Assembly (NCBI RefSeq): GCF_014696615.1
Contig: NZ_JACJQJ010000031.1
Location: forward strand, 1 to 64,000
DNA: 64,000 nucleotides
Direction of reading: 5' to 3'
From: Nostoc linckia FACHB-104
GTDB taxonomy: Bacteria > Cyanobacteriota > Cyanobacteriia > Cyanobacteriales > Nostocaceae
Part shown: positions 1-64,000 of the stretch, piece by piece
Layout of the letters: each line of letters starts with the position of its first letter
Position numbering within the stretch: position 1 is the stretch's first letter
Program-made: the position numbers and the translations under genes
The notes under the pieces: model-generated
The model's input: the letters and a program-made list of their open reading frames with translations, nothing else
Told to the model about the DNA's origin: nothing
Database searches by the model: none

Positions 1-440
1 AATTTTGGAGGGGGTTTGGGGGACGCAACCGTCACCCAATCGGGGGTTTGGGGGAGAATCCCCCAATTCTTCTGGCTTCTTTAATAAGTGACAAATCAAT
101 CGCTAATGAGCTTAACCCCAGCGTATTGCTTTTTCAGGGGAACACCCGCAACGCAGTGGCATGGAGTTAGGGGTATCTAAAAGTATTTGCTACATCATTG
201 AGGACTTTTCAAACATCCTCCAAGAAAGAAAAGCTAGGTTTATTAAAAAACCTGGTTTTTATATTTTTACTAGAAAAATTTTTAAAATTATTTAAGATTT
301 ATTGGAGTATTTAAATGATATTAAAATAAGATTTTTATAACTTTAGATAAAATATTCGTCTGACTTTAGAGAGTCAACAAATTACCATCAAAAACTTTAT
401 TTTAAATATATAAAATCATTGGCTTAAAACTTGCAGACTA
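1..440. other. Intergenic region at window start
   Basis: I see no supported gene in this AT-rich stretch. The first 70 bases are G-rich direct repeats around GGGGGTTTGGGGGA, a spacer repeat type common in cyanobacteria. A likely terminator lies at 234-262 and is listed separately; it may end a gene that lies before the window. Confidence 0.5.
234..262 (+). terminator. Probable Rho-independent terminator
   Basis: CTAGGTTT and AAACCTGG can form an 8-bp stem (one G-U pair) with a 5-6 nt loop, followed directly by a T run. No gene in the window ends just upstream, so it would serve a gene further upstream or an unannotated transcript. Confidence 0.45.
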
Positions 441-602
441 ATGAATACATCGAAATCAATAACCAGAAAGACTGTAGCAGCAGTACAGCTAAAGCATATT
501 CGCCTGTCACTACAAAGTATGATCAATCATTTAAATAATGATTGCCCTGATTGCCCTGGTAACCACAATTGTCATTGCCTGCAGATAAGCGGGAATAGAT
601 AA
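441..602 (+). CDS. Possible 53-residue Cys/His-rich small protein
   Basis: An uninterrupted ATG-initiated frame of 53 codons ends with TAA. The first two thirds are basic and helix-prone. The C-terminal third holds a dense cluster, DCPDCPGNHNCHC, giving Cys-x2-Cys and Cys-x-Cys with nearby His residues, as in small metal-binding peptides. No convincing Shine-Dalgarno sequence precedes the ATG and I do not recognise a family. The order of Cys and His residues is the only argument that it is coding. It lies upstream of the cheR-cheB pair in the same direction, separated from it by a MITE-like repeat. Confidence 0.35.
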   Translation: MNTSKSITRKTVAAVQLKHIRLSLQSMINHLNNDCPDCPGNHNCHCLQISGNR

Positions 603-642
603 TATTTCCCAAACATGGTTTACTAAGTAATAGCAATTGGCG

Positions 643-758
643 ATATCAGACTTAAATTTAATTTTTGCGAAGCTTTCGCTCTTACCTTCCATCTGTACCC
701 TATTGTCTGTTTCCTTTATCCGCCAGCAATTTCATTAATCACAGCGAATAGCTTATAG
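643..758 (+). repeat. MITE-like repeat family A, diverged copy
   Basis: The left end (cagacttaaatttaattttt) and right end (aatcacagcgaatagcttatag) match the ends of the better preserved copy at 3126-3239, and the interior shares short blocks such as ccatct and actgtct-like stretches. It ends directly before the TTG at 759, which argues that the cheR frame between 759 and 806 is not translated. Confidence 0.5.
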
Positions 759-806
759 TTGGATATTTACAGCAAGAAGACTTTTTTATCTTCTTTCGCC
801 TTTGTT

Positions 807-1637
807 ATGACTTCACCCAAAGCAAAACTAGAAGATATTGAAATTCAGTTACTACTTGAAGGAATTTACCGTTACTGGGGTTACGACTTCCGTAATTATG
901 CTTTTTCCTCTCTCAAACGTCGTATCCAAAATTTTATCAAAATAGAAGGCTATACAAGTGTTTCAGAATTGCAAGCACGAGTACTACATGATAGTAACTG
1001 TTTAGAAAGATTCTTGCTCAGTCTCACAGTAAATGTTACTTCCATGTTTCGCGATCCTAGTTTTTATCTAGCTTTGAGAAAAGAGGTAATTCCGCTTTTG
1101 CGTACCTATCCTTTTATTCGCATTTGGCACGCAGGATGCTCAACAGGAGAAGAAGTTTACTCAATGGCAATTTTACTACAGGAGGAAAATCTTTATCAAC
1201 GTTGCCGGATTTATGCTACCGACTTTAATGAAAAAGTACTACAAAAAGCTAGAACTGGCATTTTTTCTCTCAAACTCATGCAGGATTATACTCAACTTTA
1301 CCTGAAAGCAGGAGGAAAAGAGTCTTTTTCTGAGTACTATACCGCAGCTTACGACAGTGCAATTTTTCGTGCTTCTTTACGAGAAAATATTGTCTTTGCT
1401 CAACATAACTTAGCCACAGATAGTTCTTTTAATGAATTTCATATCATTATTTGTCGCAATGTTTTAATATATTTTAACCAAACCCTACAAAAGCGAGTCC
1501 ATGAACTTTTTTATAATAGCCTTTGTTCTTTTGGTATTCTCGGTTTAGGACGACAAGAATCAATTCGTTTTACTCCCCATGACCATCAATATCAAGAGCT
1601 TGTCAAAGGTGAAAAGCTCTATCGGAGGTTGAATTAG
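807..1637 (+). CDS. cheR: CheR-type chemoreceptor glutamate methyltransferase
   Basis: This enzyme uses S-adenosylmethionine to methylate glutamates on chemoreceptors or related sensory proteins in the cytoplasm. The 276-residue product has the usual CheR layout: an N-terminal helical CheR_N domain (about residues 1-75), the NVTSMFRDP stretch (about 76-84), the SAM-binding motif AGCSTGEEVYS (about 109-119) and the ICRNVLIYF motif near residue 225. A TTG 48 bases upstream is in frame, but it abuts a repeat and the added residues are not CheR-like, so ATG 807 is preferred. The stop codon overlaps the start of cheB (TAGTG), so the two are surely co-transcribed and probably translationally coupled. 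No receptor, CheA or CheW is nearby. The family is clear; the target is unknown. Confidence 0.9.
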   Translation: MTSPKAKLEDIEIQLLLEGIYRYWGYDFRNYAFSSLKRRIQNFIKIEGYTSVSELQARVLHDSNCLERFLLSLTVNVTSMFRDPSFYLALRKEVIPLLRTYPFIRIWHAGCSTGEEVYSMAILLQEENLYQRCRIYATDFNEKVLQKARTGIFSLKLMQDYTQLYLKAGGKESFSEYYTAAYDSAIFRASLRENIVFAQHNLATDSSFNEFHIIICRNVLIYFNQTLQKRVHELFYNSLCSFGILGLGRQESIRFTPHDHQYQELVKGEKLYRRLN

Positions 1638-2197
1638 TGGTGTTTAAAATTGTAGTCATAGGTGCATCATTAGGCGGATTTACAGCTTTAAAAGAAATAT
1701 TAGGAAACTTACCTAAAAACTTAAAATTGCCTATAGTAGTTGCACAGCATCGGCATCGAGAATCCTACAGTACATTGAGCGAATTTTTACAAAAGCATAC
1801 ATCTTTACAAGTCCGAGAGGTAGAAGACAAAGATGAAATTTCATCAGGGTATGTTTATTTAGCACCTGCTGATTACCATTTGTTAGTAGAATCTGGCTAT
1901 TTCGCTCTTTCGACTGATGAGCCAATTTCCTATGCTCGACCTTCAATTGATGTCTTGTTTGAATCGGCTGCTGATATTTATGGTGAACAAGTAATTGGTG
2001 TAATATTAACAGGAGCAAATGAAGATGGTGTACAAGGTTTAAAAGCGATCAAGTCGCGGTTGGGGATAGCAATAGTTCAAGATCCGACTACGGCTGAATG
2101 TTCAGTCATGCCAAAAGCAGCAATTAATGCTGTTGCTGTAGACTGGATTTTGTCACCAAAAGAAATAGGTGAAAAAATAGTTTATCTTTGTGATTAG
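1637..2197 (+). CDS. cheB: CheB-type protein-glutamate methylesterase, catalytic domain only
   Basis: This enzyme removes methyl groups added by CheR. The 186-residue protein is only the C-terminal esterase domain; the response-regulator domain of classical CheB (about 350 residues in total) is absent. The catalytic triad is visible: Ser11 in IGASLGGF, His38 in VAQHRHRE and Asp130 in TGANEDGVQG. The AIVQDPTTAECSVMPKAAI region is typical. Translation starts with GTG at 1637, overlapping the cheR stop. Without a receiver domain, esterase activity cannot be controlled by phosphorylation in the classical way. Such stand-alone CheR/CheB pairs occur with sensory kinases as well as with motility systems. 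Confidence 0.88.
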   Translation: MVFKIVVIGASLGGFTALKEILGNLPKNLKLPIVVAQHRHRESYSTLSEFLQKHTSLQVREVEDKDEISSGYVYLAPADYHLLVESGYFALSTDEPISYARPSIDVLFESAADIYGEQVIGVILTGANEDGVQGLKAIKSRLGIAIVQDPTTAECSVMPKAAINAVAVDWILSPKEIGEKIVYLCD

Positions 2198-2504
2198 ATA
2201 ATCAGATAATATTGCACTTAACTAAATTATATTCGGCAAGGATTCGAGTTTTGATTTTACAAACATAAGAGTAACATTTTCCTAAATTAACCTCTGCTAT
2301 TAAGTATTTTTTCTTGGTTTAACTAGAATGCGCTAGCCCTGTACTAAAAATCAGTTTTACATAATATTAATCACTGTGTTTTTAGAATAGACATAAACAA
2401 AAAATCTTACTACTATATATAATTGCTCTCTAATCCAGTTGCTACTATCAAAGCCTATGTCATATACTTAGTCTTAGATTTATATTAATTTTATTCAGTC
2501 ACAG
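2198..2504. other. Intergenic region, AT-rich
   Basis: No open frame, hairpin with T run, or recognisable repeat was found between cheB and the NADAR gene. A promoter for the NADAR gene is probably here, but I cannot place it with confidence. Confidence 0.4.
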
Positions 2505-2951
2505 ATGACCATTTATTTTTATGCAGTTCGTGAAGAATATGGCTGTTTTTCTAACTTTTCAGCTCATGGGTTTGAGTTAGATGGTTTATATTGGCCTACA
2601 AGCGAACATTATTTTCAAGCACAAAAGTTTATTGGCACTTTGCATTTAGAACAAATTCGCTTAGTAAAAACTCCTAAAGATGCTGCCAGAATGGGACGTG
2701 AGAGAAGCCGTCCTCTGCGTCAAGATTGGGAACAAGTTAAAGACGATGTAATGCGAAAGGCAGTACTACGTAAATTTGAAACCCATGCAGATATTAGGGA
2801 AATCCTCCTTGCTACTGGTAATGAAGATATAGTAGAAAACTCTCCCATTGACTTTTACTGGGGTTGTGGTTCTGATGGTAGTGGTAAAAATATGTTGGGA
2901 TTAATTTTAATGGAAGTGCGAGAAACACTTCGTTCTACTCACAGTGCCTAG
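2505..2951 (+). CDS. NADAR family protein (YbiA-like N-glycosidase)
   Basis: NADAR proteins act on ADP-ribose-related or riboflavin-pathway intermediates. The plant and E. coli YbiA members hydrolyse the N-glycosidic bond of reactive early riboflavin intermediates. The 148-residue product has the diagnostic features: an N-terminal FSNFS-like stretch (YGCFSNFSAHGF), YWPTSEHYFQAQKF, a central AARMGRERSRPLRQDW block and a C-terminal FYWGCGSDGSGKNMLG block. The length is normal for the single-domain family. It stands alone, followed by two MITE-like repeats. The molecular role is inferred from the family; a part in nucleotide damage control or ADP-ribose metabolism is also possible. Confidence 0.88.
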   Translation: MTIYFYAVREEYGCFSNFSAHGFELDGLYWPTSEHYFQAQKFIGTLHLEQIRLVKTPKDAARMGRERSRPLRQDWEQVKDDVMRKAVLRKFETHADIREILLATGNEDIVENSPIDFYWGCGSDGSGKNMLGLILMEVRETLRSTHSA

Positions 2952-2983
2952 ATGTAGATTCAGAGTCCCATAATTTAGTTGAT

Positions 2984-3085
2984 CAGGCTCATATTTGATT
3001 TTTGAAAAAATCAGTATAACTTGATTATTTTTTCTCTATTTTCTTCTTATAGCAGTGATTTTAGTAATCACAGTTGATTGCTATA
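2984..3085 (+). repeat. MITE-like repeat family A
   Basis: The left end GGCTCATATTTGATTTTTG and right end CAGTTGATTGCTATATA match the ends of the adjacent copy at 3126-3239. The two copies share the flanking sequence TTAG/GATCA, so they look like a tandem pair. Length is about 100 bp and no coding potential is seen. Confidence 0.6.
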
Positions 3086-3125
3086 TATCCTCTTAAGAGG
3101 TAAATTAATTTTGAATTAGATCAAC

Positions 3126-3239
3126 TATAGGACTCATATTTGATTTTTGCGAAGCTAGGTATATCTTGACTCCGTCATTCCATCTTCCCTATTTACTGTC
3201 TACGCAAATCATTTCTCCTAATCAAATCGGATTGCTATA
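3126..3239 (+). repeat. MITE-like repeat family A, best preserved copy
   Basis: The 114-bp element is bounded by imperfect terminal inverted repeats, TATAGGACTCATATTTGATT at the left and AATCAAATCGGATTGCTATA at the right (the latter reverse-complements to TATAGCAATCCGATTTGATT). The size, inverted ends and absence of a transposase fit a non-autonomous miniature transposable element. Related copies occur at 643, 2984, 15048, 58896 and 62082. Confidence 0.65.
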
Positions 3240-3291
3240 TGTTATCTAAGAAAAGCTGAAAATTAGCAATCTGTAAAGGAGTTAACTAATT

Positions 3292-3594
3292 ATGTCTCTA
3301 TCATCAATAAACAAGAAATATTGCAAATGGTTTTGGGATGAATCTTTGGGAGGAGAGTATGATAATTGGGGTACTAGTACCTACTTCATGGAGGTTGGGC
3401 ATGATTTGTATGCAATTAGACAAGTAGAGATTTATGAAAATGGCAATGTCTTATTTTATGATTCCAGCCATGTTGCAGATGATTATGGCCGATTGTGCGA
3501 CAAACAACTCAATGAAGAGGATGTCAAAGATTTTGCCATTAATCAAGCGGAATTTGAACAAATATGGCATACAAAAATTCCGATGAATCGCTGA
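3292..3594 (+). CDS. Small conserved hypothetical protein, DUF6881-like
   Basis: The 100-residue acidic protein starts at an ATG with a clear ribosome-binding site (AAAGGAG about 9 bases upstream). It is rich in aromatic residues (KWFWDESLGGEYDNWGTS) and contains the pattern YAIRQVEIYENGNVLFYD. That resembles the DUF6881 family, which is found alone and in toxin-immunity or polymorphic-toxin settings. This assignment is from memory of the family pattern and is tentative. No signal peptide or membrane segment is seen. It stands alone behind the repeats; its function is unknown. Confidence 0.65.
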   Translation: MSLSSINKKYCKWFWDESLGGEYDNWGTSTYFMEVGHDLYAIRQVEIYENGNVLFYDSSHVADDYGRLCDKQLNEEDVKDFAINQAEFEQIWHTKIPMNR

Positions 3595-3777
3595 AATTTA
3601 TGTAACCGAAAGTGTGTGTATGTTACGCAATAACTATAATTAATTGCCGCTGAATAGTAGGAATTTTAACTAATCGAAGTCAGCGAGGGCTAGTAGTAAA
3701 TTTATGGCTAATGTGAATATATATCCAATATTTTGGGAATACTAAAGATTATCAGCAAACATAACAGGACTTGGTCG

Positions 3778-4872
3778 ATGTCTACAGGCGGATGGAATCC
3801 TAATTTCAAAAATACAGATTCCTCAAAACTTCCAACATCATATCGGAAAATAGGGAAGCACAAAACCATTATTCATAAATTTGACCAAGCTACCCTAGAA
3901 GAAATTACAGTTTCACCAGAAACTAATGCCCAGCTAGCAGCAGCATCCCAGCTACTACGTCAAGGAGTTCAACAGCAGCAAGCTGGTGATTTGGCGGCTG
4001 CAATCAATTCTTTAGAAGAATCTCTGGTATTGTTTCAAGCCATTGGGGATAGACACAAGCAGGAAAAAGTGCTTTCCTTGTTGGCATTAATCGCTTATAC
4101 CCTCGGTCACTACCAGAAAACTATCTCTTACTGCCAACAGTGCCTCTGTTTGATGGAGGATATTTCAGATTTGTTAGTGAAAATGCAAGTATTATCTCAT
4201 TTAGGTAATGCTTACCGACACCTAAATGAATATGACAAAGCTATTGAGTTTTTAGAACAATGTTTGAAAATTACCCAGCACAAGCAAGAGAAGCGTAGTC
4301 AAGTAGCTGCTTTAAATAACCTAGGATTAGTTTATAAAGCTGTGGGTAACTTTGCACAGGCAATTAGATATCAAGAGCAAAGTTTAGCAATACTACAAGA
4401 ACTTAAAGACCATTGGGGAGAAGAACAAGTACTCAAGAATTTAGGTAATGCTTGGTATGCATTGGATGATTACCCAAAAGCGATCGCATATTATGAAAAA
4501 TGTGTAGTCATATCACACAAATTGAAAAATTTTCGTAGTGCGATTCATGTCTTAAAGAATCTGGCTAATGCTTGCTATGCTTTAGGGAATTACAGTCAAG
4601 CTATTATTTACTATCAAGAGCGTTTGCAATTAGCCAGAGAACTTCAAGATAAGCGAACTGAAGAACAGTCTTTAGGAAGTTTAGGAGTTGCTTGTGAAGC
4701 TTTGGGTGATTATGCCAGAGCAATCTTATACCATGAAGAGCGTTTGCTTTTAGCTATCAGTCTCCAAGATACCCGCAGTCAAGAACAAGCTTTTGCTAGC
4801 CTGAAAGTTGCCTGTTATGCCCTAGGTGATTATGCCAAACTTATGCAATACGAACAACAGGTTGAGGGTTAG
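3778..4872 (+). CDS. Tetratricopeptide-repeat protein
   Basis: The 364-residue product has about seven consecutive TPR units of roughly 40 residues from about residue 60 to the end. Recurrent blocks such as LGNAYRHLNEYDKAIEFLEQ, LGLVYKAVGNFAQAIRYQEQ and LGNAWYALDDYPKAIAYYEK alternate small and aromatic residues in the canonical TPR positions. Repeats of this length are typical of cyanobacterial TPR_12-type scaffolds (compare Rapsyn/LGN). No enzymatic domain, signal peptide or membrane span is seen, so it probably serves as a protein-interaction scaffold in the cytoplasm. An in-frame TTG at 3733 would add 15 residues; ATG 3778 is preferred. The partner is unknown. Confidence 0.85.
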   Translation: MSTGGWNPNFKNTDSSKLPTSYRKIGKHKTIIHKFDQATLEEITVSPETNAQLAAASQLLRQGVQQQQAGDLAAAINSLEESLVLFQAIGDRHKQEKVLSLLALIAYTLGHYQKTISYCQQCLCLMEDISDLLVKMQVLSHLGNAYRHLNEYDKAIEFLEQCLKITQHKQEKRSQVAALNNLGLVYKAVGNFAQAIRYQEQSLAILQELKDHWGEEQVLKNLGNAWYALDDYPKAIAYYEKCVVISHKLKNFRSAIHVLKNLANACYALGNYSQAIIYYQERLQLARELQDKRTEEQSLGSLGVACEALGDYARAILYHEERLLLAISLQDTRSQEQAFASLKVACYALGDYAKLMQYEQQVEG

Positions 4873-4943
4873 GGATTGGCGATATAGCAATGGGGATAAA
4901 GGATTTGGGAATTACTGCAACCAGTTGAAAATGGTTTGGTTTT

Positions 4944-5068
4944 GGGACTTCCAGAAAATAATTATCCCATTTTCATAGCTGCAGATTCTTTCTCCTCTGC
5001 TTCCTTTGCTGACAAAGCGTTCGCGTAGCGTCCCGCAGGGATGGAATATTTTTTTAGTTGGAAGTCCC
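4944..5068 (+). repeat. MITE-like repeat family B with nested dispersed repeat
   Basis: The element is bounded by a perfect 10-bp inverted repeat, GGGACTTCCA and TGGAAGTCCC, flanked on both sides by TTT (a possible 3-bp target duplication). The interior is nearly identical, in reverse orientation, to the element at 50662-50757. This copy is about 30 bp longer because a small dispersed repeat (ttcgcgtagcgtcccgcagg) interrupts it at about 5023-5050. It sits between the TPR gene and the uracil-DNA glycosylase gene. Confidence 0.8.
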
Positions 5069-5212
5069 TTTGCTCATGATACCGATACAACTGATACAAT
5101 AAATGTTCTGTGAATAAAATTTTCAGCTGTAGCTGATTTTTCCAAGTCTTCCACATCAGAAGTATTGCACTCAGATGAAACAGGTGGTATTTTCACCCAA
5201 ATCTAGATTGTC

Positions 5213-5893
5213 ATGAGCAGCGAAACCCAACTTAGCCTATTCGACGATTCCACTTTTAATCAACGAGATCTGATTCCCACAGACGCTAAAATTCCCATAC
5301 CTGCCAATACCTATTCTGATATGACAGAGTTGGCACAACACTGTAATCAGTGCCATCGTTGTGGATTAGGAAATAACCGCACTCATGCTGTGGTAGGACG
5401 CGGAAACCTCAAAGCACCAATTATGGTTGTGGGGGAAGCACCAGGCCAAAACGAAGACGAAACAGGGTTACCATTTGTAGGCAAATCAGGGCAGTTGTTA
5501 GAGAAAATCTTGGCATCTGTAAGTCTGAGTACTGAGACTGATGTGTACATTTGTAATATCAACAAATGTCGCCCGCCAGAAAATCGAGTACCAACCACGG
5601 AAGAAATGGCAGCTTGCTTGCCTTACTTATTAGAACAAATTCGTTTAGTTGACCCGAAAATCATTTTATTAACTGGTGCAACTGCAGTTAAAGGCTTAAC
5701 TAACGACAAGCGGGGAATTACCAAAATTCGCGGACAGTGGATAGAGTGGCAGGGACGTTTGTGTATGCCGATTTTCCATCCTTCCTATCTACTGCGGAAC
5801 CCTTCTAGGGAAGTAGGTGGCCCTAAATGGTTGATGTGGCAAGATATACAAGAAGTCCGCGCTAAGTATGATGAAATTAGGCAAACACATTGA
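5213..5893 (+). CDS. Family 4 (thermostable-type) uracil-DNA glycosylase
   Basis: The enzyme removes uracil from DNA to start base-excision repair and contains a 4Fe-4S cluster in this family. Visible signatures in the 226-residue protein are the cysteine cluster CNQCHRC (residues 44-50), the active-site block GEAPGQNEDETGLPFVG, a later cysteine-containing block NINKCRPPENRVPT, and the HPSYLLRNP motif near the C-terminus. These define the family also annotated as UdgA or SPO1-type. About 40 extra N-terminal residues (SLFDD...) are variable. It is a single gene with its own upstream region. Confidence 0.92.
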   Translation: MSSETQLSLFDDSTFNQRDLIPTDAKIPIPANTYSDMTELAQHCNQCHRCGLGNNRTHAVVGRGNLKAPIMVVGEAPGQNEDETGLPFVGKSGQLLEKILASVSLSTETDVYICNINKCRPPENRVPTTEEMAACLPYLLEQIRLVDPKIILLTGATAVKGLTNDKRGITKIRGQWIEWQGRLCMPIFHPSYLLRNPSREVGGPKWLMWQDIQEVRAKYDEIRQTH

Positions 5894-6228
5894 ATCTGCT
5901 GTGATACTTATTGCTTAAACTACTGTCGTCATTTGATTTTGGATTCACCTCTTCTTTAAACAAGAGGCTGGAACATCACGCAGATATTGGGTTGGATGCA
6001 ATACTTGTCGGTTAAGGGCAAAAGGGGAAGGGGAAAAGGGGCAAGAAAAAATCTTTAACCCTTAACCTTTCACCTTTTCCCCAAACCAAATTAAGAGTAC
6101 GCGCTTCGGGGCAGGGCAGTGCCCATGCCCCTACAATTATCTGTATCTCACCAACTTGCAATCTGCTGTAAGTGCATTCCACCTATTGCTGAATTTTCAC
6201 CCACAACAAAATTCATCCCATTGGGTTG
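5894..6228. other. Convergent intergenic region with spacer repeats
   Basis: This lies between two gene ends. It holds a hairpin CCTCTT/AAGAGG (5949-5968) without a T run, purine-rich spacer repeats of the gggaaaagggg type around 6015-6085, and a G/C hairpin with GGGGCA and TGCCCC arms around 6108-6132 that recurs widely in cyanobacterial genomes. No gene is supported. Confidence 0.45.
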
Positions 6229-8061
6229 CTACTCAATTTTGAGATTAAAGGGTAAACGTGCGTAGACTCCTTGGGGATCGTTCATCTTTTGCAAAACGGA
6301 TAATTCCTCTTGGAGTTTGGCAAATTCTGCGGTGAGGGGATTGGATTGTTTAACTTGCGCCTTCGGAATTCCTAAAACACTGCGCGCTTCTTGTGTGGAT
6401 ATGCCAAAAAAGCGTTCTTCAAAGCTGCTATTTTGAGGATATTCTTTGACTTGCCAATCTTTACCGAGTTTTGCTTGTTTGGCAGCATATTCTATAGCTG
6501 CACTCAAGCCGCCAATTTCATCGACTAAACCAATTTCTTTGGCGGCTGTACCAGACCAAACTCTACCTTGGGCAATTTCTGCTACCCTTGTTCCTGGGAG
6601 TTTGCGACCTTGAGATACTTTATTGAGGAACATATTGTAAATGCGGTTAACACTGCGCTGATAAAGTGCTAACTCTTCGGGTGATTTGGGGCGCGAAACG
6701 GTTTGACTATCAGCATAGCGCCCAGTTTTCACGGAATCCCAGGTGACACCATTATCATTGGCTAATTTTTGTCCGTTGAACAGTAAGCCAAATACACCAA
6801 TTGAACCAGTGATGGTATTGGGTTCAGCAAAAATCCGGTTGGAATCGCTAGCAATCCAGTAACCACCAGAGGCGGCGACATCTCCCATTGAGACTACTAC
6901 TGGTTTAACTTGGCGAGTCAGTCGCACTTCTCGTTGCATTACTTCGGCGGCTGTGGCGCTACCACCAGGACTATTAACCCGCAAAATCACAGCTTTGACA
7001 TCATCGTCTTGGCGGAGTTTGTTGAATATTTTCGCATAGCGATCGCCTCCGACTTCACCATCGCCACCTTTACCATCAACTATCTCACCTTCTGCATAGA
7101 CTACAGCAATTTTATTCTTCGATTTGCGTTCTACACCTAATGTTTTACCAGGAACTTGAGCGTATTCACTCAGACTAATTTGGCGGAAGGTTTTATCATC
7201 TTTATCGCTATCGGTTAATTTTTTCAGGTCGCTAACTACTTCATCAAGATAAGCTACCCGATCTACTAAACCATTAGATTTCGCTTGTGGTGCTTCTAAT
7301 ACTGCTTGATTATCTGCGATCGCCTGCAATTTTTCTGCACCCATTTTGCGACTTCCAGCGACAGCAACGCGCCACTCTCGCCAAACATCATCTAACAATT
7401 TCTGCGTTTGTTCGCGGTTTTCTGGACTTAGTTGTTTTAATATAAATGGTTCGACTGCGCCTTTAAATTTACCGACGCGCACCACCTGTACGCCAATTCC
7501 ATATTTCTCTAATGCACCAGCTAGAAACATTGGCTGAGAACTTAAACCGTTAACTTCCATCATCCCCAAGGGATTCAGGACAACGGTATCTGCTACAGAA
7601 CTGAGATAATAATCCTTTTCCTCCCAGTCCTTACCATAAGCTATTACCTTTTTCCCCGCCGCACGAAACTGCTGCAATTCTTGGCGAATTTCCTTTAAGG
7701 ATGCATAACCTGCACCATTACTTCCAGTCTGGCTTGCATCTAGGTAAATACCTACAATTCGTGGATCGCGTCGCGCTTTTTCTAAAGTATCCAAAACGCT
7801 GCGAAGTCCCATTCTGTTTTCTTCTACACCTGAGACTACCTTCTGAATAAAGCCATCAGAACTCGGTTCGCCATCGGTGATGTTCATTGATAAGTCAAAA
7901 ACAATTACAGATTTATCTTTGACTTCCGGCCCCGTATCTTTAGAACTAGCAGCTGCAAATAGCAATAAAAATAGTCCAGTAGTACCAATACCACTGAAAA
8001 TAATAAGTCCTAATAAGCTGCCAACCAAGCTGGCAAAGGTTTGTTGGAAAAAAGTACGCAT
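6229..8061 (-). CDS. sppA: Signal peptide peptidase SppA, long (67K) form
   Basis: This membrane-anchored serine protease digests cleaved signal peptides and other membrane or lumenal peptides. In cyanobacteria SppA has been linked to light acclimation and antenna turnover. The 610-residue product has the tandem two-domain layout of E. coli SppA. An N-terminal transmembrane segment (about residues 12-37) comes first, then the domain with the general base Lys200 in VGKFKGAVEPF, then the domain with the nucleophile Ser398 in GDVAASGGYW, next to VNSPGGSATAAEVMQ. Its length matches the family and no frameshift is seen. It is followed on the same strand by nothing closer than 300 bp and preceded by idi2 about 200 bp away. 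Confidence 0.93.
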   Translation of the reverse strand: MRTFFQQTFASLVGSLLGLIIFSGIGTTGLFLLLFAAASSKDTGPEVKDKSVIVFDLSMNITDGEPSSDGFIQKVVSGVEENRMGLRSVLDTLEKARRDPRIVGIYLDASQTGSNGAGYASLKEIRQELQQFRAAGKKVIAYGKDWEEKDYYLSSVADTVVLNPLGMMEVNGLSSQPMFLAGALEKYGIGVQVVRVGKFKGAVEPFILKQLSPENREQTQKLLDDVWREWRVAVAGSRKMGAEKLQAIADNQAVLEAPQAKSNGLVDRVAYLDEVVSDLKKLTDSDKDDKTFRQISLSEYAQVPGKTLGVERKSKNKIAVVYAEGEIVDGKGGDGEVGGDRYAKIFNKLRQDDDVKAVILRVNSPGGSATAAEVMQREVRLTRQVKPVVVSMGDVAASGGYWIASDSNRIFAEPNTITGSIGVFGLLFNGQKLANDNGVTWDSVKTGRYADSQTVSRPKSPEELALYQRSVNRIYNMFLNKVSQGRKLPGTRVAEIAQGRVWSGTAAKEIGLVDEIGGLSAAIEYAAKQAKLGKDWQVKEYPQNSSFEERFFGISTQEARSVLGIPKAQVKQSNPLTAEFAKLQEELSVLQKMNDPQGVYARLPFNLKIE

Positions 8062-8260
8062 AGAAGGATGAAGGCTGAGGTATGAAGTATGAAATATGAA
8101 TGATGAACTATAAATAACGCAAAACTTGTTAAGCTAGCCCCACATGAAAAAAACCAAGGGAAGAAAATTCTTTTCCCAATCCCCAATCCCCAGTCCCTAG
8201 TCGCCAATCCCTTGCAATTCACCCTGAAAATTTCCATTTGTGTGTTTACAGACACAATCA

Positions 8261-9328
8261 CTATTGTATCCGTTGTAAACTTCCAGAAAGCTTTAATTGT
8301 TCTAAAGTTGCGTTACCAGTACAGAATAAAACTGTTGTAATTTCGGCAATTAATACCTCAACTAAATCCTTAACTGCGGCTTCGGATACGGCTGCTGCTT
8401 GCAAAAATGGCATTGCTAAACCGGCGATATTTGCTCCTAGTGCGATCGCTTTTGCCACATCCAAGCCATGACGCAACCCGCCTGAAGCGATTAATGGTAC
8501 ATCCGGTGCGATCGCTCGAATTCCTGTAATACAATCGGCTGTTGGTAAACCCCAATCGGCAAATGTCCTACCTAAACGACGTTGCAAGGCATTATCCGCC
8601 CGTTCGCTTTCCACCTTAGCCCAAGACGTACCCCCTGCACCCGCTACATCAATCGCCTTAACTCCCGCCGCTAGTAGCTTTTCTGCCATAACTGCGGAAA
8701 TACCATTACCTACTTCCTTGACTATCACTGGTACTGGTAGTTCACTGCATAATATACAAATTTTGTCAAGTAAACCCCGGAAATTCGTATCGCCTTTAGA
8801 TTGAATGCATTCTTGTAGGGGATTGAGGTGCAAAATCAAAGCATCAGCTTCCAGAATCTCGATAACGCGCAGACATTCAGCCAACCCATATTTATAGTTA
8901 AGCTGCACAGCTCCCAAATTTGCCAGTAACAACACATCAGGAGCATACTTGCGAACCGCAAAAGTATCAGCCACCTGAGGTTTCTCCACCGCTACACGCT
9001 GGGAACCGACACCCATAGCAATTTTGTACTCTTGAGCCACTTCTGCCAAGCGACGGTTAATAATTCCCGCTTCTTCAGTTCCCCCTGTCATGGAAGATAT
9101 GAGCAGAGGCGCGCCTAGGTTTTTTCCTAAGAAATTAGTACTGATATCAATATCATTACGGTCTAATTCTGGTAAACAACAATGGCTGAAACGATAACGT
9201 TCCAATCCACTAGTTATTTCATGACATTGAACATCTTCTTCTAAACAGATGCGAATATGTTCCGCTTTCCGAGACTGAGTTTGTGCCGAGATGCTAGTAG
9301 GAACGTTCACTGATAGATCATAATCCAA
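8261..9328 (-). CDS. fni: Type 2 isopentenyl-diphosphate delta-isomerase
   Basis: This FMN- and NADPH-dependent cytosolic enzyme interconverts isopentenyl and dimethylallyl diphosphate for carotenoid, phytol and quinone synthesis. The 355-residue product has the family blocks [75 protein letters not shown] and a C-terminal phosphate-binding [17 protein letters not shown]. Most cyanobacteria use this type rather than type 1. The longest frame begins at TTG 9328 and no in-frame ATG is found nearby, so the exact start is uncertain by a few residues. It is transcribed toward sppA. Confidence 0.93.
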
Positions 9329-9407
9329 GCTGTTGCCATCACTATTGTTACAGCCTCAGGGATTATAGGGAATGGTGATTGTCATTTGTTATTGGTCATT
9401 TGTCATT

Positions 9408-9442
9408 GGGTAATGGGTAATGGGTAATGGGTAATGGGTAAT
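9408..9442. repeat. Short tandem heptamer repeat (GGGTAAT x5)
   Basis: Five perfect copies of GGGTAAT lie between two minus-strand genes. Such 7-bp tandem repeats are characteristic of heterocystous cyanobacteria. No function is implied. Confidence 0.85.
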
Positions 9443-9477
9443 AGTAATTTCTCCCTTTCCCCTTTCCCCTTGTCCCC

Positions 9478-10842
9478 TCATCCCCCACCACCCAACTCCT
9501 GGCGTAACCGATAAACAATCGTGTTCGGCTCAACTTGGGAGAGGATTTCTTGAATGACGGTGTTAGCGCCTAATTGTCCCCAGGTGCAGCCGTTTTCTAG
9601 GTATACTTGTGCTGCTTTTCCTACAGCATAGGCTCCATAACCGGCAATTCCGGCTTGGGCGATCGCACTGCCGGCAGAGGCGGTAATATTGATGGGATTG
9701 TCACCGCTAGCTAAAGCGGCAGTACTTTTGCCTAACCCGAATAAAAAACTACTGCCTAATTCACTGAGTAATAAGCCACCGGAACTTAATAAAATCGTTT
9801 TTAAGATTTTTCCGGCTTCATAGCTGGTGATGGGTAAGCCATATAATCGCGCTAGGGAACGAATTAATAATAAATCGGCAATAGCACCGCCTAAAATATC
9901 TAACACGGCGATGGGGTTGAGTCCGACTACCAAGGCTTTATATTTGGTAAATTGCCAAATGATTTCTTCGGCTTCTTGTTGGCGTAAGTCGATAGTTTTT
10001 TGAGCGATCACGGCTTCTGCTTCCCTTGCTTGGATGAGTGCATTTAAAGCTAACAGCGATCGCCCCTCACGGTTGAGAATATTTAATATTGTCTGTTTTA
10101 GTTCGTCTACTTGAGTAGGTGGTGTTTCCCATTCATAAGTCACATTCCCATCAGGCCATTCAACCCGCACTTCCATCGGTGCTGGTTCCGCCGCTACCAT
10201 GACAACCTCATCGGGTAATAAAGGTTCGGCTTCGGGGTGTCCTGCACCTAACTGCTGCAAATTCTGGTAAATCTTGGCTCTATCTGTATCTGGGTACAGG
10301 TCGATTTTGTTAAATACTAAAATTAGTGGTTTTTGGGCTTGGCGTAAATCTAGTAGCGCTTCATACTCTGTGCGGGTAATATCACCAGATACCACAAACA
10401 AAATTAAATCGGCTTGGCGGGCTACTTCTGTTGCCATTTTTGCCCGTGATTCACCTTCAATTTCATCTAATCCAGGTGTATCAATTAATTCTACCTGTAC
10501 CTTACCTCCAGGTTGCCAGCGCACAGAACGGGGCCATTGCGTCACGCCATTTAAAGGGCCAGTTTGCAGAATTTTGTCCCCTAATAAAGCATTTAACACC
10601 GCCGACTTCCCGCGACTCACCAAACCAAAAGCAGCAATTTTAATCACATTCGAGTCTAGTTTGTTGAGTGTGGTACTCAAAGCCTCCAATTCTGGCTTTA
10701 CCAAACCCGCCAATTCTGGATTAGATGCAAGCTGTCCTGACTTGCGAAGATATCCATACCAAGACAACGCTTGTCGGAGACTAGCACGCGCACGGTTTAA
10801 ATGAGTTTCTTGCAAATTACGCACTGGATTGGCTTCAGTCAA
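9478..10842 (-). CDS. Dynamin-like / Era-like GTPase with C-terminal membrane-associated domain
   Basis: The 454-residue product has a complete GTPase core: P-loop FGLVSRGKS (about 72-80), DTPGLDEI (about 121-128) and NKID (about 178-181). The first 65 residues are helical. The C-terminal part (about 290-450) is rich in Gly, Ala and Leu (ILGGAIADLLLIRSLARLYG) and resembles the DUF697 membrane-associated domain seen in cyanobacterial and chloroplast GTPases. A role at membranes (remodelling, stress response or assembly) is inferred from this architecture; no substrate is known. The frame begins with TTG at 10842. The gene diverges from parD. I am sure of the GTPase, not of the biological role. 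Confidence 0.85.
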   Translation of the reverse strand: MTEANPVRNLQETHLNRARASLRQALSWYGYLRKSGQLASNPELAGLVKPELEALSTTLNKLDSNVIKIAAFGLVSRGKSAVLNALLGDKILQTGPLNGVTQWPRSVRWQPGGKVQVELIDTPGLDEIEGESRAKMATEVARQADLILFVVSGDITRTEYEALLDLRQAQKPLILVFNKIDLYPDTDRAKIYQNLQQLGAGHPEAEPLLPDEVVMVAAEPAPMEVRVEWPDGNVTYEWETPPTQVDELKQTILNILNREGRSLLALNALIQAREAEAVIAQKTIDLRQQEAEEIIWQFTKYKALVVGLNPIAVLDILGGAIADLLLIRSLARLYGLPITSYEAGKILKTILLSSGGLLLSELGSSFLFGLGKSTAALASGDNPINITASAGSAIAQAGIAGYGAYAVGKAAQVYLENGCTWGQLGANTVIQEILSQVEPNTIVYRLRQELGGGG

Positions 10843-11008
10843 GGTGAGATTGAGAACAAATTACATCTCTATTTTGCGCTAAATTCTCATCGCTCCTTGT
10901 TATGAAAGTTCACAAAGCTGGTTTGGTTTTTGGGGAGAAGTGCGTTTGCTGGAGGCGTTGGCGGAGCGATCGCTTAAAATTAAAACTACTCCTAGTCCTA
11001 AAAAATCC

Positions 11009-11254
11009 ATGCAAATCTTTTTGCCTCCTGAAGTAGAAGCTTTGGTACAACGCCAAATTACTAGCGGGAAGTATCAAAACGCCATCGAAGTGATTCTTGC
11101 AGGGATAAAACTTTTAGAACAACAAGAAGATATCTATCAAGGACGACTACAAGAGCTGCAACAAGCAGCACAGATTGGTTTAGAAGCATCTCAACGGGGT
11201 GAAGTTGTTGAAGGCTCAACTGCAATGGCTCAAATTCGTGCTAATTTGCGTTAG
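11009..11254 (+). CDS. ParD-family type II antitoxin
   Basis: ParD proteins bind DNA through an N-terminal ribbon-helix-helix and neutralise ParE with a C-terminal tail. The 81-residue product begins MQIFLPPEVEALVQRQITSG, with the RHH strand and helices (residues 1-45, including YQNAIEVILAGIKLLEQ). An acidic, glutamine-rich tail ends at VVEGSTAMAQIRANLR. An in-frame upstream start at 10940 would add 23 residues unlike the family, so ATG 11009 is preferred. Directly after the stop is a small dispersed repeat followed by a damaged parE. If ParE is inactive, this antitoxin is a solitary remnant that could still act as a DNA-binding repressor. Confidence 0.8.
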   Translation: MQIFLPPEVEALVQRQITSGKYQNAIEVILAGIKLLEQQEDIYQGRLQELQQAAQIGLEASQRGEVVEGSTAMAQIRANLR

Positions 11255-11282
11255 CAAAGCTTTCCGAAGGAATCGCGTTACG
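11252..11282. repeat. Small dispersed repeat between parD and parE
   Basis: The sequence gcaaagctttccgaaggaat followed by cgcgttacg is of the same kind as the small dispersed repeats spread through Nostoc-type genomes. It overlaps the parD stop region, exactly where a tightly coupled parE start codon would be expected, so it may have separated the two genes. Confidence 0.5.
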
Positions 11283-11298
11283 GTGTTTCAGACGAAGT

Positions 11299-11608
11299 AT
11301 TAGCCAAAAATTTCGCCTAACTCAACCAGCAATTCAAGATATCGAACAGATTGCAGATTATATTGCTAGAGAATCTGGTTTGGTTCAATCTGAGCTTTTC
11401 TTAAGTCAGCTCGATGCGAAATTTACTAAAAATTGCTCAGTTTCCCAACCTGGGACGAAAGCGTGATAAGATTTTACCTGGTCTCCGCAGTTTCTCAATA
11501 GATAACTACCTAATTCTATACATGCCTATAGGAGAAGATGTTGAGATTTTTCGTGTTATCAGTGGTTATCGAAATTTATCAGCTTTATTCTCCGATTCTG
11601 ATTCTTAA
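11299..11608 (+). pseudogene. ParE-family toxin, frameshifted and lacking a normal start
   Basis: Two frames together read as a ParE/RelE-type toxin. The frame through 11302-11435 gives SQKFRLTQPAIQDIEQIADY and LSQLDAKFTK. The next frame continues with IAQFPNLGRKRDKILPGLRS and ends VFRVISGYRNL-like at 11608. They join if one A is removed from the AAAAA run at about 11431-11435. The 5' frame has no ATG, GTG or TTG after the antitoxin stop; only ATT at 11299 fits the expected N-terminus. Both defects point to an inactivated toxin. A sequencing error in the A run or programmed slippage are alternatives, but neither explains the missing start. Confidence 0.7.
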
Positions 11609-11890
11609 TATTTTTTGATATAAGTCGAGATTAGTGAATCCAAAGGACGTTGCGTTAGCAGCTAGAGTACGGCAGCCAAAGCTTTTTGTGCGTTACTAAT
11701 ATTCACGAAATTTGGTACTCCCAAAAAATAAAATACATAAGCATATAGCGATAAACCAATGTAAGCTCAGGCGATCGCAGCTTTCAGGCTGCTCAGTTTT
11801 ATTTAATGACCATAGGCAACTGATAAACCTGATAATTATCTTGGTTTCCACCTGTCTACTTAGTTATCTTGCCTCTATTTTTGCAAGCCG

Positions 11891-12841
11891 ATGAACAACA
11901 AGCTAAAACCAGACTGGGCGGGAGAAGATACCCTCTCCAAGTTTGTCAATCTCTTGATCCAAACAAAACCCATCTACAAATTGATGAAGCAGCAAGCCAG
12001 GAAAGTACTGATCAACACTGCTGAGAAAAATGGTGTTCCCTGGCGCAAAAACTACGAGGCGCTCAAATCATCGGGAGTAAAACAGCAAATGGCGGAGGTG
12101 ACTAACCCCAATGTTGTTTATCCTGACTACTATAAAGTACCTTTCCACGCCTACAATGAGGGCAACCTTTGCTGGGATGCTGCTTTTGAAACAGAACCAG
12201 CTACCTACGCTATGGCGTTACGGGTTTGGCCGAAAGAAAACCTCACATGGGAAGTAGCTCATGCAAGGCTCAGAGGTAGTTTTCACGAAGTTCTCGCCAA
12301 ATATGGGCCGCAAGAAGTACGAGATATTCTCGATATAGGTTGCTCAGTGGGTATTTCAACTCAAGCATTACACCGCTACTACCAACAAAAGCAGAGTCAT
12401 CCAGTGCGGACAGTGGGGCTGGATTTATCACCTTATATGCTTACCGTCGCTCGCAAACGCGATGTTAATCATGAGATATCCGAGTGGATACACGCCCAAG
12501 CAGAAAATACAGGGCTACCAGATAACTCTTTTGACTTAGTCACACTCCAGTTTGTGACTCATGAACTTCCTGGGTATGCTAGTCAAGCAATTTTCGCAGA
12601 AGCTTTGCGACTACTGCGACCTGGCGGTGCGATCGCACTGGTAGATAATAACCCAAAATCCAGTGTCATCCAAAACCTGCCACCAGTGCTATTTACATTA
12701 ATGAAAAGCACCGAACCCTGGAGCGATGACTACTACACCTTTGATATTGAAGCCACATTACAGTCAGTCGGCTTTGCTCAACCAAATACCATAGCCAGCG
12801 ATCCTCGTCATCGTACCATCGTCGCCAAAAAACCCGCTTAG
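11891..12841 (+). CDS. Class I SAM-dependent methyltransferase
   Basis: The 316-residue protein has a Rossmann-like methyltransferase domain from about residue 145: motif I DILDIGCSVGISTQAL, motif II GLDLSPYMLTVARKRD, motif III ENTGLPDNSFDLVTLQFVTH and the LRPGGAIALVDNNP block. The first 140 residues are a cyanobacteria/plant-type N-terminal extension without a motif I know; they include a Tyr/Pro-rich YPDYYKVPFHAYNEGNL stretch. This arrangement is common in oxygenic phototrophs for type 11/25 methyltransferases of unknown substrate. Small-molecule methylation (lipid or quinone) is possible but not shown. No operon partner is seen. Confidence 0.88.
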   Translation: MNNKLKPDWAGEDTLSKFVNLLIQTKPIYKLMKQQARKVLINTAEKNGVPWRKNYEALKSSGVKQQMAEVTNPNVVYPDYYKVPFHAYNEGNLCWDAAFETEPATYAMALRVWPKENLTWEVAHARLRGSFHEVLAKYGPQEVRDILDIGCSVGISTQALHRYYQQKQSHPVRTVGLDLSPYMLTVARKRDVNHEISEWIHAQAENTGLPDNSFDLVTLQFVTHELPGYASQAIFAEALRLLRPGGAIALVDNNPKSSVIQNLPPVLFTLMKSTEPWSDDYYTFDIEATLQSVGFAQPNTIASDPRHRTIVAKKPA

Positions 12842-13370
12842 GGACTTGCAACAAAAAATAAATATACCATCACTGTGTAGGCAGGGGGATAAGGGGACAA
12901 GGCGAAATTACTAATTACCCATTCCCCATTACCCAATCCCCAGTCCCCAATCCCCAGCCCCCAAGATTTTTTGCAGTTTTGCATAAACTTACCAATATGG
13001 GCTGATGGGTAAATAAGTAAAGACCTCCTAGAGTTGATTTCTCCCCTGCTTACCAGGGGTTTTTTGGTCTATAAAGCTAGAAATTCATTATCTGAGTTTG
13101 GCGATCGCAACATCTCTCCTACTCTTGATATATTTTGATACTCTGTTTTTGTAGAAACGCATCCTCCTTTTGGTATCTTTTTTACCTACCTTCAGAAATA
13201 TTTGATATGCTAGCTAGCAATTTCGAGCTAGAGTATATATTTATTACTTAGTAAAATATTTTACATAAAAATGAGGCGATCGCAATCAAACAGCATAGGA
13301 CATATATTAATTGCCGCAAATATAATAATCAGTCTCTACATCATGAATAGCAGTGAGCAAGTATTGATTG
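12842..13370. other. Intergenic region with spacer repeats and one terminator
   Basis: After the methyltransferase stop comes GGGACTTGCAACAAAAAAT, which resembles one end of repeat family B. It is followed by tandem CCCCAAT/CCCCAGT-like heptamers (about 12917-12960). A strong terminator at 13043-13066 is listed separately. The remaining 300 bases are AT-rich with two HIP1-like GCGATCGC sites. No other gene is supported. Confidence 0.45.
13043..13066 (+). terminator. Strong Rho-independent terminator
   Basis: CCCCT and AGGGG form a stem with a 7-nt loop followed by six T. It lies about 200 bp after the methyltransferase stop. AGACC (13021) and GGTCT (13066) add possible outer pairing. It may terminate the methyltransferase transcript or a short separate RNA. 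Confidence 0.7.
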
Positions 13371-14801
13371 ATGGCAAACCCTTATAACAATTCTCATAAA
13401 AATTCTCTATTTGTTTCATGGCACAGCATACAATCTAAGTTAATTTGGCACTTGTTTTTACTGCCAATAGGTGTAATCTGGAGCTTGATAATTTGGAATG
13501 TATCCGCGGCTAAATCCGAAGTGGCTCAAACAGATGAAAATAGCAATTACAACTCAGAATTGCAGCAACCAGTTACCTCATTCCCCAATTTAGTAAACCT
13601 CCGCCAAAAACCACAAAAAATAACAGAAACACAGCCATTTATTACTGTTCAAATTGATAATAACTCGTACTCAAGCTCACAACTGACTCAACAGGCGATC
13701 GCTTTTGCTAGCTTCAACAATAGCGGTACAGTTATCAACAGCAACATCGAAACTTTTGTGAGTGGACTTCCTTATAGATTCGAGCCAAAACCTATCTTGA
13801 TTGCTGCACCAGAAAACTTTAATCCTCTTCTCCAATTACCACCGCCACCACCACCGCCGCCACCGCCACCACCACCAGTAACTTCTACAGAAGAGCCAGG
13901 TGAACCTGCATTAGTGCTAGAACGTATCCAACCAGATTTTCGCGATGATTACAGCAAATTTTATCAGCATAACCGTATTTTTGAACCTGTATTTACATTT
14001 AAAATGCCTAATGGTGAAAAAATTACTTTTAAAACAGGATTTAATACCTTTGAGCAACCAAAGGTAGATACAGTTACTAATATTCCCCTGCAATTTGGAT
14101 GGCAAGGTAAAACAGGTCAATATAATATAAAAGCTGCTGCAGGTATAGATATATTTAATCGTTTACCTATGGCTTTCAATTTTGCGGGTCAAATAGATCG
14201 ACCAATTTTTGTTAAATTAACTGATGATTATAAATTAAAATCAGCTTTATTTCTATCGTTTGTACTAGAACATGGCCCTTATAAGACAAGTGCAGCAACA
14301 TTAGAAAGTGGAATTTCATCCTGGCGTTCTGGACTCAATGCCTACTGGCAAATTGACCCCAATACCAGCTTTTTTACACTGTATCGCTTTGGATTATTTA
14401 ACGATGGTAACTTTGAACAGCAAGTTTTTAGTAGATTAGAACATAAATTTGGTCAATTTTGGACTGCTGCCAACTTATTTGGCTGGGCATTTACTAGCGA
14501 TCAACAAGAAGCTAGTGGCTATTTTTCCCCAGGTAGTTTTCTAGTTATGAACCTTGAAGTCGGTTGGGAAGGAGATATTTTTTCGTTTTTGCGTTGTCGA
14601 GCCAGTACAACTTTAGGACGACAAATCCTTAATGGCTCGATGACAGGGGGTAATAGCTATCAAACGCGATGTACAGTTAAACTTTCACCAAATATAGATT
14701 TTGATTTTGGTTATGGTTTTAGTAATGTGCGTAATTTAGATACTGGAGATAGCCCTTATAACAATCGCAACCTTAACGGACAATTTAGGATGAAATTTTA
14801 A
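13371..14801 (+). CDS. Secreted proline-rich protein, probable outer-membrane beta-barrel
   Basis: The 476-residue product has a long N-terminal signal segment (about residues 25-48, hydrophobic LFLLPIGVIWSLIIW followed by NVSAAKS). A low-complexity Ser/Thr/Asn/Gln-rich region comes next, then an uninterrupted run of about 14 prolines near residue 160. A C-terminal region of about 280 residues alternates polar and aromatic residues (FTFKMPNGEKITFKTGFNTF) and ends in phenylalanine (GQFRMKF), a common feature of outer-membrane barrels. I infer an outer-membrane or surface protein with a proline-rich spacer. The first in-frame codon is TTG 13368; ATG 13371 is preferred. I do not recognise the family. 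It is convergent with the RTX gene. Confidence 0.75.
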   Translation: MANPYNNSHKNSLFVSWHSIQSKLIWHLFLLPIGVIWSLIIWNVSAAKSEVAQTDENSNYNSELQQPVTSFPNLVNLRQKPQKITETQPFITVQIDNNSYSSSQLTQQAIAFASFNNSGTVINSNIETFVSGLPYRFEPKPILIAAPENFNPLLQLPPPPPPPPPPPPPVTSTEEPGEPALVLERIQPDFRDDYSKFYQHNRIFEPVFTFKMPNGEKITFKTGFNTFEQPKVDTVTNIPLQFGWQGKTGQYNIKAAAGIDIFNRLPMAFNFAGQIDRPIFVKLTDDYKLKSALFLSFVLEHGPYKTSAATLESGISSWRSGLNAYWQIDPNTSFFTLYRFGLFNDGNFEQQVFSRLEHKFGQFWTAANLFGWAFTSDQQEASGYFSPGSFLVMNLEVGWEGDIFSFLRCRASTTLGRQILNGSMTGGNSYQTRCTVKLSPNIDFDFGYGFSNVRNLDTGDSPYNNRNLNGQFRMKF

Positions 14802-15047
14802 TTATTTTCAATAGCAAATTATATAACTTCACTAATTAATTCAAAATACTTAAAAAATAAAATTAATACATGATTTTTTATTTGCTTGAAACTTATAATA
14901 TTTAACAATAAACATAGCATTTATTAGTATAGCAAAATACAAAATTATCGGCGTGTATCTGTGTTGATATTCTCCCATTTCTGCGTAACGCTACGCGAAC
15001 AGCGGTTTATTTTTTATTGCCATACATTACAAAGATGGAAGATGCCA

Positions 15048-15212
15048 TAACACTCGTATTCGATTTTTGAAATTCACGTAATAAATTCACTTAATAGGGT
15101 TCGTTAGCGTCAGCGTACCCCAAGAAAAATTTTTGTTTAGCACGTTACGGCTAACATCTGATATAGGCTACATCATGCTTAGATTGTTTGGAATTAAATC
15201 GGATTAATATAA
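15048..15212 (+). repeat. Possible MITE-like family A copy with dispersed-repeat insertion
   Basis: The left end ACTCGTATTCGATTTTTGAA and right end AATTAAATCGGATTAATATA are diverged versions of the family A ends. The interior is enlarged by a block containing gggttcgttagcgtcagcgt, which is typical of dispersed repeats. The similarity is weaker than in the other copies. Confidence 0.4.
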
Positions 15213-15249
15213 CAAAAAAACAGGGCACAACATTGTTAGTTGTACCCTG
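15213..15249 (-). terminator. Second terminator behind the RTX gene
   Basis: Read on the minus strand, an 11-bp imperfect stem (CAGGGTACAAC with GTTGTGCCCTG) is followed by a run of seven T. It lies about 95 bp beyond the RTX stop and backs up the hairpin at 15303-15336. Confidence 0.75.
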
Positions 15250-15297
15250 ACATCAAATCCCTAATTAATGCTCTAAAACAGGGCTATAAAATATTAG

Positions 15298-15336
15298 AAA
15301 AACAGGGGTAATAAGTGAGAATTAAAATTACCCCTG
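15298..15336 (-). terminator. First terminator behind the RTX gene
   Basis: A perfect 10-bp inverted repeat (CAGGGGTAAT and ATTACCCCTG) starts 8 bases after the RTX stop. On the minus strand it is followed by TTTTTC. Two terminators in tandem suggest that the RTX transcript is abundant and that read-through into the convergent gene is prevented. Confidence 0.75.
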
Positions 15337-15343
15337 AGATAAT

Positions 15344-18300
15344 TTATGACACGTAAACAAACGAAGAGCTTGTGAGACTCATGTTGGTAGTAGTTCCCTG
15401 AACAACTGCAATCAACTCATCGCTAGAGTTAAACAGTTTATCGCTATTGCTATCTAAGTAAATACCAACACCTGCAAGTTTATCAACAGTGGTACCTAGC
15501 ACATAAGAATTGGCATTACCGCTTAACTGAATGATGTCTTCTGCACTATTGAAATCTGTAATCAAGGCATAGTCTTGCAATCCAGCAGCGTTATTATCAC
15601 CGTCATTGTAGAAGGCTTGTTTTTCACCTAAAACAAATTTATCCTTGCCAAGACCACCTGTGAAGACATCAATAGTACCTACACCAAACTCAGTTACGTT
15701 ATCGACACCAAGTAAGTAATCATTACCTGCTCCACCTTCGAGTTTGTCATTGCCAACGCCACCATAGAGGTTGTCATCACCGACTTCCCCAAACATTGTG
15801 TCATTACCTGCACTACCATACAGCAAGTCATTACCAATGTCGCCAAACAGGCTGTCATCACCGACTTCCGCATATAAGATATCATTACCTGCACCACCAT
15901 ACAGGGAGTCGTTGCCATTACCACCGAACAGTTGGTTACTGCCATCGCTACCCATTAGTGCGTCATCACCATTGCCACCAAATAAGGTGTCATCACCAAC
16001 TTCCGCATATACTGTGTCGTTACCGTCACCACCATATAGCTTGTCGTTGCCATTGCCACCAAACAAGGTGTCATTACCAGCTTCACCATATAGTATGTCG
16101 TTGCCGTCACCACCGTATAGCTTATCGTAGCCGTCTCCAGCAGTTAAGGTGTCATCACCAGCGACACCATACAACAGATCGTCACCGAGACCGCCTTCTA
16201 GGTAATCGTTACCGCTGCCGCTATTGAGTATATCGTTGCCAGCGCCACCTTTGAGGGTATCATTGCTGTCGCTACTTTCTAAGTAGTCATTGCCATCACC
16301 ACCGTCAAAAATACTGATGCCAACGCCACCAAAGATAGTATCGTTACCAGCACCACCTAATAGGGTATCGTTACCAACACCACCATCTAAGTAGTCATCA
16401 CCCAGACCGCCATCTAAGCTGTCATTACCCAGACCACCATCTAGGCTGTCATTAAAGGCACCACCGACTAAGGTATCATCGCCAGCTTCACCATATAGTG
16501 TGTTGTTGCCGTCAGCACCATATACTTTGTCATTGCCAGTACCACCATATAAGGTGTCATCACCAGCTTCACCATATAGTATGTCGTTGCCGTCGCCACC
16601 TTTGAGTATGTCATTACCTAGACCACCGAATAATTGGTTAATGCCAATGCCACCAACTAATTCGTCATTACCATTGCCGCCAAAGAGACTGTCATCACCA
16701 GCTTCTGCGTATATTGTGTCGTTACCTTCACCACCATCGAGCTTATCAGTACCATTGCCACCAAATAAAGTATCATTACCGGCTTCACCATTTAGTATGT
16801 CGTTGCCGTCACCGCCATACAGTGAGTCGTTGCCGTCACCGCCATACAGTGAGTCGTTGCCGGCTACACCGTACATGAGATCGTCGCCAGTGCCACCTTC
16901 TAAGTAGTCATTACCGCTACCACTGTCGAGAGTATCGTTACCAGTACCGCCCTTGAGGGTGTCGTTACTGTCGCTAGTTTCTAAGTAGTCATTGCCATCG
17001 CCACCGTCAAGAATCCCGATACCAGCACCACTGAATAGGCTATCATTACCAGCACCGCCTGTGAGACTGTCATCTCCGAGATCGCCATCTAAGTAGTCAT
17101 TACCTAGACCACCAAGTAAGGTGTCATTACCAGCACCGCCATTAAGCCTATCATCATCGGCACCGCCATCAAGGATGTCATTGCCAAGATCGCCATAAAG
17201 GTTATCATTGCCATCACTGCCCTTGAGGATATCATTCCCAATACCGCCATCGAGGATGTCATTACCAATGCCACCATCTACAGTATCGTTCCCGGCTTCG
17301 CCATAAATGGTGTCTAAGCCATCGCCACCAGACAAGGATTTATCGTCGCCTTCGCCACCATAAATTAAGTCGTTGCCTAGACCGCCATCAATGATATCGG
17401 CATCGGCGTTACCATACAGGCTGTCATTACCTTCGCCACCATCAAGATAGTCGTTACCTAAACCACCTTCGATTACGTCATTGCCAGCATCACCAAATAA
17501 GGCATCTACACCAGCTTCACCCCAAATTACATCGTTATCAGCACCACCGCGGATATTATCGTTGCCTTCACCACCGAACAGGCTGTCATTACCAATGCCA
17601 CCATCTAAGCTGTCATTGCCACTGTCACCATAAAGGGTATCGTTGCCATCACTGCCTTTGAGGAGGTCATCACCAAAACCACCATCTAAGATGTCATTGT
17701 CAGCGCCGCCATCAAGGGTGTCATTGCCAACTTCGCCGTAAAGGACATCGTTGCCTTCACTGCCTTTGAGGATGTCATCGCCAAGACCACCAAGTACGCT
17801 ATCATCTCCAGTGCCGCCATCGAGGATATCATTACCAGCAGCACCATAAAGGGTATCGTTGCCTTCACTACCTTTGAGGATGTCGTTGCCATCGCCACCA
17901 TCTAATAAGTCATTGTCAGCACCGCCATCAATGGTGTCATTGCCAACTTCGCCATAAATGGTGTCTAAACCATCGCCACCAGATAAGAATTTATCGTCGC
18001 CTTCACCACCATAAATCAAGTCGTTGCCAACACCACCATCGATAACATCAACATCAGCGTTGCCATAGAGGCTATCATTACCTTCGCCACCATTGAGGTA
18101 ATCATTGCCGTCGCCACCTTCAATGAAGTCATTACCAGCATCACCATATAATGCATCTTGGCCAGCTTCACCCCAAATTAGGTCATTGCCAGTGCCGCCA
18201 TAAATGTTATCGTTGCCGTCGCCACCAGCGAGGGTGTCATTATCAGCACCACCATCAAGGGTATCATTACTTAGCCCACCATAAAGGCGATCGCTTCCTT

Positions 18301-20029
18301 CACTACCTTTAAGAATGTCATCACCGATGCCACCATCTAGGATGTCATTACCAACTCCACCATCGAGGATGTCATTGTCAGCAGCACCATCGAGGATGTC
18401 ATTGCCATCGCTGCCTTTGAGGATATCATTGCCATCACCGCCATCTAAGATGTCATCGCCAGCGCCACCATCGATGGTGTCATTGCCAGCTTCACCATAG
18501 ATTTTGTCTGCACCTTCGTTACCAAATAAGAATTTATCGTCGCCTTCACCACCGTAAATTAAGTCGTTACCAACACCGCCATCGATGACATCGACATCGC
18601 CGTTGCCATAGAGGACATCATTACCTGCACCACCATCAAGATAATCGTTACCAGTACCACCACCCATGGTGTCATTACCGGCATCACCAAATAAGGCATC
18701 TACACCAGCTTCACCCCAAATTACATCGTTGTCAGCACCACCGTGGATGTTATCGTTCCCTTCTCCACCTGTAATCAGGTCACTGCCGGTGCCGCCATCG
18801 AGAGTATCATTACCTAAACCACCATCTAGGCGATCGCTACCATCGCTGCCTTTGAGGATGTCATCATCATCGCCACCAGCCAACAGGTCATCACCAGCAC
18901 CGCCATCGAGGATATCATTGCCGCTATATCCAGAGAGGGTATCGTTGCCATCACTACCTTTGAGGGTATCGTTACCGAGACCTCCTGCTAAAACATCGTT
19001 TCCGACACCGCCATCAAGGATATCTAACCCAGCACCACCCATCAGGGTATCGTTACCGACATTACCTAATAAGGTGTCGTTATCGTCGCCACCGTAGAGG
19101 AGGTCATCACCAACGCCACCATCGAGGATATCATTACCGCTTTCCCCAGCAAGAGTATCGTTGCCGCTACCGCCACTGATCCAGGAATCGTCACCAAATC
19201 CACCAATGAGTAGGTCGTTTCCGTCTTCGCCTTCTAGAACATCGTTACCATAACCACCCAGTAGCTTGTCATCACCTTTACCACCTTTGAGGTAGTCACT
19301 ACCAGTACCACCATCTACAAGGTCATTATCGTCGCCGCCATCTAGGTAGTCATTACCGGAACCACCACGGAGAGTATCAAGGCCAGCACCACCTACTAGC
19401 TGATCGTTACCAGTACCGCCATTGATGACATCATTGCCAGCATTGCCATATAGGTTGTCGTTGCCATCATCTCCATTCAGGGTGTCATTACCATAACCGT
19501 CTTTACCAAGAATAGGATTGCCATCCTTACCTGGCCAATAGTCGCCTTGGATGATATCATCACCAGCACCACCGTTGAGGATATCATTACCACCACCACC
19601 CTCAAGAATATCTTTGCCTAACTGTCCCAGCAGTACATCATTGCCTTCACCACCAGTGACGAAATCATTATTAGTATTTGTATCAATAATTGATGGATTG
19701 GCAAAGCCTGCTCCAGTTTCATCAATTAACCCTGTATATTTATAGTTGCCATTTTCATCAACTGTCCAAAGGCGATCTGCACTATCGCCATACATCAAAT
19801 CATTGCCGTTACTACCAGAAAGTGTGTCATTGCCACTTTCACCTGCCATAGTATCGTTACCATTACCGCCATCTAGCCAGTAGTCATTACCACCACCGCC
19901 ACTAATCACATCATTCCCAGCACCACCAATAACCATATCTTTGCCTTCTAAGGCAACGATTACATCATTGCCAGAAGTGCCATAGATAGCATCGTTACCA
20001 GAGGTGCCAAAGATTTGAGTATCAGCCAT
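15344..20029 (-). CDS. Giant RTX (hemolysin-type calcium-binding repeat) protein
   Basis: The 1561-residue protein is almost entirely glycine- and aspartate-rich nonapeptide repeats (pattern GGxGxDxLx, e.g. GGAGNDTLLGGLGNDYLDGG) from about residue 5 to 1440. In RTX proteins these bind calcium and fold as parallel beta-rolls outside the cell. The last 110 residues (DKFVLGEKQAFYNDGDNNA...ITDFNSAEDIIQLSG) are the usual C-terminal cap, carrying the uncleaved type I secretion signal. There is no N-terminal signal peptide and no enzymatic domain. Longer units are repeated inside: a block with NDVIWGEAGVDALFGDAGND occurs three times. The strict periodicity explains many long open frames in other phases here; they are not genes. 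No type I secretion genes are nearby. It is likely a surface or sheath/S-layer-like structural protein; a toxin role is not supported. Confidence 0.92.
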   Translation of the reverse strand: MADTQIFGTSGNDAIYGTSGNDVIVALEGKDMVIGGAGNDVISGGGGNDYWLDGGNGNDTMAGESGNDTLSGSNGNDLMYGDSADRLWTVDENGNYKYTGLIDETGAGFANPSIIDTNTNNDFVTGGEGNDVLLGQLGKDILEGGGGNDILNGGAGDDIIQGDYWPGKDGNPILGKDGYGNDTLNGDDGNDNLYGNAGNDVINGGTGNDQLVGGAGLDTLRGGSGNDYLDGGDDNDLVDGGTGSDYLKGGKGDDKLLGGYGNDVLEGEDGNDLLIGGFGDDSWISGGSGNDTLAGESGNDILDGGVGDDLLYGGDDNDTLLGNVGNDTLMGGAGLDILDGGVGNDVLAGGLGNDTLKGSDGNDTLSGYSGNDILDGGAGDDLLAGGDDDDILKGSDGSDRLDGGLGNDTLDGGTGSDLITGGEGNDNIHGGADNDVIWGEAGVDALFGDAGNDTMGGGTGNDYLDGGAGNDVLYGNGDVDVIDGGVGNDLIYGGEGDDKFLFGNEGADKIYGEAGNDTIDGGAGDDILDGGDGNDILKGSDGNDILDGAADNDILDGGVGNDILDGGIGDDILKGSEGSDRLYGGLSNDTLDGGADNDTLAGGDGNDNIYGGTGNDLIWGEAGQDALYGDAGNDFIEGGDGNDYLNGGEGNDSLYGNADVDVIDGGVGNDLIYGGEGDDKFLSGGDGLDTIYGEVGNDTIDGGADNDLLDGGDGNDILKGSEGNDTLYGAAGNDILDGGTGDDSVLGGLGDDILKGSEGNDVLYGEVGNDTLDGGADNDILDGGFGDDLLKGSDGNDTLYGDSGNDSLDGGIGNDSLFGGEGNDNIRGGADNDVIWGEAGVDALFGDAGNDVIEGGLGNDYLDGGEGNDSLYGNADADIIDGGLGNDLIYGGEGDDKSLSGGDGLDTIYGEAGNDTVDGGIGNDILDGGIGNDILKGSDGNDNLYGDLGNDILDGGADDDRLNGGAGNDTLLGGLGNDYLDGDLGDDSLTGGAGNDSLFSGAGIGILDGGDGNDYLETSDSNDTLKGGTGNDTLDSGSGNDYLEGGTGDDLMYGVAGNDSLYGGDGNDSLYGGDGNDILNGEAGNDTLFGGNGTDKLDGGEGNDTIYAEAGDDSLFGGNGNDELVGGIGINQLFGGLGNDILKGGDGNDILYGEAGDDTLYGGTGNDKVYGADGNNTLYGEAGDDTLVGGAFNDSLDGGLGNDSLDGGLGDDYLDGGVGNDTLLGGAGNDTIFGGVGISIFDGGDGNDYLESSDSNDTLKGGAGNDILNSGSGNDYLEGGLGDDLLYGVAGDDTLTAGDGYDKLYGGDGNDILYGEAGNDTLFGGNGNDKLYGGDGNDTVYAEVGDDTLFGGNGDDALMGSDGSNQLFGGNGNDSLYGGAGNDILYAEVGDDSLFGDIGNDLLYGSAGNDTMFGEVGDDNLYGGVGNDKLEGGAGNDYLLGVDNVTEFGVGTIDVFTGGLGKDKFVLGEKQAFYNDGDNNAAGLQDYALITDFNSAEDIIQLSGNANSYVLGTTVDKLAGVGIYLDSNSDKLFNSSDELIAVVQGTTTNMSLTSSSFVYVS

Positions 20030-20597
20030 AACATTATTTCCTTAAGTTGTGTATCTACTTTAAGGAATAAATTCTGTATCGGTAATAGCTAATATGCGGA
20101 ATATTGAATAAAAAAGAAAATACTGACAAAAACAAAAACAATACTTGCTAATTTTAAGTTTTTATGATTTCTATGGTTTTTTTATGAAATAAAGTTATTG
20201 ATTGCTGCTTAGTAATATAAGATATTTTGAATGGATGGAGAGGGTTTCAGCTTCTTTGAGATTTGTTAAAAATCAATAATTACTACTACGGGACTGCACT
20301 AGTTAAATATTAGTTTCAAACTTTATTTATGGCTTAATACTCTCACAATTTACCAAAAATAAATACTATCTAATATAACATAATTTCTATCTTAAATCCT
20401 CAGTATTAACCGCGAGCCTTAGCAATAAATACATCTCTTTTGAAAACACACTTCCTTACTATAATACTGTATTTAGAGTGATATAAGCTCTAGGCATTAC
20501 ATTTTTTGGCGTATACAATATTACAGTAAATTACGAAAGTAGACTGGCATTGACTGTAAATAAATTTGCGCCTCGGCTATTTAGTCAGAGTCTATCC
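20030..20597. other. AT-rich divergent intergenic region
   Basis: The region lies between the start of the RTX gene and the opgC-like gene and should contain both promoters. It is very AT-rich. I see no dispersed repeats, no open frame of substance and no promoter that I can place with confidence. Confidence 0.4.
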
Positions 20598-20633
20598 ATT
20601 GTGCAAATATGAGTTTTGAGACTCTTGCACAAT
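20598..20633 (+). promoter_or_regulatory. Hairpin just upstream of the opgC-like start codon
   Basis: A perfect 9-bp inverted repeat ATTGTGCAA/TTGCACAAT encloses a second pair GAGT/ACTC. It ends 10 bases before ATG 20644 and has no T run. It could be an operator, or an mRNA hairpin that masks the ribosome-binding region. Confidence 0.45.
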
Positions 20634-20643
20634 ATCAATGTGA

Positions 20644-21831
20644 ATGCATGAAATAGTAGAAATTAATTTAAGTTTAGTGCCTATGGACATCAGTAAAATC
20701 GCAACAAATTATCCTATTCTCCACTGGCGTTATGACCCTAGCGTCCAGGGAAAACGGGATTTAAGAATTGACTTTCTTAGAGGTATTGCTATTGTTTCGA
20801 TGGTATTTAACCATTTAGAAAGCCCATCCTATTTCAGCGCTATCAACAGAGGGCATATTTATGCCAGCGCCGCCGAAGGATTCCTGTTTATTTCTGGTTT
20901 AGTCCTAGGAATGGTTACTTTGGGGCGGATTAATAAGGTAGGCTTTGCAGAATCTATGAAGAAGCTGCTGGAACGTTCTTGGAAGCTATACTTAACCAGT
21001 TTTACGCTCATGGCGGTACTTGGTTTATTAAGTATAGTTGCCCCTGGTTGGACTCGTCCGGCTTTCGATGAGGCTCCTGGTGCTTGGTGGCAAATCCTGT
21101 TAGCGGCGGCGACATTTCACCTAGCTCCCCCAGTAATTGATATTTTGCAACTATATGTATTGTTGTTGCTGTTATCACCTGGGATATTTTGGATGCTACG
21201 CAAAGGTTTGTGGCTACCAATTTTAGTAATTTCCTGGTCACTTTGGAGTTTCCAGCAATTACATCCTTATGCTTTAAGTTTCCATCCCCTAGACCGAGAG
21301 CATCCTTACTTTACATTTGCTAGCTGGCAAATTTTGTATGTGCATGGTGTATTGGCAGGTTATTATCGCACGCGACTGCAACAAATTTGGGCAAGAATTC
21401 CCAAAATTCCTTTAGTAGCAACTTTAGCAGTAATTGTGATTGCGTCGATGTTTGCTGCTCATTACGATATGCAGATGGGTATTTGGCCCACAAAAGTATC
21501 TGATAGAATTGCGTGGCTAGCATGGACAGACCGCAGCCGTAATGGATTTATGCGCTTTATTAATTTAATTGGTCTGTTTCCCTTGCTCTACATCATTGTT
21601 GATACTTTTTGGCAACCACTTTATAAAACCCTGGGGAAACTGTTGATTACTTTGGGACAAAACTCTTTGTATGTATATGTGATGCATGTTCCCATGACAG
21701 TAATTTGGTTTATGATTCCCGGTTTAGTTAATGGTAATCCCTTAGTCGCAACTTTAGTTCAAGCAGTTGCTATTGCCGTTTTCTGGTTTTTGGTGAAAAA
21801 AGAAGTGTTGTTTAATATTGTCCCACGCTAA
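20644..21831 (+). CDS. OpgC-domain integral membrane acyltransferase-like protein
   Basis: OpgC proteins are multi-span membrane proteins that transfer succinyl groups to periplasmic glucans in proteobacteria; cyanobacterial members have no proven substrate. The 395-residue product has the family start RDLRIDFLRGIAIVSMVFNH near residue 37. About ten hydrophobic helices follow (e.g. GFLFISGLVLGMVTLG, LQLYVLLLLLSPGIFWML, LVQAVAIAVFWFLV). ATG 20644 is used; ATG 20683 (MDIS) is an alternative, as neither has a strong ribosome-binding site. Two bases after the stop the DUF3131 gene begins, so they form an operon. Modification of an exported glycan is the likely task. Confidence 0.85.
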   Translation: MHEIVEINLSLVPMDISKIATNYPILHWRYDPSVQGKRDLRIDFLRGIAIVSMVFNHLESPSYFSAINRGHIYASAAEGFLFISGLVLGMVTLGRINKVGFAESMKKLLERSWKLYLTSFTLMAVLGLLSIVAPGWTRPAFDEAPGAWWQILLAAATFHLAPPVIDILQLYVLLLLLSPGIFWMLRKGLWLPILVISWSLWSFQQLHPYALSFHPLDREHPYFTFASWQILYVHGVLAGYYRTRLQQIWARIPKIPLVATLAVIVIASMFAAHYDMQMGIWPTKVSDRIAWLAWTDRSRNGFMRFINLIGLFPLLYIIVDTFWQPLYKTLGKLLITLGQNSLYVYVMHVPMTVIWFMIPGLVNGNPLVATLVQAVAIAVFWFLVKKEVLFNIVPR

Positions 21832-21833
21832 CC

Positions 21834-23135
21834 ATGATCAAATTTATTAACCTTGACCCTGCTCCTGAGCAACCTAGCCTGGTAAAACAAGCGATTATTG
21901 GCGCGGCGATCGCTCTTGTTGGTGTGGGAATTAATTTAGCTTTACACTGGCGCGAAACTAATACCCTAGCTACGCCTGTTGCATCTGAGTATCGTTATCG
22001 TTTAACTCCAGAAGATTTACAGCTAGGTCGTACCGCTTGGCGCTATTTCCTCAAAAACCGCCTCTATACAGGTTTAGTATCTTCTGGTGCTGACTTCCCC
22101 GCCACAACTATGTGGGATGTAGGTAGCCAGTTTGCTGGTATGGTAGCAGCGCGAGAACTCGGTTTCCTGTCTCCAGAAGAGTTTGACAAATGGATGCAAG
22201 AAGCCTTGACTTCCTTAACCAAATTGCATCTTTATCGCAATGAGTTGCCCAACAAAGCATATAACGCCAAAGGCTTATTCCCCGTTAACTATGGACAGCT
22301 GAAAAAATTTGAACAAATTGGCTTTTCGGCAATTGATGTCGCCAGACTGGTGCAATGGCTAGATATCATTTCTGCGAAATATCCGCAACACGCTGCTGCT
22401 GCTAAGGCAGTAACAGCACGTTGGAAGTTAGATCGTTTAGTACAGAACGGTCAATTGATGGGGACGGAATTAAAAAACGGCAAGGAAACTTGGAACCAAG
22501 AGGGACGCTTAGGTTACGAACAATATGCAGCCTATGCCTTAAAAAAATTAGGTATATCAGCTCCCAAAGCACTTGATACCAAAGCTGAGACTGTGTTTGC
22601 CAATGTCATGGGTGTAGATTTACCTGCGGATAAGCGCACCACTTATCACAACTATGTTACCAGCGAACCTTATATCCTCGATGGTTTAGAAACTGGTTTT
22701 AAAGGCTTACCTGCTGACTATGCAGCCAAGTTGTTACAAGCTCAACAACGTCGCTACTACGCCACAAACCAACTAACTGCTTGGTCTGAAGACAATATAG
22801 ATAAAGCTCCTTGGTTTTTGTATAACTGTATTTATGTCAATGGCGAAGCGTGGAAATCACTCGACTCATCTGGTAAAGACGCTACCGCTTTGCGGGGTAG
22901 CAGTATTAAAGCAGCCATTGGCTGGCATATGCTTTTCCGCACTAGCTATACAGAGAAACTGTATAAAGGTATGCGCTGGCTAAGAGATCCGGGCCGTGGG
23001 GTATTTGCGGGTTTTTATGAGCAGACTCAACAACCAAACCGCGCATTGACTGTCAATACTAACGGCATCATTTTAGAATCACTCCTCTATACCAAGGTGG
23101 GTAAACCTTTGGTGGAATGGGCGCATGAAAAGTAG
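21834..23135 (+). CDS. DUF3131 family protein (membrane-anchored, predicted alpha/alpha-toroid)
   Basis: The 433-residue protein has one N-terminal transmembrane helix (about residues 18-40, AIIGAAIALVGVGINLAL). A large extracytoplasmic domain follows, starting YRLTPEDLQLGRTAWRYF and continuing TTMWDVGSQFAGMVAARELG, as in DUF3131. The related fold is that of glucoamylase-like glycan-active enzymes; catalysis is unproven. Acidic residues in WDVGSQ and the late NTNGIILESLLY block are conserved-looking. It is translationally close to the opgC-like gene (2-bp gap). Together they suggest synthesis or decoration of an envelope polysaccharide. Confidence 0.82.
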   Translation: MIKFINLDPAPEQPSLVKQAIIGAAIALVGVGINLALHWRETNTLATPVASEYRYRLTPEDLQLGRTAWRYFLKNRLYTGLVSSGADFPATTMWDVGSQFAGMVAARELGFLSPEEFDKWMQEALTSLTKLHLYRNELPNKAYNAKGLFPVNYGQLKKFEQIGFSAIDVARLVQWLDIISAKYPQHAAAAKAVTARWKLDRLVQNGQLMGTELKNGKETWNQEGRLGYEQYAAYALKKLGISAPKALDTKAETVFANVMGVDLPADKRTTYHNYVTSEPYILDGLETGFKGLPADYAAKLLQAQQRRYYATNQLTAWSEDNIDKAPWFLYNCIYVNGEAWKSLDSSGKDATALRGSSIKAAIGWHMLFRTSYTEKLYKGMRWLRDPGRGVFAGFYEQTQQPNRALTVNTNGIILESLLYTKVGKPLVEWAHEK

Positions 23136-23697
23136 AATTTTATACAATCTGACTGTTGAATTGTAGCTTTTTCTTTTTTGAGAGAATTGGTCTGACCCCT
23201 AATACCGCGATCGCTGACTACCTATACAATGACTTTAGTTGTTTTTTATCCTGAAACTAGTTCACTGAAGCTGCTAAATTTCCCTTGGCGATCGCTAGTT
23301 AGATTTCACCAATCAAATTTAAATAATCTATCAAAGCTTCTGCTTTAGTCTTATTCTTAACAATTATTATCACCAAGGCAGAAGTGCGATCGCCTAATTA
23401 ACTATTTATGATGTTAATAAATTTAGTAGTAGTATCTTTTGCTGACCATAAATAGTTGATGACAGAGGCTATATAGTGAGTTCTAAAAGATGCAATTTTG
23501 CTTTCCCCGAAAAGGTCAAAACCTCAAAAATCATTTTCTCTGCTCAAAATTTTTCCTTGGTAGTTGCAAACAAGATTTTTAAGTCTTCCAAGTTTTTTTG
23601 AGACTTTACATAGGTTCATTTAAATTTACCTAAGTACAAATTGCCACCATTAAAGTTATGGCAATGCCACAATTGAGGGAGCGAGAAATTAAAGGCT
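23136..23697. other. Intergenic region between DUF3131 gene and mnmH
   Basis: The region is AT-rich with several HIP1 GCGATCGC octamers (e.g. around 23206, 23288, 23386). No terminator with a T run and no open frame with coding character was found. A ribosome-binding sequence AAAGG lies just before mnmH. Confidence 0.4.
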
Positions 23698-24765
23698 ATG
23701 TCATCTTCAGTTACATATACGCGTCTGCCTTGGGCTGAAACTTACAGTGAAATTATTGATGTTCGTTCGCCTAGCGAATTTATAGAAGACCACATTCCTG
23801 GTGCAATTAATTTACCAGTGTTGAATGATGCTGAACGCGCTGAAGTTGGAACGATTTATAAACAAGTTTGCTCTTTTACAGCGCGAAAAATTGCTGCTGC
23901 TTTAGTAACGAGAAATATTTACCAACATCTCAGCCAGCACTTTGCCGCTAAAGATCCAGACTACCATCCTTTAGTGTACTGTGGACGAGGTGGGCAGCGT
24001 TCCAGTAGCATGGCTTCCGTACTGACACACATTGGTTGGAAAGTGACTGTAATTGATGGTGGATACAAGACTTATCGTAACTATGTACGCCAGCAAATAG
24101 AACATTTACCAGCACAATTTAACTATCAGATGTTATGTGGTTTAACTGGTACTGGTAAAACCCATATTTTAGAAAAAATCCGGCAGCGTGGCGCACAAGT
24201 TTTAGATTTAGAAAGTTTAGCAAATCATCGCGGTTCGCTTTTAGGGGGACAATGGCCAGGTAAGCCGATACCCCAACCTTCACAAAAATACTTTGAATCT
24301 CTCCTAATACAACATCTGCAACAGTTTAATCCTCAGCAGGTAGTTTGGATTGAATCAGAAAGTATCAAAATTGGGCAAATTTATTTACCTCAATCTTTGT
24401 GGCAGAAAATGAGACAAGCTAATTGTGTAGAAATCCAACTACCAATAGCGGCTAGAGTCCAGTTCTTATTACAAGAATATCCCCACTTAATTACCCATCC
24501 CGATGTCTTAAAACGCAAGCTAGAAAAACTTAAAAATCGCTGTGGGTGGGAGAAAATAAGTCAGTGGTATCAATTAATTGATGCTGGGAATTGGGAATCT
24601 TTAGTGCAAGATATATTGCATTGCTATTACGACCCCATTTATAACCACTCAACAAAGAGTTATTTTAGTAAAGCTTACAGATTTTTATCGATTCCAGATT
24701 TATCTGATTGTAGTATTGAGAATGTGCTAGATTCTTTGTTGCCCAATTATGTGGCAGTAAAATGA
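23698..24765 (+). CDS. mnmH: tRNA 2-selenouridine synthase (MnmH/SelU)
   Basis: MnmH converts 2-thiouridine at the wobble base of Lys, Glu and Gln tRNAs to 2-selenouridine via a geranylated intermediate. The 355-residue product has an N-terminal rhodanese domain (EIIDVRSPSEFIEDHIPGAI; active cysteine in VYCGRGGQRSSSM, about residue 99) and a P-loop domain (LCGLTGTGKTHILEKI, about 147-162). The length agrees with the family. No selD is visible in the window, so whether selenium is actually used cannot be told; geranylation is the alternative activity. It stands alone between two long spacers. Confidence 0.92.
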   Translation: MSSSVTYTRLPWAETYSEIIDVRSPSEFIEDHIPGAINLPVLNDAERAEVGTIYKQVCSFTARKIAAALVTRNIYQHLSQHFAAKDPDYHPLVYCGRGGQRSSSMASVLTHIGWKVTVIDGGYKTYRNYVRQQIEHLPAQFNYQMLCGLTGTGKTHILEKIRQRGAQVLDLESLANHRGSLLGGQWPGKPIPQPSQKYFESLLIQHLQQFNPQQVVWIESESIKIGQIYLPQSLWQKMRQANCVEIQLPIAARVQFLLQEYPHLITHPDVLKRKLEKLKNRCGWEKISQWYQLIDAGNWESLVQDILHCYYDPIYNHSTKSYFSKAYRFLSIPDLSDCSIENVLDSLLPNYVAVK

Positions 24766-25079
24766 CAGACGGATAGTGTAATGGATGTAATGAATAATAT
24801 GAATCACAATTGTTCACTACATCCACTACAAAATCTACTGAATCTGATTTGATTCCTGAAATTATTTGCTGAGAAACTAAATAGAAAATAGAGAGTAAGA
24901 AAGAATATTTTTTCGGTTAAATATTTATCGCCAGAAATACACCTAGTAGGATGCGTTACGCTATCGCTAACGCATCCTACCATCAAAGATAAACAATTCT
25001 TATAGGGTGAACACTATCCGATATTTCACTTCAACATCGATAAAAAATAGTGTTCAAGCTTATATTTTGACTTGTGAGT
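24766..25079. other. Intergenic region with long hairpin repeat
   Basis: A perfect inverted repeat with 13-bp arms, GTAGGATGCGTTA (24947-24959) and TAACGCATCCTAC (24969-24981), is present. Its sequence type (gttacgctatcgctaacgc) recurs at 62128 and belongs to the dispersed repeats. No gene is supported. Confidence 0.5.
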
Positions 25080-25103
25080 AGAGACGCGATTAATCGCGTC
25101 TCT
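25080..25103. repeat. 24-bp perfect palindrome
   Basis: A palindrome centred on GACGCGATTAATCGCGTC, extended by AGA/TCT at the ends. The same core occurs at 30180-30199. Both copies lie just beyond gene ends, here after the prohibitin-like gene. It is probably a dispersed repeat that may also act as a weak hairpin. Confidence 0.7.
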
Positions 25104-25116
25104 CCAATGACCAAAA

Positions 25117-25956
25117 CTATCTATTTGGTGTGCTGGACATATTGCTAGGATTAATATTAATTAACGGCACTGAACCATTACCACCCATCACCGTAGGAAA
25201 ACGTCCATCCCACTTTTCAATTGCTTGTTTCTGCAACAATTCTGCGGTTAAGGTTTGTCGTTGCAATCTTTGGGCCTCTGCTTGACCTTTAGCGCGGTTA
25301 ATTTCGGCTTGTGCTTCTTGAGTCGCTTTTTTAGCAATAAATTCTGCTTGTTTAGCCTCTTGTTCAGCTATTTGTTTTGATTCAATAGCTTTGCTAAACT
25401 CTGGCGAAAAGGAAAAATTGACTAGAGAAACATCATCAACAATTAAACCATAAGCCGATAGTCGATTTTTGAGATTGCTATCAATCTCTTCTTTAAGTTC
25501 TGTTCTTTTAGTAATGATTTCTTCTGCTGTTTTTTTGGCTGTGGCCGCTTTCAAAACTTCAGATACAGCTGGCGTGATAATCCCAGTAATAATTTGTTGT
25601 TGGTCTCCGACTTGTTGAAAAACTTTATTGACTTTTGTTGGATCAACGTGCCAGTTAACAGCTAGCTCGGTAGTAATTTTTTGCAGGTCTTTAGAAGCTG
25701 CGTCTGATTCAAAAGTATTTTGCTGTACCCGCACGCTTAGCTTTTTGATTGAGGTTACCATAGGCATTATGGGATGCAGTCCCTCATCTAAAACCTGCTC
25801 CTGAACTTTACCAAACTTCATGAGAACGCCCCGTTCCCCAGCATTTACAATCGTGAAAGGACGAAAAATAAATGCCAAGATAAATAAGAATATGCCACCG
25901 ACAATATAGGAACTGAACTGGAAAGCATTTGCCGGATTTGGAATGTGGTTACGCAT
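25117..25956 (-). CDS. Prohibitin / SPFH (band 7) family membrane protein
   Basis: SPFH proteins form large ring assemblies that organise membrane domains and regulate membrane proteases. The 279-residue product has an N-terminal membrane helix (about residues 14-33, SYIVGGIFLFILAFIF). The SPFH domain (about 36-200) begins VNAGERGVLMKFGKVQEQVL and contains AVNWHVDPTKVNKVFQQVGD and VLKAATAKKTAEEIITKR. An Ala/Glu/Gln-rich coiled-coil follows (KQIAEQEAKQAEFIAKKATQ). The closest families are prohibitins (Phb1-like in cyanobacteria). It is likely anchored in the plasma or thylakoid membrane. It diverges from the endonuclease V gene. Confidence 0.9.
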   Translation of the reverse strand: MRNHIPNPANAFQFSSYIVGGIFLFILAFIFRPFTIVNAGERGVLMKFGKVQEQVLDEGLHPIMPMVTSIKKLSVRVQQNTFESDAASKDLQKITTELAVNWHVDPTKVNKVFQQVGDQQQIITGIITPAVSEVLKAATAKKTAEEIITKRTELKEEIDSNLKNRLSAYGLIVDDVSLVNFSFSPEFSKAIESKQIAEQEAKQAEFIAKKATQEAQAEINRAKGQAEAQRLQRQTLTAELLQKQAIEKWDGRFPTVMGGNGSVPLININPSNMSSTPNR

Positions 25957-26192
25957 GGCTATTTTTTAATAGTAATTTTTGATTAATTACTAACCTCAGT
26001 AATCTCAGATATCCACCCTAAACTAGTTAATAGTTTTCCGATTCTCACAGTGAAACAAATAAATAATTCTGACAGTTTAACTTTAGCCAAAGGGTACAAA
26101 AAATTTTCAGTTTATGACAACAGTAGCTACACTGTTGCTCAGGGAGATTTCGGGTAAATAACCTTTAATTTTTGTTAAGTAAAATTTTTAGT

Positions 26193-26858
26193 ATGAAGAT
26201 TTATCAACAACATGATTGGCCCCATACCTTAGAAGAAGCGATCGCAATCCAAGAAAAGTTGCGAAACCAAACAATTACCGAAGATAAACTGCCAGAAACC
26301 ATCAAATATGTTGCTGGCGTAGACATGGGCTTTGAAGCGGATGGTACAATTAGCCATGCTGCTGTAGCAGTGCTGAGTTTCCCCGATTTGCAAATAGTGG
26401 AGACAGCAGTAGCGCGTCGTCCTACCGCCTTTCCTTATATTCCCGGTTTTCTCTCATTCCGCGAAATCCCAGCTGTACTTGATGCTTTAGAAAAGGTAAA
26501 AATTCTACCAGATATAATTTTGTGTGATGGTCAGGGAATCGCTCATCCTCGCAGACTGGGTATAGCGAGCCATTTAGGATTGTTAATAGATATGCCAACA
26601 ATCGGCGTGGCAAAATCCTTATTGATCGGCAAGTATGACGAAGTCCCAGAAACAAAAGGCAGCTGGCAACCTTTAATACACCAAGGTGAAACAATTGGCG
26701 CAGTTTTACGCACGCGCTCAGGAGTAAAACCTTTATATATTTCTAGTGGTCATCGAATCAGCTTGCCTACAGCAATCGACTACGTACTGCGCTGCACAAC
26801 TAAATATCGACTGCCAGAAACTACACGTATTGCTGACAAGTTAGCATCTTCAAGATAA
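26193..26858 (+). CDS. nfi: Endonuclease V (deoxyinosine 3'-endonuclease)
   Basis: Endonuclease V nicks DNA near deoxyinosine and other deaminated bases to start repair. The 221-residue product shows the family motifs: VAGVDMGFE (metal-binding Asp), VARRPTAFPYIPGFLSFRE, LCDGQGIAHPRRLGIASHLG (metal-binding Asp) and TIGVAKSLLIG. ATG 26193 (MKIYQQHDW) fits the family; an upstream TTG at 26172 would add seven residues. The length is typical. It is a single gene between the divergent prohibitin-like gene and a pentapeptide protein. Confidence 0.93.
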   Translation: MKIYQQHDWPHTLEEAIAIQEKLRNQTITEDKLPETIKYVAGVDMGFEADGTISHAAVAVLSFPDLQIVETAVARRPTAFPYIPGFLSFREIPAVLDALEKVKILPDIILCDGQGIAHPRRLGIASHLGLLIDMPTIGVAKSLLIGKYDEVPETKGSWQPLIHQGETIGAVLRTRSGVKPLYISSGHRISLPTAIDYVLRCTTKYRLPETTRIADKLASSR

Positions 26859-26988
26859 AGCAAATAAGCATATATGAGCATTGTTATTTGGGTTTCCGCT
26901 TTCTAACTTTTTCTTCAATGAGGTATGACTGGTGCAATTCCTGCGCCAGTGGCGATGACAACTACTTGTGAAAAGGTCAATACAACTC

Positions 26989-27357
26989 ATGGATGCTAAC
27001 AATATTAAACAGCGTTATGCAGATGGGGAAAGATATTTTCCGGCTGCAAACCTAATTAAAGCTAAGCTGATTGGAGCTTATTTACCTGGGATAAATTTGT
27101 GGGGAGCAGACTTGAGTGGTGCGAACCTAGCTAGAGCCAAACTTTGGGGAGCAGACTTGAGTAGAGCCAACTTAGCCAATGCTAATTTGACTAGAGCTAA
27201 TTTGTGCGGTGTGAAGCTAAATGAAGCAAATCTGCGCGGAGCTAAACTCAACTTCACCAAGTTGTATGGAGCAGATTTAACAGGTGCTTATTATGACGAA
27301 ACTACCCGATTCTCTAAAGATTTTGACCCTGTAAGTAGAAATATGCAGAAATTTTGA
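26989..27357 (+). CDS. Pentapeptide-repeat protein
   Basis: The 122-residue protein carries about 14 consecutive pentapeptides of the A(D/N)LxX type between residues 25 and 105 (e.g. GADLSGANLARAKLWGADLS, TRANLCGVKLNEANLRGAKL). These build a right-handed quadrilateral beta-helix. It has no signal peptide or extra domain. It begins MDANNIKQRYADGERYF, a start shared by many cyanobacterial pentapeptide proteins. A GTG at 26968 is in frame but less likely. The function of such short cyanobacterial members is unknown; DNA mimicry, known for MfpA/Qnr, cannot be assumed. Confidence 0.88.
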   Translation: MDANNIKQRYADGERYFPAANLIKAKLIGAYLPGINLWGADLSGANLARAKLWGADLSRANLANANLTRANLCGVKLNEANLRGAKLNFTKLYGADLTGAYYDETTRFSKDFDPVSRNMQKF

Positions 27358-27489
27358 CGCTCGGCGTTCTCACAAAACAAAAATCTGGTTTGAAGTTTTT
27401 TCTAAACACTTGCTTGCCTGTGCCCAATCGTGTTAGGAATCGCACAGAAAGGAGTTGAAGTAACTAAATAAAAGTTACTAGTTATAACG

Positions 27490-28089
27490 ATGAATGCACT
27501 AACTTTACAGTGGCACGATGCAGGTCAAGATAGAACACAGAATATTTACGAACAACAGCCTAGCAAGAATCCTGGCACTGTCCGCATCGGTCGAGATCCA
27601 CTCCGGTGCGACATTGTTGTTAGTAACCCTACCGTATCAGGTTTACACGTAGAAATATTTTTTAATACCCAGCAGCAAAAGTTTTACATTAGAAACTTGC
27701 GATCGCAAAATCCGCCCCTAGTAGATAGACAGCAACTAACCCAAGGTGAACTGCCTTTAAGAGAAGGTAGCATGATTCAATTGGGGCAAATGGAACTTAG
27801 AGTCACTAATATTTTAATTAACAGCATTCCCCCCACAATTTTGACTCCACCAACCCCGCCAGTAGTCAGTAACCAGCCTACATGGCCACCAATTAACCAG
27901 CAGCCACAGGTGCAACCGAGATATCACCAGCACCCACCCACACCCCCTGCACCCCCACCAGGAATTTATGGCTTAGAATGTCCCAAATGTCACAAAGTCT
28001 CCCCACCTGAAAATTTGCAAGTCGGCTGTCCCTGGTGTGGTACATCCTTAGCAGCAGCAGTTAGTGTGCTGGTTGCACCGAATCATTAG
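27490..28089 (+). CDS. FHA-domain protein with C-terminal zinc ribbon
   Basis: FHA domains bind phosphothreonine peptides. The 199-residue product has an FHA domain (about residues 22-110) with RIGRDPLRCDIVVSNPTVSGLHVEI-type elements: Arg in IGRDP, the Ser/His pair SGLHVE and the Asn-containing strand RNLRSQNPP. A proline-rich linker (about 118-160) follows. The end is a four-cysteine zinc ribbon (CPKCHK...CPWCG, about 165-185). The next gene, 112 bp downstream on the same strand, also has an FHA domain, so the two may work in one phospho-signalling assembly, perhaps with the cyanobacterial Ser/Thr kinases. The exact partner is unknown. Confidence 0.85.
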   Translation: MNALTLQWHDAGQDRTQNIYEQQPSKNPGTVRIGRDPLRCDIVVSNPTVSGLHVEIFFNTQQQKFYIRNLRSQNPPLVDRQQLTQGELPLREGSMIQLGQMELRVTNILINSIPPTILTPPTPPVVSNQPTWPPINQQPQVQPRYHQHPPTPPAPPPGIYGLECPKCHKVSPPENLQVGCPWCGTSLAAAVSVLVAPNH

Positions 28090-28201
28090 GGTGAGGGAGA
28101 TGAGGAGAAGAGGCAAGGGGGCAGGGAGCAGGGGGGAAATTACAAATGCCCAATGCCCAATTCCCATGCCCCAATGACAGATACTAAACGCCAAAGACCA
28201 A

Positions 28202-30166
28202 ATGCCAAATATACAAATTCTATTAAGTTGGGATGATCCAGCTACAGGGGAACGGCGAGAACCCAGGTTGAGTGTACCAATCGCTTTTGGGCGAGAATTC
28301 GCTCGGTTACCAGCTGAACTCAGGGGAGAGCGTGTCTCGCGAATGCTGCTGAATAGTAATGAAGTGTCGCGCTATCATGCCTTGATTGATTGGGAACAAA
28401 ATCAACTGGTGGTGATTGATCAAGGTAGTGTCAATGGTTTATCTGTCAACGGTCAACGACAAACACGCTCTGTTTTGAATAACGGTGATACGCTACAAAT
28501 TGGGCCATACATGATCACCGTGAACTTTAGTATCAATGCACCAGCACCCGCACCAGTTACTAGCCCACCTTCAACTATTCACTTTAATCCCAATACCAAT
28601 ATTCCAGATCCTAGTTTGCCGTCTTTGCGGCCTGTAACACCGCTGGGTAGCAATTTTCCACCTCCAGCATTTCAGGCGCAACAAGTTGATGTGCAAGCGC
28701 TTCATGCTACAGGCTTACCTGTGGATGAATGTGATTATCTGGCAGTAGGTGCGGGACTTGGCAGTTTTATTTGGACTGATTTACTGCGAATTAGCGGTGT
28801 CCGTGCTGACAAAATTGTTGCTTTGGGATTAGAAGCAGAACCTTATGCACGTTACAAGCGCCTCTGCTTAAATTCGCAAATTCCTTTATATGAAAGATTA
28901 AGGTCTAATTCTGATTCTTGTCCTGATAATATTTGGGGCTGGCCTAGTTATGCTTTACGGGAAGCTTGGCATGATATTGCTCAAGGCAAACCTAATTCAG
29001 CATTCAGATATTTATGGCAGGTGTTTGGGGAACCATCATTTGTAGAAACTTATACTCCGCGAGCTGGTAATGTTTTTGATTCTATAGATAGGGAATGCCG
29101 ACGCATTGGTTGGCAACAAATTTATCGTTATGGGCGAGTGAGGGCAATTCGCAAAACTACGGATGGTAGATATTGCGTAGCCTATTCTCGGGGGCCGAGA
29201 GATTATGCTTTTTTCATATCGCGTTATTTACACTTAGCAACAGGTTATCCCGCAATTCAGTTTTTACCAGATTTACAAGCTTATAGAGAAAAATATCAAG
29301 ACTTTAAAGCTGTTGTGAATGCTTATGAGGAACATGATCATGTTTATCAACAGCTAGAACAACAGGGTGGAATTGTATTGTTGCGCGGGCGGGGAATTGT
29401 GGCTTCGCGGATTGTGCAACGAATTTATGAGGCACGCAAGAAAAATCGCAATATTACAGTTTTGCATTTAATGCGATCGCCTAAACCCCAAGGCAACAAA
29501 TTCCAAAAAGCCCAACGTCTAGTCAAAAATCACTACGAATTTCAACCCTTTAACTGGCCCAAAGCCTGTTGGAGTGGAGAACTACGGGTAATGCTAGAAA
29601 AAGCCACTCCCGACGAACGCAAAAGCTTACTCGCAGACTGGGGTGGTACTACTACTGCTGATCGCCATGATTGGCAGGAGATTACCGAACAAGGTTTAAG
29701 GGAAGGATGGTATCAAATTACTTTTGGAGATGTGCTGGATGTAGAACGGGGAAACCAAAACCGAACTATTAGCCATATCCGCGAAAAAGGCTTGGGAGAA
29801 ATGAAGCTTGAAGCTGATTTTATTGTTGATGCTACAGGTTTAGATGCCAAAGTCCAAACTAATCCCCTATTAGATGACTTAGTAAAGCATTACAATTTAC
29901 CACTTAATCATCTAGGGCGATTAGTTGTGGCGAACAATTTTGAGTTAGCTGAAATGCGTAACACCAAAGGTCAAATGTATGCGGCTGGGGCAATTACTCT
30001 TGGTGGCCCCTATGCAGCAGTTGATAGTTTCTTGGGTTTGCAGTACGCCGCCTTAGTTGCTGTGGAAGCACTCGCTAATTCCCGTGCGCCAGGAGTCAAG
30101 CATCTGAACGCCTTCAGTTCTTTGAGCCAGTGGATAAAGTGGGTGTTTAATCAGTCTCCTAATTAG
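28202..30166 (+). CDS. FHA-domain / FAD-dependent oxidoreductase fusion protein
   Basis: The 654-residue protein combines two unrelated domains. Residues about 1-115 are an FHA domain: FGREFARL, the pThr-binding SRYHALIDW and DQGSVNGLSVNGQR. After a Pro-rich linker (about 117-165), residues about 175-650 form an oxidoreductase-like domain. It starts with a Rossmann motif (DYLAVGAGLGSF) and contains HLATGYPAIQFL, LLRGRGIVASRIVQRIYEAR (a second dinucleotide-type motif) and DFIVDATGLDAK (the ATG motif of flavin monooxygenases). I infer an FAD/NAD(P)H enzyme of the lysine/ornithine monooxygenase-like group whose recruitment depends on phosphothreonine. Its substrate is unknown. It follows another FHA gene. 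Confidence 0.8.
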   Translation: MPNIQILLSWDDPATGERREPRLSVPIAFGREFARLPAELRGERVSRMLLNSNEVSRYHALIDWEQNQLVVIDQGSVNGLSVNGQRQTRSVLNNGDTLQIGPYMITVNFSINAPAPAPVTSPPSTIHFNPNTNIPDPSLPSLRPVTPLGSNFPPPAFQAQQVDVQALHATGLPVDECDYLAVGAGLGSFIWTDLLRISGVRADKIVALGLEAEPYARYKRLCLNSQIPLYERLRSNSDSCPDNIWGWPSYALREAWHDIAQGKPNSAFRYLWQVFGEPSFVETYTPRAGNVFDSIDRECRRIGWQQIYRYGRVRAIRKTTDGRYCVAYSRGPRDYAFFISRYLHLATGYPAIQFLPDLQAYREKYQDFKAVVNAYEEHDHVYQQLEQQGGIVLLRGRGIVASRIVQRIYEARKKNRNITVLHLMRSPKPQGNKFQKAQRLVKNHYEFQPFNWPKACWSGELRVMLEKATPDERKSLLADWGGTTTADRHDWQEITEQGLREGWYQITFGDVLDVERGNQNRTISHIREKGLGEMKLEADFIVDATGLDAKVQTNPLLDDLVKHYNLPLNHLGRLVVANNFELAEMRNTKGQMYAAGAITLGGPYAAVDSFLGLQYAALVAVEALANSRAPGVKHLNAFSSLSQWIKWVFNQSPN

Positions 30167-30179
30167 TACTGAGTTGGAG

Positions 30180-30199
30180 AGACGCGATTAATCGCGTCT
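30180..30199. repeat. Palindromic repeat, second copy
   Basis: It has the same GACGCGATTAATCGCGTC core as at 25080-25103, located 14 bp after the stop of the FHA-FAD gene. There is no T run, so it is not a classical terminator. Confidence 0.65.
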
Positions 30200-30341
30200 G
30201 TACAAGAGTCAAGAGTTATTCCCCTTGTCCCTTAGTCCCCTACTTCATCAAGTCTTGCCACAGTAGTGAGTAGAAATATACTTTGTAATGGTGTAGAAAT
30301 GTATAGAATCTTGTAAAGATATAAAATAAAGTCTTTTTAAG

Positions 30342-31052
30342 ATGCAAACATTCGAGCGACCTTCCTCAATGCAGCTGTCCATAGCACCAAACCATTGTCA
30401 GCCTTTGAAGATTATCGCACTAGGGGATAGCATAGTGTATGGCTTCGGCGATCCAGAAAGAGGAGGCTGGGTAGAACAACTAAGACGGCATTGGATGTTA
30501 CCCCAGAGTTCAGGCAATGTTCTTTATAACCTTGGAGTTAGAGGCGATCGCACTCAACAAGTCGCCCAAAGGCTAGAAGTTGAATTCCGCCATCGGGGTG
30601 AACTGCGAAATCGTGTCCCTGATCTAATTATTTTGTCTGTAGGGGTAAATGATTCAGCGCGCTTATCTCGCCCTAATGGACGTAATTATACAGATTTTGC
30701 TTTATTTGAATCACAAATCGCTGAACTACTAGAACAAGCACAACAACTCTGTCCTGTAGTATTTGTAGGTATGGTTCCAGTTGATGAACCCAAAATGCCA
30801 TTTCTCGATTGCTTCTACTACAACCACGCCGATCAGTATCGCTACAAAGAAGCTACGAAAATAGCTTGTGATCAACGCCAAATTCCTTATCTTGATATTT
30901 TCGACCAATGGATAGAACGCGGTGAGACTTGGTGGCGCAAACGCATCAGTGAGGACGGACTTCACCCCAACACACTCGGTTATCAAGCTTTGTTAGACGA
31001 TGTCATCACTTGGGAAGCACTCAGCACCTATCATTCCCCAGTAGCAGTTTAA
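30342..31052 (+). CDS. SGNH/GDSL-type esterase or lipase
   Basis: The 236-residue hydrolase has the block I serine in IIALGDSIVYGFG (about residues 28-40), the block II/III Gly and Asn in SVGVNDSARLS, and the catalytic DxxH in SEDGLHPNTLGYQ near the C-terminus. These are all canonical for SGNH hydrolases that cleave acyl or acetyl esters. There is no clear signal peptide, so a cytoplasmic role is likely. The substrate is unknown. A terminator follows at 31083-31106. Confidence 0.88.
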   Translation: MQTFERPSSMQLSIAPNHCQPLKIIALGDSIVYGFGDPERGGWVEQLRRHWMLPQSSGNVLYNLGVRGDRTQQVAQRLEVEFRHRGELRNRVPDLIILSVGVNDSARLSRPNGRNYTDFALFESQIAELLEQAQQLCPVVFVGMVPVDEPKMPFLDCFYYNHADQYRYKEATKIACDQRQIPYLDIFDQWIERGETWWRKRISEDGLHPNTLGYQALLDDVITWEALSTYHSPVAV

Positions 31053-31082
31053 ACAAAATTTCCCATTTATTTTTACGAAAAG

Positions 31083-31106
31083 CTCCACAATCCTGTGGAG
31101 TTTTTT
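31083..31106 (+). terminator. Rho-independent terminator of the SGNH hydrolase gene
   Basis: The stem CTCCACA/TGTGGAG has a 4-nt loop followed by six T, 30 bp after the stop codon. Confidence 0.85.
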
Positions 31107-31154
31107 AATATGGGTATGATTCAAGTGCTGACAGTACTTTGTATGTATTGTTAA

Positions 31155-31189
31155 TTTTGACTTTTGACTTTTGACTTTTGACTTTTGAC
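31155..31189. repeat. Short tandem heptamer repeat (TTTTGAC x5)
   Basis: Five perfect TTTTGAC units. A TTG inside the last unit opens the longest frame of the next gene, but a repeat unit is an unlikely start region. Confidence 0.85.
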
Positions 31190-31205
31190 TTCGGAGCGAA
31201 GCGAC

Positions 31206-31640
31206 GTGACTCCCACATTATTTGGTCGATGGCAAACTCGATTATTACTATTAGCAACTGTAGGCGTATTAGTATCATTACCCTTTGCAATGGGTTTAAT
31301 TGGGCCTGGGCCTAGCTCAGTTTATTTCTTGATACTTACCTATGTTGCCATCTTCGGTTTAGGTTGGGATGTACTTTATAACTATCTGCAAAAATTCCGT
31401 TGGGATAGAGACTGGCCCGCAGCCTATCAACTCTTTGCAGGAATTTGGGAATTTATCTTTGTTTATTGTGGTGTAAAACTGTTTGGCTTTTTACCAATCC
31501 CCATACCCAAAGAAGAACTTCCACCACAATTTTTTTTCCTGCATTACAGTATCGTATGGCTAGCAGTGTTTATTTCCTCCCAAAGCCTCATGCGGATCAT
31601 TTTCCCTCGTTGGCGTTTCCGAGGCGGAGAGTGGCTGTAA
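31206..31640 (+). CDS. Conserved hypothetical membrane protein
   Basis: The 144-residue product begins at GTG 31206 (VTPTLFGRWQTRLLLL). An upstream TTG at 31185 lies inside a tandem heptamer repeat and is rejected. Four hydrophobic segments are visible: LLLLATVGVLVSLPFAMGLI, YFLILTYVAIFGLGWDVLY, LFAGIWEFIFVYCGVKLFGF and FLHYSIVWLAVFISSQ. The C-terminus is basic (PRWRFRGGEWL), hence probably cytoplasmic. I do not recognise a named family. It is upstream of the ABC1 kinase gene but 365 bp away. Confidence 0.7.
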   Translation: MTPTLFGRWQTRLLLLATVGVLVSLPFAMGLIGPGPSSVYFLILTYVAIFGLGWDVLYNYLQKFRWDRDWPAAYQLFAGIWEFIFVYCGVKLFGFLPIPIPKEELPPQFFFLHYSIVWLAVFISSQSLMRIIFPRWRFRGGEWL

Positions 31641-32005
31641 GTTGAGCAGAGGAAGCAGAGGAAGCAGAGGAAGCAGGGGGGAGACAAGAAGACAAGGAGA
31701 AAATAACAATTACCAATGCCCAATGCCCAAGTACTCCTACAGATAAAATTGTAGTTTAAATCACACAAGTACCCAAAATCCTTGTACAGCAGGAATATTT
31801 GTAGTTTTCTAAAGTATAATTAAGAAAAAGATAACAAAACCGCAGCAGTAAAGTAGGCAAAATATAGCCGGAAAAACTACTCAGAAATGGGTAAAACTTT
31901 ATTGTGCATTATAAAACATATCGGTATCCTATACCTGCATTTAGTATGTAGTCTTGGAAACCAAAAAAAAGTGTAAATTTCCCAGTTGAAGAGGCAAATA
32001 AAAGC
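31641..32005. other. Intergenic region with tandem GAGGAAGCA repeats
   Basis: Three to four copies of a 9-bp unit (aggaagcag) at about 31647-31675 are followed by AT-rich sequence. The 300 bases before the ABC1 kinase gene hold no visible hairpin terminator or open frame. Confidence 0.5.
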
Positions 32006-33730
32006 GTGGGTCAGTATCAATCTGCTCAGCTAAGGCGCTACAATCCAGACGCGATCGCTAGTTATTATCGTTACCGTCCCTGGCTAGCCTGGGGGCGAAT
32101 ACTGACAATTATCTGGTCTTTTGCTGGATTTATTATTAGTTTGAAGTGGGATGAATGGCAAAATCTAGAAGAGCAGAACAAGAGTAAACGCGCCACTCAA
32201 TTACGAGAACTGCTCACTCGCCTTGGCCCCACTTTCATTAAAGTTGGTCAAGCCCTATCGACTAGGCCTGACCTAATACGTAAGGATTTCTTAGAAGAAT
32301 TAGTCAAGCTGCAAGACCAGCTGCCGCCGTTTGATAATGATTTAGCCTACCGGATTATCGAGGCGGAACTAAATCGCCCAGTTAAAGAAGCATTTAGTGA
32401 ACTGTCACCTCAACCTGTAGCAGCAGCTAGCTTGGGTCAAGTTTATCGTGGACGTTTGGCAAGTGGCGAAGAAGTAGCAGTGAAGGTGCAACGCCCTAAC
32501 TTACGGCCAATTTTGACCAAAGACTTGTATCTTATGCGCTGGGCGGCTGCTTGGCTAGCGCCTTGGTTACCCCTCAATCTCGGTCACGACCTCACCTTAA
32601 TTGTGGACGAGTTTGGCACCAAGTTATTTGAGGAAATTGATTACATCAATGAAGGGCGCAACGCGGAAAAATTTGCTCACAATTTCCGCGATGACCCCAG
32701 CGTCAAAGTCCCCAGTATTTATTGGCGTTATACTAATAGCCGTGTTTTAACCCTGGAATGGATTAACGGCTTCAAGCTAACAGATACTCAAAGCATTCGC
32801 GCCGCAGGTTTAGACCCAGAGGAAATCATCAAAATTGGTGTGACCTCCGGTTTACAACAGCTATTAGAACATGGATTCTTCCATGCTGACCCCCATCCAG
32901 GCAATTTGTTTGCTATACCTGATGGTCGAATGGCTTACATAGATTTCGGGATGATGGATCAGCTAGAGGAAACCACCAAAGAAACTCTAGTGGATGCATT
33001 AGTGCATTTGGTGAATAAAGATTACTCTGACTTAGCAGCAGATTTCGTAAAGTTAGGTTTTCTCACACCAAACACAAATATTTGCCCGATTGTCCCAGCA
33101 TTAGAATCAGTCTTAGGCAACGCTATCGGTAAAAATGTTGGAGATTTTAACTTCAAAACCATTACCGATGAATTTTCGGAATTGATGTACGAATATCCTT
33201 TCCGAGTACCAGCAAAATTTGCTTTAATTATTCGTTCTTTAGTTACCCAAGAAGGTATTGCTCTCAGTCTCAATCCCAATTTCAAAATTGTGGAGGTAGG
33301 CTATCCCTATATTGCCCGCCGCTTACTGACAGGCGAATCTCCTGAACTACGCCGACGGTTACTGAATGTGCTGTTTAAAGATGGTAAATTCCAGTGGCAG
33401 CGCTTAGAAAACCTGATTGCGATCGCACGTACCGATGGCAGCTTTGATGTGCTACCTACAGCCCAAATGGGACTGCAATTTCTGCTGTCTGAAGAAGGTA
33501 AATTTCTGCGTCAGCAACTGGTGCTAGCAATCACTGAAGATGACCGTCTGCATACAGAAGAAGTTCAACGGCTGTGGAACCTAGTCAAAGATGACTTACA
33601 GCCAAATCGCTTATTTAATGTTGCGATCGGCTTTTTAACAGAGTTATCTAGAGAAGGTGCAGCGGCAATTATACCTAGAGCTACATCATTTATGACTTTT
33701 GGTGGTAACTCAGCACAAAGCCAAAACTAA
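32006..33730 (+). CDS. ABC1/UbiB-family atypical protein kinase-like protein
   Basis: ABC1K (UbiB/COQ8/AarF) proteins regulate prenyl-quinone synthesis and lipid metabolism. The 574-residue product has the KxGQ-containing helix (TFIKVGQALSTRPDLI), the Ala-rich nucleotide loop (PVAAASLGQVYRGRL), the catalytic block HGFFHADPHPGNLF (about residues 290-303) and AYIDFGMMDQL (metal-binding DFG). The C-terminal 150 residues are the variable part common in cyanobacterial and plastid members. A start at GTG 32006 is supported by the family-like sequence from there. The usual task is quinone or tocopherol pathway control at membranes. Confidence 0.9.
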   Translation: MGQYQSAQLRRYNPDAIASYYRYRPWLAWGRILTIIWSFAGFIISLKWDEWQNLEEQNKSKRATQLRELLTRLGPTFIKVGQALSTRPDLIRKDFLEELVKLQDQLPPFDNDLAYRIIEAELNRPVKEAFSELSPQPVAAASLGQVYRGRLASGEEVAVKVQRPNLRPILTKDLYLMRWAAAWLAPWLPLNLGHDLTLIVDEFGTKLFEEIDYINEGRNAEKFAHNFRDDPSVKVPSIYWRYTNSRVLTLEWINGFKLTDTQSIRAAGLDPEEIIKIGVTSGLQQLLEHGFFHADPHPGNLFAIPDGRMAYIDFGMMDQLEETTKETLVDALVHLVNKDYSDLAADFVKLGFLTPNTNICPIVPALESVLGNAIGKNVGDFNFKTITDEFSELMYEYPFRVPAKFALIIRSLVTQEGIALSLNPNFKIVEVGYPYIARRLLTGESPELRRRLLNVLFKDGKFQWQRLENLIAIARTDGSFDVLPTAQMGLQFLLSEEGKFLRQQLVLAITEDDRLHTEEVQRLWNLVKDDLQPNRLFNVAIGFLTELSREGAAAIIPRATSFMTFGGNSAQSQN

Positions 33731-33780
33731 CAACTCGAACCACAATTACTTTTAAATTTCTCTACCAATTAGGAGTTTTC

Positions 33781-34155
33781 ATGTACTATTACCCTCTGCA
33801 TCCACCGTATTTCCTACTAGTTGTTGGTTTATTAATAGCAGTAACTTCTGGAATCGCCTTATCTGGTACTTTAAAAGTAATTGTGCAGAAATGGCCAAAC
33901 AAAGGCGCAGAAAATATTAAACCGCCTTCCGCCTGGAAGCAACTGATTGTCCCATTTTTGGGCATCACAGGTGGTGTTTGCTTGTTTCTTTGTTCCGGTT
34001 TCGAGATATTTGGCTTTCCCCCAATCCTAGCTTTAGGTATTGGCTTGCCAATGAGTTTGTTAACTTGTTTGTTAGTTTGGTGGCAATTGGGAAGTATGCT
34101 GGAGTTTGTAGAACGCCGAGGTATGCAATCTCTAGATTTAGATTCTTTATCTTAG
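33781..34155 (+). CDS. Small integral membrane protein of unknown function
   Basis: The 124-residue protein has a clear ribosome-binding site (TTAGGAG) before ATG 33781. Three hydrophobic segments are seen: YFLLVVGLLIAVTSGIAL, LIVPFLGITGGVCLFLC and LALGIGLPMSLLTCLLVWW. A basic loop lies between the first two. The gene is 50 bp downstream of the ABC1 kinase gene on the same strand and may be co-transcribed with it. A terminator follows. I do not recognise a family. Confidence 0.75.
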   Translation: MYYYPLHPPYFLLVVGLLIAVTSGIALSGTLKVIVQKWPNKGAENIKPPSAWKQLIVPFLGITGGVCLFLCSGFEIFGFPPILALGIGLPMSLLTCLLVWWQLGSMLEFVERRGMQSLDLDSLS

Positions 34156-34184
34156 AGACATAAATATTTAAATTCAAAACTCTG

Positions 34185-34219
34185 ATGAACACCGCCTAAT
34201 TATTGGTGTTCATTTTTTT
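34185..34219 (+). terminator. Rho-independent terminator
   Basis: A perfect 9-bp stem ATGAACACC/GGTGTTCAT with an 11-nt loop is followed by seven T. It ends the ABC1K-membrane protein transcript and faces the convergent glycosyltransferase island. Confidence 0.88.
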
Positions 34220-34257
34220 GTTCAACAACTGCCTCAATTAAAATCTACTGCAAACTT

Positions 34258-35286
34258 TTATTGAGTGACTCTATTTCTCAAATTACGATAATTTAGCTTG
34301 ATATTAATAATTTTTTGCTGAATAAAACTACTAGTAACCTTGTGCAACCGCATCAGTAAGTTTGGACGTATAAAACTTTGAGGACGAGCTTCTGGTGATT
34401 TTAAGTAGCGATAATATAAAAATACATCCCTATAAGGAATATCAACATCTTCTCCCCTACAAAGTCGCGTAAAATCTGAAGCAGATATACTCATATAGTG
34501 AATATATGTCAGTGGTTGCCCTTGGTCATAAAGGATATTATTGACAACATCAAATTTAGAAGCCCAATGACAACCAGTAGCCCCACCATGATAAGCGTAG
34601 TTGTAGTAAGAAATCCCACTGCGTAATACTAAATAGTTGATTACTGTTTGATCGGAATCTGCCCATGCTAGTGCATCAGACTCGCCTGCTTCTAGGTTTT
34701 CTAGTAGCTTTGCTAAAGTAACATCATCAAAAATATGTTTTTTAGACGCAAACCAACCAGAGCAAAAAATATTATTTTTAAAGTTTTTGATATTAAAAAT
34801 CTGCTCTAGTTTATCTTCTGACCAGTCAAAAATATAACTCAAATCAGATTTATATTGATAGTCATTTGCTACCCAATCATAATCATCTAACTGCCGATAT
34901 ACATCATCTAATGGTTTCATCAACAGTGTATCTCCATCAAAGAAGATAAACTTGTCAAAGGGCCCATCTAGACAACAAAGTTTGCGATGCCGTTCTATAC
35001 GATAATTTTCTGGTAATCCATATTCTTGCCATAGCTTTAATGCTCTTGCATGAGATTTCCAAATTCGAGAGCCAAATTCTTCCCAACGAGCTATGGAATC
35101 ATAGTCTTCAAATAAAGTGACATTATCTCTAGTTGCAATCTCTGCTTTGACTTTATCTAACTGCTCGTTATATGGAATTACACAAACCGGAATTGTTCTG
35201 CCTGCATTAGCTTCAATGCTATTGAGTAAAGCAACTAATTGGTCATAAACCACATCATTAGCGAAGGTGTAAATACCATCAACCAT
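34258..35286 (-). CDS. GT8-like sugar transferase, paralogue 1 of 3
   Basis: A 342-residue nucleotide-sugar transferase-like protein. The start MVDGIYTFANDVVYDQLVAL aligns with the other two paralogues, and AGGAG lies 7 bases before ATG 35286; a longer frame to 35322 is rejected. Key features are a DxD metal/sugar-nucleotide motif in FIFFDGDTLLMKPLDDV (about residue 110), a GWFASK block and HYMSISASDF near the end. It is the last gene of the minus-strand glycan operon, 16 bp from the next. The family is similar to proteins catalogued from Nostoc punctiforme as Npun_R2821/R2822-like (recalled, not checked). The acceptor and donor are unknown. Confidence 0.78.
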   Translation of the reverse strand: MVDGIYTFANDVVYDQLVALLNSIEANAGRTIPVCVIPYNEQLDKVKAEIATRDNVTLFEDYDSIARWEEFGSRIWKSHARALKLWQEYGLPENYRIERHRKLCCLDGPFDKFIFFDGDTLLMKPLDDVYRQLDDYDWVANDYQYKSDLSYIFDWSEDKLEQIFNIKNFKNNIFCSGWFASKKHIFDDVTLAKLLENLEAGESDALAWADSDQTVINYLVLRSGISYYNYAYHGGATGCHWASKFDVVNNILYDQGQPLTYIHYMSISASDFTRLCRGEDVDIPYRDVFLYYRYLKSPEARPQSFIRPNLLMRLHKVTSSFIQQKIINIKLNYRNLRNRVTQ

Positions 35287-35302
35287 TAGAGTACTCCTGA
35301 TA

Positions 35303-36193
35303 TTAATTGCGAGCAGCAACAAAGGGAAATAAACGGCGAGTTAGTTTGGGGATAAAAGCAAATTTCCCCTCATGAAGGTAGCGGTAATGTTCCCACAATT
35401 CCCAATAAGGGCTATTAGTTTTTATCTTAGTTCCAGCCCAATGCAGATATTTCAGTCGCTGTCCTCTATCATATAGAGCATATCCTTGCTGTTGAAAACT
35501 GCGGGAACCCGCCCAACTACCAGGCCCCCCACCAGGGATTTTCACAAGATTGCCGCGTTTGGCAATGAGTTTGAGAATTAAGTAATTTAAAATTGGTTGG
35601 TCTGTAACTCCTTCAGAAAAATCAAAATATTCCCGGTGAGCCGCACATTCACGCAAAGCTTCATCCATCTGTTGCTCAGTAATAGCTCCCTTACGCGAAG
35701 CCCAAAAGCCACTGTTGAAAACATCTTCTAATTGAGCATCGGAAAAAATTTGCTGTTCTCTTACTAATGGCGAAAAAATGTTGCGTAGCTTGTCATTAGC
35801 ATGATGATAATCGCAGCAGAAGAAATCGACTTCTGCAAGTTTATTTAAATTGTCAGCAATTTTTTCAAAAACGACAATATCTGTATCAATATAAATAAAT
35901 TCGTCTAAAGGGCCAAACCATACTACCAGCTTACGCATTTTGTTTGGTAAAGCGAGGAAATCTCGATCAAAGATTTCACCTATGCGGTTGGTGAATTGTT
36001 CAATCAATTCTAGGTTTGGGAACAGTTGGACATTATGTAAAGTGCTAAGTTTATCTGCAACTTTGTGATAACTTTCATTAAAAGGTATGAGATAAACTGG
36101 AACTTCCGGGTCATAAAAGCGAATACTATTGAGTAAAGCGATCGCATTTTCCATTACTCGGTCGTTAGCAACAATATAAATTCCCCTACTCAT
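35303..36193 (-). CDS. GT8-like sugar transferase, paralogue 2 of 3
   Basis: A 296-residue protein beginning MSRGIYIVANDRVMENAIAL, with ribosome-binding AAGGA six bases before the ATG. Shared features with its neighbours are NSIRFYDPEVPVYLIPFNES, the DxD motif in FIYIDTDIVVFEKI (about residue 100), FNSGFWASRKGA, and the C-terminal LKYLHWAGTKI. It has Asp-Thr-Asp where paralogues have Asp-Gly-Asp and Asp-Ala-Asp. It lies 3 bp from the upstream paralogue, so the three genes are translationally linked. No membrane segment or signal peptide is seen, so it is likely cytoplasmic at the membrane face. Confidence 0.78.
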   Translation of the reverse strand: MSRGIYIVANDRVMENAIALLNSIRFYDPEVPVYLIPFNESYHKVADKLSTLHNVQLFPNLELIEQFTNRIGEIFDRDFLALPNKMRKLVVWFGPLDEFIYIDTDIVVFEKIADNLNKLAEVDFFCCDYHHANDKLRNIFSPLVREQQIFSDAQLEDVFNSGFWASRKGAITEQQMDEALRECAAHREYFDFSEGVTDQPILNYLILKLIAKRGNLVKIPGGGPGSWAGSRSFQQQGYALYDRGQRLKYLHWAGTKIKTNSPYWELWEHYRYLHEGKFAFIPKLTRRLFPFVAARN

Positions 36194-36196
36194 AAA

Positions 36197-37174
36197 TTAT
36201 CCTTGATTGATTAATTTAAATTTTCTCAAAGCTCTAGTTAATAAATTAGGTGGTGGAGTGTCATAAGGTCTAGGTTTATCATGAAATACTGGACGCTTTT
36301 CTAGCTCATGTAAGTAGCGATAGTAGAGAAATAAATCTCTATAAGGAAAATCAATATTCTCACCAGTACATACAGCTTGATGGATATTAGGAGGTATACC
36401 AATATAATGAAGATAAGTTAGTCGATTACCTTTGTCATACAGGATATGCTCTCTTTCCTCAAAGTGCTTAGATCTGACAGAGCATCCTGTTACTTCATGA
36501 GATGGTAATTTTTGAGCAAAATTATAAATAGAAAGGTGAGATTTCATCACCATGTAGTTAATTAGAGGTTGTTCTCCAGCACCTTGATATAATATGTCTC
36601 TTTCACCATTCTGCAGAGATAGTATTAGAGATTTGATCTGCTCCTCTGAAAAAACACCTTTTTTAGAAGCATAAAATCCAGAACAAAATATTTCTAAATC
36701 AATCCGGTCTTTCGTAAAAACTTTTAGTAATTGCGGGGAATCTACATTATATACTTTACTAACATCTTTAAATTGAAAGTCATAGACAACAAAGTCATAA
36801 CTATCTAATTTTTGAAATACTGTTGCTAGTGAGTTCATCACTAAAGTATCAGCATCCAAATATATAAATTTATCAAAAGGGCCATCAAAGGCGCAAAACC
36901 GACGATGAGCGCCATAAAGTCGGGATTGACTGCGATTCAATCTTTCTGGTGCAGCTGACACCATAAATTGATCCCAGTAATTTATAGATTCTTGGTTATT
37001 GTAAATAAATACATTAGGGCGCTTAGTAATTTCATCAGCAATTCGTTGTGTCTGGTCATCAAAAGGATAAATACAGACAGGAATTTCAGAACCTAATATT
37101 GCATCAATACTGTTGAGTAAAGCTATTAATTGGTCAAAAACATAATCATTAGCTAGAGTACAAATACCATTCAT
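36197..37174 (-). CDS. GT8-like sugar transferase, paralogue 3 of 3
   Basis: A 325-residue protein beginning MNGICTLANDYVFDQLIALL. It is clearly related to paralogue 1 (same AHRRFCAFDGPFDKFIY context, DxD in YLDADTLVMNSL about residue 113, CSGFYASKKGVF, LTYLHYIGIPPN, and the shared end block FPYRDLFLYYRYLHELEKRP). Paralogues 1 and 3 are closer to each other than to paralogue 2. It is 3 bp from both neighbours' coding sequence, so it is part of the operon. The product could act in sequence with its paralogues to build one repeating glycan. Confidence 0.78.
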   Translation of the reverse strand: MNGICTLANDYVFDQLIALLNSIDAILGSEIPVCIYPFDDQTQRIADEITKRPNVFIYNNQESINYWDQFMVSAAPERLNRSQSRLYGAHRRFCAFDGPFDKFIYLDADTLVMNSLATVFQKLDSYDFVVYDFQFKDVSKVYNVDSPQLLKVFTKDRIDLEIFCSGFYASKKGVFSEEQIKSLILSLQNGERDILYQGAGEQPLINYMVMKSHLSIYNFAQKLPSHEVTGCSVRSKHFEEREHILYDKGNRLTYLHYIGIPPNIHQAVCTGENIDFPYRDLFLYYRYLHELEKRPVFHDKPRPYDTPPPNLLTRALRKFKLINQG

Positions 37175-37177
37175 ATT

Positions 37178-38143
37178 TTATGGGTGTTGAGCTACAAAAT
37201 TTGATAACCAATTCAGCAGATTTAGTTTATGTAAAATGATTTGACGTGCTTCTGCGATCGCATCTTTAGCTGCATACCAAGCATCAGGAGTAGCAGTTAC
37301 TTCTTGAATGTACGCGAGACCTTTTTTATCTAAGCTAGGTAATCTTAAAAAACTACCTGGTGGTAATAATTTATCAGCAGCAGGGCCACCATAGTAAATG
37401 GGTAAGCACCAAGCCAGTAAACTATCCCAAAGTTTCTCACTGACATACCAATTATTGTCAGCATAATTTTCAATAGCTAAATTGTAAAAATATGGTGCCA
37501 TTCCATACCATTTATTACTTAGCTCTCCAGCAATATTTGCCCATGCAGGTAAATTTCGCCCGTACAAATCAAATTTAAATTCGTTTGATTGTAAAGAACG
37601 TAAAAACTCTAACCGTTGGCGATGATTGGCTGTGCGACTAATTCCTGAAGTGATCCAACTACAAGTAGAAACTTTCGGAGGGCATGGCATTTCATCTAAT
37701 TCCTGAAATGAATTAGAATGGTACCAAATTGCAGGCATATAATCGGGAGTAGGAGCAAAATCATCGGGGCCAGAAACATAACCACAATAATTTTGAGCTT
37801 GCTGATAATTACGATTAGTAATCTCAACAATTTCCTCTAATGGTGGTTCCCTTAATAAATAGATAATTCTTTCTTTACTTACATTACGAAGTAAAGAATT
37901 AATGTCTACTGTTGTTGACTCTGGTTGAGGTTTACGGAACTTATTTAACCAAGATTTTTGGGGAGATTGTTGGATAAAATCAAACTGATACATGAGTAGA
38001 AAATCTGGTTTAGCGTCTGGCGCACGCATTTGGATATTTCCCCACATTCCAAACGGCTTGGGAGTTTGCTGCCACAGCCAATCGGCTCTATTTTCTAGAC
38101 CTCGATAGCTGCTAATCATCCCGATAGTTTTAATATTCATCAT
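37178..38143 (-). CDS. GT10 (alpha-fucosyltransferase-like) glycosyltransferase
   Basis: The 321-residue protein has the C-terminal signature of GT10 enzymes: AIENYADNNWYVSEKLWDSL, then AWCLPIYYGGPAADKLLPPG and SFLRLPSL. The SEKLxD(S/A)...G.P.YYG block binds GDP-sugar. The N-terminal half is less conserved but has RIIYLLREPPLEEI- and WITSGIS-type stretches seen in family members. GT10 enzymes transfer fucose (or another 6-deoxysugar) from a GDP donor; donor specificity here is inferred. It is embedded in the glycan operon between the paralogue trio and a GT4 gene. Confidence 0.82.
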   Translation of the reverse strand: MMNIKTIGMISSYRGLENRADWLWQQTPKPFGMWGNIQMRAPDAKPDFLLMYQFDFIQQSPQKSWLNKFRKPQPESTTVDINSLLRNVSKERIIYLLREPPLEEIVEITNRNYQQAQNYCGYVSGPDDFAPTPDYMPAIWYHSNSFQELDEMPCPPKVSTCSWITSGISRTANHRQRLEFLRSLQSNEFKFDLYGRNLPAWANIAGELSNKWYGMAPYFYNLAIENYADNNWYVSEKLWDSLLAWCLPIYYGGPAADKLLPPGSFLRLPSLDKKGLAYIQEVTATPDAWYAAKDAIAEARQIILHKLNLLNWLSNFVAQHP

Positions 38144-38161
38144 TAATTAGTTAAAAGTAAC

Positions 38162-39370
38162 TTAAGCAATTAGGGGAGGAAGTAAAGATTGATCGACATA
38201 ACTCAAAATTTTGGCTGCTCGATTTTCCCAAGAAAACTGCTGGACAAAATTTATACTATCGGCATAACCCTCTACTTTTCTAGGATGAGTTTTTAAAATA
38301 TGCCGAAGAGATTCAGCAAATTTTTTCGGATTATCAGGCTCACACCAAGCAGCAATCGCTGTGGTATTTTTAAATTCCATTAAAGAAGGAATTTCTGTAG
38401 CGATAATTGGAGTTCCCGAAGCAAAATAATCAAATAATTTTAATGGAGATGTGAAAGTTGCAGCGGCTCCTAAACAATGAGGATGAGCTAAAATATCTGC
38501 GGCTTGGAGTAAAGAGGCTAACTCATGGTGCAAAATATAGCCTAAAAATTTAATGTTGTTAACTTGTTTTTCTTGAGCTAATTTTTGATAATGTTCGACT
38601 TCAGTTGTATTACCACCTGCACAAACAAATTGTACATTTGGCATTTCACTAGCCACCTCAATTAAGACATCAATACCTTTAAATTGTCGTAACCCTCCGG
38701 CATAGACTACTAAATGTGAATGTTGTTGTAATAATTTATTGCGCCATTCTGCTGCCTTTTCTGGTTGTCTCTGCATAAATAAGCGATTAAAGCCATTGTG
38801 TAACTTAATCACTTTTTCTGGCGGCATACCATGTTGAATCATTGATTCGCGAATTGTATCTGCAACGGTAACTGCTATTTGAAACAGTGGATGATTGATA
38901 ATTTCCGGCTCAAATTGCTTATCTTCGTGATGGTGATGTTCGTAAATTGCTGGCACACCATTTTTAATAGCAGCTTTGACAAAATTCCAGTTGCGGCTAT
39001 GGACAAGTTTGGTAGTCGGCAGGATATGAAACGGAAAATAATATTTACAGGCAATGGTGTTGGAATTAGTAAATTTATAGTGTAATTTGTCAATCGGCCA
39101 AGGCATAGCTAAAGGAGCGACCTTTAACTTGTCATGTAAGTTGTAATATTTAATTAGTTCTATGGGTGTTGGACGAGGTTGAAAAGGCAGCAGTAAATTA
39201 ATTGGTTTTAGAGTCTTGAGTTGCGTTTCTGGATAAACTAAAACAGTTGAGTACCCGAGATTTGCTGCTCCGTTGGCTGCATTTGTAGATTGCACTAAAT
39301 GAGCTTCAGGCTTTGGTAGAGTTTCGCCAACAAAAAATATGTAGTGCTTTTTAAAAGCAGTTTTATTCAT
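38162..39370 (-). CDS. GT4 family glycosyltransferase
   Basis: The 402-residue protein has a GT-B layout. The C-terminal domain begins near residue 195 with LHNGFNRLFMQ, VVYAGGLRQFKGIDVLIEVA and VQFVCAGG. The donor-binding end is LAHPHCLGAAATFTSPLKLFDYFASGTPIIATEIPSL, in which the first Glu of the classical E-x7-E is replaced. The N-terminal half includes PAIYEHHHHEDKQF, as in sugar transferases with a His-rich acceptor loop. Its start overlaps the ABC exporter stop by 8 bp. It probably adds a sugar to the lipid-linked glycan that the exporter moves. Confidence 0.82.
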   Translation of the reverse strand: MNKTAFKKHYIFFVGETLPKPEAHLVQSTNAANGAANLGYSTVLVYPETQLKTLKPINLLLPFQPRPTPIELIKYYNLHDKLKVAPLAMPWPIDKLHYKFTNSNTIACKYYFPFHILPTTKLVHSRNWNFVKAAIKNGVPAIYEHHHHEDKQFEPEIINHPLFQIAVTVADTIRESMIQHGMPPEKVIKLHNGFNRLFMQRQPEKAAEWRNKLLQQHSHLVVYAGGLRQFKGIDVLIEVASEMPNVQFVCAGGNTTEVEHYQKLAQEKQVNNIKFLGYILHHELASLLQAADILAHPHCLGAAATFTSPLKLFDYFASGTPIIATEIPSLMEFKNTTAIAAWCEPDNPKKFAESLRHILKTHPRKVEGYADSINFVQQFSWENRAAKILSYVDQSLLPPLIA

Positions 39371-41693
39371 AATTATAGTTAGTAATAATATCTTCGAGTT
39401 TTTCTAATTTATCTAATAAATACATGGAAGATTGATAAGATTCTGATATTAATTGATTTTGTTCTTCAGAAGTAGCTGAGGTGTTATCTGCAAGAGAGCG
39501 GAGAGAGCTACGAATCAGATTCAGCGAAGTCCGAAAATCGTAAGACATCTGAATCAGGCTTGGTGGTTGAATAATTAGGCTGTTCGGATTTTGGTCAACA
39601 ATTGGCAGTAAACTTTTATTTGTTTTCAAATTAACAATATCGTCAAAAATATCAATAATATTCAGAATTCTCCAGGCTGATTTGTATGTCTCTTCAATAA
39701 TTTCGTGCCGTTCCTCGACATCATCTACCAGATCCTCAAGTAATAAGTTGAGAAACCCAATCATTGAGTTAAGTTGTGTCCGAATTTCGTGGGAAATGCG
39801 GACTAAGCTTGGATTATGTTGAGTAACAACCTCAGGATAGGCAACCTGCGCTGAGTATTTACGCATTGCATTGAGGATTTTTAACCTTGGTGAGTTCTTA
39901 TCAGGACGATCAGCAAATTGCATGGAGTAGAGGCGCGAGTAAAAACCACCTTTTTCTAACAATTCTTCATGGGTACCTGTTTCTACTACCTTTCCGTGAT
40001 CTAAGACTGCTATTTGATCGGCTTTTTGGACTGTAGAAAGACGGTGAGCAATTACCAAAGTTGTGCGATCGCGGCTGAGATCATCTAGCGCACTTTGAAC
40101 TAAGCGTTCAGAAACAGTATCTAAGGCACTGGTGGCTTCGTCGAGAATTAAAATTTCTGGATTTTGGACTAAGGCGCGAGCGATCGCTAATCTTTGCCTT
40201 TGTCCTCCAGATAACATGACACCGCGATCGCCAATTAAGGTATCAAATCCTTGAGGCAATTTAATAATAAACTCGTATGCGTTCGCTTGTTTGGCAGATG
40301 CGATAATTTCCTCTTCGCTAGCTTCTGGTCTGCCATAGGAAATGTTATTTCGTACTGAGTCATTAAACAGAAAGGTATCTTGGCTAACAATCCCCATCCG
40401 TTTTCTTAGGGATATAACATCAAATTCCCGCAAGTCTTTACCATCGATAGTAATGGAGCCAGCTACTGGGTCATAAAATCTGGGTAACAGGTCTGCTAAA
40501 GTTGATTTCCCTGCTCCAGAACCGCCTACTAATGCCAGAGTTTTACCACGGGGTAAATCTAATGTCACATCTTTAAGCACCAACTTTTCATGACCAGGGT
40601 AGTTAAAGGATAATGAATTAAAACTTACTCCCTTTTCTAATTTTGTATATGTCATCTGACCGTTGCCCATGAATGGCTTGTTAGTGAAGCTCAAAAATTC
40701 ACTGACCATGTCTACACTGGTAGATGTGCTGGCAAAACTACTGCGAATGGAATTGAGTTGCGAAATTAATGGCAGTACCCGCAATAAAACTAATAAATAG
40801 GTTAAAAGTACGGCAGAAAGAGATACTATCTGATCGGCAAAGAAAATTTTACTTAATAATACAATCAGCATTAAAGCTGTGACTCCCATAATCTCGCTCA
40901 GAGGCCCAATCGCTTCTGAGTTTACTTGAGATTGAAAATCTGCTTTTTCGCGCGCTCGAATTAGCTTTTTAATATGTTGAAATTCTTTGGATTCATTGCC
41001 TGTTGACTTAACTAACCGAATTCCACTGAGGACTTCTAATAGAGCAATTGAATATGCACTAGACATTTCGCTTAGCTGCTTGCCAAAGTTTCGAGAACGA
41101 GCAATGGCAGACTGATTAATTAAAGTGACTAACGACAGCAACAACGTAGAAATAATTGTCAATTGCCAAGATATTGACAACAATAAACCAATAAAAACAG
41201 TGATTGTAATTGCTAGAATAACTAATCTGATGGTAATTCCTAAAGTACTTGCTGCTCGTCCAATTTCTCCACCCAATTTATTAATTAAGTCGCCAACTTT
41301 TGTCTTAGAAAAATAATCTATATCAACGTCTAGTAATAATTTTAATCCAGCTTCTCGCATATCTGATGTCAGCATTCTGCTTAAAGAACTAGATGCTAAA
41401 CTGCTGCTATAATTTGCTAAGTTTTTTAAAAAAATTGTAAAGATAATTGCTCCAGCCATCACCCCAATGCGGTAATCTTCTGGAACTTGATCAAAAGGAG
41501 ACATAATAGCTGTTAAAAGTTGTGGGGCATTGGTTAAATCTACTTCTTGCCCGACAATTCTTAAAATTACTGGCACAATTAAAGTTGTACTTATACCATT
41601 AAATAATGCTCCGGAAAAGCCTAGAATTATTGTCAAAATAATCAAACCAGGATAAGGCTTGGCAAATCTGAGTAGCAATTTTTTGGTAGACAT
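39363..41693 (-). CDS. ABC exporter (MsbA/HepA type) with two C-terminal DHp-like histidine-kinase modules
   Basis: The 776-residue protein is a half-exporter. A six-helix membrane domain (about residues 15-310) is followed by an ATPase domain (about 345-590) with Walker A GGSGAGKST, Q-loop VSQDTFLF, signature LSGGQRQRLAIARAL, Walker B ILILDEATSALD and switch AHRLSTV. It resembles exporters of lipid-linked glycans such as HepA of the heterocyst envelope. Unusually, about 170 residues follow. The first extra module (about 628-690) reads VRISHEIRTQLNSMIGFLN, a histidine-kinase H-box with His635. The second (about 712-770) reads IQMSYDFRTSLNLIRSS, the same pattern with Tyr718 in place of His. 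No HATPase domain follows. Normal exporters of this class end near residue 600. The fusion may couple export to a phosphorelay or only mediate dimerisation. Confidence 0.88.
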   Translation of the reverse strand: MSTKKLLLRFAKPYPGLIILTIILGFSGALFNGISTTLIVPVILRIVGQEVDLTNAPQLLTAIMSPFDQVPEDYRIGVMAGAIIFTIFLKNLANYSSSLASSSLSRMLTSDMREAGLKLLLDVDIDYFSKTKVGDLINKLGGEIGRAASTLGITIRLVILAITITVFIGLLLSISWQLTIISTLLLSLVTLINQSAIARSRNFGKQLSEMSSAYSIALLEVLSGIRLVKSTGNESKEFQHIKKLIRAREKADFQSQVNSEAIGPLSEIMGVTALMLIVLLSKIFFADQIVSLSAVLLTYLLVLLRVLPLISQLNSIRSSFASTSTSVDMVSEFLSFTNKPFMGNGQMTYTKLEKGVSFNSLSFNYPGHEKLVLKDVTLDLPRGKTLALVGGSGAGKSTLADLLPRFYDPVAGSITIDGKDLREFDVISLRKRMGIVSQDTFLFNDSVRNNISYGRPEASEEEIIASAKQANAYEFIIKLPQGFDTLIGDRGVMLSGGQRQRLAIARALVQNPEILILDEATSALDTVSERLVQSALDDLSRDRTTLVIAHRLSTVQKADQIAVLDHGKVVETGTHEELLEKGGFYSRLYSMQFADRPDKNSPRLKILNAMRKYSAQVAYPEVVTQHNPSLVRISHEIRTQLNSMIGFLNLLLEDLVDDVEERHEIIEETYKSAWRILNIIDIFDDIVNLKTNKSLLPIVDQNPNSLIIQPPSLIQMSYDFRTSLNLIRSSLRSLADNTSATSEEQNQLISESYQSSMYLLDKLEKLEDIITNYNYE

Positions 41694-41862
41694 CAGTTCT
41701 GCGTATCATAATTTATTTATTATTAACACGAATATTACCGATGTCACTACATTGGCTCATCTTCACATTTATCATCAATTTAATCAGGGAAAATACGTAT
41801 TTTTTTTAATAGAAAATTTTTCAAACCATTGCAGCCTATTTAAAATTTATTTATAAAATTAT

Positions 41863-43026
41863 TCAAATCCGAAAAATTACTGATTTTAACTGAAAAGCCA
41901 TAGCTTCTACACTATATTTTTCGACACATCGCTCCCGTGACTTGCTACCTCTTGCATTTGCTAACTCTAAATCACCAAATATTAATTTAATTTGTGCTGT
42001 AATTTGCTCAGGACTAGCAGCTTCAACTAAATAACCAGTTTCACCTAAAATTTCGGGAATATCGCCAACTCGCGTTGATAATACAGGTTTAGCCATTGAC
42101 ATTCCATCTGTAAGTTTCAAAGGAAATTGCGCGCGAGTTTCAAGTGTATCTCTTTGGGGAACAACAATCATGTGAGCGGCCGCCACTACATCAGGCATTA
42201 TCTCAGCGGGATAATTGGGCAATTTAATAATCCAATGTCCCCACTTTTGTTGAAGTTGCCTATCGTAATCATCATAAGGACTACCACCAACAATTACTAA
42301 CCTAAAGTCAGGCTGATTAATTTGATCTAATGCTATGAGAACATCTTCTAAGCCTTTATAAGGTCGAGGAGCACCGGGAAACATTAAAATTTTATATGCA
42401 GATAAACCATAGCGAATTCTGCTGCTTTCTGGATCATATTTAGCCGGATTGAATAAAGATGTATCTTTGCCATTGGGAATTAAGGTACCGCCAAAACGCT
42501 GCTGGAGAAATTTAGTATGTACAGTCACAGCATCGGCATAATTTCTTAAATTCTCCATCCATTTTACATATAATGGATGATTAGGATTTTTCAGTGCCCC
42601 ATCTGGCTTGAATAAGTCCCTAGCTAACTGTTTAAATGTGGGTTGATATCGCCATTCATCACCACCATGCCAACTGAGTTCCCAGTCATCTATATCTAAG
42701 ATTATTGGTTTTTTGCTAGATATTCTTTTTAATAAAGCTACTCCAAAGCTTGCTAATTTTGGCTTAATAGCATAAACGACATCTCCTTTAATTTTGGGAA
42801 TAATTTTGCGAATCTCTTGAGCAAAGCCCGGGAAATTAGTACCAGGTAAATGGTAGACTTTAAATTCTGCTGGTAAATCGCTATATAATTTATTACCAAA
42901 TAAAAAACCAATAATTTCTACATCAATCTCTAAAGTTTTTATAGCTTTACCTAACAAGTAGGCACGCATAATAGCAGCGCTTGATAAATCAGGGACTATT
43001 ATTGATATTAGGGAAATGTTTTTCAC
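41863..43026 (-). CDS. GT4 family glycosyltransferase
   Basis: The 387-residue GT-B enzyme begins with a typical N-terminal domain (IVPDLSSAAIMRAYLLGKAI). Its C-terminal donor-binding domain includes IPNGKDTSLFNPAKYD, LMFPGAPRPYKGLEDVLIAL, LVIVGGSPYDDYDRQLQQ and the end block LETRAQFPLKLTDGMSMAKP, with Glu and Asp about eight residues apart, as in GT4. It ends with TRVGDIPEILGETGYLV, common in GT4. It is 169 bp upstream of the ABC exporter, on the same strand, and 18 bp behind the GT8-like gene. Sugar specificity is unknown. Confidence 0.85.
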   Translation of the reverse strand: MKNISLISIIVPDLSSAAIMRAYLLGKAIKTLEIDVEIIGFLFGNKLYSDLPAEFKVYHLPGTNFPGFAQEIRKIIPKIKGDVVYAIKPKLASFGVALLKRISSKKPIILDIDDWELSWHGGDEWRYQPTFKQLARDLFKPDGALKNPNHPLYVKWMENLRNYADAVTVHTKFLQQRFGGTLIPNGKDTSLFNPAKYDPESSRIRYGLSAYKILMFPGAPRPYKGLEDVLIALDQINQPDFRLVIVGGSPYDDYDRQLQQKWGHWIIKLPNYPAEIMPDVVAAAHMIVVPQRDTLETRAQFPLKLTDGMSMAKPVLSTRVGDIPEILGETGYLVEAASPEQITAQIKLIFGDLELANARGSKSRERCVEKYSVEAMAFQLKSVIFRI

Positions 43027-43044
43027 TTGATTTATTAATTAAAA

Positions 43045-43884
43045 TTATTTAGTACGCCAAGGGTTAGTAATTTGATTTGGCAGAAATAGTGGTGCTAATT
43101 TATCAAATATTCTCGTGTAAACAGAGCGAGTAACATCTTTAGCATATTGAGGTCGATAAGGGTAAGTACAGTGCAGCACTTTGATACCCTCATGAATGTT
43201 ATACGCTTCCTTCCATTTGCTGAGGTAATTATAGGTAGGAGGTAAGACTTTTATCTTTGGTTTAACGGTTGCGATCGCAGATGCAAAAGCACCTTGGTCT
43301 TTTAATAGCAATTTATCTTGATTATTCTTGATAATTTCAAAATAACGCTGGAATTCATCAAAGAATTTGGCAGTTATTTCTGTTTTACGAAAAGCAATAA
43401 AGCCACCATTGTATTGAATACTATCTTCCTGCAGAGGTAAACCTACCGCTTGTAAAGTTGGTAAAACATCTGCTAATATATCTTGCTGTTTACCTCTTAA
43501 TAGATTTGTGGCTTTAATAATACTTGGCTGTACATCCTCAGTTAATAATAAATCTTCTGTTTCTAAAGCTTCAAATACATCATTAATTGGTGATAGTAAG
43601 CAAATATCTGAATCTAAGTAGATGGTTTTTTGAAATTCCGAAGTTGCATACAAAGCTAGTTTTGCTTCTCGTGATGCTAAAACAGTATTTTCATTTGCAG
43701 GCGCAGGTTTTAAAATGACATTTTTGAATGCTTTTAGGAAAGGATAGAAGATTGGCGGAACGCGGTCGATTAAAATAATGATTGGCTCTTGATGAAATTT
43801 TCTGACAGATGCCAAAAAATGAATGCAGTCTTGAAAAGAATACATTCCTGTCAAAATAGTAATAAATCCTTGTCCGGAGTTCAT
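43045..43884 (-). CDS. GT8-like sugar transferase
   Basis: The 279-residue GT-A type protein has a DxD motif in KTIYLDSDICLLSPINDVF (about residue 94) and the later YNGGFIAFRKTEI and LKDQGAFASAIA blocks seen in GT8 or similar glycosyltransferases. It ends with VLHCTYPYRPQYAKDVTRS, where a His-Cys pair may bind the donor phosphate or metal. It is more distant from the trio at 34.3-37.2 kb than they are from each other. It is the first glycosyltransferase gene after the small protein at 44.0 kb and likely begins the biosynthetic operon. Confidence 0.8.
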   Translation of the reverse strand: MNSGQGFITILTGMYSFQDCIHFLASVRKFHQEPIIILIDRVPPIFYPFLKAFKNVILKPAPANENTVLASREAKLALYATSEFQKTIYLDSDICLLSPINDVFEALETEDLLLTEDVQPSIIKATNLLRGKQQDILADVLPTLQAVGLPLQEDSIQYNGGFIAFRKTEITAKFFDEFQRYFEIIKNNQDKLLLKDQGAFASAIATVKPKIKVLPPTYNYLSKWKEAYNIHEGIKVLHCTYPYRPQYAKDVTRSVYTRIFDKLAPLFLPNQITNPWRTK

Positions 43885-44012
43885 AATTTTTATAATATTT
43901 TATTATTCAATAGCGAATGCTTGCTGCCTAGACAACAAGCATTAGCTAAATATTAAACATTATTGTTTAATATCATTACTTGCATAGAAAATAATTAATT
44001 TCCTATAGTTAA

Positions 44013-44240
44013 TTACCAGTCCAATAATTTCAGTTGTCCTGTTTGGATATGATCAAACACACGATTAATTAGGCGGCGTTCTCCCTCAGTAATATCACCA
44101 TTAGCTAAAATAGTGGATGTAAGTAAATTATGGTCTTGACGGCTCATTGTGCCTGATGAAATAATTTTATCGACAATTTGCTTCACAGCAATTTCCGCTG
44201 GGCTACTGATGCTTGGATAAAGCAAGGCTGGGGAATTCAT
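44013..44240 (-). CDS. Small cyanobacterial protein of unknown function next to the glycan operon
   Basis: The 75-residue protein begins MNSPALLYPSISSPAEIAV. ATG 44240 is chosen because AGGAG lies 4 bases before it; an upstream ATG at 44264 lacks such a site. The C-terminal part has a recurring cyanobacterial pattern, SRQDHNLLTSTILANGDITE, followed by ERRLINRVFDHIQTGQLKLLD. Families with this ending have many paralogues in heterocystous cyanobacteria, and their function is not known to me. No membrane segment is seen. Its position 128 bp ahead of the glycosyltransferase genes suggests a regulatory or accessory role, but this is inference. Confidence 0.75.
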   Translation of the reverse strand: MNSPALLYPSISSPAEIAVKQIVDKIISSGTMSRQDHNLLTSTILANGDITEGERRLINRVFDHIQTGQLKLLDW

Positions 44241-44264
44241 AAATCTCCTATAGATGCAATGCAA

Positions 44265-44784
44265 TTGAGCATGACAATATTTGCTAGACCTTCTTAGAAA
44301 AAAAGGTTTGCAGGAAAATTTATAAAATATTAAATTTTCGTGAATAAAACAAATATTGTTGATGCCTGATGACCAAAATTCTTATTGTCCTGATGACAAA
44401 AAAGAACAACATTAATCTAGCGTCGCATTTATGCTTCTTTCCAGAGAAATTTTACTGATTAATCTTATGGCTTAATAATTATTGTCATATGTATCACCGA
44501 GAAAATACGGTTGTTTATTCTGAAGGTTCATAATTTTTCCCGCTACAATGAACAAAATATAAATAATTCGTATAGCTAGTACCGCTACCTTGGAAGTCAA
44601 AAGGAGCCAGTGCGTTCGGTCGCGAGACTTGTACCGCTAACGCGGAACCCGCAGGGTAGCAACTGGCGTTCAAAAGTCAAAAGGTTCATACACCGAGGCG
44701 TTTGACTGTTTAAAAGGGGAGCTTTATTTACGCTGCGCTGTAGTACAAATAGCTTTGATATTCTGCTCTGAGGAAATTGAGTTT
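44265..44784. other. Intergenic region with dispersed repeats
   Basis: The first 300 bases are AT-rich and should hold the divergent promoters. From about 44573 to 44700 there is a block of small dispersed repeats (taccgctaacgcggaacccg, gggtagcaactggcgttc). No gene is supported. Confidence 0.45.
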
Positions 44785-45558
44785 ATGCAGGTCATTCGTC
44801 TGGAAGCACTCTCGGATAACTATATATTCTTGCTGTACGATCGCACCCAAAATATCGCCGCTGCTGTCGATCCCGCAGAGGCTGAACCAGTATTCAGGAA
44901 ACTGACAGAACTTAACGCTAAGTTAGTAGCGATTTTTAACACCCACCATCATCACGATCATGTGGGTGGTAATCAGCAGCTAATACAAAAATTTCCTGAA
45001 GCGGTAGTCTATGCTGGAATTGAGGATCGAGGAAGAATCCCAGGACAAACAGTGTTTCTCGAAGATGGCGATCATGTACAGTTTGGCGATCGCGTGGCTG
45101 AAGTCATCTTCGTTCCCGGACATACCCGCGCGCACATTGCTTACTATTTTCCCCCAGAAGTAGCCACGGAAGCAGGGGACTTATTCTGTGGGGATACTCT
45201 ATTTGCAGGGGGTTGTGGTCGTATATTTGAAGGGACACCTGCACAAATGGTGAACTCGTTAAATAAACTTCGCTCTCTACCTGATAATACACAGGTCTGG
45301 TGCGCCCATGAATATACATTAAAAAATTTACAATTTGCCCTGACTGTTGATGGTGAAAACGCTGACTTACAAAAACGCTTTGATGAAGTCAAGGCTTACC
45401 GTAATCAGGGAAAAGCTACCATTCCTTCAACAATAGGGGTTGAGAAACGTACCAATCCTTTTTTACGCTGGGAGCAACCAACACTACAATCAGCGGCTAA
45501 GAGTAACGATCCGGTACAGACTTTTGCACGCATCAGGGGAATGAAAGATAGATTTTAG
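44785..45558 (+). CDS. gloB: Hydroxyacylglutathione hydrolase (glyoxalase II)
   Basis: The enzyme hydrolyses S-D-lactoylglutathione to D-lactate and glutathione, finishing methylglyoxal detoxification. The 257-residue product begins [19 protein letters not shown]. It carries the metallo-beta-lactamase signature [10 protein letters not shown] (about residues 54-63), GHTRAHIAY, the bridging Asp in [11 protein letters not shown] and [13 protein letters not shown], all conserved in GloB. An in-frame upstream TTG at 44755 is unlikely. The next gene begins 36 bp downstream and could be co-transcribed. Confidence 0.94.
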
Positions 45559-45594
45559 GTATTTGGGGTTTGGGGTTTGGTTTTTGGTGTTTGT

Positions 45595-46674
45595 ATGTCT
45601 GATGATGCTGGTTTTTGTCCTAATTACAACGCAGCGCGGAAGCGGTTTCGGGATGCGGCGTTGGCTTTGGGATGTAACTTAGAAGCATATTCCATAGAGC
45701 AAACTGGGCCAAATGGGGAAGACTTGACTATTGACGTGGCTTTTTTAGGAAACCCCAATTCTCAAAAGATTGTAGTTGTCTCCAGCGGATTGCATGGTGT
45801 GGAAGGATTTTTTGGTTCTGCTGTGCAATGTACTTTGCTAGAGAAGCTTCTTTTAAGTTGGAATCAAAGCCAAGGGATTGCTTTATTACTTTTACACGCC
45901 TTGAATCCTTACGGCTTTGCTTGGCGCAGAAGGTGGAATGAGGAAAATATCGACCTCAACCGTAATTTTCTGCTACCTGGCGAAGCTTACAGCGGGAGTC
46001 CAGCAAAGTATGGGGAGTTAAATGCTTTTTTCAACCCCGCTTCACCACCATCTCAAATTGAGCCATTTCTGTTAAAAGCGATCGCGATTATTCTTCGCTA
46101 TGGCATCAATTCTTTAACCAGCACGCTACCAGTAGGGCAATATGATTTTCCCCAAGGGTTATTTTTTGGCGGACATCAACCCTCAAAGACTTACCAGATT
46201 CTTGATACCCATTTTTCCAGGTGGGTGGGGAATGCCACAGATGTAGTACATCTTGATTTACATACAGGGTTAGGTAAAAAGGCAACCTATAAACTTTTTA
46301 TTGATTATCCGCCGGAGTCTGAGTCTACCCAATGGCTAATTGCGAAGTTTGGCGCGAATTATGTGGAACCTTATCTAGCCAGAAAAGTTGCTTACAAGTT
46401 TCGTGGAGGATTGGGAAATTGGTGTCAGGCAAAAGTTCCCCAATGTAATTACAGGTATCTTACCGCAGAATTTGGTACTTATTCAGTCATTCAAGTAGTG
46501 GAGGCATTACGAGCAGAAAACCGCGCTCATTTCTTTTCGCCAGCAAATCACCCATCTAAAGGATGGACAAGCCAGCGCTTAATGGAAGTTTTTGTGCCTG
46601 CGGATCGGGGTTGGCGGAATGCGGTAGTCTCTCAAGGACTGGATTTGGTAGATCGCGCGATCGCAGCACTATAA
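45595..46674 (+). CDS. DUF2817 / M14-like metallopeptidase family protein
   Basis: The 359-residue protein resembles the DUF2817 group of zinc carboxypeptidase-like (M14) proteins. Candidate zinc ligands are in SSGLHGVEGFFGSAVQ (HxxE, about residues 66-70) and VVHLDLHTGLG (about 216-226). It also has NEENIDLNRNFLLPGEAY, as in M14 enzymes where Asn-Arg binds the substrate carboxylate. The late Glu in LTAEFGTYS may act as the general base. ATG 45595 (MSDDAGF) is preferred over an upstream TTG. There is no signal peptide. The substrate is unknown. Confidence 0.87.
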   Translation: MSDDAGFCPNYNAARKRFRDAALALGCNLEAYSIEQTGPNGEDLTIDVAFLGNPNSQKIVVVSSGLHGVEGFFGSAVQCTLLEKLLLSWNQSQGIALLLLHALNPYGFAWRRRWNEENIDLNRNFLLPGEAYSGSPAKYGELNAFFNPASPPSQIEPFLLKAIAIILRYGINSLTSTLPVGQYDFPQGLFFGGHQPSKTYQILDTHFSRWVGNATDVVHLDLHTGLGKKATYKLFIDYPPESESTQWLIAKFGANYVEPYLARKVAYKFRGGLGNWCQAKVPQCNYRYLTAEFGTYSVIQVVEALRAENRAHFFSPANHPSKGWTSQRLMEVFVPADRGWRNAVVSQGLDLVDRAIAAL

Positions 46675-46774
46675 GGAATACAATAGACTTCTTGCAGAAG
46701 TTGGGAAAAGGGTCAGGGAAAAGGGAGAAAGGTTTTGTCTTTTTCCCTTCCCCTTTAACCTTTCCCCTTTTTCC

Positions 46775-46817
46775 ACCTCTTGCAAAAGTGCTTTGTGCAA
46801 GAGGTCTAATTTTTTTG
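46775..46817 (+). terminator. Rho-independent terminator
   Basis: A perfect 10-bp stem ACCTCTTGCA/TGCAAGAGGT with an 11-nt loop is followed by CTAA and seven T. It lies about 100 bp after the DUF2817 stop. Confidence 0.8.
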
Positions 46818-46870
46818 CACCCTAATAGTTGCGATCGCCCCCTGCGATTCGCTAGGATCTGTAAGCTTTA

Positions 46871-46940
46871 GGGTATTGACCAAGCCGCTTGGGATACAGC
46901 TACACATCTGTGAGCTATCCGGCTGCAACCCAAGTTAATG
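46871..46940 (+). promoter_or_regulatory. Structured leader upstream of rplI
   Basis: Two mutually exclusive foldings are possible in the 95 bases before rplI. In one, AGCCG (46883-46887) pairs with CGGCT (46920-46924), enclosing GGATA/TATCC and AGCT/AGCT. In the other, CTTGGG (46888-46893) pairs with CCCAAG (46929-46934). Alternative helices of this kind are typical of ribosomal-protein leaders and attenuators. No known leader family is recognised. Confidence 0.4.
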
Positions 46941-46965
46941 AGATTCTACAGGAAAACGAAAAACA

Positions 46966-47424
46966 ATGGCGAAACGCGTACAGTTAGTTTTAACTCAAGA
47001 TGTGAGTAAGCTAGGAAAATTAGGCGATTTAGTAGATGTAGCTCCTGGCTATGCTCGTAATTATCTAATTCCTCAAAAATTGGCAACTCATGCTACTCCT
47101 GGTATTCTCAAGCAAGTAGAACGCCGTCGTGAACAAGAACGTCAACGCCAATTAGAGCTTAGACAACAAGCTTTAGAACAACAAGCAGCTTTAGAAAAAA
47201 TTAGCAGCTTGAAGATTGCCAAGCAGGTTGGTGAAAACGAAGCTATTTTCGGTACTGTTACCGCTCAAGACGTTGCAGATGCAATTCAAGCAGCTACCAA
47301 TCAAGAAATTGATCGTCGCGGTATTACCCTCCCCGATATTAACCACCTGGGCACATACAAAGCTGAAATTAAGCTACATTCAGAAGTAACCGCACAAGTC
47401 AACATTGAAGTTGTTGCTAGCTAA
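46966..47424 (+). CDS. rplI: 50S ribosomal protein L9
   Basis: L9 binds 23S rRNA near the L1 stalk and affects frame maintenance. The 152-residue product has the N-terminal signature [20 protein letters not shown] followed by [16 protein letters not shown], a long central helix rich in Glu, Arg and Gln (about residues 45-80) and a C-terminal RNA-binding domain ending [12 protein letters not shown]. The length is normal. It is followed 290 bp later by dnaB, the usual cyanobacterial order. Confidence 0.97.
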
Positions 47425-47437
47425 CTGAATTAATTAC

Positions 47438-47464
47438 TAATTCGTAATTCGTAATTCGTAATTT
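47438..47464. repeat. Short tandem heptamer repeat (TAATTCG x3)
   Basis: Three TAATTCG units plus a partial unit follow rplI. The same unit recurs at 56366-56390 behind argJ, and inverted pieces (attacgaatt) at 47630-47652 could pair with it. Confidence 0.7.
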
Positions 47465-47713
47465 GTGAGGCATTACAGTCTTGGGGTCTCCCCAAGTTAA
47501 GTAACTGCCGAATCCGAAGGGTAATTCGTAATTTATTTAGGATGCAGAATAAGTTGATTTGTTGAGGTAACAAGACAAATATTTTTGCTGATTTCTAGTT
47601 ACTAAATTTATCTACGAACTAATTAGAAATTACGAATTCACAATTACGAATTATTGGCAATTTTTCATCATCAAGGTAACAAAGCAATCTGGCTCGCCAG
47701 TTGAACGTCGCTT

Positions 47714-49069
47714 ATGGCTGAAGAACTAAGTTTTCAAGGCAATGGTAGCGATCGCCTTCCACCCCAAAATATTGAGGCAGAAGAAGCGATTTTGGGGGGG
47801 ATTTTGCTAGATCCAGAAGCGATTGGAAGAGTCAGCGATCGCTTAGTTGCCGAAGCTTTTTACATTAGCGCCCATAAAGATATTTACCAAGCAGCATTGC
47901 GACTGCACGCACAGGGTAAACCTACAGACTTGCTGGCGGTGACAAGTTGGCTAGCGGATCACGATTTGCTGAATCGCATTGGCGGGAGAAATAAATTAGC
48001 CACCCTTGTAGACCGCACAGTGTCAGCCGTCAATATTGACGCTTTAGCAAGCTTAGTCATGGATAAATACCAGCGGCGACAGTTAATTAAAGCTGGTAAT
48101 GAAATTGTCCATCTTGGTTATGAAACTGAGAAAGAATTACCAATTGTTTTAGATCAAGCAGAACAAAAAGTATTTGGTATCACTCAAGAACGTGCCCAAT
48201 CAGGACTAGTTCATATTTCAGATACATTAATTAGTAATTTTCAGGATATTGAAGAGCGAAATCAAGGCATTGCCTTACCTGGAATTACTTGTAGTTTTTA
48301 CGATTTAGATGCTCTTACTAGTGGCTTTCAGCGTTCTGATTTGATTATTGTGGCTGCAAGGCCTGCAATGGGAAAAACAGCATTTTGCCTGAACCTTGCT
48401 TATAATATTGCTGCTTCTCATAGAATGCCAGTCGCTGTTTTCAGTTTAGAAATGTCTAAAGAACAACTTGTACAGCGTCTCTTAGCTAGTGAAGCGGGAA
48501 TTGAAAGTGGTTATTTAAGAAGTGGTAGGCTTAGTCAAGCACAATGGGAACCTTTAAGCCGCGCTATTGGTATGCTTTCAGAGATGCCAATTTTTATTGA
48601 TGATACGCCAAATTTGACAGTAACCCAAATGCGGAGTCAGGCGCGACGATTGCAAGCAGAACAAGGCATGGAATTGGGTTTAATTGTAATAGATTACTTG
48701 CAATTAATGGAAGGAGCAGGTGATAATCGTGTACAAGAATTATCTAAAATTACGCGTTCTTTAAAAGGTTTAGCGCGGGAATTATCGGTTCCAGTTATTG
48801 CTTTATCTCAGCTAAGTCGAGGGGTAGAAGCACGTACTAATAAGCGCCCAATGTTGTCAGATTTAAGAGAATCCGGGTCGATTGAACAGGATGCGGATTT
48901 AGTAATCATGTTATATAGAGACGATTACTACAATAATGATAGTCCCGATCGCGGTATTGCAGAAGTGATAGTAGCTAAACACCGCAACGGCCCAACTGGT
49001 ACAGTTAAACTTTTATTCGATCCACAGTTTACAAAGTTTAAAAACCTAGCAAGACCTAATAATTATTAA
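47714..49069 (+). CDS. dnaB: Replicative DNA helicase DnaB
   Basis: DnaB unwinds the replication fork as a hexamer. The 451-residue product has the N-terminal domain (LPPQNIEAEEAILGGILLDP) and a RecA-like motor domain: Walker A in VAARPAMGKTAFCLN (about residues 213-227), Walker B LGLIVIDYLQLM, LSQLSRGVEAR, and SDLRESGSIEQDADLVIMLY. No intein interrupts the Walker A or later blocks, unlike DnaB of some other cyanobacteria. The C-terminal AKHRNGPTG is typical. The gene is complete and undisturbed. Confidence 0.96.
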   Translation: MAEELSFQGNGSDRLPPQNIEAEEAILGGILLDPEAIGRVSDRLVAEAFYISAHKDIYQAALRLHAQGKPTDLLAVTSWLADHDLLNRIGGRNKLATLVDRTVSAVNIDALASLVMDKYQRRQLIKAGNEIVHLGYETEKELPIVLDQAEQKVFGITQERAQSGLVHISDTLISNFQDIEERNQGIALPGITCSFYDLDALTSGFQRSDLIIVAARPAMGKTAFCLNLAYNIAASHRMPVAVFSLEMSKEQLVQRLLASEAGIESGYLRSGRLSQAQWEPLSRAIGMLSEMPIFIDDTPNLTVTQMRSQARRLQAEQGMELGLIVIDYLQLMEGAGDNRVQELSKITRSLKGLARELSVPVIALSQLSRGVEARTNKRPMLSDLRESGSIEQDADLVIMLYRDDYYNNDSPDRGIAEVIVAKHRNGPTGTVKLLFDPQFTKFKNLARPNNY

Positions 49070-49167
49070 TCAGTAATTATTAAAATACTAATTGCTGTGA
49101 TTGAGTACTGGGGCTAGAACAGAATTCAATCCCCAGTCCCTAGTCCCCTGTCCCTAATCCCTAGCGC

Positions 49168-49692
49168 CTATTTAACATCTAGTAATTCCACGTCAAAAAT
49201 TAGGGTAGCGTTGGGTGGAATCACGCCACCAGCACCACGAGCGCCATAGCCTAATTCTGGTGGGATAATTAACTTACGACGACCGCCAACTTTCATTGTA
49301 CTTAGCCCTTCGTCCCAGCCTTTGATCACTTGTCCGCGTCCGATATTAAAATCGAAAGGACGATTGCGATCGCGTGAACTATCAAACTTTGTACCATCTT
49401 CTAGAGTGCCGGTGTAGTGAACTACAACCTTTTGTCCGGTTTGAGGAGTTGCTCCAGTCCCCTCTTTTTCTTCAATGTACTTCAATCCAGAGGGGGTAGT
49501 GACAACATTGGCATCAGACATAGTATTGCTCGCAATCAAGGTATTGTTTTCAGGGACAGCTATGGCTGCTGGTGTTGGTTGGCTGAGATTAGCAGCAATG
49601 GCAGAGTCTTGTTTACTGCCGCCAATTTGCGCTAATACTAAAACCACAACACACGCCAGCATTAATCCAACGCTGAGTATAATTGCTTTCAA
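49168..49692 (-). CDS. FKBP-type peptidyl-prolyl cis-trans isomerase, membrane-anchored
   Basis: The 174-residue protein has an N-terminal hydrophobic segment (about residues 3-22, [19 protein letters not shown]) and a linker. The FKBP domain follows from about residue 66: [55 protein letters not shown] and [20 protein letters not shown]. It is likely in the periplasm or thylakoid lumen, assisting folding. The start is a TTG at 49692, supported by a strong ribosome-binding site GGGAGGG six bases upstream. Confidence 0.93.
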
Positions 49693-49771
49693 AATTAACC
49701 CTCCCTACTTAGGTAGTTTGGAAAAGAATGACCAATAGGACACAAATTAGTTTAAAGCACAAAGTGATGTC

Positions 49772-50095
49772 CTAACGCCAAAGCTTATTTTCTAAATCCC
49801 GCACTTGACGTTCTAAGCGGTCAATTCTACCCCGCAGTTCGTCTACCTCTGACTGACGCGCTACTCCTAAATCTTGCATCATATTACGCATTTGCCGTTG
49901 CATCTGAGTTTCCCAAGTACCTTGCTCTGATCGCAACTGCTGTACAATATCATCCATTACAGCTTTTGCTTGTTCAGGATTGAGCTTGCCATCTTTGACT
50001 AATTCGTCACTGACTTGTCGCAGTTTGTCAGCTACTAAAGATGTTGTGCCAATACCAAGCATTACTAACTGCTGCATCCAATTGTTGTTATCCAT
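49772..50095 (-). CDS. Phasin-like coiled-coil protein
   Basis: The 107-residue protein starts MDNNNWMQQLVMLGIGTTSL with AAGGGAG just before the ATG. It continues with a helical region (LRQVSDELVKDGKLNPEQAK) and ends in a heptad-type coiled coil (EVDELRGRIDRLERQVRDLE). This resembles the PhaF/PhaI phasin-like family of polyhydroxyalkanoate granule proteins. Similar proteins are widespread in cyanobacteria, also without known polymer synthesis, so a general coiled-coil role is possible. No PHA synthase gene is in the window. Confidence 0.75.
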   Translation of the reverse strand: MDNNNWMQQLVMLGIGTTSLVADKLRQVSDELVKDGKLNPEQAKAVMDDIVQQLRSEQGTWETQMQRQMRNMMQDLGVARQSEVDELRGRIDRLERQVRDLENKLWR

Positions 50096-50296
50096 ACTCC
50101 CTTCCTCTTAATTATTTAAAACTAGCTAATCGCAGGAAAATCCCACAACCAAACATGATAATCACTCTTCTCTAGTCCCTAGCCCCTAATTTTAAGACAG
50201 CCAGCCCTTGTTCTGACTTCTACGCAATTCAGCTATGCTAAAAGCGTAGTTACTCTAGCCTACAACTCTATTTTGGCAAATTGGCAAATACAAGGA

Positions 50297-50620
50297 ATGC
50301 AGGGCGTGGTTATAGAATTCCTCAAGTTTAAAATTGCTTCCCAGATGCGGGAAATATATATCCAGAAGGATGCGGAAATATGGACAACAGCCCTAGCTCA
50401 ATATCCTGGGTTTTTAGGTAAAGAAGTTTGGCTGAATCCCCAAGACCCTACAGAAATTATATTTGTGATTCGTTGGGCAACAACAGAGCAATGGCAAGCT
50501 ATACCTCTAGAAGAATTAGCGGCTATTGAACAAAAGTTTGCCGCAGCCGTGGGAGATACTTATGAGTTGGTGGAATCAGCAGAGTATCAACAATGGTTGG
50601 GGGAAAAGGTTAAAGGGTAA
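50297..50620 (+). CDS. TIGR03792 family protein (antibiotic-monooxygenase-like fold)
   Basis: The 107-residue product begins MQGVVIEFLKFKIASQMREI and contains DAEIWTTALAQYPGFLGKEV and IIFVIRWATTEQWQAIPLEE. These match the cyanobacterial uncharacterised TIGR03792 proteins, a dimeric alpha-beta barrel group. No haem- or flavin-binding motif is visible. ATG 50297 is preferred over TTG 50273 by family similarity; an AAGGA lies unusually close to the ATG. It is followed by repeat family B at 50662. Confidence 0.85.
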   Translation: MQGVVIEFLKFKIASQMREIYIQKDAEIWTTALAQYPGFLGKEVWLNPQDPTEIIFVIRWATTEQWQAIPLEELAAIEQKFAAAVGDTYELVESAEYQQWLGEKVKG

Positions 50621-50661
50621 GGGTTAAAGGTTCTTAATTTACCCTTTCCCTTTTGTCCTTA

Positions 50662-50757
50662 GGGACTTCCAACTAAAAATCGCTTTGTCAGCAGAGGAAG
50701 CAGAGGAGAAAGAACCTGCCGCTATGAAAATGGGATAATTTATTTTCTGGAAGTCCC
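50662..50757 (-). repeat. MITE-like repeat family B, uninterrupted copy
   Basis: A 96-bp element with the same 10-bp inverted ends as the copy at 4944 (GGGACTTCCA/TGGAAGTCCC) in inverted orientation, flanked by TTA on both sides (a possible 3-bp target duplication). It lacks the dispersed repeat that interrupts the other copy. No coding potential. Confidence 0.8.
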
Positions 50758-50891
50758 TTAAATCACAAGTAGTAAGTCATTGGCAATCAGAAACCCTGAC
50801 AAATGACAAATTACCTAGACGCTTTAGCAACTTCCCGCAGGGTAGGACAAATGATAGCCCTTAGCAGTTATCTTTAATTTTGCCGTGCTAC

Positions 50892-51395
50892 TTAAGTCTG
50901 CAATGCTTTAAAGCACCTGTTCAAAACTGAATTGATAGTTTGTTTAATCTGGTGTTGGCGATTCCAGCGCTGGAAAGCTTTTTCGTAGTCTTCACCTTGA
51001 GTTTGGAAGGTATTCCAGATATCAAGCCCCACCAAGAAACTACAGAATAACAAAATATACAGCGCCCATGAGACACCACCACCGCTAATTAAATCAACTA
51101 GGATAAAAAAAGCATTGACGATCGCACAATTGCCCAAACGTTTTTTAAACCTTCCTCGGCGGTACAGGTTAAAAACTTGCCGACGTTGCACTTCGCTCTG
51201 TTGCACTTGCCAATCGCGTTCTGCTAGTTGTAAGGTATCTGGAGAAATTTCTAACTCAGCAGCAATTTCTATCAACTCCTGATAGGAAAATTCTCTATCT
51301 ATATTTTCAGCATGAGTTGCGATCGCCAACTGGAGAATTTGCTGTACATCTTCTTGGCTATAAGAACGGATGCTTTTTGGTTCAAATGCCGTCAT
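50892..51395 (-). CDS. 2TM-domain protein
   Basis: The 167-residue protein has an N-terminal soluble part (SYSQEDVQQILQLAIATHAE; ELAAELEISPDTLQ-like helices) and two adjacent membrane helices (LGNCAIVNAFFILVDLIS and WALYILLFCSFLVGLDIW), followed by a short helical tail (YEKAFQRWNRQHQIKQTIN). This is the 2TM domain family, sometimes fused to SHOCT-like or PspC-like helices. Its role is unknown. No operon partner is seen; the gene points into the region holding repeat B. Confidence 0.85.
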   Translation of the reverse strand: MTAFEPKSIRSYSQEDVQQILQLAIATHAENIDREFSYQELIEIAAELEISPDTLQLAERDWQVQQSEVQRRQVFNLYRRGRFKKRLGNCAIVNAFFILVDLISGGGVSWALYILLFCSFLVGLDIWNTFQTQGEDYEKAFQRWNRQHQIKQTINSVLNRCFKALQT

Positions 51396-51750
51396 AATTC
51401 TTTCTCTGAGTATTAATTTTAATAACGATTTACCGCTCGACAGAAGTTGCCCAACTACGCCAGCACCATTAGCACTATTTTCATTATGTCTAGACTAACA
51501 AATCTAGATAGTGTCGTAGGTAGGAATTTCTAGAAAAATCTCTCGGTGGGGTTTTTCTCTTTGGAACGAAAGTAGGAAGTTTTCTGTCAAGTTTGCAGCG
51601 ACAGTATGACGCACCACAACATATCAGACAGTACGTTAGGCTAACACTATAACTTTAGTTAGTAGATTTCTTCGTCAGAATTACATAGACTGCAATTTTG
51701 ATATTGGGGGTGCATAAACATGAGATTAACTGCTGTTACTTAATTGAGCT
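51396..51750. other. Divergent intergenic region
   Basis: Promoters of the 2TM gene and the phosphodiester glycosidase gene should lie here. A short inverted repeat TCTAGA/TCTAGA near 51488-51507 is visible. No dispersed repeats, no T-run hairpin and no open frame were found. Confidence 0.4.
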
Positions 51751-52671
51751 ATGCATCATCGCTACAAAGTTTACATCAGAAGATTCTTGCTCACAGCTAT
51801 TTCTAGCTTGCTTTTAGCACCCGCACTGTTCTATGGATGGTTGTGTATTTTACGTCCATCCCGAAGCGATCAGCAGCAAGTATTGTTTCAGGGAATTGTG
51901 TATCAACGTCGCGCTGTTTCCCAGATGCGTCCAGTGATGCTCCATATCGTCACTATTGACTTAACAGCACCAGGTGTCAAACCTTTGGTAACTCCAGGCT
52001 TACCTGAGAAAGGTAAAAAAACTAACGCCCGAACTACCTCAGAATTTCTAGGCGAATTTAAGCTGCAATTGGCGGTAAATGGTAGCTACTTCCACCATTT
52101 TTATGAAAAATCACCTTGGGACTACTATCCCCATAGTGGCGATCCTTCCTATCCTTTAGGAGAGGTAATCTCTAATGGGCATCGTTATTCCAACCCAGAA
52201 GAAAATAAGGCTGTGCTATGCTTTGCCAAAAATAATCTGGCGCAAATCTTCGCTAGCGGGAAATGCCCAAAAGATACATTTCAAGCCATTGCAGGGCAAG
52301 AAATTTTAGTTGCTGAGGGTAAGCCTGTGATTTCTCATCTGCAAGAAAATAAACCTTACCCACGTTTAGCAGCAGCAATCAACCGGGAAGGTAATAAACT
52401 CTGGCTAATTGCTGTAGATGGAAAACAACCTTTCTATAGCGAAGGATTGACTCTAACTGAGTTAACCAAGACTGCTATAGATTTAGGCGCTGATACTGCA
52501 GTTAATATGGATGGCGGTGGTTCCGTCACCTTAGTTATGGGAAAGGCCAATGGTGCAAAGGTATTAAATGCTCCCGTTCATACCAAACTGCCTATGCGGG
52601 AACGCCCGGTTGGTAATCATTTGGGTTTTTATGCTTTGCCGACATCTGTAAACACAGCTAAATCGAAATAA
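51751..52671 (+). CDS. Phosphodiester glycosidase family protein (NAGPA / DUF2233)
   Basis: Members cleave N-acetylglucosamine from phosphodiesters or act on similar envelope glycan linkages. The 306-residue protein has an N-terminal membrane/signal segment (about residues 11-31, FLLTAISSLLLAPALFYGWL). The family domain includes VKPLVTPGLPEKGKKTNART, LAVNGSYFH, RLAAAINREGNKLWLIAVDG and the hallmark GADTAVNMDGGGSVTLVMG (about residues 248-266). It is likely periplasmic. The exact substrate is unknown. The gene is upstream of the site-2 protease but separated by 125 bp. Confidence 0.88.
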   Translation: MHHRYKVYIRRFLLTAISSLLLAPALFYGWLCILRPSRSDQQQVLFQGIVYQRRAVSQMRPVMLHIVTIDLTAPGVKPLVTPGLPEKGKKTNARTTSEFLGEFKLQLAVNGSYFHHFYEKSPWDYYPHSGDPSYPLGEVISNGHRYSNPEENKAVLCFAKNNLAQIFASGKCPKDTFQAIAGQEILVAEGKPVISHLQENKPYPRLAAAINREGNKLWLIAVDGKQPFYSEGLTLTELTKTAIDLGADTAVNMDGGGSVTLVMGKANGAKVLNAPVHTKLPMRERPVGNHLGFYALPTSVNTAKSK

Positions 52672-52796
52672 CCGCACCTATAAAGACGGACACCCCTACC
52701 AACAGAAAGATTAATGTTCGTTTACATTTCGTTACACTGGAAACATCAAGAGGAATGAAAGCAAACCTCTAGAAGCAGAAATCAAAGGTGAACGAC

Positions 52797-53921
52797 ATGA
52801 ATGGCACAATACGCGTTGGTAATCTCTTCGGGATTCCCTTCTATATCCATCCGTCGTGGTTTGTAGTTCTAGGTTTAGTTACTTGGACTTATAGCAGCGG
52901 ACTGATGGGGCAATTCCCGCAATTATCCGGGGGACTAGCTTTAATACTGGGATTGATGACAGCGCTGTTGTTATTTGCCTCTGTCGTCGCCCATGAATTA
53001 GGACATAGCTTTGTAGCTATCCGCCAAGGAATTGATGTTAAATCAATCACGCTGTTTATATTTGGTGGTTTAGCTAGCTTAGAGAAAGAATCAAAAACCC
53101 CAGGTGAAGCTTTTTGGGTAGCGATCGCAGGGCCGTTAGTTAGTCTATTAATCTGCGGTTTAACTACAGGTATTGGTTACGCCACAGCCGCCACTGGGCC
53201 ACTCGCCGCAATACTAGGCGTTTTAGCTACTGTTAACCTCGCATTAGCGCTATTTAACCTCATTCCTGGTTTGCCCTTAGATGGTGGAAATATACTGAAA
53301 GCTTTGGTTTGGAAGATTACAGGCAATCCTTATAAAGGCGTAACCTTTGCCAGTCGAGTTGGACAGATATTTGGTTGGGTAGCGATCGCTTCTGGTTTAC
53401 TTCCCATACTATTCTTCGGCAGCTTTGCGAACATCTGGAACTTGTTAATCGGTTTCTTCTTGCTGCAAAACGCAGGTAACGCGGCTCAATTTGCTAGAGT
53501 CCAAGAAAAACTCACAGGTTTAACTGCTGCAGATGTTGTCACCCCGAATAGCCCGATTGTTTCTGCTAACCTAACTCTCAGAGAATTCGCTGATGAACGC
53601 ATCTTAAGTGGAGAACAATGGCATCGCTTCTTAGTAACTGACGATGAAGGACAATTAGTAGGTGCGATCGCAGCTCATGATTTGCGAACCATCCCCACAA
53701 CCGAGTGGTCAGAAACTCAAGTTAAACAAGTCATGCGACCCATTGCAGAATCTACCACAGTCCAATCAGACAAGCCATTAGTAGAAGTAGTTCAGTTACT
53801 CGAACAGCAACAAATCTCTGCACTTCCTGTAATTCGTGACAATGGCGTACTAGTGGGAATTTTAGAGAAAGCTGCAATTATCCAACTACTGCAACGCAGA
53901 TCTCAATTTAACCCTGCATAG
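52797..53921 (+). CDS. Site-2 protease (M50) family membrane metalloprotease with CBS domains
   Basis: The 374-residue protein begins MNGTIRVGNLFGIPFYIHPS, the cyanobacterial M50 start. Catalytic zinc residues are HELGHS (about 64-69) and the later LFNLIPGLPLDGGNIL (Asp of the NPDG-like motif). About six membrane helices are present. From about residue 245 two CBS domains follow (LTAADVVTPNSPIVSANLTL and VKQVMRPIAESTTVQSDKPL), probably sensing nucleotides. ATG 52797 is chosen because AAGG lies 8 bases upstream; GTG 52788 lacks this. Members of this group cleave membrane-bound anti-sigma factors or other membrane proteins; the target here is unknown. A terminator follows. Confidence 0.9.
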   Translation: MNGTIRVGNLFGIPFYIHPSWFVVLGLVTWTYSSGLMGQFPQLSGGLALILGLMTALLLFASVVAHELGHSFVAIRQGIDVKSITLFIFGGLASLEKESKTPGEAFWVAIAGPLVSLLICGLTTGIGYATAATGPLAAILGVLATVNLALALFNLIPGLPLDGGNILKALVWKITGNPYKGVTFASRVGQIFGWVAIASGLLPILFFGSFANIWNLLIGFFLLQNAGNAAQFARVQEKLTGLTAADVVTPNSPIVSANLTLREFADERILSGEQWHRFLVTDDEGQLVGAIAAHDLRTIPTTEWSETQVKQVMRPIAESTTVQSDKPLVEVVQLLEQQQISALPVIRDNGVLVGILEKAAIIQLLQRRSQFNPA

Positions 53922-53952
53922 TTTTCCCATCACATAGACTCCTTCTCGACCC

Positions 53953-53980
53953 TCCCTCAGAATTTCTGAGGGAATTTTTT
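53953..53980 (+). terminator. Rho-independent terminator of the site-2 protease gene
   Basis: The stem TCCCTCAG/CTGAGGGA with a 5-nt AATTT loop is followed by six T, about 32 bp after the stop codon. Confidence 0.9.
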
Positions 53981-54142
53981 ATGGGAAATTTAACCTAGGT
54001 CAGTTGTCAATTATCATTGAAGAGTTAAGGCGATCGCACTACACGCTTGTACGAATTATTGCCAAACGCTGCTCATACCCTCTGATATCGCCAGTGTTTG
54101 CCAGTTGCTTTACAAAATGTGATAACAAGAGATCATAAAGAT

Positions 54143-54230
54143 GGGTTATACCCCTCACTACCAAAATGTTATACTCTGTTAAAAATATACGCTGGTAATC
54201 TCAAAAGCTATCTAAGTAGCGCTTCTTGTG
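54143..54230 (+). ncRNA. Decayed copy A of the small RNA repeat
   Basis: This aligns with the intact copy 150 bp downstream through the upstream element (GGGTTATACCCCTCACTAC), a -10-like TATACT (54170-54175) and the body (aagctatctaagtagcgctt). The terminator stem is degraded and the T run is missing, so it is probably not functional. Confidence 0.5.
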
Positions 54231-54295
54231 ATTGAGCAAACCCAGCCTAGAAAAATTTGCTAAAAATTTATACAAAAAACTTTGATTGGGGGGTC

Positions 54296-54384
54296 TTGCC
54301 CATCACTACAAAGATGCTATAATCATGATATATAGATGCACCCTGATGACCTGGAGAGCTGCCCAAGTAGCTCTCTTTTTTTTG
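54296..54384 (+). ncRNA. Putative small RNA, copy B (intact), with promoter and terminator
   Basis: A complete transcription unit is visible. The -35-like TTGCCC (54296-54301) is followed after 16 bp by the -10 TATAAT (54318-54323). The expected start is near 54330. The RNA body (tatagatgcaccctgatgac) ends in a 7-bp stem GAGAGCT/AGCTCTC (54354-54375) and eight T. The transcript would be about 50-55 nt. An ATG at 54336 could open MHPDDLESC, but there is no ribosome-binding site and the stem lies within it, so a non-coding RNA is more likely. The second intact copy, 498 bp downstream, differs at only three positions in the transcribed part. Confidence 0.75.
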
Positions 54385-54644
54385 TGACTCAGTTTTTACA
54401 TAACAGTTGCACAGGCAAATCATTGTCAGAATGCTTGCCATTATTGAATTTAAAGATTTGGAATTTAGCTTTACTTAGTAGGATTTTAGCTCTCAAGGAG
54501 GTTGAAACCACTCAAGCTTCATCTTTGATGAAATTCTTTCCAGACAACCTATCGTAGATTGAACTGAGAGTTTTTGATGTTGGGCTGTGCCTAGTTATAG
54601 AAGAGTCTTCATCAGAATTTTGAATCAAGCTATTAAATAATAAG

Positions 54645-54745
54645 TGGTATCACTCATGTTAAAAACCTACTTATCTGCTAAGTAAATGCACGGTGATAAT
54701 TTGAAAATTTGCCAAAGTAGTTGCCTTTTGTATTTTTTGTGTTAA
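54645..54745 (+). ncRNA. Decayed copy C of the small RNA repeat
   Basis: The body atgcacggtgataatttg (from 54686) followed by gccaaagtagttgcctttt aligns with copies B and D. The -10 has decayed to TACTTA (54668-54673) and the terminator stem is mostly lost. Its spacing to copy D (148 bp) equals that of copies A and B. Confidence 0.5.
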
Positions 54746-54794
54746 CCTGAAAGCCAACTTCACCATATTTTCATAAAAACCTGATTAAGGGGTA

Positions 54795-54880
54795 TTGCCC
54801 CTCAGCGAAAATATGCTATGATGTGGTATATAGATGCACCCTGATGATCTGGAGAGCTGCCCAAGTGGCTCTCCTTTTTC
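54795..54880 (+). ncRNA. Putative small RNA, copy D (intact), with promoter and terminator
   Basis: The -35-like TTGCCC (54795-54800), a 16-bp spacer and -10 TATGAT (54817-54822) are followed by the same body as copy B. It ends in the stem GGAGAGC/GCTCTCC (54851-54874) and five T. Changes relative to copy B in the stem (A to G, T to C in the right arm) retain pairing, and one adds a G-C closing pair. This supports selection on the RNA fold rather than on a peptide. Confidence 0.75.
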
Positions 54881-54950
54881 AATTTTTAATGTTGTCAAGA
54901 GTCAAGGGTCAAAAGTTATTTGGTATTTGGTAATTGGTGTTTGTTATTTC

Positions 54951-55030
54951 CCCTCATCTCCCAATCCCCAATCCCCAATCCCCAGTCCCCAATCCCCAGT
55001 CCCTAGTCCCCAATCCCCAACCCCCAATCC
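54951..55030. repeat. CCCCAAT/CCCCAGT heptamer array
   Basis: About ten imperfect 7-bp units (CCCCAAT, CCCCAGT, CCCTAGT) lie just before argJ. Similar arrays occur at 8160-8210, 12917-12960 and 49120-49160. Confidence 0.8.
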
Positions 55031-55117
55031 TATGGAATTTTGAAGTTTGAATTTTGAATTACATAAGACTTGGTATAATCGCCAGTCGAGCCACTAGATA
55101 GTTGTGGGAGAATAATC

Positions 55118-56359
55118 ATGGCAGACTGGCAAGAGATTACAGGTGGTATCACAGCACCAAGGGGATATCAAGCAGCAGGAATTACCGCAGGTTTAAAGCC
55201 TTCGGGATTACCTGATTTAGCTTTGATATTGTCAGATGTGGAAGCGATCGCAGCAGGTGTGTTCACCACTAGTCAAGTTAAAGCCGCTTGCGTAGATTAT
55301 TGTCGCCAACGCTTACAAGCCAAACATAATGCACGGGCAATTCTTTGTAATGCGGGACAAGCAAATGCGGCTACAGGTACTCAAGGCTGGTTTGATGCTT
55401 TAGAATCAGCGATGACGGTAGCCCAAGTTTTGAATATCCCTAGCGAATCTGTATTATTGGCTTCCACTGGGGTGATTGGACAGCGCATCAAAATGGATAA
55501 ACTCAAAGCAGGGATTCCGCAACTAGTAGCTGCACTTTCAGAAACAGGCTCAGATGCGGCGGCTGGAGCAATTATTACTACAGATTTAGTGCCTAAATCC
55601 ATTGCCTTAGAAACAACTATAGGCGATCGCCCCGTGCGAATTGGAGGAATTGCCAAAGGTTCGGGGATGATTCACCCCAACATGGCAACTATGCTGGCAT
55701 TTGTTACCTGTGATGCGGTTGTATCGCCAGCGCTTTGGCAACAAATGTTAAGTCGCGCCGCCGACAGAAGCTTTAATTCCATTACCGTTGATGGTGATAC
55801 CAGCACCAATGACAGCTTAATCGCCTTAGCTAATGGACAATCTCGCACCCCAGCCATTATCGAAATTGGGCCAGAGGCGGAAAAACTAGAAGCAATGTTA
55901 ACAGCAGTTTGTCAGCATTTAGCAAAAGCGATCGCCCGTGATGGTGAAGGTGCAACTTGTCTCATGGAAGTGCAAGTTACAGGGGCCCATGATGAAACTT
56001 CAGCGCGTCAAATAGCTAAAACCATTGCAGGTTCATCCTTAGTGAAATCTGCAATTTTTGGCCGCGATCCCAACTGGGGACGTATCGCCGCCGCTGCTGG
56101 ACGTGCAGGTGTACCCTTTGAGCAAGAAAATTTGCAAATCAAACTAGGGGATTTCTTACTCTTAGAAAATGGTCAACCGCTATCATTTGATCGTGCAGCA
56201 GCGAGTGCTTATTTGAAACAAGCAGCAGCAGGTGCTTATCTCAAAGAAGATACAGTATTAATCTCTGTGAGTGTTGGTAATGGTCATGGTACTGGTAAAG
56301 CTTGGGGTTGTGACTTGAGTTACGACTATGTGAAAATCAACGCCGAATACACCACATAA
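55118..56359 (+). CDS. argJ: Bifunctional ornithine acetyltransferase / N-acetylglutamate synthase ArgJ
   Basis: ArgJ makes ornithine from N-acetylornithine and returns the acetyl group to glutamate, closing the cyclic arginine pathway. The 413-residue precursor carries the autoprocessing site KGSGMIHPNMATMLAFVTCD (about residues 180-199), where cleavage before the Thr of MATML gives alpha and beta chains. Other typical blocks are GVFTTSQVKAACVDYCR, LCNAGQANAATG, ASTGVIGQ, DGDTSTNDSL and GRDPNWGRIAAAAGRAG. GGAG lies about 10 bases before ATG 55118. The C-terminal YDYVKINAEYTT is the usual end. Confidence 0.96.
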   Translation: MADWQEITGGITAPRGYQAAGITAGLKPSGLPDLALILSDVEAIAAGVFTTSQVKAACVDYCRQRLQAKHNARAILCNAGQANAATGTQGWFDALESAMTVAQVLNIPSESVLLASTGVIGQRIKMDKLKAGIPQLVAALSETGSDAAAGAIITTDLVPKSIALETTIGDRPVRIGGIAKGSGMIHPNMATMLAFVTCDAVVSPALWQQMLSRAADRSFNSITVDGDTSTNDSLIALANGQSRTPAIIEIGPEAEKLEAMLTAVCQHLAKAIARDGEGATCLMEVQVTGAHDETSARQIAKTIAGSSLVKSAIFGRDPNWGRIAAAAGRAGVPFEQENLQIKLGDFLLLENGQPLSFDRAAASAYLKQAAAGAYLKEDTVLISVSVGNGHGTGKAWGCDLSYDYVKINAEYTT

Positions 56360-56365
56360 AAAATT

Positions 56366-56392
56366 TGTAATTCGTAATTCGTAATTCGTAAT
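56366..56392. repeat. Short tandem heptamer repeat (TAATTCG x3-4)
   Basis: Tandem TAATTCG units sit directly behind argJ, the same unit as at 47438. Confidence 0.7.
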
Positions 56393-56590
56393 TAAAGAGA
56401 TTTCTGAGGTAGGATTTTGATGCTAACTCAAACCTCAACCTCGATAGAAATGCTGGCAGACTGTTTCAGTAGTCTGTTCACTATGAAACAGCTAAAATAA
56501 GAACTAACTCATCAAGCAACGTGGAGATGAGAAAAAATTATGAATTACAAATTACGAAATACAAATTAAATAATCCCCAATTATGCAATT

Positions 56591-57358
56591 ATGGCTGTTG
56601 CTTATTTCAACTTTCATGCAGAATTAAACGATTTTTTACCACGCAATAAAAGGCGAGTCAAAATCATACATAATTTTTGGGAAAGAGCCTCAATCAAAGA
56701 CATGATTGAGTCTCTAGGGGTTCCCCATCCAGAAGTTGATGCTATTGAAGTAAACAATAATTATGTAGATTTTTCTTATATTGTTCACGATGGAGATATT
56801 ATTAATGTTTATCCCATCTCTGTGACTAATACACCAAGCATTTGTGTACGTCCACAACCGCTGAGTATTATTCGCTTTGTTTTAGATATTCATTTAGGTA
56901 AATTAGCCACATCTTTAAGGCTGTTAGGCTTTGATACTTTATATCGTAATGATTATGGTGATGAGGAATTAGCTGAGGTTTCTCACAGCCAAGAACGGAT
57001 TCTTTTGACCCGTGATAAAGGTTTATTGATGCGTAGTTTAGTAAAGCATGGCTATTACGTCAGAAGCACAAATCCCCAACAGCAAATCATAGAAGTACTG
57101 CGACGATTTGATTTGTTTAAGTTAGTATCACCCTTTCAACGATGTTTGCGTTGTAATGGCTTACTAGAATCAATAGCTAAGGAAACCATCATTCATCTAC
57201 TCCCTGAAAGTGTGCAATTACAAAATCAGGACTTTCATCGCTGCCAAAGCTGCGCTCAAATTTATTGGAAAGGAACCCATTATGAACGGTTGCAACAGTT
57301 TATTGATGGAGTTTTAGATTCCGAAAAAACTGAGCAATTCAATCATGAGCATCATTGA
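56591..57358 (+). CDS. Mut7-C RNase domain protein with N-terminal ubiquitin-like domain
   Basis: The 255-residue protein has an N-terminal ubiquitin-fold part of the Mut7-C_ub type (about residues 1-80, with AELNDFLPRNKRRVKIIHNF and FSYIVHDGDIINVYPIS). It is joined to a Mut7-C domain (about 95-245) with a PIN-like start FVLDIHLGKLATSLRLLGFD, LLTRDKGLLMRSLVKHGYYV and a four-cysteine zinc ribbon CLRCNGLL...CQSCAQIYWKGTH. It probably binds or cleaves RNA; the activity is inferred from the name-giving domain of nematode Mut-7. The end overlaps the reading frame of the small minus-strand gene by about 20 bp. Confidence 0.87.
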   Translation: MAVAYFNFHAELNDFLPRNKRRVKIIHNFWERASIKDMIESLGVPHPEVDAIEVNNNYVDFSYIVHDGDIINVYPISVTNTPSICVRPQPLSIIRFVLDIHLGKLATSLRLLGFDTLYRNDYGDEELAEVSHSQERILLTRDKGLLMRSLVKHGYYVRSTNPQQQIIEVLRRFDLFKLVSPFQRCLRCNGLLESIAKETIIHLLPESVQLQNQDFHRCQSCAQIYWKGTHYERLQQFIDGVLDSEKTEQFNHEHH

Positions 57359-57587
57359 GATCCGCTGCTGCTCCCCCGGGAATATTAGCAACAATTATTT
57401 GGCGTTCTCCGACATTGTCTGTACTTGTTTCTGAATGAAGTAAATCATCAGCTAGAGGTTGTTGCTGAATTTCTCCACTGATTTCTTGGGATTTCTGTTG
57501 ATTTTTTTGCTGCTCAAGATTGGGAGACACAGCAGGTTCTTTAGCATGAGAAAAATCGATGCGTGGTTGAGACTGCTCGGAAGTCAT
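57339..57587 (-). CDS. Possible small hydrophilic protein
   Basis: An 82-residue frame with a disordered, Gln/Glu/Ser-rich composition (QQKNQQKSQEISGEIQQQPL) and an N-terminus MTSEQSQPRIDFSHAKEPAV. It is convergent with the Mut7-C gene and overlaps its end by 20 bp. An AGAGGA sequence lies about 22 bases upstream of the ATG, too far for a normal site. I know no family. It is listed because the frame has no strong overlapping alternative over most of its length and similar disordered small proteins exist in cyanobacteria. Confidence 0.4.
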   Translation of the reverse strand: MTSEQSQPRIDFSHAKEPAVSPNLEQQKNQQKSQEISGEIQQQPLADDLLHSETSTDNVGERQIIVANIPGGAAADLNDAHD

Positions 57588-57794
57588 GAGTGCGCTAAAT
57601 CATATAATTTCCTCTAGTGTTGAATTTATCTTGGTCGCCAACATCTTTCTTAAGAAAGAAAATCAACATTTTTAGGTGCAGCAGTGAGAATTCAAGATTA
57701 TGACATCAAAGTAAAAGATGATAGCGATAAATGGATTCGCACAAGCTAAATCCAAAAAGCAATTCTACATCCCCAATCTAAAATCCAAAATTGT

Positions 57795-58754
57795 ATGACA
57801 TCAATATTAGCTCTCGACTTTGGCGGAACTAAGTTAGCCGCAGCAACGGTAAATATCGGTTCTCGAGAATGGCTGCGTTATGAACGTCGCCTATCACCGG
57901 CGATCGCCAATGTTAGTACTGATTTAGATATTATGCGATCGCTCATTCACTCTTTGCTGCAAGATACTCAACCTGTCGCTATTGGTGTTAGCTTTGGCGG
58001 GCCAGTAGACGCTACCACAGGTACAGTGCGGCTGTCTCACCATGTTCCTGGCTGGGAAAATATTCCCCTCAAACAGATGTTAGAACAAGAGTTTGGCGTT
58101 CCTGTAGCTGTGGATAATGATGCTAATGTTGCTGCTTTAGGTGAATATCGCTTTGGTGCAGGTCAAGGTTACGATAGCCTGTTTTACATCACCGTTAGCA
58201 CTGGTGTGGGTGGTGGTTGGATACTCAATGGTCAGCCTTGGAGCGGTACAGGAGGGATGGCTGGTGAAATTGGACATATCGTAGTAGACCCAGCTGGCCC
58301 GGTATGTTTGTGTGGTAAACGCGGATGCGTGGAACGTTTGGCTTCCGGCCCCTACATGGCGCAAAATGCGCGGGAAGCTTTAACAGCACAGCCGAAACTC
58401 TGGGAAGGAAAGATATTGCGGAGTTTGGTACAAGATAATTTAGAGCTATTAACGGGACAATTGATCAGTCAAGCGGCTGCTGCTGGCGATGATTTAGCTC
58501 AGGAGATTTTACGCAAATCTGCTTGGGCTTTGGGTTTGAGTATCGGTAATGTAGCAAACTTAGTAAACCCACAATTATTTATCTTAGGTGGGAGCGTAAC
58601 TAAAGCTGGAAATCAATGGTGGGAAATTTTACGTCAGGTAGCAACGGAAACAGCACTACCAGAAGTTGATTTTGAAATTATTTCAGCTGCGTTAGGTGAT
58701 GATGCACCTTTATGGGGTGCTGTTGCTTTGGCGGAATTAAGATTAGTTAAATAG
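57795..58754 (+). CDS. ROK family sugar kinase or regulator-like protein
   Basis: The 319-residue protein has the ATP-binding start ILALDFGGTKLAAATV, the substrate-binding block VAVDNDANVAALGEYRFGAG, TVSTGVGGGWILNG and the ROK signature GEIGHIVVDPAGPVC followed by a zinc-binding CLCGKRGCVE. No helix-turn-helix is present at the N-terminus, so it acts as a kinase rather than a repressor. Glucose or another hexose is the most likely substrate (glucokinase-like). It stands alone with no sugar genes next to it. Confidence 0.9.
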   Translation: MTSILALDFGGTKLAAATVNIGSREWLRYERRLSPAIANVSTDLDIMRSLIHSLLQDTQPVAIGVSFGGPVDATTGTVRLSHHVPGWENIPLKQMLEQEFGVPVAVDNDANVAALGEYRFGAGQGYDSLFYITVSTGVGGGWILNGQPWSGTGGMAGEIGHIVVDPAGPVCLCGKRGCVERLASGPYMAQNAREALTAQPKLWEGKILRSLVQDNLELLTGQLISQAAAAGDDLAQEILRKSAWALGLSIGNVANLVNPQLFILGGSVTKAGNQWWEILRQVATETALPEVDFEIISAALGDDAPLWGAVALAELRLVK

Positions 58755-58895
58755 AAGAGATTGGTTGCAACAACAATAGATGTATTCTGGTCTGTATATA
58801 TATAAATCTGGTTGATTTTTTGCATAAATTACGCACCCTTAAAGCTTAGGTGTAGGGTGGGCAAATTTTCAACTGAGTGTATTGCAAAATCACAG

Positions 58896-59020
58896 ATAAG
58901 ACTCCTATTTAATTTGTGAACAAAATTATGTACACTTTATGCTTTATTCTCTATTCCCTGTTTCCTGTTCCCTTTCCCTCTCTACACCAGTGATTTCAAG
59001 AATCAAATCAGATTGCTATA
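58896..59020 (+). repeat. MITE-like repeat family A
   Basis: The left end AAGACTCCTATTTAATTTGTG and right end AATCAAATCAGATTGCTATA match family A. The interior includes attctctattccctgtttcc, resembling copies at 643 and 3126. It lies between the ROK gene and the kinase gene. Confidence 0.6.
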
Positions 59021-59134
59021 GAAATCCTTGAGCAGCAGAACTATAAGAATTATTAGTAAAAAAGAGGTCAGTTCCAGGGTACAAGAGAATTTAAGATATA
59101 TTTTAGTTGTTAATAAAATGACAGCGATAGCTAT

Positions 59135-60505
59135 ATGATCTGCTGCCTAAACCCCGATTGCCCCAATCCTCAAAATCCTGAAGGTTCACACTTTTGTCTT
59201 AGTTGTGGCACAGGATTAGTGCGTCTATTAAGAAATCGTTACCGTATTATCCAACCAATTGGCAGAGGAGGGTTTGCGCGCACTTATCTAGCAGAAGATA
59301 TAGACAAGCTCAACGAGCAATGTGTTGTTAAGCAGCTAGTTCGGGGTCAATTTTACAGTGGTGGCGGTAGCGATGCCCAAAAAAAAGCAACTGAGTTGTT
59401 TGAGAGAGAAGCTAAACGCTTACAAGAGTTAGGAAAACATGACCAAATCCCTACGCTTTTAGCCTACTTTAAAGAAAATGACTACCTGTATGTAGTGCAA
59501 GAGTTGATTGAGGGACAAAATCTGTTGCAGGAGTTAAAGCAGCAGGGAGTATTTGATGAAACAAAAATTCGTCAACTATTAAATGACTTGTTACCTGTTC
59601 TGAATACCATCCACGAACAACAAGTTATCCACCGCGATATTAAAGCCGAAAATATTATTCGCCGTCAACATGATGGTAAGTTAGTGTTGATTGATTTTGG
59701 CGTATCCAAGCAAAAAACGGAAGCAGCAAACACAGCACCAGGAACAATTATCGGTTCTTTGGGTTATGCACCAATAGAACAACTTCAATTAGGTACTGCT
59801 TATCCAGCTAGCGATTTATATAGCTTGGGAATCACTTGTTTTCATTTGCTGACTAATGTTACTCCATCTCAACTGTGGATGAAACAAGGTTTTAGCTGGA
59901 CTAATAATTGGCGTAGTCAATTGTCACAACCCATAAGTCAGGAATTAGGGTTAATTCTTGATAGATTAATGCAAGAACACCATGAGCAACGTTATCAATC
60001 AGCTAAAGCAGTTTTATTAGATTTAAATGCTCAGTTGGGTTTAAATTCCAGGATACCGCATACCATATTTTCACCATCAGAGCTATTACAATCACAGCCG
60101 CCAATCCCACAACAAACTAGCCAAAATGTGTCTCACTTATCTTTGCAAGAATTATTGCCGGGGGCTGTGATTGCAGGTACAGGTAGTTCTTTTTTGGCTA
60201 TTGTCTTACTGAGCTTTTTAGGAACTACTTTGATCAGTTCGGGGTTATGGTTGATAATTTTAGGATTTTTGATTTTTAGTCAATCTCGGTCTTTATTTGA
60301 GAAAAGTTATTTATTTTTGATTGCCTTGCTAACAAATGTATTTATAGTTTTTATCTTCCATCGGTGGCAAATCACTAATCCTTTACGGTCAGGCATTAAT
60401 GGTTTGATAGTTGTGGTTCTATTAATAATTTTAGCAGGACTGTTGGCATTTATTCTGTTGGGTACATCACAGTTGATGAATAAATTAATGTCTAAATATT
60501 TCTGA
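59135..60505 (+). CDS. Serine/threonine protein kinase with N-terminal zinc ribbon and C-terminal membrane helices
   Basis: The 456-residue kinase starts with a four-Cys zinc ribbon (CLNPDCPNP...HFCLSCG, residues 4-27). The kinase domain (about 38-300) has the Gly-rich loop IGRGGFARTYLA, catalytic loop IHRDIKAENII and DFGVSK of the activation segment, then GSLGYAPIEQ. The C-terminal third has several hydrophobic helices (IAGTGSSFLAIVLLSFLGTT, FLFLIALLTNVFIVFIF-like, IVVVLLIILAGLLAFILLGT). It is a membrane-bound signalling kinase of the type abundant in Nostocales. A substrate-binding protein gene follows 73 bp downstream, suggesting a shared sensory task. Confidence 0.92.
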   Translation: MICCLNPDCPNPQNPEGSHFCLSCGTGLVRLLRNRYRIIQPIGRGGFARTYLAEDIDKLNEQCVVKQLVRGQFYSGGGSDAQKKATELFEREAKRLQELGKHDQIPTLLAYFKENDYLYVVQELIEGQNLLQELKQQGVFDETKIRQLLNDLLPVLNTIHEQQVIHRDIKAENIIRRQHDGKLVLIDFGVSKQKTEAANTAPGTIIGSLGYAPIEQLQLGTAYPASDLYSLGITCFHLLTNVTPSQLWMKQGFSWTNNWRSQLSQPISQELGLILDRLMQEHHEQRYQSAKAVLLDLNAQLGLNSRIPHTIFSPSELLQSQPPIPQQTSQNVSHLSLQELLPGAVIAGTGSSFLAIVLLSFLGTTLISSGLWLIILGFLIFSQSRSLFEKSYLFLIALLTNVFIVFIFHRWQITNPLRSGINGLIVVVLLIILAGLLAFILLGTSQLMNKLMSKYF

Positions 60506-60578
60506 TTATTTTTTAATATTGGCTTATTGTAAAAGCAATTTTCAGATAAATTTAACTTAATTAATTGAGGAACTATTT

Positions 60579-62057
60579 ATGACAACTAAACAAGAAAATA
60601 TTCGGTTGCTGTTATCTTTGGGAATTGCTGGAGTGTTAGTAGCTATTATTTTAGGCTTAGTCAGCAAGTTTTCACCGGAGATCCAATCTACACCAAATTC
60701 TGTGGTTACTCCGATTGGCACTTCAAAACCGCCTACACCAGAATGGATGAGTTTGGGCGAAAAACTTTTGGTACCTGCAGATAAAACAGATGATAAAGAA
60801 GCTGGGATCAATGCGGTAAAATCTGGAGATTTTGGTACTGCTGTTATCAAATTTCAAGCCTCTCTGCAAACTATGCGGAACGATCCAGAGACATTAATTT
60901 ATTTGAATAATGCCAAAATTGGTAACTCAAAAGCATTGAAAGTTGCTGTAATTGCTCCCATTGGTAATAGCTTAAATGAGGCGAAAGAAACTTTACGAGG
61001 TGTGGCGCAAGCACAAGATGAAATTAATAGCAGTGGAGGTATTAATGGTGTACCATTGCAACTGCAAATTTCCCGTTTGAATAGCTTTGATGAGCTTGAT
61101 AAAATAGATGCTGAATTAGTCAAAGACTCTAATCTTGTCGCAGTAGTAGGTTTTGGTCGGAACGAAGACCTTTATAAAAAGAATGGTTTGGTGAGAGTTT
61201 CTCCGGGAAGTTCGAGAAATCAAATGGGGCAAAATCAGGCACAGGCTTATGAAGATACTCGATATGTATTCAATATCAGCCCCAACCGAGAAATTTTTAA
61301 TCAAGCTCTAGCTGAATATATTGTCAAGAAAGAAAACCGCACGAATATAGCTATTTGCCGCGATACATCATTTAGAACCAGTCAGGACACATCTAATCAA
61401 GAAAGAACAAATCAGGAAAGATTAAATCAGGATATTGTCAAAGAATATACTAGTTTCATTAATAAAGCTGGCGGGAAAGTTACTGCTACAGATTGCGATT
61501 TAGGGGCTGCGAATTTTAGAGCTAGTGATTTAATTCCAAAAGCTATCAGTGATGGTGCAGAAGCTTTACTATTAATTCCTCGTACAAGTAGCCTTAACTC
61601 AGCAGTAGATGTGGCAAAAGCGAATCGAGGTAGGCTGACACTTTTTGGTTCTCAACAGCTCTACAGTGAAAGAATTTTAAAGTTTGGGCAAGGAGATATC
61701 AAAGGAATGGTAGTACCTATACCTTGGCATCGTGATGCTAATCGGAATATGGGTCAAGGTAATTCTTTTGCTGATAAAGCTTTGAAACTTTGGGGTGGAG
61801 ATGTCAGTCCCCGAACTGCTACAGCTTATGATGCATTGCAAGTAATTATTGCTGGTTTAAAAGAAAATAGCACTCGCCAAGGCTTACAAAAAGTACTGTC
61901 AAATCCCAATTTTTCCGCAATGGGAGCAACAGGTAAAATTCAGTTTTCAGCGTTAGGTCAGCGCCAAGGTGGAGTATTTTTAGCCAAAATAGAGCCTTGT
62001 GAACCAGGTAAGCCTTGTGCTTCTAGTACTGGTTACAATTTTGTATTGGTGCAATAA
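60579..62057 (+). CDS. Periplasmic-binding (branched-chain amino acid type) protein with N-terminal membrane anchor
   Basis: The 492-residue protein has an N-terminal hydrophobic helix (about residues 10-30, LLLSLGIAGVLVAIILGLVS). A short TPR-like helical part (about 70-105, NAVKSGDFGTAVIKFQASLQ) comes before a type I periplasmic-binding domain that starts LKVAVIAPIGNSLNEAKETL and includes AQDEINSSGGINGVPLQLQI, as in LivJ/amide-binding proteins. No permease genes follow, so it may be a membrane-tethered ligand sensor rather than part of a transporter. It is downstream of and probably co-transcribed with the Zn-ribbon kinase. Confidence 0.88.
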   Translation: MTTKQENIRLLLSLGIAGVLVAIILGLVSKFSPEIQSTPNSVVTPIGTSKPPTPEWMSLGEKLLVPADKTDDKEAGINAVKSGDFGTAVIKFQASLQTMRNDPETLIYLNNAKIGNSKALKVAVIAPIGNSLNEAKETLRGVAQAQDEINSSGGINGVPLQLQISRLNSFDELDKIDAELVKDSNLVAVVGFGRNEDLYKKNGLVRVSPGSSRNQMGQNQAQAYEDTRYVFNISPNREIFNQALAEYIVKKENRTNIAICRDTSFRTSQDTSNQERTNQERLNQDIVKEYTSFINKAGGKVTATDCDLGAANFRASDLIPKAISDGAEALLLIPRTSSLNSAVDVAKANRGRLTLFGSQQLYSERILKFGQGDIKGMVVPIPWHRDANRNMGQGNSFADKALKLWGGDVSPRTATAYDALQVIIAGLKENSTRQGLQKVLSNPNFSAMGATGKIQFSALGQRQGGVFLAKIEPCEPGKPCASSTGYNFVLVQ

Positions 62058-62081
62058 AAGACTTGCAAATAAAAAATATCC

Positions 62082-62274
62082 TATTAGGAATCCGATTTGA
62101 TTTCTGAAAAAATTTTAGCAACTGGCGTTACGCTATCGCTAACGCAACGCCAGTTGCTACAACGGAGGAAACCTCACGCCAGTTCGCTCAAGTCGGGAAA
62201 CCCGCCCACGCGACTGGCTACGCAACGCACTGGCTCTCCTACGTGAACTCCAAAAATCAAATATGAGTCCTATA
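62082..62274 (-). repeat. MITE-like family A copy, inverted, with nested dispersed repeats
   Basis: The ends TTAGGAATCCGATTTGATTT and AAAAATCAAATATGAGTCCT are inverted-repeat ends of family A in the opposite orientation. The middle carries several small dispersed repeats, among them a perfect 12-bp hairpin GCAACTGGCGTT (62118-62129)/AACGCCAGTTGC (62146-62157) and tcgggaaacccgcccacgcg. This makes the element nearly twice the usual length. Confidence 0.6.
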
Positions 62275-63038
62275 TCGCTGTTTAAGAAGAGGGGGAAGAA
62301 TAAGATTATCGCCTTCACTCTGAAAACTGAGTAATTTAATTTCTGCAAGTTCCTAAGACAGAGAAAAATGGGCATAAGGCATTTGTCCTTAGTCTCTTGT
62401 GCTATTTAAAAAATTGAGCGTTTATAAGCGCGCTCAATAGCTTTATGCATCAGCAAACATGCTGCCGTATTCTTGCTTTCACAGACACTAGAATAATATC
62501 AACAATTAAGTCTTATTTTATACTAAGTAAAGTGAATTAATTTTAGGTTAAACTGAGATTAGCATTATATTTATCATCATTTAGATATAGATAAATATAT
62601 ATCCTTGAGTAGATGAACAATATTGATTATATATATATGCCATGCTACTTGCTGTATGCTAAATAATTAAAGTTTTTTTTTAATCTACTTCTGGTAAATT
62701 AAACACTAATATAGTCAATACTAAAAAGTATAAATTGGTGCATCAAACTGTCTAAAAGAGGCAGAAATTCCAGAAAGTAAAAATCCAACAACTTAAGAGT
62801 TATAGAGCTATTTGAAATCTGACTAGAAATTCAAATTTGCTCTTATTTATGGTAACTATACTCCTGGATAAAAGCCTCATAACATACATATATCAGGGAA
62901 AAGTTGCGCTTTTTTGACCTATCTTTGACTAAGCGACAATCTCAACAAGTGCATTACCCTACCGGCTAAATTGATCAAATGAATCTGGCTACAGATGTTT
63001 TTGTTGTACAAAGTTAGCGGCACAATCTGATTGTATTT
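62275..63038. other. AT-rich intergenic region
   Basis: It starts with a segment ending TTTCTGCAAGTTCCTAAG (about 62339-62356) that resembles the end of repeat family B. The rest is AT-rich, with no frame of coding character, no terminator and no recognised repeat. It presumably contains the promoter of the following sensory gene. Confidence 0.4.
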
Positions 63039-64000
63039 ATGTCTAATTTCTCGCCAAAAAAACAAGTAGGTAATAAAAAAAATCATCAGTTAGAGGGTAA
63101 TCAACAAAATGTAGCGGAATCGAATTTAGACAGTGCAAAACGGCCAACAATAATTCAAATTCCTAACTCTCATCGTCTGGGACAGAAAGATTGGAGTTTG
63201 AAAGCCAAGGCGACAATTTGGTCTTGTGCTATTAGTATGCTTCCCGTGCTAGCAGTTGGGTCTGCAACCTATTACCTTGGCAACCAACAAATTACCGAGC
63301 AGATTTCTTATACGAAACCATTAGGGATTAAACAGTTAGCAGAAACTAAGCTGGCACTACAAAACCAGTTATCGCTATTGTTAATGGGAACAGGGGTAAC
63401 AACTTTGTTGGTGGGTGCGATCGCAGTATTTCTGACTAATCGCGCCTTGCGTCCACTCCTCAATACTGCGGCGCTCTCTAATAATATTGTGCGGAGGCTA
63501 CTGCCAGACCAAGCTGGAATTAGGGGTGCGATCGCTTCCAAAGATGAACTGGTAGTTTTGGAAAAAAACATCAGTTTAATCAAAAAACAGCTTCCAGATT
63601 TGCTATGGAAACAAGAACAAGAAACTGAACGCGTGCAAGTTTTAATGAAGATTACCCGGCGCATTCAGGAATGTCTCAACGAAGAAGATGTTCTCAAAAC
63701 CACAGTCGAGGAAGTACGCACAGCCTTAAACAGCGATCGCGTCACCATCTTTCGCTTCCATCCCAATAGAGAAGGAACCTTTGTTGCTGAATCAGTAGGA
63801 TTCGGTTTGCCGAAAACTTTGCGAACTACAGTCTCAGTTCCTTCTGTAGGAGGAGAGGACATAGAAGAATACCAAAACGGTCATATCGTGGCTATTGATG
63901 ACATCTATCAAGTCGACCTCAGCGATTCTCAACTTAGCTTCCTAGAGCGATTTGCAGTCAAAGCCAATTTGGTAGCACCAATTTTTCAGAAAAATCAGCT
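63039..64000 (+). CDS. GAF-domain sensory protein, probably a methyl-accepting chemotaxis protein (5' part)
   Basis: The frame opens at ATG 63039 and continues without a stop to the window end (320 codons visible). Two membrane helices are seen (IWSCAISMLPVLAVGSATYY about residues 63-82 and LLLMGTGVTTLLVGAIAVFL about 112-131). A HAMP-like linker and helices follow (about 135-195), then the start of a GAF domain from about residue 208 (LMKITRRIQECLNEEDVLKT, VRTALNSDRVTIFRFHPNRE, FLERFAVKANLVAPIFQKN). This order is typical of cyanobacterial PixJ/Ptx-like chemoreceptors. The signalling domain lies beyond the window, so a histidine kinase cannot be excluded. The chromophore cysteine, if any, is not reached. 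Confidence 0.82.
   Translation, partial: MSNFSPKKQVGNKKNHQLEGNQQNVAESNLDSAKRPTIIQIPNSHRLGQKDWSLKAKATIWSCAISMLPVLAVGSATYYLGNQQITEQISYTKPLGIKQLAETKLALQNQLSLLLMGTGVTTLLVGAIAVFLTNRALRPLLNTAALSNNIVRRLLPDQAGIRGAIASKDELVVLEKNISLIKKQLPDLLWKQEQETERVQVLMKITRRIQECLNEEDVLKTTVEEVRTALNSDRVTIFRFHPNREGTFVAESVGFGLPKTLRTTVSVPSVGGEDIEEYQNGHIVAIDDIYQVDLSDSQLSFLERFAVKANLVAPIFQKNQ

Follow-up and report, generated by a model that had tools for sequence, protein, structure and literature searches.

The 64,000-nucleotide stretch of Nostoc linckia FACHB-104 analysed here, which we call the window, carries ahead of argJ a tandem array of short units that look like small RNA genes, each with a promoter and a terminator of its own. 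What these units encode, and what controls them, are the questions that the locus raises. We propose that the two intact units, B and D, probably specify a trans-acting sRNA of about 50 nt, a sibling of NsiR1 (nitrogen stress-induced RNA 1), that is controlled by the cell-fate regulator HetR, with HetR most likely acting as an activator. Transcription of this RNA, binding by HetR, the direction of control, and the targets are features that we infer; the proposal draws on the near-identity of the seed with that of NsiR1, the match to a HetR operator, the spacing of that operator, co-occurrence with hetR, the gatB-argJ locus, and covariation in the terminator stem.

The array contains two intact units (B and D) and two decayed units (A and C), all on the forward strand. 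In unit B, a putative HetR operator at 54288-54304, containing the palindrome core GGGTCTTGCCC (54291-54301), is followed by the -10 hexamer TATAAT (54318-54323) and a predicted sRNA at 54330-54383, whose start we place 7 nt past the -10; the RNA includes the seed GATGCACCCTGATGA (54335-54349), a terminator stem-loop (54353-54376), and a T run ending at 54383. Unit D repeats this layout, with a putative operator at 54787-54803 around the core GGGTATTGCCC (54790-54800), the -10 TATGAT (54817-54822), and a predicted sRNA at 54829-54879, again with a putative start, that comprises the seed (54833-54847), a stem-loop (54851-54874), and a T run ending at 54879. The two units are 93% identical across 56 nt and lie 498 bp apart, measured seed to seed. 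These results bear out the preliminary description, which had given this spacing, had described the two promoters as TTGCCC-16-TATAAT and TTGCCC-16-TATGAT, which lie at 54296-54323 and 54795-54822, and had noted that substitutions in the stem preserve pairing; indeed, the same hairpin is predicted for both units, with fold z-scores of -3.3 for B and -2.7 for D, as compared to -0.7 and -0.4 for the decayed units C and A. The TTGCCC box is present as described, but it belongs to a palindrome, GGGN5CCC, of which it makes up the right half. A consensus scan of 1.3 kb found six promoter-like sites where 3.3 are expected and three terminators where 1.2 are expected; because such scans are insufficient by themselves, our case for sRNA genes is built on conservation. 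Downstream of the RNA genes and outside them lies argJ (55118-56359, forward strand), encoding a bifunctional ornithine acetyltransferase/N-acetylglutamate synthase. Between unit D and argJ there is also a short CCCCAATC-like minisatellite with a 14-bp double period (54959-55030).

Units A and C are truly related to the intact pair, although they have decayed. The GGGN5CCC core is present in A, B, and D, and none is intact in C. Unit A has kept its palindrome (GGGTTATACCC, 54143-54153) and a -10 reading TATACT (54170-54175), although its body, which extends to about 54240, has decayed; unit C (54644-54744) retains a degraded palindrome (54644-54655) and a remnant of the body (54682-54744). None of 500 two-base-block shuffles gave alignments as good as those observed for A-B and C-D, and the same is true of A-C, A-D, and C-B. 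Model R1 detects unit C (E 0.0017, or 0.03 against the whole genome) and gives no match to unit A in either search. Unit C lies 148 bp from D, as reported earlier, and A lies 148 bp from B when measured by operator and -10, one less than the earlier estimate of about 149. The further idea that a block of roughly 500 bp, with one decayed and one intact unit, had been duplicated did not survive: the likeness of the spacers and flanks was matched by 161, 384, and 247 of 500 shuffles, and we rejected block duplication on these grounds.

The layout had been likened to that of NsiR1, which in Nostoc sp. PCC 7120 is encoded by a 12-copy array before hetF (PMC9045159). The genome that contains the window has such an array as well. 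On contig C138, GTAGATGCACCCTGATAAC-type units with TCCGGA lie upstream of a gene identified as hetF (HetF by NCBIfam NF045509, 1505.5 bits), and Rfam model RF02399 finds 13 NsiR1 units in this hetF-linked stretch, which fits the published PCC 7120 array. The likeness proved to be close: the 5' end of B and D (TAGATGCACCCTGATGA) hardly differs from that of this NsiR1 array, 11 units of which have TAGATGCACCCTGAT exactly as B and D have it; the base right after it is G in one RNA and A in the other. Besides this near-identical 5' segment, the two RNAs have in common a length of about 50-60 nt, a single terminator hairpin, a promoter for each copy, tandem arrays, and a HetR-tied element at the -35 position. 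That element is DIF1 (TCCGGA) in NsiR1, whereas the window RNA has GGGN5CCC together with a TATAAT-like -10. The terminator stems also differ in sequence. NsiR1 is found at hetF, with one copy antisense to the hetF 5' UTR; in contrast, the window RNA belongs to a gatB-argJ locus and is antisense to no leader. Two observations of the preliminary description stand, namely that TCCGGA is absent from the window units and that the array precedes argJ and not hetF; the palindrome that occupies the place of DIF1 had escaped it.

The suggestion that the units form a separate family is right in one respect and not in another. RF02399 gives 21.2 bits for B and 19.4 bits for D, below its gathering cut-off of 39, and in a permissive scan unrelated Rfam families score on B and D as NsiR1 does; the 5' end, however, is nearly that of NsiR1. 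Among 20 loci tested with RF02399, the cut-off was reached by all 14 of the DIF1 type and by none of the five of the palindrome type (L013, L016, L049, L106, L258), with L312, which has no palindrome, also falling below it; the best sub-threshold score seen was 35.9 bits (L258). Judged by its sequence, the window RNA is a sister family of NsiR1, and we rejected the view that it is wholly unrelated. A match to another Rfam family was likewise rejected: none reached its gathering cut-off anywhere in the window, nor in 54100-54900 with E values up to 5. Seed-sharing multicopy sibling sRNAs are a class discussed in the NsiR1 paper (PMC9045159), and they too have several copies and a common seed; here it is the control element that differs, and not copy number only.

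In the genome of the window, tandem TCCGGA elements at 70-100 bp occur in two unrelated places. The third seed-bearing locus of this genome is a solitary NsiR1-type unit on contig C149 (L305, 1499-1568), which has TCCGGA, GTAGATGCACCCTGGTTAAG, and a hairpin, scores 51.9 bits with RF02399, and is flanked by candidate lgt and precorrin methyltransferase genes, named by eye. Long DIF1-type NsiR1 arrays also occur away from hetF, in Okeania (L083, 2089-3175) and in a member of the Oscillatoriaceae (L064, 3472-4593), two genomes that we take to be non-heterocystous.

What, then, is the palindrome at the -35 position? The sequence GGGN5CCC is reported to be indispensable for HetR on the hetP operator, from a structure and gel shifts (PMC4649674), and the same requirement is quoted in the HetR ChIP-seq paper (PMC4192349). 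The genome of the window encodes HetR and also contains hetP (NF037966), with the operator GAGGGGTCTTGCCCCTC about 1 kb upstream of it. The putative operators of B and D share the GGGN5CCC core with this site and are identical to it at 15 of 17 bases each; they differ in that the hetP operator stands about 1 kb before a protein gene and those of B and D at the -35 position of an sRNA. When the 9.39-Mb genome was searched with the 17-mer hetP operator, allowing up to two mismatches, four sites were found: hetP itself, B, D, and one on contig C35. At up to three mismatches there are nine sites, as compared to 19 for the reversed pattern; since the reversed control is the commoner of the two, the three-mismatch pattern carries no signal alone. 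The hetP-like sites on C35 and C57 have no recognised HetR target adjacent to them. The palindrome of B and D looks like a putative direct landing site for HetR. The available text of the PCC 7120 HetR ChIP-seq paper names no arg, gat, or alr207 gene.

In the mechanism that we propose, HetR would bind GGGN5CCC, centred about 33 bp before the putative start of the RNA, where it would replace the -35 element, and binding would most likely switch the RNA on. HetR might instead act as a repressor, covering the -35 region and keeping the RNA off where HetR is active, in which case the RNA would mark the cell types opposite to those of NsiR1. The palindrome does overlap the TTGCCC hexamer in B and D, and HetR repression at some promoters has been reported (PMC4192349, PMC7761841). 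Yet in the sibling NsiR1 the DIF1 element at the same position is linked to HetR-dependent induction (PMC6133370, PMC7761841), which is why we favour activation, and many units have no -35-like hexamer outside the palindrome. We consider repression possible but unlikely.

The position of the palindrome is conserved in other cyanobacteria. We collected 97 units with a seed and a T tail from 61 sources, comprising hand-chosen cyanobacterial loci and the window. A GGGN5CCC lies within 60 nt upstream in 54 of the 97 units; among 7737 60-mers taken from these loci as background, 104 contain it (binomial P 3e-74, a statistic that ignores kinship). Of the 54 units with the palindrome, 52 have its centre 36-39 nt ahead of the seed. 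In DIF1-type units, the centre of TCCGGA lies 36.5-37.5 nt before the seed in all 24 cases found within a search range of 28-46 nt. The equal distance of the two elements from the seed suggests one RNA start with two exchangeable control elements; two HetR promoter routes would lead to nearly one seed, DIF1 for NsiR1 and an operator of its own for the RNA described here. Of the 43 units without the palindrome, a TCCNGA-like element precedes 15 and neither motif precedes the other 28, although a loose, degenerate version of the palindrome fits 20 of the latter. Degenerate palindromes are frequent at loci of the Nostoc/Anabaena branch, where control by HetR may accordingly be weaker or have been lost.

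Several units depart from these forms. The seed has changed to GACGCAACTTGAT, with the terminator stem kept, in Anabaena UHCC 0204 (L028, 5308-5374, reverse strand), Dolichospermum (L026, 559-618, reverse strand), and Anabaena FACHB-1237 (L051, 5045-5110, forward strand); in L028 and L051 a palindrome-like operator precedes the changed seed. These units are perhaps seed-diverged paralogues. The unchanged seed also occurs with neither palindrome nor DIF1 and with no gatB or argJ nearby (L020, L040, L066 from Microcystis, L313, and L314). In Chamaesiphon, a unicellular genus, seed units have TCCCGA or TCCTGA at the DIF1 position (L010, L086).

If HetR acts through the palindrome, the two would be expected to occur together, and a survey of 386 genomes drawn evenly across the phylum points in this direction. 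HetR (PF03574) is encoded by 80 of these genomes, the palindrome with the seed is present in 57, DIF1 with the seed in 68, and the bare 17-nt seed in 78; reversed control patterns gave no match among the matches listed in the three pattern searches. HetR is encoded by 56 of the 57 palindrome genomes and by all 68 DIF1 genomes. Conversely, the palindrome and seed are found in 56 of 80 genomes with HetR and in one of 306 without it, counts that are less independent, owing to kinship, than their Fisher values suggest. Outside the family to which the window belongs, 36 of 37 HetR genomes have palindrome and seed, and the one exception (G286) has the DIF1 form; inside the family, the exact palindrome precedes the seed in 20 of 43. 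Of the genomes that lack HetR, eight retain the seed; one is G005, and the other seven belong to family f5. The HetR-less loci L312-L314 (from G005, G095, and G312) have no palindrome before the seed, and G005, at one locus in one lineage, keeps the gatB-RNA-argJ order, the -10, the seed, and the stem with the palindrome missing. The lone exception to the co-occurrence is G229, which has five palindrome-and-seed units (L310 is one of the places); no HetR was found in this genome by the family search, nor by a protein search that lacked a positive control.

These data bear on a further alternative, in which some other regulator binds the palindrome, or the palindrome is a structural feature of the promoter, and it resembles the HetR core by coincidence. 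The core is short, G229 combines palindrome and seed with no detectable HetR, the palindrome is often degenerate in HetR genomes of the Nostoc branch, and shared ancestry inflates the co-occurrence. Against this, the putative operators of B and D agree with the one before hetP in their own genome, the co-occurrence holds in nearly every HetR genome outside the family and fails in a single HetR-less genome, and the palindrome is missing from the syntenic locus of the HetR-less G005. We judge coincidence to be improbable. The best reading of the survey is that the RNA follows HetR and not heterocysts, and that among filamentous cyanobacteria it extends beyond heterocyst formers: Symploca, Moorena, Spirulina, and Limnothrix, in which we find it, are non-heterocystous genera.

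The RNA also has a usual home, between gatB and argJ. We examined 52 hand-chosen loci of palindrome-type, degenerate, or syntenic character, some of which end at contig borders. On the strand of the RNA, 21 have both gatB and argJ, ten argJ alone, nine gatB alone, and 12 neither. Downstream argJ is found in 31 of the 52 loci, and in most of these no more than about 460 bp separate it from the last unit; a few neighbours lie farther off, with argJ at 1837 bp in L012 and gatB at 1302 bp in L028 and at 989 bp in L105. As to the flanking genes named in the preliminary description, argJ is conserved but the site-2 protease is not: the M50 peptidase with CBS domains that lies on the other side of the array in the window was found at none of the 52 related loci. 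In cyanobacterium ESFC-1, a CRISPR array with Rfam CRISPR-DR5 repeats follows soon after argJ (L049, 6977-7741).

The constancy of argJ, on the same strand and close downstream, could mean that the promoter, short leader, and terminator form an attenuator that governs read-through into argJ. Complete units stand in tandem, however, in two to six copies; no argJ is found in 21 of the 52 loci, some of them cut by contig ends; argJ is 1837 bp away in L012; and NsiR1, which lies at hetF, has almost the same 5' end. We rejected a plain argJ attenuator, given that the unit is not always single and not always directly before argJ, and regard this explanation as very unlikely.

Conservation of the unit itself supports an RNA gene. 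The exact 15-mer of the body occurs at no fewer than 118 loci; among the matches listed, many are cyanobacterial with the same layout, often in tandem, and many others are chance matches in unrelated bacteria. Tandem copies number six in Moorena, four each in Symploca, Symplocastrum, Spirirestis, and Calothrix, and three in Fischerella and Rivularia. The -10, the body, and the stem are kept in relatives, a check that had been set in advance and could have gone the other way. In the terminator stem of 46 aligned units, 94.9% of cells are paired and six of nine pairs have changed on both sides; none of 500 shuffles reached the observed values in any of five measures. Because the seed was the search key, its invariance among the fetched loci proves nothing; when units were selected by operator, -10, and stem alone, 51 of 54 had the exact 13-nt seed, although the loci themselves had been fetched by seed.

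A leaderless micropeptide (ATG CAC CCT GAT, MHPD...) might be encoded in place of a regulatory RNA, given that an ATG lies just past the putative start and that NsiR1 units have the same first four codons; by inspection we rejected it, since indels of one, two, and three bases occur past the seed, in and around the terminator loop, diverged copies alter the ATG or read GATGCACCGTAATGA, GATGTATCCTGACGA, or GACGCAACTTGAT with no silent-site bias apparent by eye, and no ribosome site is visible upstream, all of which makes this reading scarcely credible. A functionless dispersed repeat or mobile hairpin is equally far-fetched: it could explain the tandem copies, decayed ones included, and the 12 loci where neither argJ nor gatB was found, but the only convincing matches genome-wide in the same genome are B, D, C, and the NsiR1-type loci, and the locus, the promoter spacing, and the covarying stem are conserved.

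If B and D encode a HetR-activated sRNA, what would it do? About 20 nt at the 5' end of the RNA, including the seed UAGAUGCACCCUGAUGA, would be largely free of pairing, and a Rho-independent terminator would make up the rest; the predicted fold shows no pairing of the 5' end in B and weak pairing in D, ahead of a strong terminator, and the NsiR1 copies are alike in this. In Nostoc PCC 7120, NsiR1 represses hetF and alr3234 via their translation-start regions (PMC9045159), and the seed of the window RNA may similarly pair with translation start regions of mRNAs and block translation. Because the seed is common to both, we predict that the targets probably overlap with those of NsiR1. Predicted binding to the hetF leader of the same genome is -22.4 kcal/mol for B and -23.0 kcal/mol for D, ranking third in each case among 228 background stretches, the top one of which (about -43 kcal/mol) is probably the antisense of the RNA itself; this pairing is due in part to the fact that one NsiR1 copy is antisense to that leader. 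No convincing target besides the hetF leader was found in this genome. A search for complements of the seed, with up to two mismatches allowed, gave 20 places, of which 13 are the RNA genes themselves and seven are others; setting aside the site on C79, none of the other six coincides with the beginning of an ORF of at least 60 aa.

We recognised nothing in the literature as the gatB-argJ RNA, although a mention is possible in Ionescu 2010, Mitschke 2011, or Table S3 of PMC4734099. In the literature text, the seed 13-mer is absent, an 11-mer appears in unrelated papers only, and NsiR2 is absent together with HetR. An sRNA survey of PCC 7120 considered a start only if it preceded the next gene by 200 nt or more (PMC4734099); the seed lies 156 nt (L071) and 192 nt (L070) upstream of argJ in two Anabaena loci, so copies close to argJ may have escaped detection. 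The same source describes sRNA 4547237r of Nostoc sp. PCC 7120, which is similar in size (51 nt without the U run), was verified by Northern blot, and has homologues reported in heterocystous strains only (PMC4734099); compared by description and not by sequence, the window RNA differs in that its range includes Symploca, Moorena, Spirulina, and Limnothrix. An NsiR1-like RNA of 57 nt, RNA162, is reported from Limnospira, a non-heterocystous genus (PMC8400943).

The array offers what may be a natural promoter-exchange experiment, in which nearly one RNA 5' end is found behind two control elements and the one HetR-less relative that retains the locus has no palindrome. We know of no established answer to the question of what HetR does in filamentous cyanobacteria that form no heterocysts. 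An sRNA with a probable HetR operator and the seed of a cell-fate RNA is a concrete and easily probed candidate for a HetR output. More tentatively, and with somewhat less than even confidence, we suggest that the gatB-argJ RNA may have been a core output of HetR in ancestral filamentous cyanobacteria, before heterocysts arose, with operator and DIF1 interchangeable at one position and sibling RNAs carrying the role of HetR. If this is true, seed-sharing RNAs, and not proteins alone, would execute that role where there are no heterocysts.
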